Of a DNA stretch of 45,771 nt, positions 1-45,771 are shown in pieces. The notes under the pieces are model-generated. The model made no database searches and was not told the DNA's origin. It saw only the letters and a program-made list of their open reading frames with translations. Positions within the stretch are counted from its first letter, which is position 1, and each line of letters opens with the position of its first letter. A program made the translations under genes and the position numbers. This DNA comes from a virus, in IMG/VR virus record IMGVR_UViG_3300046517_002645, positions 1 through 45,771 of that record; one strand, 5' to 3'.

Positions 1-2
1 AG

Positions 3-977
3 GAGGTCGCAGATCCGGCGTCGCTAGCACGTATCGCTGTCTACTCGACCTCGGATCTCGACACGAACGGTGTTGCAATCAATCCGGCAATCCCGGCCGG
101 AAGCGGCGCGCACACTGTGACGCTGATCTACAACGACTCGACCGGAGCCGGGCCATTCACGACGCAGGCGAGTCTCACCGGTCGACGTCCAGCCGCTTTC
201 TCGTCGCCAGATGCGCAGGGCATAGACGTTGCGGAGATCGTGCAACTTATCATTCCAGACGTTGGCGCTTTCGGTAACAGCGTCGGACAGATCACGCTCG
301 TCGAACTCTCTGAAGATCTGCCGGCGATCCCGTCGAACGCGACGGCGACCGACTACACGCGTCTCACCGACGAGGCGCAGATGTTGATCGAGAACACACT
401 CGCGTACCTGCCCCCGTCGTACTTCTCGCTCGCACAGCAAAGTTTGACCATGCCCCAGCTCTTGGGAGACTTCATGCTCACGACTGGTTCGACGAGCGTA
501 CCCACGACGGAAGATCAGACCGGATCCTTGTCGCAAGGCAGCGTCATTCAGTTCGCCGAGCAGATGACGCTCGACACAGCGTTCGGAACGCTTCCGGTGT
601 ACTACACCGTTGCCCATGTGACGCCGAAGTACATCACGCTCACGTCGCCGTTTACCGGGATCGACAACACGAACACCGGTACCAATCAAGAAGGCACGAA
701 CAGCAACGCGAGCGTAAAGGGCAACCTCGGTGCCGAGATCCTCAAGAAGCCTTCGGGCGCGTTCTGCGTCGCGCTAGCACAGCCGCCGAGCAGCGCTCAG
801 TTGAGCGCGCCGATCGGGCAGTTCTTAGAGCCCGAAACAGCTCATCCGCCTTTGAACCCGCCACTGGATCCGCAGACTGTGCCGGCGCCGACGTTCCTGA
901 GCGGGCTCTACACGCGGACGCTGTCGCTCGCGATGGCGGGCGTGCCGATCACGTCGGCACCGATCACATTCATCTGA
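3..977 (+). CDS. Probable phage structural protein, 5' end missing
   Basis: The reading frame is open from the first bases of the window, so this is the C-terminal 324 residues of a longer protein; the internal GTG at 117 is not needed as a start. The product is rich in Thr, Ser, Pro and Gly with alternating hydrophobic stretches and few charges, as in beta-rich virion or tail proteins. I do not recognise a family. It is followed after 14 bases by a second Thr/Val-rich protein with its own Shine-Dalgarno (SD), suggesting the tail end of a structural operon. The structural role is an inference from composition and position. Confidence 0.75.
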   Translation, partial: EVADPASLARIAVYSTSDLDTNGVAINPAIPAGSGAHTVTLIYNDSTGAGPFTTQASLTGRRPAAFSSPDAQGIDVAEIVQLIIPDVGAFGNSVGQITLVELSEDLPAIPSNATATDYTRLTDEAQMLIENTLAYLPPSYFSLAQQSLTMPQLLGDFMLTTGSTSVPTTEDQTGSLSQGSVIQFAEQMTLDTAFGTLPVYYTVAHVTPKYITLTSPFTGIDNTNTGTNQEGTNSNASVKGNLGAEILKKPSGAFCVALAQPPSSAQLSAPIGQFLEPETAHPPLNPPLDPQTVPAPTFLSGLYTRTLSLAMAGVPITSAPITFI

Positions 978-991
978 AAGGACGGAAGACA

Positions 992-1312
992 ATGCGTATC
1001 AGCGGTCAACGTAGAGGAGAAGCGTACCCGGAACCCCGACACGCTTCAGGATCGACTATTCAGAGCGCCGCCGTCACGGTGACGTTCAACATGGTGAACG
1101 GGCTTCAGCGATTCGACGCTGTTGCTGTGCCGGGTTTGCCCGCCGACGCGGAGCCGTGGACGTCACTAGACGGCGAGACGATTCCAGGGAGTGAAGTCGC
1201 CGGAGTGTGCGGCTGCTGGAACCTCGGAGACGGGACGGTGACCTTGCTCGCGATCTACAACGGCGCCACAACTTCAGTCACTGTTCCAATTCGTATTTTC
1301 TGGGCCACCTGA
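992..1312 (+). CDS. Small hypothetical protein, possibly virion-associated
   Basis: A 106-residue protein starting at ATG with an AAAGGACGG-like SD. The first 25 residues are basic and polar; the rest is Val/Thr-rich and probably beta-structured, with a Cys-Gly-Cys motif near residue 74. No signal peptide or membrane segment is seen. It lies between the large Thr-rich protein and a small membrane protein, so it probably belongs to the same structural or late operon. Family not recognised. Confidence 0.65.
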   Translation: MRISGQRRGEAYPEPRHASGSTIQSAAVTVTFNMVNGLQRFDAVAVPGLPADAEPWTSLDGETIPGSEVAGVCGCWNLGDGTVTLLAIYNGATTSVTVPIRIFWAT

Positions 1313-1323
1313 AGGAAGTATCG

Positions 1324-1461
1324 ATGTTCGCCATAATCCTGATCTGCGTTGCGCTCATCGTTTTGTCCGCCGGAAGCCCCAAGCCGTACGGCTGGGTGTG
1401 CCTCGGGCTCTCCGTGCTCGCGCTTCTCGCCGAAGTGCTCAAGTGGACCCCGTTGAGGTGA
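1324..1461 (+). CDS. 45-residue membrane protein
   Basis: ATG preceded by a clear GAAGGAAG SD. The product has two hydrophobic segments (about residues 2-16 and 24-37) separated by a short turn containing SPKPYG, so it is predicted to be an inner-membrane hairpin. It is the last gene of the rightward block and is followed within 6 bases by a terminator-like hairpin. Size, topology and position would fit a holin or an accessory lysis protein, but no family motif shows this. Confidence 0.6.
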   Translation: MFAIILICVALIVLSAGSPKPYGWVCLGLSVLALLAEVLKWTPLR

Positions 1462-1466
1462 AAAGC

Positions 1467-1500
1467 GAAACGGCCCGGGATCGCCGAGCCGTTTCTTTGG
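1467..1500. terminator. Bidirectional terminator-like hairpin
   Basis: An 8-bp perfect stem (GAAACGGC at 1467-1474 with GCCGTTTC at 1488-1495) is followed on the plus strand by TTTGG and on the minus strand by GCTTTTC. It sits just after the last rightward gene and faces the end of the leftward operon, so it could stop transcription from both sides. Confidence 0.6.
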
Positions 1501-1920
1501 GGGCCGACAGACGGTGAATCTGTCGGGCACCTCCACCATCCTCCATTGCCCTGGAGGAGTGGAGCCGCCGGAGAACGACTCCGGGTCCGCGAGCTCTCTG
1601 GTCGAATCATCGTCCACGTGCGTGGTCGCCATATCCCCAGCGACTGAGTTCGCGCGTTCGGGCGCGACCTAGCTTCGACTTCTCCTCGGCAGCGCTATCC
1701 GAAGCGCTCTCGTGCTGCCCAGCTCTCGTGTTGCGCCCGTTCGGTTACTAGAACTATCTCACCGGCGGACGGCTACGCGGTTTTTCAGGCCGCGATGCGG
1801 GATGCGTTATCGTTCGCAACTACGTGTGCCCGTTTTAGAGGCCGGGCGCCTCTGCACGCTGACTCGTCCTTCCTTCCCACGTCGAATCAATTCGGCCCCG
1901 TGAGTCTTGAAATAGTAAAT
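1501..1920. other. Structured convergence zone without convincing genes
   Basis: This 420-base stretch between converging operons has no reading frame with a good start and neighbour-like codon use. It opens with three more near-perfect hairpins: 1504-1526 (8-bp stem, 7-base loop), 1531-1564 (7 bp plus 6 bp with a 2-base bulge) and 1568-1584 (6-bp stem, 5-base loop). A weaker inverted repeat, AGAGGC/GCCTCT, lies near 1840. It may hold terminators, a structured RNA or a non-coding boundary. Confidence 0.5.
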
Positions 1921-2103
1921 CTACTGCGCTCGATACGCAAGTCGGGTTACACCGGCGGTTGCACACTTCTTCGACCGACTGTGCATATGAAACGGTTTTC
2001 CTGTCTTCTCGGCGTGGACAACCAATGCACCGCAACGCCAGCACGGTGCGAGGTAACCTCGGTACGGTTTCTTTCCGGGGCAGCGATCAGCAAACTTCTT
2101 CAT
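1921..2103 (-). CDS. Small zinc-binding protein
   Basis: A 60-residue basic protein with Cys-x2-Cys near residues 21-24, a His/Cys-rich continuation (His39, His41, Cys47) and a Lys/Arg-rich ending, consistent with one small zinc-binding fold. The ATG has a GGGAAAGG SD 7 bases upstream and lies 18 bases after the previous gene. It is the last gene of the long leftward operon. Function unknown; nucleic-acid binding is plausible from charge. Confidence 0.6.
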   Translation of the reverse strand: MKKFADRCPGKKPYRGYLAPCWRCGALVVHAEKTGKPFHMHSRSKKCATAGVTRLAYRAQ

Positions 2104-2121
2104 GCCGAACCTTTCCCACGA

Positions 2122-2421
2122 TCAACGAACCCCCTTCTTCATCCTCAGCGCAGCCAGCTCCCGCCCAAGCTTCTGAACGATCTCCTTCTGCGCCTTGTTC
2201 GTCGACTCGAGACTCCGCGTGTACCGGAGCAGCACCATCACGAACACGGACTCGACTTTCCCTTCCTTCTTCTCGATCTCGTCGACCATCCGTTCGATGT
2301 CGCCGGTCGATGACAGCGTCTTCTTCGGGCGGTATCCGCGCCGCTGCTTCGGGATCGCAAGCTCCTCGGGGCGGGCGGAGCGGACCGTGGTGGGCGCTTC
2401 CTCTTCGTCCTCGGTGTTCAT
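2122..2421 (-). CDS. Hypothetical protein with C-terminal coiled coil
   Basis: A 99-residue protein whose start overlaps the upstream stop as ATGA. The N-terminus is acidic, followed by a basic region with a GYRPKK stretch and a long charged helix (about residues 40-95) with heptad-like hydrophobics, suggesting oligomerisation. An upstream in-frame extension exists, but the 4-base overlap is the usual start pattern in this operon. No family recognised. Confidence 0.6.
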   Translation of the reverse strand: MNTEDEEEAPTTVRSARPEELAIPKQRRGYRPKKTLSSTGDIERMVDEIEKKEGKVESVFVMVLLRYTRSLESTNKAQKEIVQKLGRELAALRMKKGVR

Positions 2422-2609
2422 GCTGAAGTTTCGTCGGGCTCTATCGGCGTCGTAGCGACGGAAAGCGACATGAGCGCTCGCTCGACTCGCCTGATGGCTT
2501 CGAGCGGTGAATTCGCTTGAACCTCGACTTCGATCCAACTGTTAGGGGTCGCCGTGCGGTTGGGATGTTCCTTCGAGACGAAGCAGGGGATCTGAACGTA
2601 GAAGGTCAT
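2418..2609 (-). CDS. Small hypothetical protein
   Basis: A 63-residue protein coupled by ATGA overlaps at both ends. It begins with a beta-like stretch (TFYVQIPCFV), then a sequence ending in an Ala/Glu/Arg helix (SPLEAIRRVERAL). The pattern resembles small phage proteins with a short alpha/beta fold, but no named family is recognised. Confidence 0.6.
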   Translation of the reverse strand: MTFYVQIPCFVSKEHPNRTATPNSWIEVEVQANSPLEAIRRVERALMSLSVATTPIEPDETSA

Positions 2610-2842
2610 GGTCTAGACCTCTTCTTTCCTTGACGAGCGCCGACCAATTCTCCGAGCGTCGCAATCGTCGGACGCTCCTCACGATGCCGTGGGCAACGGT
2701 CCTGTGGGTCTAGGTTTTTTCGCTCCAACGCCTCCCATCCGATGCCGTGTTCGGGGCGCGGTGCGTTGCAGACGTAGCAGCACCGGATAGATGCGCACAC
2801 TGGGCGCGGCGGCGGGACGACGTCTTGTGCTGCCTTTCTCAC
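2606..2842 (-). CDS. Zinc-ribbon-like protein after ThyX
   Basis: A 78-residue protein starting at a GTG that overlaps the thyX stop as GTGA. It has Cys-Cys-x2-Cys near residues 21-24 and a second metal-ligand pair Cys-x2-His near 54-57, suggesting one zinc site. A longer in-frame extension runs inside thyX and is rejected because of the overlap rule. Its coupling to thyX suggests coexpression, not necessarily a shared function. Confidence 0.6.
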   Translation of the reverse strand: MRKAAQDVVPPPRPVCASIRCCYVCNAPRPEHGIGWEALERKNLDPQDRCPRHREERPTIATLGELVGARQGKKRSRP

Positions 2843-3888
2843 GGCTTCATCCACGGCTGCGGGAACAGCCCCGGCCAGCGCGCCACGCACAGCTTCTTCC
2901 ACTTCCGCGCGAGGCGCAGGTACTCGAGATCGGCCGCCTCGTTGTCGCGCTCCTTGAACATCTTCGCGAGCGCGATCGGATTTGTAGTCCACACGAACGA
3001 CGTCTCGCAGGCGTGAGAGAGGTACGGGCTAGCGCTCTCGAAGATGCGCTTGCGGGCCATCCCGATCGGGCCCGCACCGGCGTGATCGCGCTTGTACACC
3101 GCCTCGCACCGCGCGATGTAACTGATGTACTCGGCATAGTTGCGCCCCATCGCGCTACCGAAAAGAGCCAGCTCTTCGGGGTTGTCGAGGATCGCCGGAT
3201 GCGCGACGTAGCACCCCGAATGCTCGACGTACCTCGTCGACTCTTGCGATGGTGAGCCCTCTTCGGTCCGGTCGGCGCCGACGTAGTGGCGGATGAGCTC
3301 GTGAGAGACGCGACGCGAAACGCCCGCGATGAAGAACGTCATCTTCGCGTGGTACATGATGCTCGCGTGCGGGACGTCGCCCTGCTGCGTGTTCGCGATG
3401 TACTCCGCGTTCGACTTGCGACCCGCCTTGAGGCCGAAGGAGTTGTAACACTTGCGGCCTGCGAGCTCGACGAGGAGCTCGTTGTCCGATACATCGACGG
3501 TCGAGATGTCGTAAGGAAATAGCGACTGGTACGCCGCCGGGTGACCTGCTTGATATTCATCCGGCATGCACTTCGGATTCCGTGAACGCACCCATTCGGC
3601 CATTTCGTCGACGCCGGTGGCGCTCAGGCTCATCTCCGCAAGAATGGAGACGACAGGTTCTTCTTTCAAGATCTTGATCATGTTTTCTTCCTTCTTCTTT
3701 CTCTGAATCTGTTCCGCCGAAACGTTCTCGTGCTCCGTCAACTTCCGTCCGATGTCGCGCGCCGCGAACCAACTCGCCGCCATGTGGCAGCAGATCTCCG
3801 TCGGGCCGCTCCGAATCAGCCACCACGGCTCGCCCATGATGGCGGGGCCCGGGACGACGTTGCCGGTCTCTTCTTCTTTGGCGCCCAT
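2839..3888 (-). CDS. thyX: Flavin-dependent thymidylate synthase with N-terminal extension
   Basis: ThyX makes dTMP from dUMP using FAD, NADPH and methylenetetrahydrofolate. The core is recognisable from FFIAGVSRRVSHELIRHY (about residues 185-202) and a degenerate ThyX signature: Arg200-His201, then Ser212-x-Ser214-x2-Ser217-x-Arg219-Tyr220. Against the usual RHRxxSxNxxSxR, the third Arg is Tyr, Asn is Ser, and about seven residues are inserted. The first 69 residues (with EPWWLIRSG and an HMAASWFAARDIG stretch) are not typical ThyX. An internal ATG at codon 70 has its own AAGGAAG SD, so a 280-residue core may be made separately. The first ATG follows the upstream TAA directly with a GGGAAGGG SD. 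Confidence 0.8.
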   Translation of the reverse strand: MGAKEEETGNVVPGPAIMGEPWWLIRSGPTEICCHMAASWFAARDIGRKLTEHENVSAEQIQRKKKEENMIKILKEEPVVSILAEMSLSATGVDEMAEWVRSRNPKCMPDEYQAGHPAAYQSLFPYDISTVDVSDNELLVELAGRKCYNSFGLKAGRKSNAEYIANTQQGDVPHASIMYHAKMTFFIAGVSRRVSHELIRHYVGADRTEEGSPSQESTRYVEHSGCYVAHPAILDNPEELALFGSAMGRNYAEYISYIARCEAVYKRDHAGAGPIGMARKRIFESASPYLSHACETSFVWTTNPIALAKMFKERDNEAADLEYLRLARKWKKLCVARWPGLFPQPWMKP

Positions 3889-4068
3889 TTAGCCCTTCCC
3901 CGTAAGCAATCGGGCCGCGTTATGGGCTTCTTCGTGAGCGGCGCAAATCGGGAGCGCGATACTTGCGTACTGTCCTTTTTCAATGATCAACGGTCCCGCG
4001 ATGTAGGTCCGCGCGCTCTTTCGGCAACCGATGACGCAGCAACGCCGTTTCTTATTTGCGCGTTTCAT
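3889..4068 (-). CDS. Small basic zinc-binding protein
   Basis: A 59-residue protein coupled to the SLOG gene by ATGA. After a KRANKKRR basic start it has CCVIGC and, about 30 residues later, ICAAHEEAH, giving enough Cys/His ligands for one zinc site. It ends one base before the ATG of the thyX reading frame. Function unknown. Confidence 0.6.
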   Translation of the reverse strand: MKRANKKRRCCVIGCRKSARTYIAGPLIIEKGQYASIALPICAAHEEAHNAARLLTGKG

Positions 4069-4442
4069 CGGATCCTCACCAACCACGCCCCGCCGTCGAT
4101 CGTCACGTTCTCCATGTCCGCCGTGCCGCGACCGCCGGGGAACGCGACGGTGCCGTCGGGCTCGAAGCCGGAGAACATGCGACGGTTGCGCTTGGGGCCC
4201 GCCGACTTTCCCTCGACGTTCCAGAGCGCTGGAAACCGCGCACAGGGTACCCCTCGCTCCGCTGCCCACGCTTTGGCGAGACTGTCTGCGCCGGTGGCCT
4301 CGCCTTGCGCGATCTCGCATGGGCGGAGCTCGTCGAGGACCGCGAAGACACGCTCACGGTCGGCGTAGTCGCGTCCGCCGCAGACGATGAGGCGAACGCC
4401 CTTCGGCGCGTCCTCGAGCTTCAGGATGAGGCCGGGGGTCAC
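4065..4442 (-). CDS. DUF2493-like SLOG-superfamily protein
   Basis: A 125-residue Rossmann-like protein. The order of motifs matches DUF2493: a first strand ending in VCGGRDY (about residues 20-26), EATGADSLAKAWA (about 48-60), a conserved ALWNVEGKSAGPKRN (about 71-85) and a following MFSGFEPDG segment. SLOG proteins bind nucleotides or nucleotide-derived ligands, and phage members are common but mostly uncharacterised. It overlaps neighbours by 4 bases on both sides. A nucleotide-ligand role is inference; no specific reaction can be read from the sequence. Confidence 0.8.
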   Translation of the reverse strand: MTPGLILKLEDAPKGVRLIVCGGRDYADRERVFAVLDELRPCEIAQGEATGADSLAKAWAAERGVPCARFPALWNVEGKSAGPKRNRRMFSGFEPDGTVAFPGGRGTADMENVTIDGGAWLVRIR

Positions 4443-4768
4443 TTGGGCGCCTTTATAGCTTCCAGGATCCCCAACTCTTCGAGAAGCCCCACGAGCACCT
4501 CTTGATGCTCGAAACAGTCTTTGAGGTGAGGCCCAGCCGCCGCCAACATCACGATCGCAGCGTCGATCGCTTCGGCCTGCGTGATTTTGAACGCCACCGT
4601 GTGCCGAGGCCCGACTTCGACATAGGCGCCGCGTTCGTTGTCGAAGTTTTCCGGTTGCTCCACGCCTCGCGCCACGACGTACCCCTGCCCTCCCTTGATG
4701 ATCAGTTCGACTCGATCATCGGAAGAGGTGCGTTTCGGCACACGGGTCCTTTTTACTCGACGAGGCAT
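4439..4768 (-). CDS. Hypothetical protein
   Basis: A 109-residue protein with a basic first 15 residues, a predicted beta-rich centre and C-terminal Ala/Glu/Leu helices ending KAPK. The start overlaps the upstream gene by 16 bases and the stop overlaps the next as ATGA. No motif identifies a function. Confidence 0.6.
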   Translation of the reverse strand: MPRRVKRTRVPKRTSSDDRVELIIKGGQGYVVARGVEQPENFDNERGAYVEVGPRHTVAFKITQAEAIDAAIVMLAAAGPHLKDCFEHQEVLVGLLEELGILEAIKAPK

Positions 4769-5019
4769 AGCTCCTCCGGATCGATTCTTGGAAGATACGG
4801 GGTGAGGATGTCCGCTACTCGACGCGCGAGAAACTGCGTCGGGTTCGCCGGCACCTTCTCTCTAGGCAACGTCTCCTCGAACAAAATCCGCGCGCGATTC
4901 TCGACGAGTAGGATCTTGTAGCCACGAACAACACGCATATCCTGCGTGCCATCAGCCTTCTTTCCGTAGTCCTCCAAGGAACAGAAGCCGTCGATCCGCA
5001 GTTCTAGGATCTTGTTCAC
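4753..5019 (-). CDS. Hypothetical protein
   Basis: An 88-residue protein starting at GTG, overlapping the DUF3310 gene stop as GTGA with AAGGAG upstream. It looks like a compact alpha/beta domain: NKILELRIDGF, a basic KILLVENRARILF strand pair, then helices ending IDPEELCLVE. The longer frame upstream would run through the DUF3310 coding end and is not preferred. Family not recognised. Confidence 0.6.
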   Translation of the reverse strand: MNKILELRIDGFCSLEDYGKKADGTQDMRVVRGYKILLVENRARILFEETLPREKVPANPTQFLARRVADILTPYLPRIDPEELCLVE

Positions 5020-5447
5020 GTCGAGCTCTCCTTCTCCAGCCGCGCGATCTCTCTGCGCAAGTACCACTCGGCCTTCTTGAGATCCTCCAACTCGTGCCCC
5101 TTCTCCCCAGCACGCCAGATGTACTTGATCGCGTTGCCTCGGTTGAAGTTGAAGTGCTCGACGACCGTGATGCACTCCACGCCGCTCGGATGGGCGTTGT
5201 AGTGCGGGGGATGGTTCACGGCGTCCTGGCGCGGTTTGTCGAACACCGTCGCCTCGTTCAACGTAACGGTTTCACAGGTCCATACCCATCCGTGGTTTTC
5301 GATCCTGCGCTTCGCATCGTCCCACAAATCTCCAGGGCCGATACCTGACCCGAGCGACACCGCGATGTAATCCCCTACTACGAGCACTCGTTGGGTGACG
5401 AATTCTTCTCCGGCGCGCTTGGCGCTCCACCACTGCATCTCGGTCAT
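5016..5447 (-). CDS. DUF3310-domain phage protein
   Basis: A 143-residue protein. The C-terminal half carries the DUF3310 signature: VNHPPHYN (about residues 77-84), GVECITVVEHFNFNRGNAIKYIWR (broken here to HFNFNRGNAIKYIWR), and DLKKAEWYLRREI. DUF3310 proteins are nearly restricted to phages and are often next to nucleotide or replication genes; their reaction is unknown to me. The N-terminal half is specific to this protein. The ATG has GGAGG 9 bases upstream. Confidence 0.8.
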   Translation of the reverse strand: MTEMQWWSAKRAGEEFVTQRVLVVGDYIAVSLGSGIGPGDLWDDAKRRIENHGWVWTCETVTLNEATVFDKPRQDAVNHPPHYNAHPSGVECITVVEHFNFNRGNAIKYIWRAGEKGHELEDLKKAEWYLRREIARLEKESST

Positions 5448-5449
5448 CT

Positions 5450-5569
5450 TCACCAACCTCCACGCATTGCTTTCAAGAACACGAACAAGAGAAGCGGCGC
5501 CCCCAGCGCTTCGATGAGCAGCTCGCGCGCCGGACGTTCGACGTAGCGGTTGCCGGCGCGGACTTTCAC
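5450..5569 (-). CDS. 39-residue single-pass membrane protein
   Basis: A GTG start overlaps the previous stop as GTGA, and the stop lies 3 bases before the DUF3310 ATG. The product has a polar, Arg-rich N-terminus followed by one hydrophobic helix with the core LGAPLLLFVFL (about residues 22-32) and a short KAMRGGW tail. Translation coupling at both sides supports it as a gene despite its size. Function unknown. Confidence 0.55.
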   Translation of the reverse strand: MKVRAGNRYVERPARELLIEALGAPLLLFVFLKAMRGGW

Positions 5570-6048
5570 CGCGGCCTCCCCGACTTCGCAACTTTCCGAG
5601 GCTTCTTCCCGGCGAATCCAGGCCGCGTGTCCGGCAACGCAACTTGACTGACGCCGCGAAACGATTTTCGATTCACGTCTACAATTTTCACCCGATACTC
5701 GGCAGCGACGCTCTCTCCGTGAATGAGTTCGAGCGCGTCACGCAGCGCCGATCCAGATTTAGGACCATCGAGGCGACGGTGCTCCTCTACAGGTCCCGTG
5801 AGGCGCTCGACTTGAATGCCTAGTGAGCTCGCGGGCCAAGACTCCAAAATCAAATCGTACTTCTCGAACAAATCTCCTGTTAGAAATCCAGCACGTTCGA
5901 TCGCGCCCGTCGGGAACGATCTATGGTGCTCCTGATCGGCCACGAACCAACAACACGCGCACTGATCGCCCGTGCGTTGCATCACGGTCATCTTCGGACC
6001 ACCGCTTTTCAGGCGCACCAGAGCGCCGGTCTCGAAGCCGCCCTTCAT
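5566..6048 (-). CDS. DUF2158/YodC-like domain protein
   Basis: A 160-residue protein whose ATG overlaps the MazG-like gene as ATGA. The N-terminal 55 residues resemble the small YodC/DUF2158 fold (GALVRLKSGGPKMTVM followed by a CACCWF segment), usually a short SH3-like barrel. The remainder is unrecognised and ends in AKSGRPR, the same tail as its upstream neighbour. Upstream in-frame sequence overlaps the previous gene and is excluded. Confidence 0.65.
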   Translation of the reverse strand: MKGGFETGALVRLKSGGPKMTVMQRTGDQCACCWFVADQEHHRSFPTGAIERAGFLTGDLFEKYDLILESWPASSLGIQVERLTGPVEEHRRLDGPKSGSALRDALELIHGESVAAEYRVKIVDVNRKSFRGVSQVALPDTRPGFAGKKPRKVAKSGRPR

Positions 6049-6389
6049 CTCGGTCTCCCCGACTTCGCGAACTTCTCCTGCGCCTCGATGGCGAGATCGA
6101 GACACTCGAGCACGTCGAGGCCGAGGTCGTCGACCCAGCGGATCGTCGAGAAGATGATGTTGCCGAGCTCCTTCTTGAGCTCGTGACGCCATGGTGCCGC
6201 GGCGGTTGGCGGGTGCGTGTCGCGTGCGAGCCGTGCGAGATCGCCGACGCCGACCGTCAGCCGAAGCACGATCCCGGCGAGCGCCAGTTTGTCGTTGCCC
6301 CAGATCTGTCGCCCCTGAACCCGCAAAGCCGCGAGCCCAGCGTGCACTTGATCTCGGATCGCTTGTTGATCTCGCATGTCGATCCTCAT
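6045..6389 (-). CDS. MazG-like nucleotide pyrophosphohydrolase
   Basis: A 114-residue all-helical protein. The stretch ELKKELGNIIF (about 69-79) followed by DDLGLDVLECLDLAIEAQ matches the second half of MazG-like NTP pyrophosphohydrolases, which remove non-canonical or excess NTPs. The start overlaps the tiny upstream gene as ATGA; a second ATG four codons in has GAGG before it. Near ThyX and a UDG-polymerase it would fit dNTP-pool control. Confidence 0.65.
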   Translation of the reverse strand: MRIDMRDQQAIRDQVHAGLAALRVQGRQIWGNDKLALAGIVLRLTVGVGDLARLARDTHPPTAAAPWRHELKKELGNIIFSTIRWVDDLGLDVLECLDLAIEAQEKFAKSGRPR

Positions 6390-6484
6390 TGGCGTACGAC
6401 CTTCTTCGTCTTCGGCGTGGCCTCTTGCTTCCTTCTCGCCGAACGTCCCGTTTTTCGGTTTCGCCTTCGTCTGTCTGTTCTCAT
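6386..6484 (-). CDS. 32-residue basic protein
   Basis: This tiny gene is coupled by ATGA to the helicase upstream and to the MazG-like gene downstream. Its product has about 15 Arg or Lys residues out of 32 and no acidic cluster, so it could bind nucleic acid or simply keep translation continuous. The two overlaps are the main support. Confidence 0.45.
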   Translation of the reverse strand: MRTDRRRRNRKTGRSARRKQEATPKTKKVVRQ

Positions 6485-8136
6485 TTTGACCTCTTCTCCT
6501 TTTCGCTCATCTTCTTCAACGCCGCGGCAAGCCTCGAGAGACCCACGTCCTTTTCGCCGACGAGAGCTTCCTTGAAACCGTCGCCCTTGTCGGTCTCGAC
6601 GAGGTCGAGGAAGTTGTCGAGCTTGTTGATGACAGCGTGGAGGATGAGCTCGTCGCCGGTGCCACGCGCAATGACGTACTGAATGAGCACTGGATTCGTC
6701 GTGGACGCGCCGAACCGATGCGTTCGGGCTTCCCACTGCACGAGATCGCGTGGCTCCCACACGAGCTCGGCGATGACGCCAACGTTCGCGAACGTCAAGT
6801 CAATGCCCGTCGCCGTGCTGTCGATAGTAGTGACCAAGCAGACGGGGCCCTCGACGCGGCGAAGCTCGGCGATGATCTTGTTCCGCCTCGTGAGCGGCAC
6901 GCCGCCGTGGATGAACTTGGTCGGCGCGACCTCGGAGATCACATCGCAGATCTTCTCGCAAACAGCTCGACGGTGCGTGCCGACGACGACTCGCTGTCCG
7001 GCTTCCAGATGCCCTCGAACCAGCTCGAGAACACTCTTGAACTTCCCGTCGGCAGCGCTGTCGAGCGCCATGCGCATCTTCTTCTTGTCCTCGACGAGAC
7101 GCGCGTTCATCACGGTGCGGTACTTGGGAGGCACTTGAACGTCGACGATCTGTCGCTGGAGCGCTGGGATCTCCTTGAGCACTTCCCGCTTCGTTCGACG
7201 AAGACAGAACCAGTCGAGCCGCTGTCGGAGCTCCTTCACATTCGATCGCCCGGAGAAGTCCCACACGAGCTTCTTCGTCTTCTCGGGACCGTCGACCTCC
7301 TTCTGCTGCGCGTCGGCGTAGCGCAATCCGAAACCGAAAAACTCACCGAACCGCCCGGGGCTAATCGTGTCGATGACGTTGTGTAGATCCTTCACCTTGT
7401 CGACTGGCGGCGTGCCGGTGAGCGCAATACGCCCGCGCGCGACGTGCGCCAACGCGCGGCACGCTGTCGATCTCTTGGACGTCGGGTTGAGAAGCATCTG
7501 CGCTTCGTCGAAGACGATCGTCATGTCGTCCGCAGCCCACTCGAGGAGCACGTCGACCCAGGCGTAGATGATGTCGTAGTGAATCACGACGACGTCGGTC
7601 TTCGCCGGTATCGGTTCGGGTGTGACACCGTACGGCTTGAAGACGTGCGCCTTCGGCCACCACTTCGCGATCTCGCCCCCCTTGTCATCGAACTCCGGCT
7701 CTCGTTCCCACACGCCGCGGACGTGAGCTTCGCACACGATGATCGTCTTCCGGCGAAGTGCTCGGACCGCCTTGACGGTCTGGAAGCTCTTGCCGACGCC
7801 CATGTCGTCCGCCAAGAGTGCGCCCGAGCCTGCCTGGTTGATGAGAAAGTCGATGCCTTCCTTCTGGTAGTCGCGCGCGCCGTCGTAGGAAACCAGCAAG
7901 TTGTGCGGCCACTTCCGAGCATTAGTCGGGGGCTCGGGTGCCTTGAGCCCTAGCTCTTTCAAGCGCGCGACGATCTGCTCGACCGCATCGACGTAGCCCA
8001 CATGTGCCTTGAGCTCCGAGTCCCAGCGCATGCCGGGGGTGTTACGCGCGGCCTGGTTCAGCTTCGGCGAGTAGTAACCGACGCTGATCGCCCAGAGTGG
8101 CGAGTCTTTGAGCCGGCGAAGATGAAAGCCGCTCAC
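6481..8136 (-). CDS. SNF2/SMARCAL1-like superfamily 2 helicase
   Basis: A 551-residue ATP-dependent DNA translocase. Visible motifs: DYQKEGIDFL (Q-like, about 89-98), motif I DDMGVGKSFQT (110-120), motif II FDEAQ (209-213), motif III LTGTPP (239-244), motif V TATGIDLTF (441-449) and motif VI QWEARTHRFG (468-477). The compact organisation resembles SMARCAL1/ZRANB3-type annealing helicases and phage SNF2 proteins, which act on forks and single/double-strand junctions. The start is a GTG overlapping the upstream stop as GTGA. It lies in the replication operon between a RecD-like helicase and nucleotide genes. Confidence 0.85.
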   Translation of the reverse strand: MSGFHLRRLKDSPLWAISVGYYSPKLNQAARNTPGMRWDSELKAHVGYVDAVEQIVARLKELGLKAPEPPTNARKWPHNLLVSYDGARDYQKEGIDFLINQAGSGALLADDMGVGKSFQTVKAVRALRRKTIIVCEAHVRGVWEREPEFDDKGGEIAKWWPKAHVFKPYGVTPEPIPAKTDVVVIHYDIIYAWVDVLLEWAADDMTIVFDEAQMLLNPTSKRSTACRALAHVARGRIALTGTPPVDKVKDLHNVIDTISPGRFGEFFGFGLRYADAQQKEVDGPEKTKKLVWDFSGRSNVKELRQRLDWFCLRRTKREVLKEIPALQRQIVDVQVPPKYRTVMNARLVEDKKKMRMALDSAADGKFKSVLELVRGHLEAGQRVVVGTHRRAVCEKICDVISEVAPTKFIHGGVPLTRRNKIIAELRRVEGPVCLVTTIDSTATGIDLTFANVGVIAELVWEPRDLVQWEARTHRFGASTTNPVLIQYVIARGTGDELILHAVINKLDNFLDLVETDKGDGFKEALVGEKDVGLSRLAAALKKMSEKEKRSK

Positions 8137-8444
8137 GAGCCGTTCTCCTCTTCAATGTCGAGCCGTCGGCGGTACGCCTCGTCGAGAAGGTCTGGGTACA
8201 ACGGGAACGCCACTTCGGGCCCGCTTTCTAAAAAAGAATCGTATTCACGTTCGGCGTAGAACTGTGCCATCTCGCCGCAAAAAGTTGGGTACGGGATCTC
8301 TTCCTTCGCTCTCTCATGGGCTCGCCGGCACAACTTGATCGTGTTGACTAGATGCTCGTTGGTCATGTCGCAGATCCGAACCCTCGTCCCATCTCTGGTC
8401 GTCCACTTTTTCGTAACCTTGGGGGCCACGACGCGCGTAGTCAC
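8133..8444 (-). CDS. Hypothetical protein between two helicases
   Basis: A 103-residue protein starting at GTG, overlapping the RecD-like stop as GTGA and the SNF2 start in the same way. It has a basic beta-like N-terminus (PKVTKKW, GTRVRICDM), then helices with ICDMTNEHLVNTIKLCRRA and an acidic end. The first half resembles small phage proteins that begin with W-x-T-R-D-G-x-x-I motifs. Function unknown. Confidence 0.6.
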   Translation of the reverse strand: MTTRVVAPKVTKKWTTRDGTRVRICDMTNEHLVNTIKLCRRAHERAKEEIPYPTFCGEMAQFYAEREYDSFLESGPEVAFPLYPDLLDEAYRRRLDIEEENGS

Positions 8445-9955
8445 CGGAGCACCATGAGCTTCGAGGACGCCCGCGTGACGGCCGTGTAGAGCCACCTACG
8501 CCAGTCCTCTTCACCGACCGGTCCGGGCTTCTCAGCGCAGACGACCAGATCGTCGAACTGCGAACCCTGCATCTTGTGCACGGTCATCGCGTAGCCAAAG
8601 TCGAAGAGGCTTCCGGCAGTCGAGAACGAGTGGATCCCTGTCTCACGCGCGAGCTCCTCAGGCGAGGAGTACGTCTTCTCGCGCCCGAACTGCGGCCCGA
8701 ACATCTCGTACTCCACCACGCTGATCTCGTCCTCAGGGAACTCGATCGTACCGAGAAGCTGCGTTTCGCTTTCTCGCGCCGACTTTCCGTAGGCGTCCGT
8801 CAGCTCGCCGTGCGTGTCCCTGACCAACTTCCACGTCACATCGCCCTGAAGCACGCCGCGCATCCCGTTGGCCACTGGCGGGCGGCCGCCTTGCTCCTTG
8901 ATGTTGCGAAGGCAGATGACATGCTCGCCCTTACGCGGAAGATCCCGGCCATCTCGTGAGATACCTCGCACGCGACGAACGGTAGCGTTGAGCCCGACGC
9001 GCCGACGGTTGGTGTAGCAAGCAAGCCCCATTTCGAGCAGGCGCACCGCCGAGGCGTTCTCGTAACGCTCCTCGACGATCCGATCGATGAAGCGTAGCCG
9101 CTCGAACCGCACCGAGTCGCCGGGCATGCTCTCGGGAAGGCGCCCTTCCTCACGGATCAACTTCGAGAGCGCGATGATGGGATTACCCTCCGCTTGCCGG
9201 TGGATCTTCTCGAGGCGTAGGTTGGGGCTCTTCATGAGGCTACCAACGCCGCCGACGGGCGGGAGCTGGCCGTGGTCGCCAACCGCAAGGATCGGCACGC
9301 CGTAGCTCTGGAGGTCGCGGAGCATCATGTCGTCGACCATCGACGCCTCGTCTACGATGATGAGCCCGTAGCGTCGATCGAGCGCTTCTCGGCGAAGCCA
9401 CTCCTTGCCACCACAGAGCTTGCACCTGCCGTCGACTTTCTCGACGTAGACGAACTTCTGCGCCGGCTTGAGCGCGTCGAAGGCTGCCTTCGACTTGATC
9501 AACCCGACGTGCCCTTTCGCGCAAACGCTCCGGACCGGAAGGTCGTACTCCCAAGTCGTCTCGCCGACGCAGCCCTTCTCAGGGCACGGCTTCTGGATCT
9601 CGACGGTCTTCGGTTCGAGGCAATCGCACGGCCGGTAGATGAGCGAGTGGATCGTCCCGCAGTAGGGGCGCGGGTCGGACGACGTTATGCCATCGCGACT
9701 CCTCTTCTGCGCGCCGACGGTCTCGGTGCCGGCAGTCTTGAGCTTCCTGCGCAGCACGGAGGTTGCCTTGCCGGTGTACGCAGTGAACGCCGGCAAGTCG
9801 ACCTGCGCAGCGACGAGCGACACGAGCGTGCTCTTCCCAGAGCCTGCGTAGCCTCCAAGCGAGAGGAGGCCCCCGTCGGCGTCGCGCACCCAACCGACGA
9901 TAGCGTTGTAGGCCGAGAGTTGATCAGACGAGAGATCCTTGACGGTGATGTTCAC
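8441..9955 (-). CDS. RecD-like SF1B helicase with cysteine-rich insertion
   Basis: A 504-residue helicase starting at GTG with a perfect AGGAGG 6 bases upstream and a GTGA overlap. Motif I is GYAGSGKST (35-43), motif II IIVDEASM (199-206), motif III GDHGQLPPVG (226-235), and the C-terminus has the UvrD-like VHKMQGSQFD and TAVTRA motifs. Between motifs I and II a region of about 80 residues holds several Cys pairs (Cys110, 112, 124, 129, 145, 178, 181), suggesting one or two zinc sites. RecD2/Dda-type helicases unwind 5' to 3' and serve phage replication or recombination. Confidence 0.85.
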   Translation of the reverse strand: MNITVKDLSSDQLSAYNAIVGWVRDADGGLLSLGGYAGSGKSTLVSLVAAQVDLPAFTAYTGKATSVLRRKLKTAGTETVGAQKRSRDGITSSDPRPYCGTIHSLIYRPCDCLEPKTVEIQKPCPEKGCVGETTWEYDLPVRSVCAKGHVGLIKSKAAFDALKPAQKFVYVEKVDGRCKLCGGKEWLRREALDRRYGLIIVDEASMVDDMMLRDLQSYGVPILAVGDHGQLPPVGGVGSLMKSPNLRLEKIHRQAEGNPIIALSKLIREEGRLPESMPGDSVRFERLRFIDRIVEERYENASAVRLLEMGLACYTNRRRVGLNATVRRVRGISRDGRDLPRKGEHVICLRNIKEQGGRPPVANGMRGVLQGDVTWKLVRDTHGELTDAYGKSARESETQLLGTIEFPEDEISVVEYEMFGPQFGREKTYSSPEELARETGIHSFSTAGSLFDFGYAMTVHKMQGSQFDDLVVCAEKPGPVGEEDWRRWLYTAVTRASSKLMVLR

Positions 9956-10500
9956 GGCTGCCTCCTGGCACACACGGGTCCGAGCCCAGTCGAGACGCTT
10001 TCGGGTGTTGTAAGCCGACGCCCGCAGCGCCCACAGCGCCCTTCGTGGTAGACAGCGAGCTCCGGGTGCGCCTGCCCCGCCGAGAGGCGCCGCCACACCC
10101 ACGAGAACGCGACAGCGTTCGGCGCGCTCGAATCGATGCGGCTCTTTTTGCCATGCGCGTACACGAGCCCACGGTAGATGCACCCGAGGTACTGATAGCT
10201 GCGGTCGTTGTCGGGGCCCACCAATACGGACACGAAGTGCGGGAGCTCGCCGGTGTCGCCTGCACGGCGCTCGGCTTGGACTACGCGATAGGTGAACCGA
10301 GTGTCCGTCCGCCGGCTCTGGAACGTCACGTGGGCGTTCCCAGCCAGCATGAAGGCCACGGTAGCGGCGGGGTCGATGAGTTCGGCGCGAGGGCCGGGAG
10401 AGTCGTCCGTCATGGCTGTAAAAGAGAGGTGATCCTGCATGTAAACACTGACGAGAGGGTTCAACGATCTATTCACTATCTGTACACCTTCCGACGTCAT
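9952..10500 (-). CDS. DUF6011-like zinc-finger protein
   Basis: A 182-residue protein with an ATGA overlap onto the polymerase stop. The last 35 residues carry a zinc finger CGRCGRRLTTPESV followed by GLGPVC, matching DUF6011-type endings. The middle has beta-like sequence and SYQYLGCIY. A second possible ATG lies 29 codons in but lacks an SD. The protein is found between DNA polymerase and RecD-like helicase, so a DNA-transaction role is likely but unproven. Confidence 0.7.
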   Translation of the reverse strand: MTSEGVQIVNRSLNPLVSVYMQDHLSFTAMTDDSPGPRAELIDPAATVAFMLAGNAHVTFQSRRTDTRFTYRVVQAERRAGDTGELPHFVSVLVGPDNDRSYQYLGCIYRGLVYAHGKKSRIDSSAPNAVAFSWVWRRLSAGQAHPELAVYHEGRCGRCGRRLTTPESVSTGLGPVCARRQP

Positions 10501-13091
10501 CCGAAAGCGCTCCACCGTTCGCCGACTTTCAGCTCGATCGGCATCACGAATTGGCGCGCCCCGTCCTCGACGCGTACGCTCGTACCCCACCCGTTCGCTG
10601 GGATGACAACCGGTTCCTCCCACGTCGTTTTGACGAGCGCTTTCACACTATCGACGTGACGGTCAGGCACCTCCATGATCGCCGCGTCATGGATCTGTGC
10701 GACGACGGACGAGCCGCTGGGCAATCGACTGGAAATGGACGGGAGGCGTACGTTCATCAACGATGCGATGCCTCCTTGGATCGGGCGGTTCGCGACGTCC
10801 GGGTACCCAGCGTGCCATCCGAGCCATGAGATCCGCCCGGAGAGCGCGTCGCGGAGATGGCCGTGCTTGTCGACCCACTGCTTGTTCCGATCGACGTACC
10901 GGAAGTAGTGCGCGAACACGTCTCGCACCATGTCGTGCATCGAGACCACGTCTCGCATTTGGACGGGGAGCCCCTTGCTGCGCACGAAGCCGAAGATCGT
11001 GTCCGGCTGCGCGTAGTAGATGAACCCGAAGATGCAGTTCTTCTCGACGTCGCGGAAGGGCTTCCCCACGCCCTTCGGATCTCGCCCGATGAGCTCAGCC
11101 TCGGCGGGGAAGAGAAGCTTCGCCGTCGCGGTGTGCACGTCGCCGGACTCGCACGCGGCGATGAAGCTTTGATCTCCAGAGAGGTAGGCTGCGAATCGAA
11201 GCTCTGCTTGGCTGAGATCGAAGTAGATGAGCTTGTGCTCCGGACGCGCGACGTAGACTTCGCGCACGCGCGTCTCGAGCACGATGCTCTTGTCCTTGAG
11301 TTGCTCGGCTCTGGGGCACGACTGCAAACGGCACGAGTACCTACCGCTTGCGGCTCCGTAGCTTCTCCAGTTGAAATGCGTGCGCGAAACGAGGGGCGTC
11401 TTCTTTGACGGCTTGTCGAGGATCTGGCTGACCAAGTAGGTGCTCTTGATCTTGACGACGCCGCGCCACTGCAAGAGCAGATCGGCGAACCTGCCCGCGC
11501 GCGTGGAGTTGTTCTTGAGCCGTTCGAGCGTCGTCTGGGATGTACTCGGGAGCCCTGATTCGGTCGGGTCAGCCGACGCGAGCGGCGCTTTCAGGATCGT
11601 GAAGAGCGCCTTCCGAACCTCGGCGAGCTGCATCGGATGGAACTTCGCTCGGCGGAGCAGCTTCCGCATCTTCCAGAGAAGATCAGTCTCCTTTCGATCC
11701 ATCTCTTCCAAGAGCTGCGTTCGGCGTTCCACGTCGACGCCGATGCCGTTGATGATCATGCCCCGGCACAATCTCGCGTTGTTCTTGTCGACCTCGTAGA
11801 CGGCCCGCTCGTCTTCGAGGTCGGCTTGCATCTTGAGCCAAACTTGCGCTTGGATGCGCGCGTCCGCAGCGTTGTAGAGCGTCAACTCCTCACCGCTGAG
11901 CTTCTCGGGCGGGAGACCCTTCTCGGTCGTGCCGCCGGTGCCCTGCTTGAACGTCACCTTCCACGGCCCGGCATCGATGAACACGCTCGCGACGTGAGAG
12001 AGCCGTTGCGGCATGTGGCTCGCGAACGTGTGGTGCGCGATGAGCGTATCCTCGAGCTTGTCGTCGATGGGCTCGAACGGGACGTCGAAGCGATCGAGCG
12101 CGATCTGATCGAAGTTGTAGCCGTTGTGCATCCCGATCTTCTTCGACCGCTTGAAGAGCCCGTTCACGATTGGAGCGTGCGTCTTCGTCTTCCACGGCCA
12201 AATGACGACCGTGTGATCACCGTCCGAGATCCCAACGCAGAGGAGGCGGTTGCGAATAGGATCGGCGCCGTCTTTGCCGCCCTCCGTGCTCGCTCCAGTT
12301 TCGACGTCGACACTGATGATGGGCGCCAGCTTTTGGAGCTCTCGACGGACGTCGGCTTGCTTCGTGACGACGACGTACGGACCGTTCTCGAGGAGCATCT
12401 CGTGCGTCAGTTCCCCGCGCATCCATCGAGCGATCCGGTCGAGATCGATCTTCAAGATCGGAAGCCAAGTGTCGGAGCGAAGCACGAACGCGGGGTGAAC
12501 AGTCGGCAACACCGTCCTGCCGGCGAGCTTGCTTCGCCCGTCGACGATCTGCGCCTTGAGCCAGATCTCTTTCCACTTCGGGGCGCCGCGGAGCTTCGCC
12601 TTCTTCGCTTTGCTCCAGGCGGGGCCGGGGTCGAGCTCGCGTGCCGTCCAGACGAACCCGCGCGAGTTCATGATACTCCGAACGCCGAGCACAGAGAGCG
12701 TGCTCGTCTTGCCGAACGTCACGATGGGGATCTTCGGATCAAACTCGGCGAGCTCTTTCAAGAGTCGAGGGGCGCAGAAGGTGGCGGCGAGCTCGTTCTC
12801 CTTGTCGATGTTCGAGCGGCACAGCGCCGCGTTCGTGAGGTGTGCTTCGAGAATGTCGATGTCGACCTCACGGCAGAGCCCTTTGAGAAAAACGCCAGTC
12901 TGTCCAATGAATGGTGTTCCGAAAACTTCTTCTTTCCGCCCCGGCGCCTCGCCGACGAAGACGACCTTCGTGGGAAGCGGCGACGCCTTAGGCGGGACGA
13001 CGGTGTTCCCTTTCAGCGGACAGAGATCACAGCGAGCACCGTGCTCTCGCGGACGGTACTCTTGAACGACAGAGAGCGCCTTCGCGGACAT
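10497..13091 (-). CDS. Uracil-DNA glycosylase / 3'-5' exonuclease / family A DNA polymerase fusion
   Basis: An 864-residue replicative polymerase with three domains. Residues about 1-230 are a family 4 uracil-DNA glycosylase: Cys21, Cys24, Cys91 and Cys106 in [4Fe-4S] spacing, motif A GEAPGRKEEVFGTPFIG (47-63) and motif B HPA (199-201). Residues about 255-420 are a DnaQ-like exonuclease with DVETG (262-266), HNGYNFD (322-328) and YNAADAR (406-412). Residues about 430-864 are Pol A: motif A YFDLSQAE (623-630), O-helix-like RDVEKNCIFGFIYY (680-693), and motif C with His801-Asp802. Motif C reads IHDAA instead of HDE. Similar UDG-linked polymerases are known in some phages, such as SPO1-like. The GTG/ATG overlap pattern is absent; the ATG lies 11 bases after the previous stop. 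Confidence 0.9.
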   Translation of the reverse strand: MSAKALSVVQEYRPREHGARCDLCPLKGNTVVPPKASPLPTKVVFVGEAPGRKEEVFGTPFIGQTGVFLKGLCREVDIDILEAHLTNAALCRSNIDKENELAATFCAPRLLKELAEFDPKIPIVTFGKTSTLSVLGVRSIMNSRGFVWTARELDPGPAWSKAKKAKLRGAPKWKEIWLKAQIVDGRSKLAGRTVLPTVHPAFVLRSDTWLPILKIDLDRIARWMRGELTHEMLLENGPYVVVTKQADVRRELQKLAPIISVDVETGASTEGGKDGADPIRNRLLCVGISDGDHTVVIWPWKTKTHAPIVNGLFKRSKKIGMHNGYNFDQIALDRFDVPFEPIDDKLEDTLIAHHTFASHMPQRLSHVASVFIDAGPWKVTFKQGTGGTTEKGLPPEKLSGEELTLYNAADARIQAQVWLKMQADLEDERAVYEVDKNNARLCRGMIINGIGVDVERRTQLLEEMDRKETDLLWKMRKLLRRAKFHPMQLAEVRKALFTILKAPLASADPTESGLPSTSQTTLERLKNNSTRAGRFADLLLQWRGVVKIKSTYLVSQILDKPSKKTPLVSRTHFNWRSYGAASGRYSCRLQSCPRAEQLKDKSIVLETRVREVYVARPEHKLIYFDLSQAELRFAAYLSGDQSFIAACESGDVHTATAKLLFPAEAELIGRDPKGVGKPFRDVEKNCIFGFIYYAQPDTIFGFVRSKGLPVQMRDVVSMHDMVRDVFAHYFRYVDRNKQWVDKHGHLRDALSGRISWLGWHAGYPDVANRPIQGGIASLMNVRLPSISSRLPSGSSVVAQIHDAAIMEVPDRHVDSVKALVKTTWEEPVVIPANGWGTSVRVEDGARQFVMPIELKVGERWSAFG

Positions 13092-13102
13092 CGATCACAC
13101 CG

Positions 13103-13405
13103 TCACATCTCGCTCGGAGGCGGATCGCGCCACGCCTCGACCTTGTCGAGCTCCTCCGGAGTGAGCATCGGGTCGTAGTCGCCGCAGAAGAGCGCTTCGC
13201 AGAGCTCGTTGCGACCTTCTAGTTCGAGCGGCACGCCGTCGCCGTTGTGCGCCGCAACGAGCGACCAGACCGCCAGGTAGTGCTCGCATTCACCCCTGCG
13301 CACGTTGCGTGATTCGCTGGCGAGCAAGTTCTCAAACCGCCGCTTGTGCGACTCGGCGATCTTCGCGATCGTCTCTTTCGACAAGTCGTTGATGATCGTT
13401 TTCAT
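13103..13405 (-). CDS. Hypothetical protein upstream of polymerase
   Basis: A 100-residue, probably helical protein with an ATGA overlap to the upstream gene. It has a Lys/Arg-rich helix (IAESHKRRFENLL), a RGECEHYLAVWSLVAAHNG segment and a charged end. A longer frame upstream contains an implausible Arg run. It resembles small phage proteins next to polymerases only in size and context. Confidence 0.6.
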   Translation of the reverse strand: MKTIINDLSKETIAKIAESHKRRFENLLASESRNVRRGECEHYLAVWSLVAAHNGDGVPLELEGRNELCEALFCGDYDPMLTPEELDKVEAWRDPPPSEM

Positions 13406-13587
13406 CCGCCGTCTCCGCTTCCGTCGTCGAATCCTTCGCACCTACCGCAAGCACACCCATCCTCGGTGTGCTTGCTTCGCGCGCAACCGCACGCCTCGCA
13501 GACGTCGCCGCTCGAAGATTCATCGCGCCCCCCAATCTCGGAGAGCTCGTCGTCTTCGAGCAGCGACCGTCTACGACGTGGCGTCAT
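13402..13587 (-). CDS. Cysteine-rich zinc-finger protein
   Basis: A 61-residue protein coupled at both ends by ATGA. It has an acidic first half and a zinc cluster CEACGCARSKH followed by GCACGRCEGF, enough for one or two zinc ions. This Cys-x2-Cys-x-Cys-x4-His pattern recurs in short phage proteins. Function unknown. Confidence 0.65.
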   Translation of the reverse strand: MTPRRRRSLLEDDELSEIGGRDESSSGDVCEACGCARSKHTEDGCACGRCEGFDDGSGDGG

Positions 13588-14204
13588 TTCTTCTTGCCGT
13601 TGCTGTTCTTCGACGCTGCCGGCTTCTTCTTCGGCGCGGGCTCGGACTGCGGCTCATCGTCGTCGTCCTCGTCGTCGCCGTCGTCGCTCGCTGCGCTGAG
13701 CGTCCTGTTCGGATCTTGGAACAGCACCTCGGAGGTCACCTCGCCGGTGTCCTTCCGCGTTTGGAGCCGAGTCCACACCGTGAACTTTTTGCCCTCGAGC
13801 GCTCGGACGAGCGGTTGCAGATCGTCGCCGTCGTTGATGACCTTGGGGATGAGGTCCAAGTCGATGTCCAAGGCTTCGCAGACTTGACGAATGCGAAGCT
13901 TGCTCAAGCGCTCGCCGCGTGAAGTCTTGGCGCCGAAGACCAGAAACACGGAGAGTTCGGTGCCGAGCGCTCTCTCGAACGTTTCGCCTTCCTCCTCCGT
14001 ACTGTCGAGACGGATCGGGGCGATGATCATCGGGAAATGATCGTCCTTGGTCGGCTGCGTCTTGCACTTGCCGCGCGGGATCGACGCCTTCCACTCGCCT
14101 GCGGGCGCGTCGGGCACAATCTCGTTGATGTCGAAGGAGACACGCTTGTACTCCATCTTCTTACCTTGATTGCTCTGCTGTTCGGACTTGGCCATGTGGC
14201 TCAC
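13584..14204 (-). CDS. DUF669-like single-stranded DNA-binding protein
   Basis: A 206-residue protein directly after the Sak4-like ATPase. Residues about 17-120 resemble DUF669 phage proteins: PAGEWKASIPRG, then a beta-rich region with LSVFLVFGAKTSRGERL and a helix RIRQVCEALDID. The end is a long Asp/Glu run followed by a Lys-rich tail, similar to acidic tails of SSB-like proteins. DUF669 proteins commonly sit beside phage recombination ATPases and are thought to bind ssDNA. The start is GTG (GTGA overlap), with an ATG three codons later. Confidence 0.7.
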   Translation of the reverse strand: MSHMAKSEQQSNQGKKMEYKRVSFDINEIVPDAPAGEWKASIPRGKCKTQPTKDDHFPMIIAPIRLDSTEEEGETFERALGTELSVFLVFGAKTSRGERLSKLRIRQVCEALDIDLDLIPKVINDGDDLQPLVRALEGKKFTVWTRLQTRKDTGEVTSEVLFQDPNRTLSAASDDGDDEDDDDEPQSEPAPKKKPAASKNSNGKKK

Positions 14205-14974
14205 TTTCTTTGCTGATTCGGACGTTTGGACACAACCTCGGGAGACGACTTGCTCCCCTTCTTGAATGCTTCGTGGAGGAGGCCGACGTCGGCGTCGATC
14301 TCGCGCGTGCCTGAGACAGAGAGGCAGCTCGGGCCGTAGACGCCGACGGGATTGATGAAGAAGCTCCGCTTCGCCGGATCTTTGGAGCTCGGCGCCATGT
14401 AGATGACGTCGCCGAACATGCCTGGGATCTCCTTGCGCGCAGCACCGGCGAAGAGCGGCGCGATACCGACGCCGGTCTTTTCGGTTTGGCCTTCGATGAG
14501 CCCACCGCCGGTCTCGATGTAGTGCGAGATGACGTAGACGTGCGCTTTGAAGTCGAAGCAGCGGATCAGGATGTTGATCAAGCGCTTGCGGTACTCGCGC
14601 CAGAAGCGCCGCCCGTCGGCTTCGCCTTTAGTGTTACGCGTCTGGTCTTCGAGCGCGACCTCGAGCCAAGATGCGTAGAGGTTGTAGTCGTCGATGACGA
14701 TCCACTTGTAGTTGCCCTCCTTCGCACCTCGTCGCGCTTCCTTGAGCGCGTCTTCCATCTGGATCTCGTCGCGCACGAGATCCCACTTGAACTTGTCGTT
14801 GCGACGCGCAGCGTCTGTGAGTCCGGTCTTCTTGCCGCAGTTGATCACGTACCCCATGCCGAACGCGGCGGCGGCGCTGGCCACCACACTGGTCGACTTG
14901 CCCGCATGGGGCTCGCCAAGAATCAAAACACGATCGTATGGGTCGCGCTCTAGCGCGGACGCATCTTGAGGCAT
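14201..14974 (-). CDS. Sak4-like RecA-fold ATPase
   Basis: A 257-residue P-loop ATPase, first gene of the long leftward operon. Walker A is GEPHAGKST (20-28) and Walker B is WIVIDDYN (91-98); HVYVISHYIETGG (145-157) is a typical switch strand. Sak4 proteins are single-domain RecA-like proteins that promote single-strand annealing, usually with an SSB partner, here the next gene. The ATG has a GGAAAGAG SD. Confidence 0.8.
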   Translation of the reverse strand: MPQDASALERDPYDRVLILGEPHAGKSTSVVASAAAAFGMGYVINCGKKTGLTDAARRNDKFKWDLVRDEIQMEDALKEARRGAKEGNYKWIVIDDYNLYASWLEVALEDQTRNTKGEADGRRFWREYRKRLINILIRCFDFKAHVYVISHYIETGGGLIEGQTEKTGVGIAPLFAGAARKEIPGMFGDVIYMAPSSKDPAKRSFFINPVGVYGPSCLSVSGTREIDADVGLLHEAFKKGSKSSPEVVSKRPNQQRK

Positions 14975-14995
14975 CCCGGTCTCTTTCCGCCCGCT

Positions 14996-15014
14996 GTCAC
15001 TTCCGAGGAGTGAC
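14996..15014. promoter_or_regulatory. Candidate operator (GTCACT/AGTGAC)
   Basis: A perfect 6-bp inverted repeat with a 7-base centre lies 22 bases upstream of the Sak4-like start and downstream of the candidate promoter, where a repressor could block elongation. It could also be a short hairpin in the leader. Confidence 0.4.
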
Positions 15015-15040
15015 CCTTCGACGTTGGGCTAGGAAGAAGA

Positions 15041-15069
15041 TGTCTACAAAACCGCAAACGAAAGATCAA
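15041..15069 (-). promoter_or_regulatory. Candidate promoter of the long leftward operon
   Basis: On the minus strand TTGATC is followed after 17 bases by TAGACA, giving 4 of 6 and 3 of 6 matches to a sigma-70 promoter. It sits between the terminator of the next operon and the Sak4-like gene, where a promoter is needed. The -10 is weak. Confidence 0.4.
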
Positions 15070-15070
15070 C

Positions 15071-15110
15071 TAAAAAGAGAACGGCAGCCCCCGTCGAAAG
15101 AGGCTGCCGT
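15071..15110 (-). terminator. Rho-independent terminator
   Basis: Reading leftward, a 9-bp perfect stem (ACGGCAGCC with GGCTGCCGT; 12-base loop) is followed by TCTCTTTTTAG. It lies about 70 bases beyond the stop of the FeS nuclease gene and ends that operon before the promoter of the next. Confidence 0.8.
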
Positions 15111-15180
15111 CGAAGAGCTGACGCAGAGGGTCTGCTCGGAACGGAAACATACCAGCGCTCGAACATCTTGTCGAGGAAGG

Positions 15181-16383
15181 TCATTTCTCGCCTATCAACA
15201 TCTCGCGCGTCGCCTCTTTGATCGCGCCTTTTTCGCGGAGCCGCGCGAGCTCTTTCTCGCCTGCAACCTTGCCGAGCGCTTCGATCACGCTCTTCTTCGA
15301 GAGCGTCTCGTAGGTCTGCGTCTGGAGCGTGAGCACCTTGCCGTCGCGCGTCTCGATGACGGCGCCGCTGCGCACGAGGCGCTTGAGCTCCGCAGAGCCG
15401 ACCTTCTCGAGCTCACGAAACCGCTTGAGCATATCGTAGAGCGCTCCAGCGCGTATCTCGATCATCCCCTCCGGTGGCGGATCGGTCGGGAGCGCGCAGA
15501 GCGCGTTCGGATCGATGGGCTCGAGGATGAGCTTGTTCGCCGCTTCGGTGAGCACTGCCGCGCTCTCGACGAGGAGGTGCGCCGCGGCGGCGGGGCAACC
15601 GATACGCGCTGGGCAGCGCTTGCAGTATTTGTCGGGACGGAGAAAGCCCCCACCGATGCGGTCGAACGCGGCGTGGAGTTCCTTCGCGTGGGCGCGTTGA
15701 TCTTCGATCTCGAACGGCTCCGCGTACACGATGGGCAGCCCCTTTCGATCCGCGTGGAAGATCCCGAGCTCACCGTGTAGCGACGATCCAGCCGCAAGTC
15801 CAAGCGTACGAAGCTGAGGTACCGTCGAAGGCCGCGCGAACCGAACGTCTTCGTCGTCTGCGATCCAACTCTCGAAGAGCCCCGTCTTGTGGTCGATGAC
15901 GACCCGGCGTTTCCGGTTAGCGTTCTGCGCGATAAGATCGACGGTGCCCGGCAGCTCATCGTCGGCGACAGAGTACACGTGGTCTGCATCGTGCGCCTCG
16001 ACGGCACGTGCCTTCCAGGTGCCATCCGCTTGAGTGCGCACTGCGTACGCCGTCTCGATCTCGGCGATCTCGAGCTTCTCGTGGGTGAGCCAATTACGGA
16101 GCACCTTCACACCGCTCTTGACGTGCCCAGCGAGCTCCGCGCGCGCGTCCTTGACGTCGTAGTGCTCAGCGGCTCGATCGATCTCTTTCGCGTAGGCGCC
16201 AGCGCTTTTCTCGAGCAGCTTCTTCACAGGCGAGCGGAGGCACGCGGCAAGCACCTGATGGAACGCCGACCCGTACCTCGCCGGCTCGCTAGGCTCATCA
16301 GACGCGGCCTCGAGCGTAGGATCGAACGGGCGCGGGCACAGAAGAAGCAGTTCGGTTTTCGACGCGGACGGTTGAAGACCCAT
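15181..16383 (-). CDS. Cas4/AddB-like FeS PD-(D/E)XK nuclease
   Basis: A 400-residue protein. Residues about 1-270 form a RecB-family nuclease: GSAFHQVL with His42, GTVDLI with Asp149, and VVIDHKTG with Asp164 and Lys166 (motif D-x-K). Four cysteines, one at 16 and the others at 254, 257 and 263 (CKRCPARIGC), match the split [4Fe-4S] cluster of Cas4 and AddB. The last 130 residues are a separate, helical extension of unknown role. Phage relatives process DNA ends for recombination. The ATG has GAGG 9 bases upstream and follows the previous stop by 5 bases. Confidence 0.8.
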   Translation of the reverse strand: MGLQPSASKTELLLLCPRPFDPTLEAASDEPSEPARYGSAFHQVLAACLRSPVKKLLEKSAGAYAKEIDRAAEHYDVKDARAELAGHVKSGVKVLRNWLTHEKLEIAEIETAYAVRTQADGTWKARAVEAHDADHVYSVADDELPGTVDLIAQNANRKRRVVIDHKTGLFESWIADDEDVRFARPSTVPQLRTLGLAAGSSLHGELGIFHADRKGLPIVYAEPFEIEDQRAHAKELHAAFDRIGGGFLRPDKYCKRCPARIGCPAAAAHLLVESAAVLTEAANKLILEPIDPNALCALPTDPPPEGMIEIRAGALYDMLKRFRELEKVGSAELKRLVRSGAVIETRDGKVLTLQTQTYETLSKKSVIEALGKVAGEKELARLREKGAIKEATREMLIGEK

Positions 16384-16388
16384 TTTTT

Positions 16389-17960
16389 TCAGCCTCGTCC
16401 CTTCTTCTTGCTCTTCTTGGCGGCCTCATCGGTGTCGCCAACCACTTGTGAGCGCCTCAAGAGAATACGACTTTCCTCTGGACCCTTCCAAAAAGCTTGG
16501 ATCCAGATCGGCTTACGCAGAGAGTGCTCCGGCCCGCAAGCTTGCTGGCGCCAATGGCCGCGAACGATAAATTGCACTTTCGGTGACGATCCTTTACGGC
16601 CGACGCCTTCACATATTTCACGTACGTGTTCGCGAAGATCGATCTTCACTGGCGCCGAAAGAAGAAAACGAGCTTGGCAAAAATCTGGTTCTCCATGTCG
16701 TCGTCGCGCCGATCCTGGGGCGCCCCCAGAAGAACTACTACGTTTTTGGAAATCGTCTGGGTTCGAGAGGGCCAAGGCCGCACCTAACGCCAATGATCGG
16801 CACATCCCCTCCATTGATTGGAGCACCTCGAGCGGCATGGGGCCCCCTTTCGTATCAATCGCTCTGACCTCCACGAGCCCAGCGCCATCATCGTAAACCC
16901 ACAAACGCGCGACGGCGCCTAACAAACCATCCGGGACAACAAGAGACCAAGCTTTCCACGGAGAGTTGATCGTCATGCCTGACGGTACGTCCGTGAGACA
17001 AAGATTCGCCGCTAGCTTATGCGAAACTTCCAACTTCGCGTATCCGCACTTTCGCCACGCCAAAGAGAACTTGACGAAAAAATCACGAGCCGGCTCTGGC
17101 GCAACGATTCGTGTGAGCTCGGCGAACGTGCGTGCTACTTTCGCCAGCTCTGGTCGGGTGGCCATCACCGATACGAGGAGTTCGGGGCCCACGCCAAGTT
17201 TCCCGAGCGATCCGACAAGATGGGCCCATCCCATTGTAGCCGTTTCGATATTGTGCGCGCTCGTCAACGGGGGACACGGCACTTCAGCCGCCACTCGTTT
17301 GAGCTCGCGCACAAAAATTGGAAGAGGCACAGGTAACGCTTCAGCGAGTTCGAGTTCGCCCTTGCCTCGTTTGATAACGCGGTGGCGCCAAGCGAGCTCT
17401 CCGGCGAGATCACACCACACCTCACCGCCGGTCCTGCCTTTCGGGATCTCTTGGGCTAAACCTACCCATCCGTTTTCTACGACATGCGCCTGCACTTTGC
17501 CGGCAAGCCCCCCGAACGTTTCGATCAACCGATCGGCCAAACGTTGGATAGCAACGGTTCCCATCTCAGGATCCAACGCCCCCACCGCGTCACACAAATC
17601 ATCGACATGGCCGTCAAGAAGCAGACGATTCAACGTACTGCTGATCAGCTCGACCGGTTTCAACGGGAAAGCCACGCTCAAGACTTTTTCGACCATAAGG
17701 CGCTTCACCTCGTCGACGCTTCCCCCCCCATGCTCGCGTGCCACGCGCTGAGCCACAGCCTCACGCAAAGGCCCAAGAAGATCCCCTAGAACTCTAGCTG
17801 CAACTAGAGGCAGCTCTTTCGCGTCAGTATCCGGAGCTAGTCGGCGCACCTCGCTCTCAGATCGTTGAAGCGCTTCCGACACCAACTGGTCGAAATAGTA
17901 CTGTGACATCTGCGTCACAAGAGCCTCAGCTCTCTCGCTCGAATTTGCGTCAGGCATCAT
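16389..17960 (-). CDS. Large conserved phage-type protein, function unknown
   Basis: A 523-residue, mostly helical protein in the replication region between the VirE-type helicase and the FeS nuclease. The C-terminal 100 residues contain a distinctive VQFIVRGHWRQQ followed by KPIWIQAFWKGPE, a pattern I associate with conserved phage and mobile-element proteins without known function. The start ATGATG has GAAAGG upstream; a further ATG 15 codons earlier lacks an SD. It ends in a Lys/Arg-rich tail. Confidence 0.6.
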   Translation of the reverse strand: MMPDANSSERAEALVTQMSQYYFDQLVSEALQRSESEVRRLAPDTDAKELPLVAARVLGDLLGPLREAVAQRVAREHGGGSVDEVKRLMVEKVLSVAFPLKPVELISSTLNRLLLDGHVDDLCDAVGALDPEMGTVAIQRLADRLIETFGGLAGKVQAHVVENGWVGLAQEIPKGRTGGEVWCDLAGELAWRHRVIKRGKGELELAEALPVPLPIFVRELKRVAAEVPCPPLTSAHNIETATMGWAHLVGSLGKLGVGPELLVSVMATRPELAKVARTFAELTRIVAPEPARDFFVKFSLAWRKCGYAKLEVSHKLAANLCLTDVPSGMTINSPWKAWSLVVPDGLLGAVARLWVYDDGAGLVEVRAIDTKGGPMPLEVLQSMEGMCRSLALGAALALSNPDDFQKRSSSSGGAPGSARRRHGEPDFCQARFLLSAPVKIDLREHVREICEGVGRKGSSPKVQFIVRGHWRQQACGPEHSLRKPIWIQAFWKGPEESRILLRRSQVVGDTDEAAKKSKKKGRG

Positions 17961-17990
17961 TGTGCGCCTTTCGGTGAGACGGTGATCGAT

Positions 17991-18101
17991 CCTCCAATCA
18001 TCCAATCAAAATTCGAGACCGAGTACCCCCCACTCATTTCCCAGTACCCTTCTGATCAGTGATCCCCCTCCTACTACCTTTTTTGATTGGAGGATTGGAG
18101 G
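17991..18101. repeat. Inverted repeat across the helicase gene end
   Basis: Arms at 17991-18011 and 18081-18101 are reverse complements over 21 bases with one mismatch. One arm lies in the last codons of the VirE-type helicase gene, the other in the leader of the next gene, just upstream of its SD. In the leftward transcript they could form a long stem enclosing the helicase stop codon. Confidence 0.7.
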
Positions 18102-19365
18102 AAGAAGGAACCAGTTTCAGGGGACGTTCTACTGAGCTTTCAGCAGGAAAATAGCGGCGGATGTCGTCGGCGCCCCTCACAATCTTCGTCCAGCCAATCG
18201 CCCGAAGCGCCTTGCCCGCCTTGATCTGCGCGGTGCGGTCCTGCCGGTCCTTAGGCACATCCACGGCGTTGGTGAGCAAGTCCGTGATCATCACCCCGCC
18301 CTTTCGGTAGAGCCCCCGGTTCATGTGCAGGTACTCCTTGAAGTGGATCTCCCACGGATCAGCTTCTCGCCGCTCCTCAGCCTCAGCCTCCGTCGCCTTG
18401 AGCAACTTTTCGTCGTGCGTGTACCACTTCTCATTCGCGCGGTACCGCTTGAACGCTTCGGCCCAAAGCTGATCGCGCTCTGCGCGCAGTGTCACGAGAT
18501 CGATCTTTTTGGTGATCAAGACGGGGCAGAAGCGTCGGGCGCCCGTCGTGTCGTTCAAGTATCCCGCACCGTTCGGGTTGACTGTTCCGGCGAACACGCA
18601 CTGCCGCGGGAAGTCGAGCGTCATCTTACCGTACGAAGGGCGGTAGCTGTCCTTCACCGACGTGATGAAAGCTTTCACGCGGGCGAGATCGGCGCTGCCG
18701 AGGGCGTCGAGCTCACTGAACTCGACGATCCATTTCCGACGGAGTGCTTGGTACCCGTCCTTGCCCCCGATGTTGAAGACCGTATCGAAAAACCAATCGT
18801 CGGACGCGAGCGTGCGGAAGAACGTTGACTTGTGCCACCCCTGCGGTCCTTCGAGGATGAGTACGGTGTCAACTTGTGCTCCCGGACGCATCACACGAGC
18901 AACAGCGCCAAGAAAGAAATTCTTGGTGACGGCACGAGTGTAAGGCGTATCGGGCGCACCTCCAACACGGATGAGCAGATCGTCGACGCGCGACTTCTTG
19001 TCCCACCCGCCAACATCGTTCAGATGCTCTCGTATCGGATGGAACGCCCACCGCTCCGCGACAAGCTGCACGGCCTCGTCGACGACGGACGAGTAGAACG
19101 AGCAACCGTACTCGTTCGAGAGCCACACGGCCGCTCGCGCCGAATCGCTTTGAGTCCAATCGCCGATTTCCGTATTCGCGGGCGCGAGATCCTCAGGCCA
19201 CGGAGGCGACTTCTTCTTGACGATCACCCCAGCGAACGCATCGAGGGCGATGACGTTGTACCACTCCTTTCGGTGCGTGAGGATCGCGACGGCGTTGGCC
19301 AGGCACGGCAAGTACGCGCCCTGCTTGTTCTTGAGGAGATAGGTGTCCCAGCTAGCTGTCGCCAA
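18034..19365 (-). CDS. VirE-type primase-helicase ATPase
   Basis: A 443-residue P-loop ATPase of the virulence-associated E family, the helicase half of many phage and island primase-helicases. Walker A is EGPQGWHKST (about 172-181), Walker B WIVEFSEL (212-219), followed by sensor-like FAGTVNPNG and TGARRFCPV. I choose a TTG start with an AAAGGGAGG SD 7 bases upstream; an ATG 44 codons earlier lies inside the divergent promoter region and lacks an SD. Its AEP-type primase partner is transcribed in the other direction about 1.3 kb away. Confidence 0.8.
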   Translation of the reverse strand: MATASWDTYLLKNKQGAYLPCLANAVAILTHRKEWYNVIALDAFAGVIVKKKSPPWPEDLAPANTEIGDWTQSDSARAAVWLSNEYGCSFYSSVVDEAVQLVAERWAFHPIREHLNDVGGWDKKSRVDDLLIRVGGAPDTPYTRAVTKNFFLGAVARVMRPGAQVDTVLILEGPQGWHKSTFFRTLASDDWFFDTVFNIGGKDGYQALRRKWIVEFSELDALGSADLARVKAFITSVKDSYRPSYGKMTLDFPRQCVFAGTVNPNGAGYLNDTTGARRFCPVLITKKIDLVTLRAERDQLWAEAFKRYRANEKWYTHDEKLLKATEAEAEERREADPWEIHFKEYLHMNRGLYRKGGVMITDLLTNAVDVPKDRQDRTAQIKAGKALRAIGWTKIVRGADDIRRYFPAESSVERPLKLVPSSSNPPIKKGSRRGITDQKGTGK

Positions 19366-19406
19366 TGGCGCGCCTCCCTTTCGACGGTTCGACGAGTAGA
19401 AAGTCG

Positions 19407-19436
19407 AGGCTAGCTCCGCGCGTGAGTCGGCGTCAA
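19407..19436 (-). promoter_or_regulatory. Candidate leftward promoter (TTGACG-N18-TAGCCT)
   Basis: On the minus strand TTGACG is followed after 18 bases by TAGCCT. It lies just upstream of the chosen TTG start of the VirE-type gene. The same element, with TTGACC, recurs before the leftward operon at 24.7 kb, which raises confidence above that of a single weak match. Confidence 0.5.
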
Positions 19437-19441
19437 GACTC

Positions 19442-19470
19442 TTGTCAGACAAAAAGAAACCGCGTATAAC
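19442..19470 (+). promoter_or_regulatory. Strong sigma-70-type promoter for the RHH/primase operon
   Basis: TTGTCA and TATAAC are separated by exactly 17 bases, matching 5 of 6 at each hexamer. The -35 lies in a perfect palindrome TTGTC-A-GACAA, a likely operator. The -10 ends 7 bases before the GTG of the first gene, so the transcript is probably leaderless. Confidence 0.75.
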
Positions 19471-19477
19471 CGCCTGT

Positions 19478-19657
19478 GTGAAGAACGTCGAAATCATCTA
19501 CGCGCGAGTTCCGCGCGAGCTGCGAAGCGCACTCGAACAGGAACGAAAGCGCATGAGCAAGGCGGCTGGGGCCAAAGTGAAAACGAGTGCGGTCATCCGC
19601 ACGATCCTTGAGCGCGGCCTGCGCGCCGCTCAGCAAGACGTCGCTAGGACCGGGTGA
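19478..19657 (+). CDS. Ribbon-helix-helix regulator
   Basis: A 59-residue protein with a short strand EIIYARVPRELRSAL and a helix ending VKTSAVIRTILERGL, the pattern of RHH (CopG/Arc-like) repressors. It starts at GTG immediately after the promoter -10; a TTG farther upstream would coincide with the -35 and is rejected. As first gene after a palindromic -35 it may repress its own operon and the divergent helicase gene. RHH relatives appear at 24.8 and 25.4 kb and 30.1 kb. Confidence 0.7.
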   Translation: MKNVEIIYARVPRELRSALEQERKRMSKAAGAKVKTSAVIRTILERGLRAAQQDVARTG

Positions 19658-19671
19658 AGGAGCATCGAAGC

Positions 19672-20052
19672 ATGAAAGTGATCTATCTCGCGCACCCGTT
19701 CACCGCGCCGACGCGCGAGGCCATGGAAGCGAATCGTCGGCGAGCGACGGCCTGGGCGGTGTGGGCGCTCACAACACAAGACGTGTCGCCGGTCTGCTCG
19801 TGGATCGTCTTCACCGGCGCGCTCCCGGAAACACCGGAGAGTCGAAGGCTCGGGCTGGAAGCAGACAAGGCGCAGGTCGCTCGCTGCGAAGAGATCTGGC
19901 TCGTCGGCGGGCGCGTCTCGAGCGGGATGGCTGTCGAAGCGAGCGCCTCGCAGAAAGTCATCGACCTCACGCACCTCGGAGAATGGCCCCCAGGGCACGA
20001 ACCCGAGATATCGGACACCGATCCCGCGCCTGCCGTGGGGTATGGGGGATGA
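19672..20052 (+). CDS. DUF4406 / nucleoside 2-deoxyribosyltransferase-like protein
   Basis: A 126-residue Rossmann-like protein beginning VIYLAHPF. The segment DKAQVARCEEIWLVGGRVSSGMAVEASAS (only its core VSSGMAVEA is diagnostic) matches DUF4406, related to nucleoside 2-deoxyribosyltransferases. These bind nucleotides; the exact reaction is not evident. An ATG with AAGGAG upstream is preferred; a GTG six codons earlier overlaps the previous stop as GTGA. Confidence 0.75.
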   Translation: MKVIYLAHPFTAPTREAMEANRRRATAWAVWALTTQDVSPVCSWIVFTGALPETPESRRLGLEADKAQVARCEEIWLVGGRVSSGMAVEASASQKVIDLTHLGEWPPGHEPEISDTDPAPAVGYGG

Positions 20053-20279
20053 TCGCTGCCCTTCGGATCGTCGCGACACTCTACTTAGCCATCGGCTTCG
20101 GATCCGTCGTCTGGTACGTCACGTGGCTCGAAGGGATCGAAGGCTTCTTAGCGGAGTGGCAGGGGCCGCAAAGCGGAGCTCGATTCTGGCTCGGCCTGAT
20201 CACAACGTTCGTCGTCGGGCTCGTGCTCGACGTGATCTTGTGGCCCCTCAACGTGCGCGCCCTTCGGGGCGGCCCATGA
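20049..20279 (+). CDS. Two-pass membrane protein
   Basis: A 76-residue protein with hydrophobic segments at about residues 2-24 and 49-70, separated by an acidic loop with LEGIEGFLAEW. It overlaps neighbours as ATGA on both sides, so it is cotranslated with the DUF4406-like and HNH genes. No holin or other family motif is visible. Confidence 0.65.
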   Translation: MIAALRIVATLYLAIGFGSVVWYVTWLEGIEGFLAEWQGPQSGARFWLGLITTFVVGLVLDVILWPLNVRALRGGP

Positions 20280-20740
20280 ACCTCACGGTACAGATCGAAC
20301 CACCTCGACGGAAGGTTACGCGCCGCGGGCCCATGGCAGGTAACCGCGGGCAGGGCAGCAAGTGGTTGTGGCCGTCAACAAGACGCCGCATCTACGAACG
20401 TGACGACTGGCGGTGCGTGTGGTGCACCGAAAAAGTCGAACAGCCCACGCTGCCGGAAGACGGGATCTTGGTAAGCGGCGGCATCATCCGCCAAGCATCG
20501 ATCGATCACGTTGTTCCGAGAGCGCGTGGCGGCTCGAACGACCCACGCAACCTCATCACCTGCTGCGCCCAGTGCAACGCGAAGCGCGGTCATCGGAGCG
20601 TGCCGGCGTTCGCCAAAGCAATCGCAGAGACGCACGGCTGCGGCTGCGGCGGCTGCCACGTCGACTCGATCGCCGTCATCGTTCGGCGCGTTCGAGCCGC
20701 GAAGCGGCGCAGGCTGCCTCCCCAGAGAATCGACGCATGA
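20276..20740 (+). CDS. HNH endonuclease
   Basis: A 154-residue protein with a canonical HNH fold: IYERDDWRCVWC (zinc ligands), IDHVVPRARGG (catalytic His) and NLITCCAQCNAKRG (Asn and second zinc pair). HNH nucleases nick or cut double-stranded DNA. The C-terminus has an extra Cys-rich CGCGGC stretch and a basic tail. It is embedded in the primase operon by ATGA overlaps; it could be a free-standing homing nuclease or a phage-replication nuclease. Confidence 0.8.
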   Translation: MNLTVQIEPPRRKVTRRGPMAGNRGQGSKWLWPSTRRRIYERDDWRCVWCTEKVEQPTLPEDGILVSGGIIRQASIDHVVPRARGGSNDPRNLITCCAQCNAKRGHRSVPAFAKAIAETHGCGCGGCHVDSIAVIVRRVRAAKRRRLPPQRIDA

Positions 20741-22149
20741 GTCCTTTCGCCCTGACGCTCTGGCGCACCTTCTCGCGCGGACGACGCGAGAAGCACACCT
20801 GGCAATCGTTCATCGACACGTTCGTACGTGACCCCGAGGTTGTGCGCGACAAGCGCAAGGTCGCAGGCTTCTCGCTCGCATCCTTCACCGACAATCGGCG
20901 AGCGCTTCCTCGAGTCGAGCAAGTGCACGCGCTCATCCTCGACTTCGACGAAGGCGACACGACGATCCGCCAAGCTGCGCATCTTCTCCCGAACGTGCGC
21001 GGAGTGACGTACACGACGTTCAGACACACGTCCGAGCACCCAAAGTTGCGCGTCATCTTCCTTCTGAGCAGGCCCGTCGACGCCGAAGAGTACTCGCGCG
21101 TTTGGGCGTGGGTCGCCGACAAGATCACACGAGCGAAACGTGTGCTCGACGAGTCGACACGCGATGCGAGTCGATTCTGGTACCTCCCGAGCCACCCGCC
21201 TGGATCGACGTACGAATGGCACGAGCTCGAAGGCCAACCGCTAGACGTGACGAAGGCCCTGAGCGAAACGAGCACACACACACGCCCTTTCCCTGTGGGA
21301 GCTCCGGTGCGCGGACGGCAACCTGCGGCACACAAGCCTGGAAAAGGGCGTGTGTGTGCCGATCTCTCCGACGCCGATCAAACTTTCTTCGGACGAGCGT
21401 TCGCGTTCGCCGGCATGGCGTTCGAGCTGCTAGATAACGGTGCGCTCCCAGTCGTATGCCCTTGGGCGAGGGCGCACACTGGCGGCACTGATGGCGACTC
21501 CTCGACGGTCGTCTTCCCGCCGACGACAGAGGCAGGCTGGGGGCTCTTCCATTGCTCCCACGCACACTGTACGGGGCGCGAGACGTCCGATCTGCTCGAT
21601 GTGCTGCCTGTCGCGTCGCTCGATGCGGCTCGGCGCGAGCACGGTCGAGGTCTCCTTCGCGTGCGTGTGATCGACGGCTGGTTTCAGCGCCTAGAAGCGA
21701 TGCCGGAGTTCCCCGCGCTCGACAGGTTCATTTTGAAATGCCGTCCGCGTGAGGGCGGTGCGGTCTTCACGATGACGGTGAAGATCGGGAGCACGCTCCA
21801 CGTGCAGTACCTAGATGCGCTGTCGTTGCCGTTGCTGATCGGTCGACGTGTCGACGTCGCGATGGAGGATCGAAAGGTAAGAGGCGCTCGTCTCGTGATC
21901 GACAAGCTTGAGCTGACGAAGACGGAGCAACGCGCGCGTTTCGAGTCGATCTCGGCCTCGTACGCGCCAGGTGATTCGGTCAGCGGTGCCGACTTCGACT
22001 TTCTCTTCGCGCTGGCTCGCCGGCACTCTCGCTTCGAGGAGATTATCGGTCCGGGTGTGCGGAGGATCCGTGCGCGCGAGGGGCGTTCAGGCTTCGACGT
22101 CGTGCGAGTAGACGGCTCGTGTGTGGGTTTTTCAGGGAAGGGCGGCTGA
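20737..22149 (+). CDS. Archaeo-eukaryotic-type primase with zinc and DUF3223-like C-terminal regions
   Basis: A 470-residue protein. The N-terminal region has LILDFDEG (metal-binding Asp69 and Asp71), FRHTSEHPKLRVIFLL (His97 to Arg105) and STRDASRFWYLPS, consistent with an AEP-family primase. The middle has CPWARAH and WGLFHCSHAHC, a phage-primase zinc region. The last 60 residues (LARRHSRFEEIIGPGVRRI, then FDVVRVDGS) resemble DUF3223. With the divergent VirE-type helicase it would prime DNA synthesis. ATGA couples it to the HNH gene. Confidence 0.75.
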   Translation: MSPFALTLWRTFSRGRREKHTWQSFIDTFVRDPEVVRDKRKVAGFSLASFTDNRRALPRVEQVHALILDFDEGDTTIRQAAHLLPNVRGVTYTTFRHTSEHPKLRVIFLLSRPVDAEEYSRVWAWVADKITRAKRVLDESTRDASRFWYLPSHPPGSTYEWHELEGQPLDVTKALSETSTHTRPFPVGAPVRGRQPAAHKPGKGRVCADLSDADQTFFGRAFAFAGMAFELLDNGALPVVCPWARAHTGGTDGDSSTVVFPPTTEAGWGLFHCSHAHCTGRETSDLLDVLPVASLDAARREHGRGLLRVRVIDGWFQRLEAMPEFPALDRFILKCRPREGGAVFTMTVKIGSTLHVQYLDALSLPLLIGRRVDVAMEDRKVRGARLVIDKLELTKTEQRARFESISASYAPGDSVSGADFDFLFALARRHSRFEEIIGPGVRRIRAREGRSGFDVVRVDGSCVGFSGKGG

Positions 22150-22154
22150 CGCGA

Positions 22155-22388
22155 TCATCGCCGCTTCTCCAACGTCGCCATCCGAAACCCCTTCTCCGTG
22201 AGCACCACGGCGACCGGTTCTCCGTGCTCCGAGATCGGCAGCACTTCAATGACGCCGTTCTCGACGAGCTGTTCTAAGAACTCAGCGCCGCCGCACCAGT
22301 GCTCGACCTCGGCGCGCTTCGGCGCGTAGCTGTTTTTCTGGTGGTAGTGCCGGATGTGGCGGCAGATCTCGTAGGGGTCGTCGGTCAT
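22155..22388 (-). CDS. Small winged-helix-like protein
   Basis: A 77-residue protein. The sequence YEICRHIRHYHQKN, AEVEHWCGGAEFLEQLVENG and a final VAVVLTEKGFRM reads as a helix-helix-wing domain. Its start overlaps the MazG-zinc gene stop as ATGA. It ends 5 bases from the primase stop on the opposite strand. A DNA-binding role is inferred from the fold. Confidence 0.6.
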   Translation of the reverse strand: MTDDPYEICRHIRHYHQKNSYAPKRAEVEHWCGGAEFLEQLVENGVIEVLPISEHGEPVAVVLTEKGFRMATLEKRR

Positions 22389-23002
22389 CGGACGAGCATT
22401 ACCTTGTCGCCGAATTTCGCCTCGCACTCTCTTCCGCACCATCCGCTCTCGTGTGTCGACGGTCGACCGCAACCGCAGACGGGAGCGACTCTCACATCGG
22501 CATGCTTCGCACAGAGAAGCAAACCCCCCTTGGCGATCACGGCTGTGTTCTCGCATTGCGCCCAGCCGCACACGGGATCGTCGCGCCCGGCGGGCCGCGC
22601 ACTTGTCCGCTTTGGCCCCTCGAGTCCCGACGCCGCTCTCTCCGGCGTCGCCACGAGCGCCGCCCGCTTCTCGTGCTGCCGGCGCCGAACGCGATCGATG
22701 ACCTCCGGTTGATGGATCCGCGAGATTTCCTTCTCGAGCTCCTCCTGCGCGTCCACGCCGAGCGCTGCGGCCGCCGCGTACACGGTCACGAGGCAACCGG
22801 CGATCTCCTTTGGAGCTTCTCCGATCGGACGGCTGCACACGTAGTCGACGAGCCGGTGGAGCGTCTCGGAGTCGACGCCGCACGCTTGCGAGAGCTCGAC
22901 GGCCTCCTCGACGACGCGTAGAGAACGTTCTGGAGCGTTCTTGGACTCCGCTTCGGTGAAGACCTTCCGGACCCAGGCGGAGATGCGGGATTGGTTCATC
23001 AT
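22385..23002 (-). CDS. MazG-like protein fused to zinc fingers
   Basis: A 205-residue protein. Residues about 1-115 are a phage-type MazG/all-alpha NTP pyrophosphohydrolase: LRVVEEAVELSQAC (metal-binding Glu residues) and EIAGCLVTVYAAAAALGVD. The common Asp of the second motif is Gly, as in several phage forms. Residues about 140-205 contain CGWAQC, LLLCAKH, CGCGRP and WCGRECEAKFG, probably two zinc sites. It might clear modified or excess dNTPs. The start ATGATG overlaps the upstream stop. Confidence 0.7.
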   Translation of the reverse strand: MMNQSRISAWVRKVFTEAESKNAPERSLRVVEEAVELSQACGVDSETLHRLVDYVCSRPIGEAPKEIAGCLVTVYAAAAALGVDAQEELEKEISRIHQPEVIDRVRRRQHEKRAALVATPERAASGLEGPKRTSARPAGRDDPVCGWAQCENTAVIAKGGLLLCAKHADVRVAPVCGCGRPSTHESGWCGRECEAKFGDKVMLVR

Positions 23003-23208
23003 GGTTCTTCCTCGGCGAAGTGGCCGTCGATTGTCGCTTGACCCATATTCCGCAAGCAGTTCACGCAAGCGGGTGCAGGTTGGCGCTCTTGTTTCGCAAG
23101 CCGTTCGTACATGCGCTCCCCGAGCGCGGTCAGCGGATGAAGAATGGTTTCGATCTCCACGTCGGCCGGTTTGCCGCAAGACAGGCAAACTCGAGGTTGG
23201 TCGGTCAT
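22999..23208 (-). CDS. Zinc-ribbon protein
   Basis: A 69-residue protein coupled by ATGA on both sides. CLSCG near the N-terminus and CVNCLRNMG 40 residues later form a four-Cys zinc ribbon; the intervening region contains LTALGERMYERL. The acidic end is HFAEEEP. Function unknown. Confidence 0.65.
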   Translation of the reverse strand: MTDQPRVCLSCGKPADVEIETILHPLTALGERMYERLAKQERQPAPACVNCLRNMGQATIDGHFAEEEP

Positions 23209-23489
23209 TGGATCGCCTTCGCTAGTGCCCAGCCGATTAGGTAGCCGATGGTCAGGCAGACGCTCACGACGAGCGTGCCGGTCAACCACATCGAAGTACG
23301 TTTCTCAGGGCACCACAACGTCGCCGCTCTTGGGATGCCGCACGTGCAATCGACTGGCAGAAGATAGTCCGCCCAATCCAGTTGTCGACCGCAGCCGTCG
23401 CATACCCAAACGTGGACGCGCTCGTCGCGCTTGCAGTTCGTGCAGTCGTCTACGCCCTGCACCTTGTTCCAGGTGGTCGCTTTTTTCAT
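23205..23489 (-). CDS. Membrane-anchored zinc-ribbon protein
   Basis: A 94-residue protein with three Cys pairs in the N-terminal 60 residues (CTNC, CDGC, CTCG) followed by a C-terminal membrane helix LVVSVCLTIGYLIGWALA and a short KAIQ tail. The zinc domain probably faces the cytoplasm, making it a tail-anchored zinc protein. ATGA overlaps at both ends. Confidence 0.65.
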   Translation of the reverse strand: MKKATTWNKVQGVDDCTNCKRDERVHVWVCDGCGRQLDWADYLLPVDCTCGIPRAATLWCPEKRTSMWLTGTLVVSVCLTIGYLIGWALAKAIQ

Positions 23490-23770
23490 GTCATCCTCGT
23501 GTTCGGCGGTGCGACTTCGAGCGAGCGACGAGGGCTAGCCGTGTTGGGGTTCCACTCCACCGCGTCGATCTCGGGCCAACCGAGTTTCGGCAAACGGAGC
23601 GCCCAGCAGTCACGACACTTCTCGACGCAATCGTACGGCGGCGATCCGACGTCCACGAACATCGTGCGAGCGTGCGCGCAGCCGCGCATCCGTTCGTGTG
23701 CGGCGTCGGATTCTCGATTCCACTTCCAGAACAGGAAGCGCGAGTACGCTCTGCGGATCAAATCGATCAC
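23486..23770 (-). CDS. Small zinc-binding-like protein
   Basis: A 94-residue protein with a hydrophobic/basic N-terminus (IRRAYSRFLFWKW), a CAHARTMF and CVEKCRDCWALRLPK segment, and a disordered Pro/Arg-rich end. Two or three Cys and His residues could bind zinc. It is coupled by ATGA on both sides. Function unknown. Confidence 0.55.
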   Translation of the reverse strand: MIDLIRRAYSRFLFWKWNRESDAAHERMRGCAHARTMFVDVGSPPYDCVEKCRDCWALRLPKLGWPEIDAVEWNPNTASPRRSLEVAPPNTRMT

Positions 23771-24060
23771 GCGAGCCCAACCTTCTGCTTCTTGCCGAAG
23801 ATGCGGTCGTGTCCCTCACGGTAGGCGGGTGTCGCGACCTGCGCCGGTCCCGACTTGTAGATCGACGTCAAGTCGCGCCAGTGATCGTCCCGTGGCGCAC
23901 CGACGTGCGCGAGCTCCGAGTTCGGTCGAAGCGGCTCGCCGTCTTTAGCAGGTCGGATGACCACTTCGCGTATCTCGTCGCCCTGACGTCGGAGAGCGAG
24001 GTGCGCGCCCGGAGCGATCTCGGGGCCGATGGAGATCTCGTCGGTGGGTTTGGGTTTCAT
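23767..24060 (-). CDS. Hypothetical protein
   Basis: A 97-residue polar protein, mostly beta-like, with HLALRRQGDEIREVVIRP (here a strand-turn-strand) and a conserved-looking LRPNSELAHV. It is coupled to the adjoining genes by ATGA overlaps. No family recognised. Confidence 0.55.
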   Translation of the reverse strand: MKPKPTDEISIGPEIAPGAHLALRRQGDEIREVVIRPAKDGEPLRPNSELAHVGAPRDDHWRDLTSIYKSGPAQVATPAYREGHDRIFGKKQKVGLA

Positions 24061-24305
24061 GTGTTTGCCGCCCGTAGCACCCGTTGATGGATCTCGAAGT
24101 AGATCGGTTGCATCGGGCCGCCGAGGTACTCGGCGAGCGTGAAGGCTCTTTCGACGAAGATGGGCTCCGTGATCTTCGGATGCGATGTCTCGATTATCAT
24201 TTGCACGCCGTTCCCAGCGAGGCGCGCGGTAACGCAGATATTCGGGCAGCCGAGCTTGAGGAGCGCGTACTTCATCTCGGATACGGAAGAGCGTTCAGTG
24301 ATCAT
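24057..24305 (-). CDS. Hypothetical protein
   Basis: An 82-residue alpha/beta protein with VTARLAGNGVQMIIETSH and FVERAFTLAEYLGG. Its ATG has an AAAGGAA SD; a longer reading frame upstream overlaps the preceding gene and is not preferred. No recognised family. Confidence 0.55.
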   Translation of the reverse strand: MITERSSVSEMKYALLKLGCPNICVTARLAGNGVQMIIETSHPKITEPIFVERAFTLAEYLGGPMQPIYFEIHQRVLRAANT

Positions 24306-24316
24306 CGGTTTCCTTT

Positions 24317-24691
24317 TCAACCTGGGCAACGGTGTGCCGGCGCCGTCGAGCGGCATGTTGAGCAAAGGTAGTAAGGGAACGGTGCAGCGACGGGCCTCGG
24401 TACCTGCGGTTTGCGCACGAACTTGATGTAGTTCTTCTCGCGCTCCGCGACGCGTTGCGCGCGCGCTGTGGCCTCTTCTCGTCTTCTACGTTCTTTCTTA
24501 CGACGACGACGTTCTGCGATCGACAGTTTGGGGCGTGCTTGCGGATGCTCGTACGCTCGCCACAGATTGATGGGTGACCGAATGGGAGGCGGCTTTGTGC
24601 GGGCCGCATCGACGAAGAGCTCCAGGATCCCGATCCCCAGATCGACGGCGGCGTAGCTCACGACCACCTCATGGAGAGACACGTGTTCCAA
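24317..24691 (-). CDS. Basic coiled-coil protein with C-terminal zinc pair
   Basis: A 124-residue protein, probably the first gene of this leftward operon. An amphipathic helical N-terminus is followed by a very basic helix (about residues 58-85, mostly Arg, Lys and Glu) and a LCSTCRSTAPAHRCPG zinc-binding ending. The start is uncertain: TTG gives 124 residues, and GTG codons shortly after are alternatives. Nucleic-acid binding is inferred. Confidence 0.5.
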   Translation of the reverse strand: MEHVSLHEVVVSYAAVDLGIGILELFVDAARTKPPPIRSPINLWRAYEHPQARPKLSIAERRRRKKERRRREEATARAQRVAEREKNYIKFVRKPQVPRPVAAPFPYYLCSTCRSTAPAHRCPG

Positions 24692-24742
24692 CCAGCTTCC
24701 AACAAGCGGGGACTCCTTTTTCGACGAGATGAGAGAAAGAGG

Positions 24743-24772
24743 AGGCTAAAGCCGGACGCGGGTAGAGGTCAA
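24743..24772 (-). promoter_or_regulatory. Candidate leftward promoter (TTGACC-N18-TAGCCT)
   Basis: On the minus strand TTGACC is followed after 18 bases by TAGCCT, the same layout as at 19.4 kb. It sits in the divergent gap before the leftward zinc-protein operon and faces the rightward RHH/GIY-YIG operon. Confidence 0.5.
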
Positions 24773-24815
24773 GCTTTCTTTGTCGGCTTGTTTCGTCGGT
24801 AAACATCTGTTACGA

Positions 24816-25028
24816 ATGTCCGTTATGGTCGAAAACGAAGCCGATATCATGGTCGCCACACGCGTCGACAAGCCGCTGTACGCGAAGCTTCTAAAACGCC
24901 AGCGAGATGTCAAGAAGATGACCGGTATCGCTCCTAGCGTTAGCGCCATCGTGCGCGCGCTGATTGCGGAAGGGGTCGACAAGCCCGCAACAAGAAACGC
25001 ACCGAGAAGGCACACACAACGAGAATGA
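24816..25028 (+). CDS. Ribbon-helix-helix protein
   Basis: A 70-residue protein. ATRVDKPLYAKLL and SVSAIVRALIAEGV form the RHH strand and helices, and align with the RHH at 19.5 kb and the C-terminus of the next gene. Three in-frame ATGs (24816, 24825, 24849) are possible; none has a strong SD, consistent with a short or absent leader. It probably controls this divergent region. Confidence 0.65.
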   Translation: MSVMVENEADIMVATRVDKPLYAKLLKRQRDVKKMTGIAPSVSAIVRALIAEGVDKPATRNAPRRHTQRE

Positions 25029-25468
25029 GCCGACGCTTCGTCTACTTTATTCAACGCGGAGGGGATGGTCCGATCAAAATAGGCACTACCTCAAACAAGC
25101 TTAGGTCGCGCCTAAGAGAAGTGCAGATCGGATCTCCCGATCCGTTGTACTTGATCGGACACATTCGAGGTCTGGAAGCAGACGTGCACATCAGGTTTCA
25201 GAGGTACCGTATTTCTGGAGAGTGGTTCGAGCCGCACGAAGACATCCTCAACTTCGTACGTTTGAACAGGCTACCCGCTCCTCTCAACGACGAATATATA
25301 CCTATGTCAATCCGAAACATGGAGGGCCCTCTACGGGTAGCGGTAGAACGAGAAAGACAAAAGGCGAGCTTGTTACTAGGTGAAGAGGTAACAGCGGGTG
25401 CGGTCATTCGGGGGATTTTGAAAAGGGCGTTGCTCGATAAGCCGCGCCGACTCAAAAAGGTTCCATGA
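25025..25468 (+). CDS. GIY-YIG nuclease domain fused to RHH domain
   Basis: A 147-residue protein. Residues 5-80 are a T5orf172/GIY-YIG domain: VYFIQ, IKIGTT with the YIG-equivalent KIG, SRLREVQIGSP, a Glu near 51, and HIRFQRYRISGEWFEP. Residues about 93-136 (from PMSIRNMEG to VIRGILKRAL) align with the two RHH proteins in this window. The nuclease could thus be DNA-site directed. It overlaps the RHH gene by ATGA. A homing or phage-defence role is possible. Confidence 0.75.
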   Translation: MSRRFVYFIQRGGDGPIKIGTTSNKLRSRLREVQIGSPDPLYLIGHIRGLEADVHIRFQRYRISGEWFEPHEDILNFVRLNRLPAPLNDEYIPMSIRNMEGPLRVAVERERQKASLLLGEEVTAGAVIRGILKRALLDKPRRLKKVP

Positions 25469-25785
25469 AAATTGAACACCACACGTTCGTCGGGATGATG
25501 TTCGGTGCGCTCATCGCTCTGGGTATCACCTTCGGGCATCGGTGGCGTGAACAACACGCGCCTGTCGCAACGAAGCCGCACGCGACAGCGTCGACAGCGC
25601 CGCAAGTAGTCTCACCTGCGCCCACGACGCAAACAGCGCAAGATGCGTGGCTAGGCAGACGCGCTCTGGAGTTCGACAAGTGCGCCACGTTACACGGCAC
25701 GCCCACGCTCGGCTTCGGTATGAGGGTCGTGTGCTTGGATTCGCACGCCGTGAAGTTCATCGGCGAAGAGCATCCGCCGTACTAG
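25465..25785 (+). CDS. Membrane-anchored protein
   Basis: A 106-residue protein with one N-terminal hydrophobic segment (MMFGALIALGITFGH, about residues 11-25), a Pro/Thr/Ala-rich linker and a C-terminal globular part with two Cys (DKCATLHG and VVCLDSHAV). It would be inner-membrane anchored with its C-terminus outside, where the Cys pair could bond. ATGA overlap with the GIY-YIG gene. Confidence 0.6.
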   Translation: MKIEHHTFVGMMFGALIALGITFGHRWREQHAPVATKPHATASTAPQVVSPAPTTQTAQDAWLGRRALEFDKCATLHGTPTLGFGMRVVCLDSHAVKFIGEEHPPY

Positions 25786-25814
25786 TTGACAGCGGGGTGA
25801 CGATCGTTGTACTT
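25786..25814 (+). promoter_or_regulatory. Candidate promoter with consensus -35
   Basis: TTGACA is perfect and is followed after 17 bases by GTACTT, a weak -10. The -10 ends 8 bases before the next ATG, giving a very short leader. Confidence 0.4.
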
Positions 25815-25822
25815 CGGTACCC

Positions 25823-26083
25823 ATGGCATCGAAAGAAGAGCTGAAGGGGCTGTGGGTCGGCTGGACGCGCGACGCGATGACGCGGTACGAGATGCCCGTC
25901 GAGATCGACGACGACGAGGATGCGGTCGAAGAGCTCGTCGACGAGATGATCGACGTCGCGACCGACTACGCCGACGGGATGCTCGAGGAGTACCAGAACC
26001 GGTTCGAGGGCGGTGCTCGCCGGAAACGTAAGAAGAAGAGCAAGGACCGCGACCCCGACGAAGACGAAGACGAAGATCCGTAA
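25823..26083 (+). CDS. Charged hypothetical protein
   Basis: An 86-residue protein with an acidic helical core (DDDEDAVEELVDEMIDVATD) and a C-terminal Lys/Arg run followed by an Asp/Glu-rich end. It may bind a basic partner. It starts at ATG shortly after the candidate promoter, with no SD. Function unknown. Confidence 0.55.
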   Translation: MASKEELKGLWVGWTRDAMTRYEMPVEIDDDEDAVEELVDEMIDVATDYADGMLEEYQNRFEGGARRKRKKKSKDRDPDEDEDEDP

Positions 26084-26108
26084 CCGGTAGAAACCAGGAG
26101 AACCTCTG

Positions 26109-26264
26109 ATGGCATCCAAGAAAAAGAAGAAGACCAAGGTCAAGACCTCGAAGGCGAAGGCCCCGAAGACCGTGAAGGCGAGCAAGCACCGCAAGTGCAC
26201 CGTGTGCCGCAAGCTCGGGCACAACAAGCGGAGCCACGAGCGGGGCGGTACGCTCAACCCGTGA
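26109..26264 (+). CDS. Basic zinc-knuckle protein
   Basis: A 51-residue protein with an AGGAGA SD. The first 35 residues are Lys-rich; then CTVCRKLGHNKRSH gives a Cys-x2-Cys-x4-His-x4-His zinc-knuckle pattern. Such proteins commonly bind single-stranded nucleic acid. It overlaps the next gene as GTGA. Confidence 0.65.
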   Translation: MASKKKKKTKVKTSKAKAPKTVKASKHRKCTVCRKLGHNKRSHERGGTLNP

Positions 26265-26413
26265 CCGCGTATTCGGTTCGGCAGAAGACGCGTCCCGGGC
26301 GTCCTCCGAAGAAGAAAGCGGAGAACCCGAAGACGAAGCGCACGCACGAGGAAAGCATCAAGCGTCGGCACAACCCGCGTAGCATTCCGCCGTTCGGGAG
26401 ACCTGCGAAGTGA
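26261..26413 (+). CDS. AT-hook-like basic protein
   Basis: A 50-residue protein starting at GTG (GTGA overlap). RPGRPPKKK (residues 11-19) is a classical AT-hook, which binds the minor groove of AT-rich DNA. The rest is basic and probably disordered. It lies between the zinc-knuckle and DUF2786-like genes. Confidence 0.55.
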   Translation: MTAYSVRQKTRPGRPPKKKAENPKTKRTHEESIKRRHNPRSIPPFGRPAK

Positions 26414-26709
26414 GCATCAAGGACGAGAAACGTACGAAGGCGAGGGGGCTCATCGAGATCGCGCTCGACAAGGGCGCGACGTCGGAGGAGCGCAACTCCT
26501 CGGCGATGCTCGCGATCAAAGTCATCCGCAAGTACAAGTTGCTCGATCCGACGCCGCTCGACGGGATCCTCGAGCACGACACCGTCCGCGCGGTGAAAAC
26601 CGTCGCCGACAAGCTCACCGATCCGGAGTTCACCGGCGGCCTCAAGACGCTGTTCAAGGAAGTGACAGCGGTGGCGGCGTCGTCGTCGAGGCGGCGGAGG
26701 CGGCGGTGA
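26410..26709 (+). CDS. DUF2786-like protein
   Basis: A 99-residue protein starting at GTG with GTGA overlap. KARGLIEIALDKGATSEERN and AMLAIKVIRKYKLLD match the helical DUF2786 start seen in phage and plasmid proteins. The C-terminus ends in six Arg codons, whose CGGAGGCGGCGG forms the SD of the next gene. Confidence 0.55.
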   Translation: MSIKDEKRTKARGLIEIALDKGATSEERNSSAMLAIKVIRKYKLLDPTPLDGILEHDTVRAVKTVADKLTDPEFTGGLKTLFKEVTAVAASSSRRRRRR

Positions 26710-27242
26710 AAGTAGTCGCTAGGGACGTAGACGGCACGCCTGAGATCGTGCTCTCGGAGGTCTTCTCAGGCATCGGCATCGAAACCGCCATGGGCCATTT
26801 CGGGATCGCGCAGCGCGACGACGGTATCGAGGTGATGCTCAACGGGAAGACCGTTTGGACGTCGCACGAGGTACCGAACGAGCCCGAGCTGTATCCTAGA
26901 GAGAAGGTGCTCGCACCCAACGGCCCCGGGATACGCCTCCCGGACGGCAGCGGCGCGTTCGTCGCGTCGTGGCCGCTCCCGAAGACGCACTGGCTCTACG
27001 CTGAGGGCCCCAACGAGCCGCCGATGCCGATGCGCGTCGGCCTGGGCGCGAAGCGGAACGAGCTCGCCGACCAGATCAAAGCCGCGGCTCGTCACGCGAT
27101 CCGCGCGAGCACCATGAACGGCAAGGAAACAGACTTCGATCCGGACGCGATGGTGCAGAACATGGTCATCGGGCTGCTCGGGTACTGGACGGAGGACGGG
27201 CGAAGCGGTTCGTGCGGAGAGGTCGGACGGCGTGGCGAGTAG
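26706..27242 (+). CDS. Conserved-looking hypothetical protein
   Basis: A 178-residue protein starting at GTG with GTGA overlap and GGAGG SD. It has a beta-rich start (VVARDVDGTPEIVLSEV), an EKVLAPNGPGIRLPDG loop, and a C-terminal helical region. Not recognised. Confidence 0.55.
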   Translation: MKVVARDVDGTPEIVLSEVFSGIGIETAMGHFGIAQRDDGIEVMLNGKTVWTSHEVPNEPELYPREKVLAPNGPGIRLPDGSGAFVASWPLPKTHWLYAEGPNEPPMPMRVGLGAKRNELADQIKAAARHAIRASTMNGKETDFDPDAMVQNMVIGLLGYWTEDGRSGSCGEVGRRGE

Positions 27243-27510
27243 CCGCATGACGAAGCGTCAGAAGAAGTGGGAACGAGCGATATTCCGGAAGCGCTTTCGG
27301 CTCGAAGTGTTCGGTCGAGACTACGATGACGTGGCCATAGAGAAGGCCGTAGGTCGCGAGTCGGTGGGGTCAGGCACGGATCTCCAAACTTGGCTCCGCG
27401 ATCTGGAATTCGAGTTCAGCACGGAGCGCGCCGCACTCGCCGCCGCGCAGCGGATCAAGAAGACCGTCCGCGGTACGCGCTGCATGCTGCACAGCTCGAA
27501 GCGGGTCTAG
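27232..27510 (+). CDS. Hypothetical protein with basic N-terminus
   Basis: A 92-residue protein starting at GTG with a GGAGAGG SD and an 11-base overlap; an ATG five codons later is an alternative. It has a basic helix (KRQKKWERAIFRKRF) and a charged helical second half. It shares its TAG stop region with the convergent sigma-like gene. Confidence 0.5.
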   Translation: MASSRMTKRQKKWERAIFRKRFRLEVFGRDYDDVAIEKAVGRESVGSGTDLQTWLRDLEFEFSTERAALAAAQRIKKTVRGTRCMLHSSKRV

Positions 27511-28547
27511 TCCACGTCGCAGAACGGGCACTCCAGCTTCTTGTCTGCGTTCCAGGCCATGCGGGCACCGCAACGGAGACAAGGCGAACGATCTCCTGGA
27601 GCTTGCCGTCTGTGAGGCCATTGTCCGTTACGGCGGAATGACGCCCGCTCCTTGTCGGAGGATTCGACGCATCGTTTTTTGTGGGAAGAGTAGTGCGTTG
27701 CAAGAATTTCGCAGCCGCAAGAAGAGCACGTACGTTTCTCTTCCTCGAAGATCGTCACATCCTGAAGCATTCTCTTGGTGAGAAGCCCCGTTATTTGCCG
27801 TTCATCCATCGGCCAGACTTGCCCGCAGGATCGGCAGTAGATGTGCCCTGGGGCCGATCTCTCGTAGCGTTTGCAACCGCAACCGGTGAACTCCGGCGGG
27901 GCCTCGAGGGTAACGGCTCTCCAGTCGAACTCGCCGGTGAAGAGCGAGGTGAGAAGCCGCCGATGTTTGCGCAGCAGCTTGTTCATCGCGATCAAACAGA
28001 TTTGCCTCACCCTCTCGCGATTCACACCGAAAACGAGACCGATTTCCTTGAGCGTTTGACCGGGTTCGTCGCAAATCATCTCGTAGTAGCGCTCGGGCTG
28101 GACGATCCCGTTGCCGTCGGACGTGTCCGGAAGAGGTTCTCCGACCGGAAAGTCCATCTCACGTAGATCTTCCGTGATGTGATCCTCGATCGCGTCGAGC
28201 TGCCGTTCGGTGTAGAGGCTTCCGTGCTCGTACCAATGTAGAAGGTAGAACTCGCGCCAGAAATCTGCGCGTACGCTCAATACGCCACGGTACAGTTCTC
28301 GTTGACACGTCGCACACTGAGACTCGACATTGTTCTTCTTGGCTTGTTGGAGCCTCGCGGTGGTCCTGATCGCGTGCCGTCCGCACTCGCATTCGCAGAG
28401 CCACAGAACGCCGCGCTGGTTCTTGTCAACCGGACGCAGCGCGGTGAGCGCACCGAAAACTCGCCCTTGAATGTCGTGTGCGCGCTCGGGGAGTTCGATT
28501 TCTTCGGGCAGCGACTGTCCGGAAGGCGAGAGCTCGGCGGGCGTCAC
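27507..28547 (-). CDS. Sigma-region-4-like protein with several zinc modules
   Basis: A 346-residue protein. Residues 161-193 read EPGQTLKEIGLVFGVNRERVRQI followed by CLIAMNKLLR, close to sigma-70 region 4.2, the helix-turn-helix that binds -35 elements. Around it are four putative zinc sites: CECECG (51-56) with CATC (78-81), CGC (223-225) with CRSC (238-241), CSSCGC (274-279) with His/Cys to 293, and CLRC (323-326) with CPFC (340-343). No regions 1.2-3 are recognised, so it is unlikely to be a complete sigma factor. It could redirect RNA polymerase or act as a repressor. The GTG start overlaps the previous stop as GTGA. Confidence 0.7.
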   Translation of the reverse strand: MTPAELSPSGQSLPEEIELPERAHDIQGRVFGALTALRPVDKNQRGVLWLCECECGRHAIRTTARLQQAKKNNVESQCATCQRELYRGVLSVRADFWREFYLLHWYEHGSLYTERQLDAIEDHITEDLREMDFPVGEPLPDTSDGNGIVQPERYYEMICDEPGQTLKEIGLVFGVNRERVRQICLIAMNKLLRKHRRLLTSLFTGEFDWRAVTLEAPPEFTGCGCKRYERSAPGHIYCRSCGQVWPMDERQITGLLTKRMLQDVTIFEEEKRTCSSCGCEILATHYSSHKKRCVESSDKERASFRRNGQWPHRRQAPGDRSPCLRCGARMAWNADKKLECPFCDVD

Positions 28548-28741
28548 GGTTTCGGCGCCGTTTTCTTCTTCAGCGGCGGCGTGTGCGTGATCGCGACGAA
28601 CCCGTACTCCGCGATCGTCACGTCGGTGCCCTTGGCCCATTCGGCCATGCCTTCCATGAACTCCTTCGTGACGAGATGGCGCTCACCGTTGGCGCGGATC
28701 ACAACCCAGATCCGATCGGGGAGTCCGCGGGGGGCGGTCAT
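28544..28741 (-). CDS. Small hypothetical protein
   Basis: A 65-residue protein: beta-like IWVVIRANGERHLV, a helix, then YGFVAITHTPP and a basic Lys-rich end. It overlaps both neighbours by 4 bases. No family recognised. Confidence 0.55.
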   Translation of the reverse strand: MTAPRGLPDRIWVVIRANGERHLVTKEFMEGMAEWAKGTDVTIAEYGFVAITHTPPLKKKTAPKP

Positions 28742-29505
28742 GGTGCGGCTCCTCTCTTCGCGGCCTGCCGCTCGTAGTAGCGAACCTTCTGACGCCACTT
28801 CGAGAGCGTCCGCTGCGCCGCCTGAGCTCGTTTCTCGGATCGGGTGAGCATCTTGACGGCGTGAGCCGCTCGCCGCTCTACGAGGGCGCCAGAGGGGACC
28901 TTCGGCTTCTTGGGTTTCGGTTCGTAGGGGAACGTTTCGACCTTCCCCTCTGCGACGAGCCCCTCGAGAGCCGTCATGATGAGGCGATCCATCGCGTACG
29001 CCGCGTTGTGCTCGTCGCCTCGGTCCTTCCCCTGAACCATCGGGACCTCGATACCCCAGAGCTCCCTCGCCGCTCGCCTGAGCGTCAGTTTGAACCGCTC
29101 TCCGTGGTGCTCACGCCTGGGGCACGCGAGGTGCACCATCTCGTGCATAAGGACTTCCAGGACCTCTGCCTTCGTCGCAGACGGCCCGTAGGCCACACGG
29201 AGGCTTCGTCGGTAGGTCGCGGCGTGTCCGGACCATCGAGCCTCGGTGCGGTGCCCGACGGAGAGCTTGATGTGGCCGAGGTTGCCGACGAAGGGCGGGA
29301 TCTTGCGGTACGCGGCGAACGCCTTGTCGAGATCGACCCCAGCGGCGACGTGGCCGAGCTTCCGGCGAGCGGCGGCGTCCTTCGCGAGGAGCTTCTGCTC
29401 GCACCGGTGGCAGCGTTCTTGAGGCTCCCAGGGGCCGCCGTCCTTGCGTTGGGCGCCGACGGAGGCGCCGCACTTGGGGCAGCGGAAGTCGGGGGCGAGT
29501 TCCAT
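28738..29505 (-). CDS. SprT-like zinc metallopeptidase
   Basis: A 255-residue protein. An N-terminal zinc ribbon uses Cys9, Cys12, Cys32 and Cys35. The peptidase motif HEMVH (121-125) is followed by REHHGERF (131-138), the SprT pattern. The rest is basic and Lys-rich. SprT/Spartan proteins cleave DNA-protein cross-links or other DNA-bound proteins; a similar role in phage DNA metabolism is inferred. The ATG lies 2 bases after the previous stop. Confidence 0.75.
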   Translation of the reverse strand: MELAPDFRCPKCGASVGAQRKDGGPWEPQERCHRCEQKLLAKDAAARRKLGHVAAGVDLDKAFAAYRKIPPFVGNLGHIKLSVGHRTEARWSGHAATYRRSLRVAYGPSATKAEVLEVLMHEMVHLACPRREHHGERFKLTLRRAARELWGIEVPMVQGKDRGDEHNAAYAMDRLIMTALEGLVAEGKVETFPYEPKPKKPKVPSGALVERRAAHAVKMLTRSEKRAQAAQRTLSKWRQKVRYYERQAAKRGAAP

Positions 29506-29507
29506 GT

Positions 29508-29783
29508 TCAGTTCTCTCCGATCGGCTCACACCGATCCGCGAACCAGCCGCACTTCGCGGTGCAGCGGTAGTTGAACCACTTGCCGGCGATCTCGGTAGG
29601 GCCGTCTTGGCGAGGATCGAGGGTACGGACGAGCGGAGCGCCGCACTTCAAGCAGATGAGCGCCTCGATCTTCGCGTCGTCGGCCTTCATGTCCGCGATC
29701 ACGGCTTCGACTTGGTCCGCGGGAGCTCCGCCGTCGAGCAGGGCCTTGCGGTAGTTCTCGTACTTGTCGGTTCGGACGGTCAT
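29508..29783 (-). CDS. Zinc-ribbon protein
   Basis: A 91-residue protein with a helical acidic N-terminal half and a zinc ribbon formed by CLKCG and YRCTAKCGWFADRC. It is coupled by ATGA to the upstream gene. Function unknown. Confidence 0.6.
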   Translation of the reverse strand: MTVRTDKYENYRKALLDGGAPADQVEAVIADMKADDAKIEALICLKCGAPLVRTLDPRQDGPTEIAGKWFNYRCTAKCGWFADRCEPIGEN

Positions 29784-30007
29784 TTGGGCTCCGATTCGTA
29801 GAGGTCCGCGAAGTCCGAGAAGTCAGACGTGATGGTGCCGTTGGTCCTGCACAGGAAGCGCAGGAGATCTACGAAAACGCAGAACACCTCGTTGGCGCCA
29901 GCGGCCATGGTCGCCTCCAACATCACCGTACGCAGAATTCGGAAGCGTTGCTCTGCCATGAAGTCCGATGGAACGTGGAGCTCGCCGCCGGATGGATCGT
30001 TCGTCAT
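29780..30007 (-). CDS. Small hypothetical protein
   Basis: A 75-residue protein, mostly helical, with MAEQRFRILRTVMLEATM and an acidic aromatic end (FSDFADLYESEPK). ATGA overlaps at both ends; family unknown. Confidence 0.5.
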   Translation of the reverse strand: MTNDPSGGELHVPSDFMAEQRFRILRTVMLEATMAAGANEVFCVFVDLLRFLCRTNGTITSDFSDFADLYESEPK

Positions 30008-30198
30008 CGTTTCTTCTGCTGCTGCTCGGTTTGCTCCGCCCCTCGCACGATGAAGAGACGGATCACTTCGGTTCGGGTGACTGGATTCAACCCTGGCTGC
30101 GACATGCCCTGGGCGATCTTGTCGAGACGCTTCATGAGCGAGCTCGGTAGCTTGACCGCTGTCTGGATCTGTTCTTCCTGCTTCTCGGACATACTCAT
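30004..30198 (-). CDS. Ribbon-helix-helix protein
   Basis: A 64-residue protein. AVKLPSSLMKRLDKIA and PVTRTEVIRLFIVRG form the RHH strand and first helix, a typical CopG/ParG-like dimer with a basic C-terminal tail. An AAAGGAA SD precedes the ATG and ATGA overlaps the upstream gene. It probably represses this or a nearby operon. Confidence 0.65.
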   Translation of the reverse strand: MSMSEKQEEQIQTAVKLPSSLMKRLDKIAQGMSQPGLNPVTRTEVIRLFIVRGAEQTEQQQKKR

Positions 30199-30422
30199 CG
30201 TTCCTTTCGGGGGCGGTTTTTGATCCTGCTGATGACCTCGTCGAGGCCGGACTGCACCATCTCCGCTTCGCTGGCGAGCAAGGGCACGCGGCACGCGCGT
30301 TTCAGCTCTTCCAGGGTCTGAACGCACTGGTCGAGCTCCTCTTCCGTCGTCGTCCGCCGTCGCCCGAGGATGGGATCGAGCGTCTCGCGTGCGGAGTGAA
30401 GCTTCTCTCGAGCTTGGCTCAC
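30195..30422 (-). CDS. Coiled-coil hypothetical protein
   Basis: A 75-residue charged helical protein starting at GTG with GTGA overlap. EEELDQCVQTLEELKRAC suggests a coiled coil. No family recognised. Confidence 0.5.
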   Translation of the reverse strand: MSQAREKLHSARETLDPILGRRRTTTEEELDQCVQTLEELKRACRVPLLASEAEMVQSGLDEVISRIKNRPRKER

Positions 30423-30835
30423 AGCGCGCCTCCCTCGAAGAGCACGACTTGAGCCATCTGCGCGTGGGCGTCCCGAACATCGCCGCCACTGAAGAACGCT
30501 TCCACCCCGTTGGGGCTGACGGCGAGCACCTCGAACCTGTTCGAGGTCGTATCGAGCCGCGTGACGTACGAACGATCGGGCTGCATCTGGAGCCAGGTAG
30601 TGAAGACGTCGAAAATCCGCTTCGACGCCTCGTTCTGTTTGTGTTGTATGGTCGGTACGAGCGCGATCTTGGCTGAGAGCCGAAGAACGAGCCGCGCAGC
30701 GAGGTCGACGAAGGCGTCTTCGGGCTCCTTCTCGATGTAGGAGTCGTCCGTATCTCGGAGGACGTCTCGGAGGCTGCTGGCGAGCTCGCGCATCATAGTT
30801 TCGGCGGCGGTGGGGGTGGGATCGGAATGGATCAC
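30419..30835 (-). CDS. Hypothetical protein
   Basis: A 138-residue protein with a helical start (ETMMRELASSLRDVL), a charged middle and a beta-like C-terminal half. ATGA overlap to the small gene upstream. Not recognised. Confidence 0.55.
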   Translation of the reverse strand: MIHSDPTPTAAETMMRELASSLRDVLRDTDDSYIEKEPEDAFVDLAARLVLRLSAKIALVPTIQHKQNEASKRIFDVFTTWLQMQPDRSYVTRLDTTSNRFEVLAVSPNGVEAFFSGGDVRDAHAQMAQVVLFEGGAL

Positions 30836-31005
30836 TTCGATGTCTCCTGAAGAGGGTGAGCGAGAAGCCAGAGCCCTACCGGGAGGCCAGGTAGTTCTGC
30901 GATGTGTTGGTTATCGAACACGATTCGATCGAACGGATTCGCTAACAAGGCGCGCTCCAGATGAAGGAGTTCGATGGCCCGCGCCTGTTCCGCGGTTAGC
31001 GTCAT
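30832..31005 (-). CDS. Small hypothetical protein
   Basis: A 57-residue protein directly after the rhomboid gene (ATGA). It has a charged helix (LTAEQARAIELLHLERAL) and a mildly hydrophobic PGLPVGLWLLAHPL segment that may be a membrane-interfacial helix. Coexpression with the rhomboid is likely; a partner role is speculation. Confidence 0.5.
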   Translation of the reverse strand: MTLTAEQARAIELLHLERALLANPFDRIVFDNQHIAELPGLPVGLWLLAHPLQETSK

Positions 31006-31559
31006 GCGACCTCCAGAACTTCGCTGTCGCACGCCTTCAAGAGCACGATGACGAGGAAGCCGACGCAGAACCCGCCGATGTGGCACCCGAACGAGACGTT
31101 GCCGTCGCCTCCGAAGAAGGCGTGCCAGACGTTGAGGCCGACGAACGCGACGACGAAGCCCATCAAGCGTGGGCGAAGTACCCCGGCCACCGCGATGAGC
31201 CCGAAGATGGCCCCCGAGGCGCCAACTAGGGGCTCGGTTGCCGTCGGGCCCACCGCGACGTGGAGAAGTGCCCCGGCGGCGCCCGCGAGCAGGTACAGGG
31301 CCAAGAAGCCCAGATGGCCCAGGGCGCCCTCCACGATGATCCCGAAAAGGACCAGGAAGGCCATGTTGCCGGCGATGTGAACGAGGCTCGAAGGGTCGTG
31401 CAGGAAGAGGCTCGAGAAGAGGGGCCCCACGGCCCCTGAGTGCATGAAGCGGGCCGGGACCAGGCCGTACGCCTCGCAGGTCGCTTGGCCCCCGGAGGCG
31501 AGCTCGAACAGGTAGGCGAGGACGTTCGCGGCCACGAGCAGGAGGGTCACCAGGGGCAT
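31002..31559 (-). CDS. Rhomboid-family intramembrane serine protease
   Basis: A 185-residue polytopic protein with about six hydrophobic segments. The catalytic Ser lies in GASG (Ser115) and the catalytic His in CHIGGF (His160); HIAGNM (61-66) gives the conserved His/Asn of the oxyanion side. Rhomboids cut membrane proteins within the bilayer and are uncommon in phages. It has a short leader without SD and heads the leftward operon beside an RHH gene. Probably acquired from a cellular source. Confidence 0.8.
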   Translation of the reverse strand: MPLVTLLLVAANVLAYLFELASGGQATCEAYGLVPARFMHSGAVGPLFSSLFLHDPSSLVHIAGNMAFLVLFGIIVEGALGHLGFLALYLLAGAAGALLHVAVGPTATEPLVGASGAIFGLIAVAGVLRPRLMGFVVAFVGLNVWHAFFGGDGNVSFGCHIGGFCVGFLVIVLLKACDSEVLEVA

Positions 31560-31586
31560 GTAGGGCAGACGTGTAGCACGTGGAGA

Positions 31587-31659
31587 TATTCACGGGCAAC
31601 CTGAAGATTCTTGGGGTTCCAGCCGGGGTGTAGCGATATTATCGGGTTGCCCGTGAATA
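31587..31659. promoter_or_regulatory. Divergent control region with 15-bp inverted repeat
   Basis: TATTCACGGGCAACC at 31587-31601 is exactly repeated in inverted form at 31645-31659, with 43 bases between. It lies between the rhomboid operon and the rightward zinc-protein operon. Each arm contains TTGCCC pointing outward, which could act as a -35; hexamers TAGGCT and TACACG lie 16 and 18 bases on. An RHH dimer-of-dimers could bind the two arms. Confidence 0.65.
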
Positions 31660-31688
31660 CCGGCGGGGTAGGCTGCGTCGGACACCCC

Positions 31689-31880
31689 ATGATCATCAAG
31701 ACCCCGTTCGGCCCGAAACGAATCGTCCGTCGCGTGGGTGCCTGCGCGGAATACTACTTCGAGGCCCCTGGCCCGAGCGCCCCGAATGGCGGCTGGTGGA
31801 CGCTGAACCCGCAGCACGGTTTCGTGCCTGTCGCCTCCAACTCTCGCGCCTTGCTGGCGGCTCTGTCTGAGGCCCGATGA
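31689..31880 (+). CDS. Small hypothetical protein
   Basis: A 63-residue, beta-rich protein: IIKTPFGPKRIVRRVGACAEYYF, split as IIKTPFGPKRIV and an aromatic Gly/Pro region. The ATG lies about 30 bases from the operator with no SD. Function unknown. Confidence 0.55.
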   Translation: MIIKTPFGPKRIVRRVGACAEYYFEAPGPSAPNGGWWTLNPQHGFVPVASNSRALLAALSEAR

Positions 31881-32065
31881 GTTCTGCTCTCAAAATCGAC
31901 CGTACCCTCCGTAAGAACGCCCCCGAGGCGTCCACGAAGAAGGGCTACGACCTCGACGCCGAGGCCATCGCGAAAGTGTTGGTGAGGCACTACGGCGACG
32001 AGGCCGACTCGGTTCTCAAGCAGGTGTTGGAGTGGTTGCCGGCGGCGAGGAGGATGAAACGATGA
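31877..32065 (+). CDS. Small hypothetical protein
   Basis: A 62-residue helical basic protein with AEAIAKVLVRHYGDEAD and a LEWLPAARRMKR end. ATGA overlaps both neighbours. Confidence 0.5.
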   Translation: MSSALKIDRTLRKNAPEASTKKGYDLDAEAIAKVLVRHYGDEADSVLKQVLEWLPAARRMKR

Positions 32066-32307
32066 GTGCTTCGATGTCTTGGAAAGACGCTCTCCGCGCG
32101 ATGGCCTTCGACGCTCGTCGTCGGGCCGGGAACTCGAAGCCTATGCCGAGCGGACCGAACGATCCGGTCTCGCTCGCCGAGCGCGCAGGCGCTCGCTACG
32201 CTTTCAACGTGATGGCCACGGAGCTCGAGTACCTCGCCGATGATCGCTACAGCAGCCGCGAGGCGCTCGTAAAGCTCCGGAAGCTTCTGGCGGAGCGCGC
32301 GAAATGA
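32062..32307 (+). CDS. Small hypothetical protein
   Basis: An 81-residue helical protein with SWKDALRAMAFDARRRAG and FNVMATELEYLADD. ATGA coupling on both sides. No family recognised. Confidence 0.5.
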   Translation: MSASMSWKDALRAMAFDARRRAGNSKPMPSGPNDPVSLAERAGARYAFNVMATELEYLADDRYSSREALVKLRKLLAERAK

Positions 32308-32585
32308 CCTCGAAGGAACGCCTCGCCCGAAACCTACGCGGTCGCGTTCGCGTGTCGCGCCGCTTCGACGTCGAATCTCTCGGAGAGGGGCGAGAGAAGC
32401 ACACCTGCCGCGAGTGCAAGACGTCCGAGATTGTGGTCGTGGCGCCCCCTGGCGCCGATCTGAGGGTCATCGAGAGGCTCACGGCCTACCGGTCGCGCGG
32501 GGGCGTCACCGGCGTCTGCAAGACGTGCTCGAAAGCGAGGGCGGCTGAGCTCTACCCGTTGCCCGGGGAGGGTTGGAGACGATGA
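32304..32585 (+). CDS. Zinc-finger protein
   Basis: A 93-residue basic protein. CRECKTSEIVV and, 40 residues later, VCKTCSKARA give a four-Cys zinc site of the HNH-like or ribbon type, without a catalytic His. ATGA coupling. Function unknown. Confidence 0.6.
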   Translation: MTSKERLARNLRGRVRVSRRFDVESLGEGREKHTCRECKTSEIVVVAPPGADLRVIERLTAYRSRGGVTGVCKTCSKARAAELYPLPGEGWRR

Positions 32586-32836
32586 ACGCGATCGAGCACT
32601 CCTGGACGAGCGGCCGTTGCCCCTGCTGCCGCAAGAAGACCGAGATTGTGCTCGGGGCGCTCCTCAACATGACCTCCAGAGGGTGGGACAACCTCATGGG
32701 ACGGGCGCGAGCGGCGGAGCTCGCCCGAACCGGCACGTGCCCGTGGTGCGGACGAGAGACCACCATCGTCGCCAAGATCCTGATCGGGCGATTCGAGCCC
32801 ACGTTGAACTCGTACGCGCGAGAGGGGGCTGTTTAG
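32582..32836 (+). CDS. Zinc-ribbon protein
   Basis: An 84-residue protein. CPCCRKKTE and CPWCGRETT form a four-Cys zinc ribbon separated by a helical segment. ATGA overlap to the previous gene and a 1-base overlap to the next. Confidence 0.6.
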   Translation: MNAIEHSWTSGRCPCCRKKTEIVLGALLNMTSRGWDNLMGRARAAELARTGTCPWCGRETTIVAKILIGRFEPTLNSYAREGAV

Positions 32837-33150
32837 TGGGCGTTCTCTTCCCCAACGAGGCCGCGATCTACGAAGGTGCTCGTCTAAGAGGCCGCGAAGG
32901 GGACGAACGCTCGTTCGCGCGAGAGCTCGAGTCCGCGGCTTGGGCCGGAGATATCGATCAGCTTCATGAGCTAGCGCCCTGCGATTGCTGCTGCGACGAG
33001 CACACGTTCGGAAACTGTCCGGCGAGGGCGTGGGGTGGCTGCCGCGGGCAAAATGCGATGACCCGTGAAGATGAACGCGGGCGGCAACGTCACTACGAGC
33101 AGTTTCACAACATGACGGAAGATCAATTCTACGGGTTAGAGCGAAGGTGA
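32836..33150 (+). CDS. Cysteine-rich hypothetical protein
   Basis: A 104-residue protein starting at GTG, with the stop and start sharing TAGTG. The cluster CDCCCDEHTFGNCP followed by WGGC is likely to bind zinc; the C-terminus is acidic and aromatic. Similar Cys-rich blocks occur in short phage proteins. Function unknown. Confidence 0.6.
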   Translation: MGVLFPNEAAIYEGARLRGREGDERSFARELESAAWAGDIDQLHELAPCDCCCDEHTFGNCPARAWGGCRGQNAMTREDERGRQRHYEQFHNMTEDQFYGLERR

Positions 33151-33162
33151 GGCAGGCTTTTC

Positions 33163-33579
33163 ATGAACACCGCAACCGAAACGAAAAAAGAGACGCTGAA
33201 GCACACGTTCTCGCTCACCGTCGAGATCGACGAGGGCTGGATCGACTATCTCGTTCAGAGCAACGACATCTTCAACGGGAACCGTGCCGGCTACTGGCTT
33301 CGGGGCGTTGAGTTCGAGCCGGAGCTTGGTTGGCTCTGCTGGGAAGATGACGAGAAGCATCGGTGGCGCAATGAGCCGAACCGCCAGGGCGCGTTGAAAG
33401 CGTGGAGAGAAGGCAAACCGCTCCCCGAGCACTGGTTCCGCCTCGACCGCGCCGCCGCGCTTCGTGCCTGGGAAGAGGGCGTCAAACGATGGGGCGTCGA
33501 CTGGTACGAGCAGGTCGACGCGAGCGTCGAAGACACCGTTGTACAGCTCGCGCTGCTCGGCGAGACCCGGTACGGCTGA
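33163..33579 (+). CDS. Conserved phage-like hypothetical protein
   Basis: A 138-residue protein with DYLVQ, AGYWLRGVEF and LGWLCWEDDE, then an acidic aromatic helical half (PEHWFRLDRAAALRAWEEG). This order is found in phage hypothetical proteins I cannot name. An ATG with a weak GAGG SD. Confidence 0.6.
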   Translation: MNTATETKKETLKHTFSLTVEIDEGWIDYLVQSNDIFNGNRAGYWLRGVEFEPELGWLCWEDDEKHRWRNEPNRQGALKAWREGKPLPEHWFRLDRAAALRAWEEGVKRWGVDWYEQVDASVEDTVVQLALLGETRYG

Positions 33580-33749
33580 TGGCTTGGCGTCGCACCCAGG
33601 CCGGCAACGAATTCGCTCGCCCCGACAGCGAGCGCGGACTTCACGTGGAAGGGCCACTCACCTCGGAGGACTGGAAGGCTATCCTGCACGACATCGCCGA
33701 TGAGCTGGCCGATCAGGCGAAACGCGAAGGACGAGAAGGGAGAAGCTGA
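33579..33749 (+). CDS. Small hypothetical protein
   Basis: A 56-residue charged protein with 1-base TGATG overlaps at both ends. It ends in a helix with AILHDIADELADQAK. No family. Confidence 0.5.
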   Translation: MAWRRTQAGNEFARPDSERGLHVEGPLTSEDWKAILHDIADELADQAKREGREGRS

Positions 33750-34012
33750 TGCCCACCGGCGTCCCCATCGCGCTCAAGTGCCCGAAGTGCCGCCGCGGGC
33801 AGTGGGGGCACCCTCGACGGGACGAGGGTGTGCGGCAGACTGGCGTCTTTGAGACGAAGATGACGGCTCGGAGCACCCGTCGTGCCGGCAGAGGGCCGCG
33901 AGTGTACCGGCAGCTCGTTCGGTGTCTCGACTGCAAGCACGAGTGGTGGTCGACGCTCCCGGGCGTCGCGAAGGAAGCTTGGAAAGATCTCATCAAGGGG
34001 AGAGAAAAATGA
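33749..34012 (+). CDS. Zinc-ribbon protein
   Basis: An 87-residue basic protein. CPKCRRGQW and CLDCKHEWW form a classical zinc ribbon with a basic insert. It could bind nucleic acid. 1-base overlap before and ATGA after. Confidence 0.65.
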   Translation: MPTGVPIALKCPKCRRGQWGHPRRDEGVRQTGVFETKMTARSTRRAGRGPRVYRQLVRCLDCKHEWWSTLPGVAKEAWKDLIKGREK

Positions 34013-34188
34013 ATCTGATCGACATTCACACCAAGGCCGAGGCGGTAGCGTTCGTGTCCGCCGTGATGCAACACAACCTCTCGTTGCTATCGCCGAACTA
34101 CCAAACGGCGATGGACGCGAGCCGCGCCTTCGACGTCAGCGTGCAGGACGTGCTCGAGTTTCGGCGGGAGAAGGCGAGACGAGCATAG
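34009..34188 (+). CDS. Small hypothetical protein
   Basis: A 59-residue helical protein with AEAVAFVSAVMQHNLSLL and a basic end. ATGA coupling before; the next ATG follows its TAG directly. Confidence 0.5.
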   Translation: MNLIDIHTKAEAVAFVSAVMQHNLSLLSPNYQTAMDASRAFDVSVQDVLEFRREKARRA

Positions 34189-34467
34189 ATGACTTGGCGC
34201 TACTCTCAATGGTCGAGCGGACAAATTGGGGACGTATTGAAGTTCGCCGATTTGAAGCTACTCATCGACTGCGCAACTGTGGGCTCCGGTGGGATCAGTG
34301 TGGAGTTCGGTTTCATTTGCGCGAAAAGGAGACTGTTGCGACTCGGTTTCATAGAGGAAAATCCACATTGGAGCGACAACGTACGCATCACGGGAGCAGG
34401 GTGGCGGCACGTTGTCGCTGTGCTGAGAACTGATGCGAGGCGTGCGGCGAAGAAACGGTTGACGTAA
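34189..34467 (+). CDS. Winged-helix-like hypothetical protein
   Basis: A 92-residue protein, last of the rightward block. LKFADLKLLIDCAT, LLRLGFIEENPHWS and VRITGAGWRHV resemble a small winged-helix fold. Start ATG directly follows the upstream TAG. Confidence 0.5.
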   Translation: MTWRYSQWSSGQIGDVLKFADLKLLIDCATVGSGGISVEFGFICAKRRLLRLGFIEENPHWSDNVRITGAGWRHVVAVLRTDARRAAKKRLT

Positions 34468-34517
34468 CGCCCCCCATCGCGATACGACCCCGCCGCCACT
34501 CGTCCTTCCGACGAGAC

Positions 34518-34551
34518 GAGGGGCACCGAGCTTTCGAGCTAGGAGCCCCTC
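34518..34551. terminator. Terminator-like hairpin between convergent genes
   Basis: GAGGGGC (34518-34524) pairs with GCCCCTC (34545-34551). The inner AGCTTTCGAGCT can extend it. There is no T-run, so termination is uncertain. Confidence 0.45.
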
Positions 34552-34560
34552 TCGGCCCAT

Positions 34561-35196
34561 TCATTTCAGCTTCGAGAGCAGTGCTCGGTAGCTCCTAGCC
34601 CGCGCCGCCGGCATGCCCGAGAGCACGTACTCGCAGTTGGCGTCAGGGTGGTGATACAGGCTGAACGCCGCCGCGGCGGACGTGAAATTGTCTCCTCGAA
34701 GTCGGCACCTGTGGATCTGCCACGCGAACGTCCTGACCCCCGCCAGTGCGCAATGAGCGGTCGCTTCTGCCGAGAGCCCCACCGTCGCGGCGAGCTCTTC
34801 GGGCGTCACGCGATACTTCGGGTCAGGAACCGCCGAAACGAGCCGGTGGAGCTGCAAGAGGCAGCGCTCGCCCGCGGGCCCCAGCTTGTCTCCGGAGTGC
34901 ACTTCCCTGACGAGACCGCTTTCCCATTTCGCACCTGCCCCGACGAGCGCAACGCACTGCTTGAAGGTCCATCCGAGCTTCTCGTCGAACGGGAACTCGG
35001 CGCACGCCTTCGGGATCGCGTCGGCGACCCACCGGATCCGCTCCTGTCGTTGCTCCTCGGTCTCGTGGCGGTGCGTCAAGTCAACCCGACCCGCGTGGTA
35101 GGCGAGGAGGTCTTCGTAGAGATCGTCCGAGACGATTGCTTGCTCCGGAACACCAAGAGATCCGACCAGTATGAGTGTCAAGAGGAGTTTCAGCAT
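34561..35196 (-). CDS. Exported lysozyme/SLT-like protein, candidate endolysin
   Basis: A 211-residue protein. The N-terminus LKLLLTLILVGSLG is a signal peptide or signal-anchor helix. AKWESGLVREVHSGDKLGPAG and LLQLHRLVSA resemble the catalytic Glu region of SLT/lysozyme folds (Glu near residue 91). It would cleave peptidoglycan as an exported endolysin or cell-wall hydrolase. The fold assignment is moderate. The ATG lacks a good SD; a TTG three codons earlier is an alternative. Confidence 0.55.
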   Translation of the reverse strand: MLKLLLTLILVGSLGVPEQAIVSDDLYEDLLAYHAGRVDLTHRHETEEQRQERIRWVADAIPKACAEFPFDEKLGWTFKQCVALVGAGAKWESGLVREVHSGDKLGPAGERCLLQLHRLVSAVPDPKYRVTPEELAATVGLSAEATAHCALAGVRTFAWQIHRCRLRGDNFTSAAAAFSLYHHPDANCEYVLSGMPAARARSYRALLSKLK

Positions 35197-35243
35197 GGTG
35201 TTCAAGTACCACAGGGGCGAGAAACAGCGCTAGTATTGGCGCC

Positions 35244-35585
35244 GTGAGCGCTCAGAACCAAGTACGCGCTCTTTCACGGATCCGGAGAGCTCTCGCAGCG
35301 GCCGAAGCGGAAGTCGTCGAGAGTGAACGCGAATTCTTGGAGGCCGGTGGGGTGATGCCCCCCGATGTCGACGCCGCACTCCGTGCTTTCCATGCGAGGG
35401 TGCGTATGGCCAACGGTCCGATCGCTGCGCACGCGAAGCTGTTGAACGATGAGTACGACGATCAGAAGACTCCGGCGCGGACTCCGAGCGCGATGATTCG
35501 AGCGGCTGATCCGGAGGCGGTGCGGGCGTTCGAGAGGAGCGTGGAGTTGATGAAGGAGAAGAAGGAGCCGCCGACGGGGGGCTAA
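35244..35585 (+). CDS. Charged helical hypothetical protein
   Basis: A 113-residue protein starting at GTG, 7 bases after a TAGTAT -10-like hexamer, so possibly leaderless. It is mostly helical with AAAEAEVVESEREFLEAGG and a final Lys/Glu-rich helix. It could be a terminase-small-subunit-like protein only by size; no motif shows it. Its TAA stop overlaps the convergent gene stop by 2 bases. Confidence 0.5.
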   Translation: MSAQNQVRALSRIRRALAAAEAEVVESEREFLEAGGVMPPDVDAALRAFHARVRMANGPIAAHAKLLNDEYDDQKTPARTPSAMIRAADPEAVRAFERSVELMKEKKEPPTGG

Positions 35586-35878
35586 GGTTTTCTGACTGGC
35601 GGCTCTCCGGCGTTCGCGCGGAACGCGTAGTCGTTCAGATCGGCGCCGAACGCCGCGTTCCGACGGCGAGGGTCGTTCTGCGGCACGGGGCCCAGGATCC
35701 TCGGGTCCGTTTCTTTGATGGGGGCCTTCACCGAATTCCATTGGAAGCCGCGAACCACGTGGGTGGGCTTGTCTCCCGTCCACCCCTGCGCGGAGACGGC
35801 CGACATGCGATCGATCTCGTAGCCGGATGCGGTCGAAGCACGCACGCGAGCGATCTGCGTGCCGTTGCCGTACTGCAT
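35582..35878 (-). CDS. Hypothetical protein, start uncertain
   Basis: From the ATG it has 98 residues. The reading frame continues 11 codons further upstream in protein-like sequence (TGLNIGDCFL) to a CTG that overlaps the previous stop as CTGA, in the same pattern as ATGA and GTGA in this genome. The ATG has no SD. The centre is beta-like (QIARVRASTASGYEI). Function unknown. Confidence 0.45.
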   Translation of the reverse strand: MQYGNGTQIARVRASTASGYEIDRMSAVSAQGWTGDKPTHVVRGFQWNSVKAPIKETDPRILGPVPQNDPRRRNAAFGADLNDYAFRANAGEPPVRKP

Positions 35879-35907
35879 GAGAAAGCAGTCGCCGATGTTC
35901 AGGCCGG

Positions 35908-37011
35908 TCAGCGTCGACGACGCGCTGACCGTTTGGCTTTTGGGCGGTGGGGCTCATATGCCTCGCGCACGGGAGTGCGGCGTTCACGATGCTCCGCCTC
36001 GTTCTTGGCGCCGTCGAGCGAAGTAAACGGACCGTACTGCTTGCCTTCTATGTGGAGGTTCCACTGTTGAATGGAATGTCTCTTGTCTCCAGGTAGGCTA
36101 CCCGCGCGTCGAAGCAGGTACGTACGACCGGTTGCGCCAGTGCCTCGCCACCCTGTGCCGCCACCGCTCGGCTCCCAGCGAATACGCGCTGGGCCGTATG
36201 GTGTGCGACCCGATGGGCTTCGTCGCGTCTCCCCAACCCTCCCGCCACTCATCTCGCCCTTGATCTGCAAGAGCTCGTCCGAGAGCCATTCCTGCGAGGC
36301 GTCGAGTGTCTTTCGGAAGCCGTCGAAGAAGGTGGCAACCAGCGCCGGCCGAGGCTCACTGTCTCCTGGGCGAGCCGCCGCTTCGGGACCCAGCAGTTCG
36401 AGGATGTCGCGTCCCCGTAAATCTCGCTTCGCGTCCCACTCGAGCTGTTGGAGCATGTTCCACGCGATCACTGTCGCGTCGGCCTTCGTCTCGAGCGGCA
36501 GCACGTCGTTTGGATCCATCTTGCCGGCTTCGTAGAGCTGTTCTCGGATCCAGTCAGCGAAGTAGTCGCTCTGGAGTTGATCCTGCGCGTACTGCTCGCC
36601 GGCTCGTTCGGCTTTCTCGGTTGTCCCTTTTCCGGTCTTGCGCGCCGTCTCCTTCACGGTTCCGTCGGGTACTCCATACGATCCAGGAACCACGACCGAC
36701 AGCGGCTCGTCCTTCGGTCGAATCGCGTCTTCCCACGTGAGCTTCTCGCGGACCCACCACGCAGGCACGTCTCGATCCCACTGGCGTGGGCTGACGCGCG
36801 CCACGAGCTCGTAGATCTTCTCGCCGACCTTATCCTTCGCCTCACGAAGTTTCTCGAACTTCTTCTTCTGGCCGGCGGAGAGCCACTGCGTTTGGAAGTT
36901 GTGTCCGTACTTCCTGCCGAGCTCGATCTCGTATGCGAGCAGCGCTTCGCTTTTCTTGGTGAGATCGGCGCGCAGGCTGTCGAAGCGTTTCTTGTCGGCG
37001 TTCAGGCTCAT
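35908..37011 (-). CDS. Large hypothetical protein
   Basis: A 367-residue protein, last but one of the seven-gene leftward cluster. It starts helical (SLNADKKRFDSLRADLTKK), has WDRDVPAWWVREKLTW and SVVVPGSYG, and ends with a WNLHIEGKQYGPF segment before a basic RSARRRR tail. It has the feel of a large phage-specific protein. Start ATG with ATGA overlap. Confidence 0.6.
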   Translation of the reverse strand: MSLNADKKRFDSLRADLTKKSEALLAYEIELGRKYGHNFQTQWLSAGQKKKFEKLREAKDKVGEKIYELVARVSPRQWDRDVPAWWVREKLTWEDAIRPKDEPLSVVVPGSYGVPDGTVKETARKTGKGTTEKAERAGEQYAQDQLQSDYFADWIREQLYEAGKMDPNDVLPLETKADATVIAWNMLQQLEWDAKRDLRGRDILELLGPEAAARPGDSEPRPALVATFFDGFRKTLDASQEWLSDELLQIKGEMSGGRVGETRRSPSGRTPYGPARIRWEPSGGGTGWRGTGATGRTYLLRRAGSLPGDKRHSIQQWNLHIEGKQYGPFTSLDGAKNEAEHRERRTPVREAYEPHRPKAKRSARRRR

Positions 37012-38162
37012 TGGCGTGTCCTTGGGTGGCGGCGCGTCTGAGCGCGCTCGGGACGGTGGTGCGCGCTCCGTACAGGGCTCGCTTCCGCTACGAGTCGCCC
37101 CGCACTCGCTTCGATCTTGGACGCGAAACGCGGAGGCTTGTCGATGACGCTGCGATCAGACGGGGCCTGCGTGTGCCAGTAGCCGTTCTGGTACCACACG
37201 CGAGCTTCCTCGTACTTGCCGTCAGAGCGAGGAAAGTAGAGCCTCGTGTGCTCGGGGACCTTTTCGTGGATCGAGACGTGCGTCGCTCCTTCGCCGCGCG
37301 CGTGCGCAATGAGGTCGTCGAGCGAGTTGAAGTCGGCGACGCGGTGGCCGCTGGCTTCGCGCATGCCGTAGCTCTTCGTGGTCACCGTCTCGATTTGGTT
37401 CGGCGACACACCTGGCAAGCTCTCGTCGCCTGGGCTGCTACCCGCGACGAACATGTAGTTCCACAGACGAGGCGGGCCTCCGGGTGAGTAGTAGCCGATG
37501 AGCCCGTCGGGGAAACGGACGTGCACCTGAAGCAGATCGCGGCGCTCGTCCTTCGCCAGCGCGTAAGAAGGCGCCGGGTAGGCACGAAGAACGACCGCTC
37601 TGGCATCTGATAGCGCTTGGATCAAGCGTTGTTGGCTGCCGCTCGATTGGCGCGCGATGGTCTTGGCTGCGGTTTCGTCGGCGACACGCGGCGAGACGAA
37701 GTGGTGCGAGGGCGAGGGGGGTTTGGGGTAGTGATGAGCTTCGCGCACACTACGTGCGATACGTTCCAGCGGTGTCCCGTAAATCACCCTCTCGCCGTCC
37801 TCGTCCTCGTCGCCGAGATACAAATCGAACTCGCCGTACTCCTTCGAGGCGTCGGTGAGCTTCGTCGCTTGCGGCTCAGGCCAGTCGCCGTCCCAGAATC
37901 CTGCGCCGTGGCCGTTGCGGGTGAGCCAGAAGTCATGGCCCGCTCGTCCGTAGTCCCCGCCTCCTTCATCGATGAGGGTACCGAACCGTTCCTGGAAGTC
38001 GGCGCAGTCGGCGATCATCTTGTCGCGCGTCGCCGGATCGAAGTCTTCGATGCCGTAGTTCTTGTCGAGCGGCTCTCCGCCGCTGTCGTCGCTCTCGTCG
38101 TTCGAGGACCAGAGCGCTGTATCGAAGTATTGTTGCGTGAATTCGTCCATGCGGGCCATCAT
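37008..38162 (-). CDS. Conserved phage-type hypothetical protein (GHDFWLTRNGHGAGF motif)
   Basis: A 384-residue protein. The N-terminal 130 residues contain MDEFTQQYFDTALWSS, then an AGHDFWLTRNGHGAGFWDG block, which I associate with a widespread phage and mobile-element protein of unknown function. The remaining 250 residues are a separate region with a YYSPGGPPRLWNYMFV stretch. AAGGAGA in the previous gene end serves as its SD; ATGATG start, ATGA overlap. Confidence 0.65.
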   Translation of the reverse strand: MMARMDEFTQQYFDTALWSSNDESDDSGGEPLDKNYGIEDFDPATRDKMIADCADFQERFGTLIDEGGGDYGRAGHDFWLTRNGHGAGFWDGDWPEPQATKLTDASKEYGEFDLYLGDEDEDGERVIYGTPLERIARSVREAHHYPKPPSPSHHFVSPRVADETAAKTIARQSSGSQQRLIQALSDARAVVLRAYPAPSYALAKDERRDLLQVHVRFPDGLIGYYSPGGPPRLWNYMFVAGSSPGDESLPGVSPNQIETVTTKSYGMREASGHRVADFNSLDDLIAHARGEGATHVSIHEKVPEHTRLYFPRSDGKYEEARVWYQNGYWHTQAPSDRSVIDKPPRFASKIEASAGRLVAEASPVRSAHHRPERAQTRRHPRTRQ

Positions 38163-39337
38163 CGTCTCCTTCGAGGTGCCGGACGTCGGTCTCCGTAGCG
38201 AGACGCCTCGCCCGTCCGTTGCTGTTGACGCTTTTTCCACCACGGAGTGTAGGCGAACGGGATGTCGATCCAGCGTTCCCCGTCTTGGCCCGTGAACGAG
38301 CGTGCGTTCGCAGCCTCCGGGCCACCGTGCGCGCGAATGATCGCATTCGCCTCTGCGGTCCACTTCACGTAGAGGTCAGACTCGTGATGGTCGAGCTGTT
38401 GGCCTGCGGCCTTGAGCTTGTCGTAGAGCGACTTGCCTTCTCGCGTTTCGCGTGCGGTGGTTCCGATCCCTCTGCTAGACGCTCCGGTGCGTATGTCGAC
38501 GTGATCGTACTCGCCGTGCTCAGCCGAATTTCGGAAGCTCGTCTCGAGTTGCTTGGCCACCTCGTGCCGCGTAGCTGGGTTGAACATCGTGCTCCAGTCT
38601 CTTTCAGAGGAGCTGAACTCTTTCGCGTAGCGTTTCGCGCCTGACTCGACGATGTACCCAAAGAGCGTCACAGCACGCTCGGGATCGTACGTGCCCTTAC
38701 GCCACTTGCGGAGCGCATTGAGGAGCACGTCGCGCCCTTGGCCGCGCGGACCGTCGGGGGAAAGGTCGGAGGTGTTCTCGATGTAGAGCACGAGCTCGGT
38801 GGCTGCATGCTCGTCTACCGGATCGCGGTGAACTGACGCCCCTCGTCTGCTCTCATGTACCGTCGCGCTCTCCGGACGACTACCCCAGTACGCTCCGCCG
38901 AAGTCCTCCTCGGTCGGAACGTAGTCCGGGTAGAACTTGCGAATGAAATGCACGCCCGCGTGTTCGTCGGCGTTCGCGATCGGGTCTCGGTCTCGATCGG
39001 CGATCATCACCGATGCGTTCCACTGCTCGTTCTTCGGAGCGTTCGGGTTGCGGTACATGCTCCGGAAGTAGCCAAGCACCTGCTGGCGCCAGTCTACGAT
39101 CTCGGGGCTGTTGATCGGCGGCGGCTTCCAGCTCTTGAGCAGCTTTTTCGCTTCGGAGCGAGTGCTCGAGTCGAGCCACGTGGACTCGACTGCCCCGGTG
39201 AGGCTCATGCCTCCTCGATTTTCCGGACGGCGGCGGAGATCCGTCTCGACGTGCCAGTCATGTTCCGGGTGAGTCGGAGGATTCAGGAACCCACCCATGC
39301 CCGGGTTGACGATTCGGCCCTTCTCGGTGCGTGCCAT
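38159..39337 (-). CDS. Large hypothetical protein
   Basis: A 392-residue protein beginning ARTEKGRIVNPGMGGFLNP. It has a charged middle and a C-terminal part with WTAEANAIIRAHGGPEAAN and RWIDIPFAYTPWW, ending in RRPAPRRRR. Its last codons, CGAAGGAGACGA, are also the SD of the next gene. The ATG has AAGGAGA 10 bases upstream. Not recognised. Confidence 0.6.
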   Translation of the reverse strand: MARTEKGRIVNPGMGGFLNPPTHPEHDWHVETDLRRRPENRGGMSLTGAVESTWLDSSTRSEAKKLLKSWKPPPINSPEIVDWRQQVLGYFRSMYRNPNAPKNEQWNASVMIADRDRDPIANADEHAGVHFIRKFYPDYVPTEEDFGGAYWGSRPESATVHESRRGASVHRDPVDEHAATELVLYIENTSDLSPDGPRGQGRDVLLNALRKWRKGTYDPERAVTLFGYIVESGAKRYAKEFSSSERDWSTMFNPATRHEVAKQLETSFRNSAEHGEYDHVDIRTGASSRGIGTTARETREGKSLYDKLKAAGQQLDHHESDLYVKWTAEANAIIRAHGGPEAANARSFTGQDGERWIDIPFAYTPWWKKRQQQRTGEASRYGDRRPAPRRRR

Positions 39338-39339
39338 GT

Positions 39340-40605
39340 TCAACGTCTCCTTCGGCGCCGTGGCGCCTCTTCGGTATGATCTGTTTCCGGTTCCGAGCTC
39401 CATACGAGCTCTCCGTCGCGCGTGATGACCCTCACCACGTCGCCCTCGAACGTCGGGTCACGAAGGAGCTTCTTCGCTTCGCGGATGGCCGCTTGCTCGT
39501 CGTTGAGCGAGAACGTCTCGCCACCGCCACCGCCCAAGCCTCCGACGATGGTTCCGTCGCTGTACATTCCCTGCACGACGTAGTCGCCGTCTTCGATGTG
39601 GGCGTTCGGATCTTTCTTACCCCAGATCGAGGCCCATCCACTCGTGTCGCTCGCGATCTCGTCGTAGCGATCCTTGGGCCACCACTCGATCCCTTGAGCC
39701 GCCTCTTTGACCGTTTCGATAGGCAGTTCCATGTCGCTCGCTACGAAGCGGATGGCGTGTTCGGGGTCCACCATCGCCTCTTCGGAGGGCACCTTGCCGC
39801 CGCCGTCGAGCATCTCGTAGCCTTCCTTTTCCAAGTCGCCCTCGACGCCCGCGAGCGTCTTCTCGCTCTCGATGTCGCCGTTCACGCCCACCGCGTCTCC
39901 GAAATCGGCGACACCGACTAGCGTCTTCGGATCGAACCCGTCACGCTCGGCGTCGTCTGCCGCTTGATCGCCAACGGTGCTCCATGCTTGCGCGGAGCTT
40001 TGGTTGGCCATCTCTTCGACCTTCTTCTCGAGGTTCTCTCGGATCTCGCTGTAGCCGAGCACGTCGTCACGGAACGACTCGTCCTCGTCGGCGAGATAGT
40101 CGCGTAGGTTTGCAATCTCACTTCTCGACGACCATTTCACCTCGTAGTCCGGTAGGTCTTCAGACCATCCGGAGTTACCCTCGTCGCCGCGCCCGTAGTC
40201 GAGCAACGCCGACGCGATTGTGAGCGCGCGCTGTTCGGGAGTTATCTTCTCGAACCACTCCTCGGGATGCTCCAGGTCGATACCGATGGAATCGAGCGCG
40301 CTCCGTACGTCGTCGTTCTTCAGGTCGAGATCGGCGAGATCGAACCACGCTTCCTTCGTCCAGAATGGAAAACCGACATCGGCAGCTTCTTTGTCGCCTA
40401 CGTACTCGCGCACCGGCTGGATCTTGAGCAGTTCGATGTGGTTCCCGTCGGCCATCGCGATTGTGCCACCGTGCGCCCCAGGATCTACGTCGCCCTCGAT
40501 CTGTTCCCAGGACATCTTCGGAATTCGGATTTCCAACTCCTCGGGGGTGTCCGGGAATCCGGGGAGACTCGGTTGTCGACGGCTTCGCATTTTTCTTGTT
40601 GCCAT
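39340..40605 (-). CDS. Large acidic hypothetical protein
   Basis: A 421-residue protein. A first domain has MSWEQIEGDVDPGAHGG (about residues 30-46) and DGNHIELLKIQPV, resembling conserved phage hypothetical proteins; the middle is acidic and helical; a final 60-residue region has DGTIVGGLGGGGG and VVRVITRDGELVW before an RRRRRR tail. ATG with GAGGGTG SD; a GTG two codons earlier overlaps the previous stop. Confidence 0.6.
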   Translation of the reverse strand: MATRKMRSRRQPSLPGFPDTPEELEIRIPKMSWEQIEGDVDPGAHGGTIAMADGNHIELLKIQPVREYVGDKEAADVGFPFWTKEAWFDLADLDLKNDDVRSALDSIGIDLEHPEEWFEKITPEQRALTIASALLDYGRGDEGNSGWSEDLPDYEVKWSSRSEIANLRDYLADEDESFRDDVLGYSEIRENLEKKVEEMANQSSAQAWSTVGDQAADDAERDGFDPKTLVGVADFGDAVGVNGDIESEKTLAGVEGDLEKEGYEMLDGGGKVPSEEAMVDPEHAIRFVASDMELPIETVKEAAQGIEWWPKDRYDEIASDTSGWASIWGKKDPNAHIEDGDYVVQGMYSDGTIVGGLGGGGGETFSLNDEQAAIREAKKLLRDPTFEGDVVRVITRDGELVWSSEPETDHTEEAPRRRRRR

Positions 40606-40607
40606 GA

Positions 40608-41219
40608 TCACACCCTCGATTCGATCACGCTGCCGTCACCGTCGAGCAAGTCGACGTTGCCGCGTTCGTTGACGTAGTAGACGTTCGGGAACCAGTTGGA
40701 GGCTTTCATGTGCTCTTCGATGGCGCTGAGAGCCTCGTCCATGTCCTTGTAGTGCCCGACGTGCTTGTGCTCGTTCACGACGTCGTAGCCGCCACCGCGC
40801 GAGTCCGAGATGACGTAGCCGCTCGCCATCTCTTCGTCCGAGAAGAGATCCTCGTCCTCCTCATCTTCCGACTCGTCCCCCTCGTCGCCCTCTTCTTCGT
40901 CGTCTTCGCCGTCATCCTCATTTTCTTCGAGAACGCCGTCGTCGTCGCCTTGCGCGAAGTGTTCTTTCGCTTGATCGATCAGATCGCGCGCTAGATCCTT
41001 CGAGTCGAAACGGCGATTGTCTCCCGGTACACTCGAGGCCCCCCAGTACCCGCGATGATCTTGATCGTAGTCCGACGATCCCCATCGCACCGCCCAGTCG
41101 CCGTCAGGGTACACTTGGAGTCGAACGTCGATGCCGCCATCGTCGCCGTCTGGCGCCGATTGCTGCTTGTTGATCGCGCGTAGTTCGGTTGCGACATCAT
41201 CAATTTTCGGGAAACGCAT
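40608..41219 (-). CDS. Hypothetical protein with strongly acidic segment
   Basis: A 203-residue protein. The first 75 residues include VRLQVYPDGDWAVRWG and DQDHRGYWGASSVPG, the middle is an Asp/Glu run of about 35 residues, and the end has YKDMDEALSAIEEHMK. Such acidic stretches often mimic DNA or bind basic proteins. Start shares one base with the preceding stop. Confidence 0.6.
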   Translation of the reverse strand: MRFPKIDDVATELRAINKQQSAPDGDDGGIDVRLQVYPDGDWAVRWGSSDYDQDHRGYWGASSVPGDNRRFDSKDLARDLIDQAKEHFAQGDDDGVLEENEDDGEDDEEEGDEGDESEDEEDEDLFSDEEMASGYVISDSRGGGYDVVNEHKHVGHYKDMDEALSAIEEHMKASNWFPNVYYVNERGNVDLLDGDGSVIESRV

Positions 41220-41620
41220 CACGTCCTCCACTCGACCCACATCGGGTCAACTTCGACCGGTAACTCTGACGTGGGCACGCCCACCGTCTTCAAAATTCCT
41301 CGGAGCGTTTTCCATTCCTCCGCGGCGATCTCGTCGAGGTACTCCTGCTCGGAGTCGCTCTCGATGCCGGCGAGGCCGCCGCTCTCGAGCACCTGCGTGA
41401 CGCCCTCGATGACGACCTCGGCCTGAGCGTGGGCGTACACGAAGTTGAACTTGCCTCGCTCGTATTCGGCGCGTCGATCCTCGAATTCATCCTGGTCTAG
41501 GTACGAGGTGTCGGGCTCCGGATCCTGCTCGAAGATCACACGGATCCCTTGCAGCTTCACCTGCGACTTGCGGGCAGGGGCTGCGACGACACGCCGACGC
41601 GTGTGCGCAATCGAACTCAT
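41219..41620 (-). CDS. Conserved hypothetical protein, first gene of leftward cluster
   Basis: A 133-residue protein. IRVIFEQDPEPDTSYLDQDEF, split into a strand and an acidic region, is followed by FNFVYAHAQAEVVI and GLAGIESDSEQEYLDEI. I associate this layout with a common phage and metagenomic protein of unknown function. A TTGACG-like -35 lies about 40 bases upstream on the minus strand. Confidence 0.6.
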   Translation of the reverse strand: MSSIAHTRRRVVAAPARKSQVKLQGIRVIFEQDPEPDTSYLDQDEFEDRRAEYERGKFNFVYAHAQAEVVIEGVTQVLESGGLAGIESDSEQEYLDEIAAEEWKTLRGILKTVGVPTSELPVEVDPMWVEWRT

Positions 41621-41933
41621 CTTGTACGGACAGTGTCTCGCGCCTTCGGGGTCCCGTCAAGAAGGCGACGCCGGTCTTCCCCACCCGCTCGGGGGCTCTC
41701 AGGGTACTTGACCCGAAACGTGACGCCCCCACCGGGGGTTGTCGGCCCTCTTTTTCCTTGGAGGCGCTTGCTTCCGCCTCGTCGGGAGCTGCCGAGCGTC
41801 TCCGCTCGTAGACCGGTTAGTCGCATGTCCCTAGGACGCCCGAGGGCGACTGGATCTGACATGGGGTTGCGCGAGAATGAAGAAGGGTGTACGGGTAGTG
41901 AATAGACGGCGAACCGGGCCGTCTCACCCGTCG
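41621..41933. other. Divergent intergenic region
   Basis: Leftward and rightward operons begin on either side. TTGACG on the minus strand with GACACT 17 bases on is a weak leftward promoter candidate. There are small inverted repeats (CGAGCG-TCTC-CGCTCG near 41800, and a CCCCC/GGGGG pair near 41728). A frame across it ends as ATGA into the leftward gene but uses many codons rare in neighbours, so I do not call it. Confidence 0.45.
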
Positions 41934-42299
41934 ATGGCAAAACAGTCCTGGCAAACCTGGGCGCGCGCCTGCGCAGCCGATCCGTCGAGCCCCTCGAAGC
42001 TCTTCAAGGGCTCGCTCGGTGCTCTCACCGGCCAAGACACCCGCGCCCTCTCCGCCATCGTCGCGTGCTGGGAGCTCTACTCGAACAGCGACGACGATGG
42101 GCAGCGCGGCGCGCTCGCGGCGGTGCGCGCGCTGCTACCGGCAATGCAAGCGAGTACGCGCTGGCTCGCGCGTGAGCTCATCCCGTACGCGCTCTGCTGG
42201 GACGATCGGGAGCGGTTGTGGCCGCTCGTGTCCGACGACGAACGGCTCGGGGCGATTGGACGCTCGTACGGCGCAGAGCTTCAAGGAGAAGAACCGTGA
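41934..42299 (+). CDS. Hypothetical protein
   Basis: A 121-residue protein with WQTWARACAADPSSPSKLF and a mostly helical Ala/Leu/Asp-rich body. I choose the internal ATG; an ATG 19 codons earlier gives a stretch with unlike codon use. No SD. First gene of the rightward operon. Not recognised. Confidence 0.5.
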   Translation: MAKQSWQTWARACAADPSSPSKLFKGSLGALTGQDTRALSAIVACWELYSNSDDDGQRGALAAVRALLPAMQASTRWLARELIPYALCWDDRERLWPLVSDDERLGAIGRSYGAELQGEEP

Positions 42300-42466
42300 G
42301 AGCGTCCCTCCTAGCCGAACTCGCCAACCTCTTCTCGCGCGAAGCGTCGGCGAAGCGCAAGCGCAAGGAGATCAGAGAAGCGGAACGCCTCGAAGAGATC
42401 GAATTCGAGCTGCACGAGCGGTTCGCGCAAGCAGACCGGATCGAAATGTTGAGGGGCCACCGATGA
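42296..42466 (+). CDS. Short coiled-coil protein
   Basis: A 56-residue protein starting at GTG (GTGA overlap). Its charged helical stretch EAERLEEIEFELHERFAQA suggests a coiled coil. Function unknown. Confidence 0.5.
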   Translation: MRASLLAELANLFSREASAKRKRKEIREAERLEEIEFELHERFAQADRIEMLRGHR

Positions 42467-42891
42467 TGGCGGCCGCGCGCAAGGATCAGATCGTCGGGGC
42501 TTGGCACGCTGGGAAGAATGCGCTCCGTGGTACAACCGGTCTCCAGATTGTCTACTTGACCGATTTTGGGACGGCGCACGCGGGCGATCTGCGAAAGGAT
42601 TGGCGCGTTCCGAAGGAGGTACGCTCCGACATCGCTGTCGTTTCGAGGGTCGTCGAGTCTTCGTTCGAGATCCCGAAGCCGCACCCGCTCCTCGTTTGCG
42701 ACGACAAGGAGCTCGCTGAAGCGTTTGAGCGGCTCGTAGCCGATCCTTCGTTCGCGAAGCTCGATCTTACGGACTGGGAGTTCAAGCTCGCCGCGGACGC
42801 GCCCAGCGTTTTTCTCGAGTGGGGCAGTTTCACCTGGAAGCAGCGCAAGTACTTGCGCGAGATCGTGAAGAAGATCGTAGAGGAGAGATAA
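42463..42891 (+). CDS. Hypothetical protein
   Basis: A 142-residue alpha/beta protein, ATGATG start overlapping the previous stop. LQIVYLTDFGTAHAGDL and an acidic helical second half ending in KKIVEER. No family recognised. Confidence 0.55.
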   Translation: MMAAARKDQIVGAWHAGKNALRGTTGLQIVYLTDFGTAHAGDLRKDWRVPKEVRSDIAVVSRVVESSFEIPKPHPLLVCDDKELAEAFERLVADPSFAKLDLTDWEFKLAADAPSVFLEWGSFTWKQRKYLREIVKKIVEER

Positions 42892-43149
42892 ATGAAGCGA
42901 TCATTCTCGAAGTTCGTAGAACGTCTCGAAGCCGCCGACCTTCACGCGAAGGTCGAAGCGCGCGCCCTAAAGTTCCACGTCACGCTCCGTGAGCTCTACG
43001 AGGGCCCGCACCTCGCGCCGTCGATCAACACCGCGCGGCGCTCCATCTACCTGTGGCTCATTGGGGAGGGGAAGGGGCTCAACGAGGTCGCGCGACTTTT
43101 CGATCGAGCGCCGAGCGGCGTGGTGAAGCTGACGAAGGAGAAGTCGTGA
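42892..43149 (+). CDS. DnaA domain IV-like helix-turn-helix protein
   Basis: An 85-residue protein. After a helical start, ARRSIYLWLIGEGKGLNEVARLF followed by DRAPSGVVKLTK resembles a DnaA domain IV or similar HTH. It could bind DNA at an origin or operator. Start ATG follows the preceding TAA directly. Confidence 0.55.
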   Translation: MKRSFSKFVERLEAADLHAKVEARALKFHVTLRELYEGPHLAPSINTARRSIYLWLIGEGKGLNEVARLFDRAPSGVVKLTKEKS

Positions 43150-43502
43150 AAGGCCCACTGGCGCAAGCCCTCGAACGACTGCGAGAAGAATTCCCCAACG
43201 CGAACCTCCGTGACGCGCGCCTGGCGTTCAGATTCGGAGAACGAGCGGAGTTCAAGCCGTACGCGCCCGCTGAAACCTGGAATGAATTCTCCTGGAGCAT
43301 TCAGATCGACAACAACGGTGGCAACGGAAAAACGGTGGACGAGGCCATCTCCGAAGTGAAGGGAAAGATAGCGCGCGAAGCGTTGATTCCTGAGCGGGCC
43401 ACACGGATCGCGGACATCCTCCGAGAGCTGGAGTACCACGATCGATACGCAGCGACCGAGGCGGCTCAGCGCATCTTGGACGAAGAGCCGAGACACCGAT
43501 GA
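43146..43502 (+). CDS. Hypothetical protein
   Basis: A 118-residue protein starting at GTG with GTGA overlap. A helical start (LAQALERLREEFPN), a WNEFSWSIQI strand, and an acidic helical end. No family recognised. Confidence 0.5.
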   Translation: MKGPLAQALERLREEFPNANLRDARLAFRFGERAEFKPYAPAETWNEFSWSIQIDNNGGNGKTVDEAISEVKGKIAREALIPERATRIADILRELEYHDRYAATEAAQRILDEEPRHR

Positions 43503-43861
43503 GCCACACCTGCCACTCCCCCAACTGCACGCGCCCCGTCCCTCCGCGCATGCTCTTCTGCTTGACCCACTGGAGAGCGCTCCCGCAGAAGATCAAAGAC
43601 GCCGTCTGGCGCGAGTACCGCCCCGGGCAAGAACGCGACAAGAAACCAAGCCTTCGTTACCTCGCCGTGCAGCGGATCGCGTGCGCGTACTCGGTGTTCA
43701 GGCCAGACGATGAGACAGCGGCGCTTCAGGCGATCAACTACCTGAAGGAGGCCGTGAGCTACTCCAGAGCGGCGGTCGAGGCGGGGCTCGGCGACCCGCT
43801 CGAGAACCTCGTGCCGAAGGACTGGCCGCAGGCGAAGCCGAAGTTGAGGATCGTGCGATGA
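43499..43861 (+). CDS. Zinc-finger phage protein
   Basis: A 120-residue protein. CHSPNCTRPV and MLFCLTHWRALPQKIKDAVW (Cys, Cys, Cys, His ligands) form one zinc finger, followed by a YRPGQ motif I recognise in phage proteins of unknown role. ATGA coupling. Confidence 0.65.
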   Translation: MSHTCHSPNCTRPVPPRMLFCLTHWRALPQKIKDAVWREYRPGQERDKKPSLRYLAVQRIACAYSVFRPDDETAALQAINYLKEAVSYSRAAVEAGLGDPLENLVPKDWPQAKPKLRIVR

Positions 43862-44109
43862 GCGCCGTCAAGGAAGTAGAGCTCCAACTTGAAGGACTCG
43901 CCGACATGGCGCTCGTCGGCTCCGACGATTCGATCTGGCTCGTCGTGCCGCTCCGTTGGTGGGACCTCGCAACGCTACTCTGGTGGCTGTTCGTTCCGAT
44001 GGACAAGAAGGCCAAGGTGATGCTCACGCTGGGAGACAAGAAAAAAGTGAAGTGCAAGGCGGTCCGCGTCGCTACGAAGCACGTTCGGGTGCGGGGGTTG
44101 ATCAAGTGA
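43858..44109 (+). CDS. Possible membrane-interacting protein
   Basis: An 83-residue protein with a Trp-rich hydrophobic stretch (WWDLATLLWWLFVPM, about residues 34-48) that could span or coat the membrane, followed by a basic beta-like end. ATGA overlap. Function unknown. Confidence 0.55.
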   Translation: MSAVKEVELQLEGLADMALVGSDDSIWLVVPLRWWDLATLLWWLFVPMDKKAKVMLTLGDKKKVKCKAVRVATKHVRVRGLIK

Positions 44110-45050
44110 GCTCGCGCAACGACTGCGTACCGCCGATCCTCGATCCGAGCGTGCCGTGGCCGCCTCCAGGTTGGGTTCGAGTCGAAGGAGAGAAGAGCAA
44201 GATGGTTTCGTCGAAGAACACACCCCCCCGCCCTTTCCCAGTGGCAGAGGCGCGGCCTTTCATCAAATTCGCGGGCGGTAAGACCTCCCTCTTGCCGGAG
44301 ATCCTTCCGCGGCTTCCGAAGAAGATCGGGACGTACTACGAGCCGTTCATCGGTGGGGGGGCGGTGTTCTTCGCGCTCGCGGCCGAGGGACGATTCAAGG
44401 AGGCCGTCATCGGCGACGCGAACCACGATCTCATCGAGACGTACTATGCGATCAAGAATGATCTCGGGGAGATCGTCCGTCGTTTGAAGGCGCATGCCGG
44501 CAAGCACTCGGAAGAGTATTTTTACAAGGTGCGTGCTCAGAAAGGTGCCTGCGACGCTTCGCGGCTCATCTACCTGAACCGCACCTGTTTCAACGGGCTC
44601 TACCGAGTGAATCGGAAGGGCGAGTTCAACGTTCCATTCGGGAAGTACGCGAATCCGACGATCTGCGATGAAGAGAACCTGCGCGCTGTTTCGGCTGCGC
44701 TTCGTGGCGTCAGTTTTCTGCCTGGCGATTTCGAGCGTTCGACGATGCGGGCTCGTCGGGGCGACGTGGTCTACATGGATCCGCCATACGTGCCGGCGTC
44801 GGAGACTGCGAACTTCACTGCCTACACGAAAGGGGGATTTGGTCCGGAAACGCAAGAGCGGCTTCGAGACGTCGCGCAGAAGCTAGTCAAGCGCGGCGTC
44901 CACGTGCTCCTCTCGAACAGCGACACGCCGTTCGTGCGCAAGCTCTACAAGGGGTTCAAGATCGAGAAGGTTCAGGCGCCCCGCCGCGTGAACTCGAAGG
45001 GCGACAAGCGCGGGAACGTCGGCGAGCTTCTCATCTCAGGAAAGTCATGA
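44106..45050 (+). CDS. dam: D12-class DNA adenine N6-methyltransferase
   Basis: A 314-residue enzyme that methylates adenine N6 in DNA. Motif X FIKFAGGKTSLL (52-63), motif I YEPFIGGGAVFF (78-89), RTCFNGLYRVNRKGEFNVP (159-177) and motif IV DPPY (225-228) give the Dam/D12 order. The first 50 residues are extra; an internal ATG at codon 33 has a GGAGAGAAGAG SD. No restriction enzyme lies next to it, so it may protect phage DNA or mark it. Confidence 0.85.
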   Translation: MSSRNDCVPPILDPSVPWPPPGWVRVEGEKSKMVSSKNTPPRPFPVAEARPFIKFAGGKTSLLPEILPRLPKKIGTYYEPFIGGGAVFFALAAEGRFKEAVIGDANHDLIETYYAIKNDLGEIVRRLKAHAGKHSEEYFYKVRAQKGACDASRLIYLNRTCFNGLYRVNRKGEFNVPFGKYANPTICDEENLRAVSAALRGVSFLPGDFERSTMRARRGDVVYMDPPYVPASETANFTAYTKGGFGPETQERLRDVAQKLVKRGVHVLLSNSDTPFVRKLYKGFKIEKVQAPRRVNSKGDKRGNVGELLISGKS

Positions 45051-45169
45051 TCCGCGAGACCGTGTTCGTGCTTGGGATCTGGTTCGCGGCGTGGCTCGAG
45101 GACAGGTTCGCTCGACGGGCGAGCGAGCGGAAGAGGATCAAGTCGAAGTTGCCGAGGAGGGTCGGATGA
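45047..45169 (+). CDS. 40-residue membrane protein
   Basis: ATGA overlap on both sides. A hydrophobic segment (TVFVLGIWFAAWL, about residues 5-17) is followed by a basic tail of about 20 residues. Coupling and hydropathy support it. Confidence 0.5.
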   Translation: MIRETVFVLGIWFAAWLEDRFARRASERKRIKSKLPRRVG

Positions 45170-45573
45170 GCCTTCGAGTCATCCGACCGATCGACAATCC
45201 GATCGATGACCTGTTCACCGCGCTCGATCTGCTCGTCAGGCGCGACTACCGAACCGGCGGGTACCTCTGCCTGAGCTACCGCATGCGAGGCTGCCGCAGC
45301 GCTTACGGGGGACCGCGCATCGTCCGAGAGTCGATGGGCGGTTACGCCGACATGACCGTGAGCTCTGAGCGCGTCTACTACCTGACCGAACCGCTCACCA
45401 CGAAGTTGGAGCTGGACGGCTACACGCGAGGCACGCCGCAATGGGGCCACACAGACCAGACCATCAGGCACGTCACCGAGTACGGTGAGCGCGAGTATTG
45501 GCGCATGCGCGACGAACTCGGCCAGGCGATGGGCGCGCTCCCGAAGCTGTTCGGAAACGAGTCGCGCGAATGA
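45166..45573 (+). CDS. Hypothetical protein
   Basis: A 135-residue protein with a helical DDLFTALDLLVRRD, a Tyr/Gly-rich middle and an acidic end. ATGA coupled. No recognised family. Confidence 0.55.
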   Translation: MSLRVIRPIDNPIDDLFTALDLLVRRDYRTGGYLCLSYRMRGCRSAYGGPRIVRESMGGYADMTVSSERVYYLTEPLTTKLELDGYTRGTPQWGHTDQTIRHVTEYGEREYWRMRDELGQAMGALPKLFGNESRE

Positions 45574-45761
45574 AGCAGGGCACTCAATCCGTCTCTTCTG
45601 GGTCCGCGCTACCTGTTCCGTGGTGGGTGCGGCTCCGATGTTTCCTATTCGGGCACGTGCTGAAGGATTACTGCGAGCCCGTCGCGCACTACGAGATCCG
45701 GTGTCGGCGCTGCGGCGGGATCGACACGTGGATAGGTCCAGGAAAGGACCCGCGAAGATGA
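45570..45761 (+). CDS. Zinc-binding hypothetical protein
   Basis: A 63-residue protein. CFLFGHVLKDYC and IRCRRCGGIDTW give a four-Cys/His site, similar to the short DUF1660-like prophage proteins. ATGA coupling. Confidence 0.6.
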   Translation: MKQGTQSVSSGSALPVPWWVRLRCFLFGHVLKDYCEPVAHYEIRCRRCGGIDTWIGPGKDPRR

Positions 45762-45771
45762 AGCAGTGGGT
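45758..45771 (+). CDS. Gene start cut by the window end
   Basis: An ATG overlaps the previous stop as ATGA and only four codons plus two bases are visible. The consistent overlap pattern supports a start here; nothing else can be said. Confidence 0.5.

Follow-up and report, generated by a model that had tools for sequence, protein, structure and literature searches.

A predicted GIY-YIG nuclease joined to an exchangeable ribbon-helix-helix domain in phage genomes

The fusion gene and its two domains

The window analysed here is the whole 45,771-nucleotide stretch of a viral record (IMGVR_UViG_3300046517_002645). In its central part, a small gene for a free ribbon-helix-helix (RHH) protein is followed by one open frame, at positions 25025-25468, whose start codon shares bases with the stop codon of this RHH gene (ATGA) and whose product joins a GIY-YIG domain to an RHH domain of its own. 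Two main types of RHH domain, A and B, are distinguished below. The genes and domains concerned are the following.

19478-19657, plus strand: free RHH protein of type A, the closest relative in the window of the fused RHH domain (BLASTP E 3e-7; tree)
24816-25028, plus strand: free RHH protein of type B, translationally coupled to the fusion, with orthologues in relatives
25025-25468, plus strand: GIY-YIG (MUG113/T5orf172)-RHH fusion of 147 aa (Pfam, AlphaFold2, orthologues in L011, L102/L103 and L109)
25025-25273, plus strand: nuclease domain of the fusion, residues 1-83 (conserved residues in 67 sequences; viral fold library, E 1e-8)
25274-25327, plus strand: linker and RHH strand region, residues 84-101 (pLDDT 66-77 in the monomer model; strand register from the 19-domain alignment and hhalign)
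25328-25438, plus strand: RHH helices, residues 102-138, type A (AlphaFold2 helices; clade with the 19478/L095 family, support 99/98; hhalign to RHH_1)
25465-25785, plus strand: gene after the fusion, with a homologue (61%) directly behind a free type-A RHH gene in L097

Judged by profile matches and conserved residues, the N-terminal half is a GIY-YIG domain of the MUG113/T5orf172 type and a predicted nuclease. Residues 18-78 match the Pfam family MUG113 at 6.7e-10 (39.9 bits against a curated cut-off of 22.3) and residues 5-78 match T5orf172 at 2.2e-8 (34.9 bits against a cut-off of 20). The residues characteristic of the family are intact (Y7, K18-I19-G20, R29, E51, H55 and G65-E66-W67-F68), all of them being constant or almost constant among aligned nuclease domains, with KIG standing in place of YIG. 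Y7, K18/I19/G20, R29 and E51 are conserved in 65-67 of the 67 aligned nuclease-domain sequences, and Y7, R29, E51 and GEWF are among the family residues kept in all four fusions described below.

The AlphaFold2 model of the fusion, built from 80 aligned rows, has a mean pLDDT of 89.7 and replaced a single-sequence model that reached a pLDDT of 47. In this monomer, a GIY-YIG core (residues 5-81) is followed by a poorly ordered linker (83-101) and by two helices (102-118 and 124-138). A Foldseek comparison with a viral fold library matched the nuclease half alone, to GIY-YIG/MUG113 proteins (E 1e-8). The best viral structural match is p19 of phage Mx8, a replication initiation protein with a MUG113-type domain 39% identical; unlike in the fusion, this nuclease-type domain is internal to a protein of 393 aa in which no RHH was seen. 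A Foldseek search of the PDB with the fusion model returned nothing above chance, and sequence profile searches of the PDB with the RHH and nuclease alignments returned nothing meaningful. Second MUG113-type domains are also present in the phage records of L011 and L009 (G001:C1:4864-5097 and G002:C1:20975-21253).

The C-terminal half is weakly recognized in single-sequence searches. Pfam assigned no family to the 54 C-terminal aa alone, the single-sequence matches of 19 RHH members to Pfam RHH_1 stay below cut-off (best 0.038), and the RHH families described here are missed by Pfam and NCBIfam models. When either the C-terminal domain or the type-B RHH was used by itself to scan IMG/VR, no relatives were obtained, whereas scans with alignments as the query recovered RHH relatives, and with these included all 19 RHH domains align. 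A reference of 20 proteins above the Pfam RHH_1 cut-off, taken from 17 of 26 genomes, was used for hhalign comparisons. The scores obtained are 27.4 for all 19 domains, 22.4 for the four fused domains, 24.6 for free type A and 21.8 for free type B (helices only). Not one of 150 column shuffles reached the score for any of the four query sets, three of which are in register with RHH_1 over the strand, helix A and the S-hhR helix. Thus, the assignment of the C-terminus to the RHH fold, with its pattern of strand, helix, loop and S-hhR helix, is well supported. The strand is absent from the monomer model, which is expected since the RHH strand pairs only in the dimer.

A preliminary description of this DNA had proposed the same GIY-YIG and RHH layout and had aligned the C-terminal part by eye with both free RHH proteins. 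The layout is borne out by Pfam, by the two predicted C-terminal helices and by the shuffles, which also place the RHH alignment above random expectation. As for the alignment by eye, kinship to the free protein at 19478 holds (E 3e-7, 50% identity over 34 residues), whereas the adjacent protein at 24816 is matched by BLASTP at just E 0.13, and the two free proteins give no BLASTP alignment with each other, so that the three-way alignment stands through intermediates only.

Compared with RHH repressors of the Arc/CopG type (RHH_1), the strand-helix-helix pattern is in register, whereas helix A is about 5 residues longer and the domain is joined to a nuclease. In L011 and L102, the fused domains have no strand Arg, whereas their free relatives retain it. 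The window's own fused RHH stands far apart in the RHH tree, with an end branch of 2.31, and this divergence could also reflect relaxed constraint.

Recurrence of the gene pair and exchange of the RHH half

The same fusion is found in at least three other distinct viral contigs, namely L011, L109 and L102/L103, the last two being near-identical; the L011 protein is 56% identical overall to that of the window. A type-B RHH gene lies directly upstream in four of four fusions, overlapping the fusion gene in the window, L011 and L109 and adjacent to it in L102, and in L011, L105 and L109 type-B orthologues were located immediately before the fusion. This repeated position right behind a type-B RHH gene defines a conserved two-gene unit. 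The type-B gene, whose product has a short and variable tail after the RHH domain, is also present without the nuclease in four of eight distinct loci (L104, L108, L110 and L111). Among the cultured phages of the collection, none has the region around the fusion or either RHH family. These genomes hold several RHH paralogues, since a further subfamily, type C, is encoded by the same phages (L011:7942-8124 and L104:4409-4585). On the minus strand of the window, a weak RHH_1 match below cut-off (30106-30156, E 0.009) lies within an open frame of 262 aa.

Between the window and L011, the nuclease halves are 71% identical with a dN/dS of about 0.13, and the linker and RHH halves are 42% identical with a dN/dS of about 0.38, synonymous sites being near saturation. 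Both halves of the fusion appear to be under selection, and the RHH half evolves faster.

The two halves have different histories. The four fusion nuclease domains form one clade among 67 (support 100/99). In the RHH tree, whose main split between types A and B has a support of 99/98, the fused domains of the window, L011 and L102 group with type A, including the free RHH at 19478, and that of L109 groups with type B, as does its own neighbouring RHH. A single clade of the four fused RHH domains is rejected by the AU test (p = 5e-4; 6e-6 without the long-branched window row). With one nuclease clade and RHH domains that are not one clade, the RHH half has been exchanged. In the window, the strand residues of the fused RHH differ from those of both the free type-A and the adjacent type-B proteins.

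Footprints of the joining can be read in relatives without the nuclease. In L110, a single type-B RHH gene precedes a small gene whose product is of zinc-binding type as judged by eye from CxxC motifs. The fused RHH of L109 and the gene after it are collinear with the free RHH of L110 and this same gene (BLASTN, 380 columns, 67%, 2e-25), and the promoter and start of the upstream type-B RHH gene of L109 are collinear with the same L110 stretch. The nuclease domain of L109 thus stands between two copies of the one RHH gene of L110. In both the L109/L110 and the window/L097 comparisons, the fused RHH retains the downstream neighbour of the free RHH gene, L110 and L097 each having a resident RHH gene followed by the gene found behind the L109 or the window fusion. 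Hence, the nuclease is present or absent at the same locus among relatives, behind the type-B RHH as well as in these two pairs. Neither a clean modern empty allele, with high identity on both sides, nor a cleavage site was found in these comparisons, all of which are between diverged phages. In the window, a primase-like gene and the gene at 25823 are separated by a block of 3.6 kb (22155-25785) that contains minus-strand genes, one of them MazG-like by eye, as well as the RHH gene and the fusion; in L097, the two flanking genes lie close together.

From these data, we infer either that a module of type-B RHH and nuclease became fused in frame with a resident RHH gene on two or more occasions, or that a fusion later swapped its RHH by recombination. 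The simplest reading of the sequences is a repeated in-frame fusion of this module to resident repressor genes. The idea put forward at the outset, that a homing-type nuclease captured a regulator, is backed by the two presence/absence comparisons and by the tree conflict. It seems that these phages give one and the same cutter new targets by exchanging its gripping half.

Control regions and candidate operators

Three DNA features accompany the RHH genes of the window.

19380-19394: direct repeat TTCGACGGTTCGACG (TTCGACG-N-TTCGACG), candidate RHH site in the control region of the type-A RHH and VapE-like genes
24646-24815: divergent control region with a GCTA...GTCAAG element, common to 13 type-A and type-B RHH loci
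24799-24812: conserved box GTAAACATCTGTTA, candidate operator just before the type-B RHH start, at the same position in relatives

The alignment of the control regions of the 13 RHH loci has the invariant columns CTA, GTCAA and TA, and this common layout of type-A and type-B loci would supply homology for RHH exchange. The GCTA...GTCAAG spacing is shared by both divergent control regions of the window (19308-19492 and 24646-24830) and 11 further RHH loci, and the RHH mRNAs may have next to no leader. A strict sigma-70 scan gave no promoter near 24.7 kb, so that statements on promoters are tentative.

The box before the type-B gene recurs at the same position with one change each in L104 (GTAAACATCTGCTA), L105 (GTAAACATTTGTTA) and L011 (GTTAACATCTGTTA), and is absent in L108-L111, where the RHH strand reads Q-[IV]-AAR or P-I-AAR and not MVATR or MIATR. 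The presence of the box thus appears to track the strand sequence, which fits a role as type-B operator. Its 13-base core has no second match in the window at up to 3 mismatches, and an IMG/VR scan for the 14-mer gave many matches among those listed. A palindromic reading of the box was rejected, the arms being merely GTAA/TTAC and not kept in L011 or L105.

The type-A RHH gene at 19478 is divergent to a VapE/primase-helicase-like replication gene (18034-19497, minus strand), which is 38% identical to Pseudomonas phage genes. The GTG at 19478, already taken as its start in the preliminary description, is probably correct since homologues align from there. The direct repeat in this region occurs once in the window against 0.03 expected and, among 112 loci, in RHH control regions only.

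Relation to known systems and possible function

Phage ICP1 encodes Odn (Gp88), a T5orf172 nuclease that has a RepA_N domain similar to the RepA of a satellite and cleaves the origin of that satellite (PMC8263062). As in Odn, a GIY-YIG domain of the T5orf172/MUG113 class is joined here to a DNA-binding domain kin to a free DNA-binding protein, and the binding domain is exchanged between alleles. Unlike Odn, in which RepA_N is N-terminal, the fusion has its nuclease at the N-terminus, an RHH related to phage repressors as binding domain, and an RHH gene as constant upstream neighbour. The T5orf172 genes of Vibrio phages and coliphages carry and swap CapR/DUF723/DUF4397 zinc fingers or RepA_N (PMC10448857). 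These homing-type genes share with the fusion a modular nuclease and binding domain, swapping, and kinship to a transcriptional repressor (CapR), whereas their binding domains are zinc fingers, often repeated, or RepA_N, and RHH is unmentioned in the text of that study. Homing endonucleases of the I-TevI type have the same order of N-terminal GIY-YIG domain, linker and C-terminal DNA-binding part; however, I-TevI binds through a zinc finger and an HTH and acts as a monomer, whereas the RHH should enforce a dimer.

The accessible portion of a 2006 survey of GIY-YIG architectures stresses domain mobility and does not mention RHH (PMC1564403), and that of PMC10853773, where both terms appear, describes no such GIY-YIG and RHH protein. 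In agreement with the earlier suspicion that the layout belongs to no described family, no paper on it was found in a literature in which subscription journals were thinly covered. Other viral MUG113 proteins carry a C-terminal HTH of regulator type (L015:5998-6447, L067:5989-6531, L089:5989-6453 and L090:5983-6567), either Fis (HTH_8, 1e-11) or XRE-like (HTH_3/HTH_31, down to 2.6e-9), and the L086 MUG113 protein has a weak YdaS-like match at the same end. A nuclease with a regulator-type binding domain is therefore a wider pattern, of which the RHH version occurs here.

The favoured reading, with a probability of roughly 0.55, is that of a site-directed phage nuclease used in homing or exclusion. 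The C-terminal RHH domain would dimerise and bind a repressor-type operator, and a flexible linker of 15-20 residues would tether two GIY-YIG domains cutting DNA near that site; a nuclease and a predicted DNA-binding domain are united in one protein, as in free-standing homing endonuclease genes. The type-B RHH probably represses the promoter of its own two-gene operon, which would limit nuclease expression. The nuclease half would travel with this partner and fuse in frame with any RHH gene already in place, so that the specificity half would be inherited from local repressors and then diverge. The likeliest use would be to cut, in related phages or satellites without the module, the replication region under RHH control, homing ranking before competitor exclusion and the latter before regulation. 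It is conceivable, if less than probable, that the pair is a mobile cassette of RHH repressor and GIY-YIG nuclease that inserts in frame before resident RHH genes and takes each as targeting domain, its own RHH replacing the lost repressor and controlling expression.

As to the target, the operator of the adjacent RHH gene had been put forward in the preliminary description. For this phage that proposal is not supported, the fused domain being of type A and not of its neighbour's type B (99/98); L109 is the one case in which the fused RHH and its neighbour share a type. A type-A operator (the 19.4-kb class, by the VapE-like gene) is thus the better candidate and the more likely target in the window phage. 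The fused strand is unlike that of the free type-A protein of the same genome, and this difference may be how self-cutting is avoided.

A fixed, no longer homing phage gene whose product, like Odn, cuts satellites or rival phages at a control or origin region recognized through a borrowed RHH would equally exchange its binding domain while keeping its nuclease (PMC8263062, PMC10448857), and the RHH genes of these phages do adjoin VapE-like replication genes. The fused RHH domains, however, match the phages' own repressor families, and we consider this competitor-directed function unlikely. Little credence is given to a regulatory pair, in which the fusion would mainly be a repressor or helper of the type-B RHH, through heterodimers or operator binding, and would cut rarely or never. 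I-TevI does combine both activities, being a cutter that also represses its own promoter. Translational coupling of the fusion to the RHH gene and the regulator-type HTH at the same end of other viral MUG113 proteins (HTH_8 1e-11, HTH_3 2.6e-9, HTH_31 6e-8) are in line with regulation, whereas the nuclease half is the better conserved one (71% vs 42% identity) and keeps all conserved residues.

A small RHH gene upstream of, and overlapping, a nuclease gene is also the usual layout of toxin-antitoxin loci, and the two genes could be read as a type II-like module made of an antitoxin and autorepressor followed by a nuclease toxin. This is very improbable, as the pair is not obligate (the type-B RHH stands without a nuclease in the four loci given above), the tail of the type-B protein after its RHH is short and variable, the nuclease has an RHH of its own, and neither PADLOC nor NCBIfam gave a match.

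With a site-directed nuclease as the preferred reading, RHH repressors join the short list of DNA-binding domains borrowed by T5orf172-type nucleases, and the sequences directly reveal the gene that donated the domain, its partner gene and the trace left by the joining. If the RHH guides cutting, its obligate dimer would let the GIY-YIG domains cut both strands, and the natural pairs with the same nuclease and a different RHH would lend themselves to studying how a phage regulator becomes a targeting domain.
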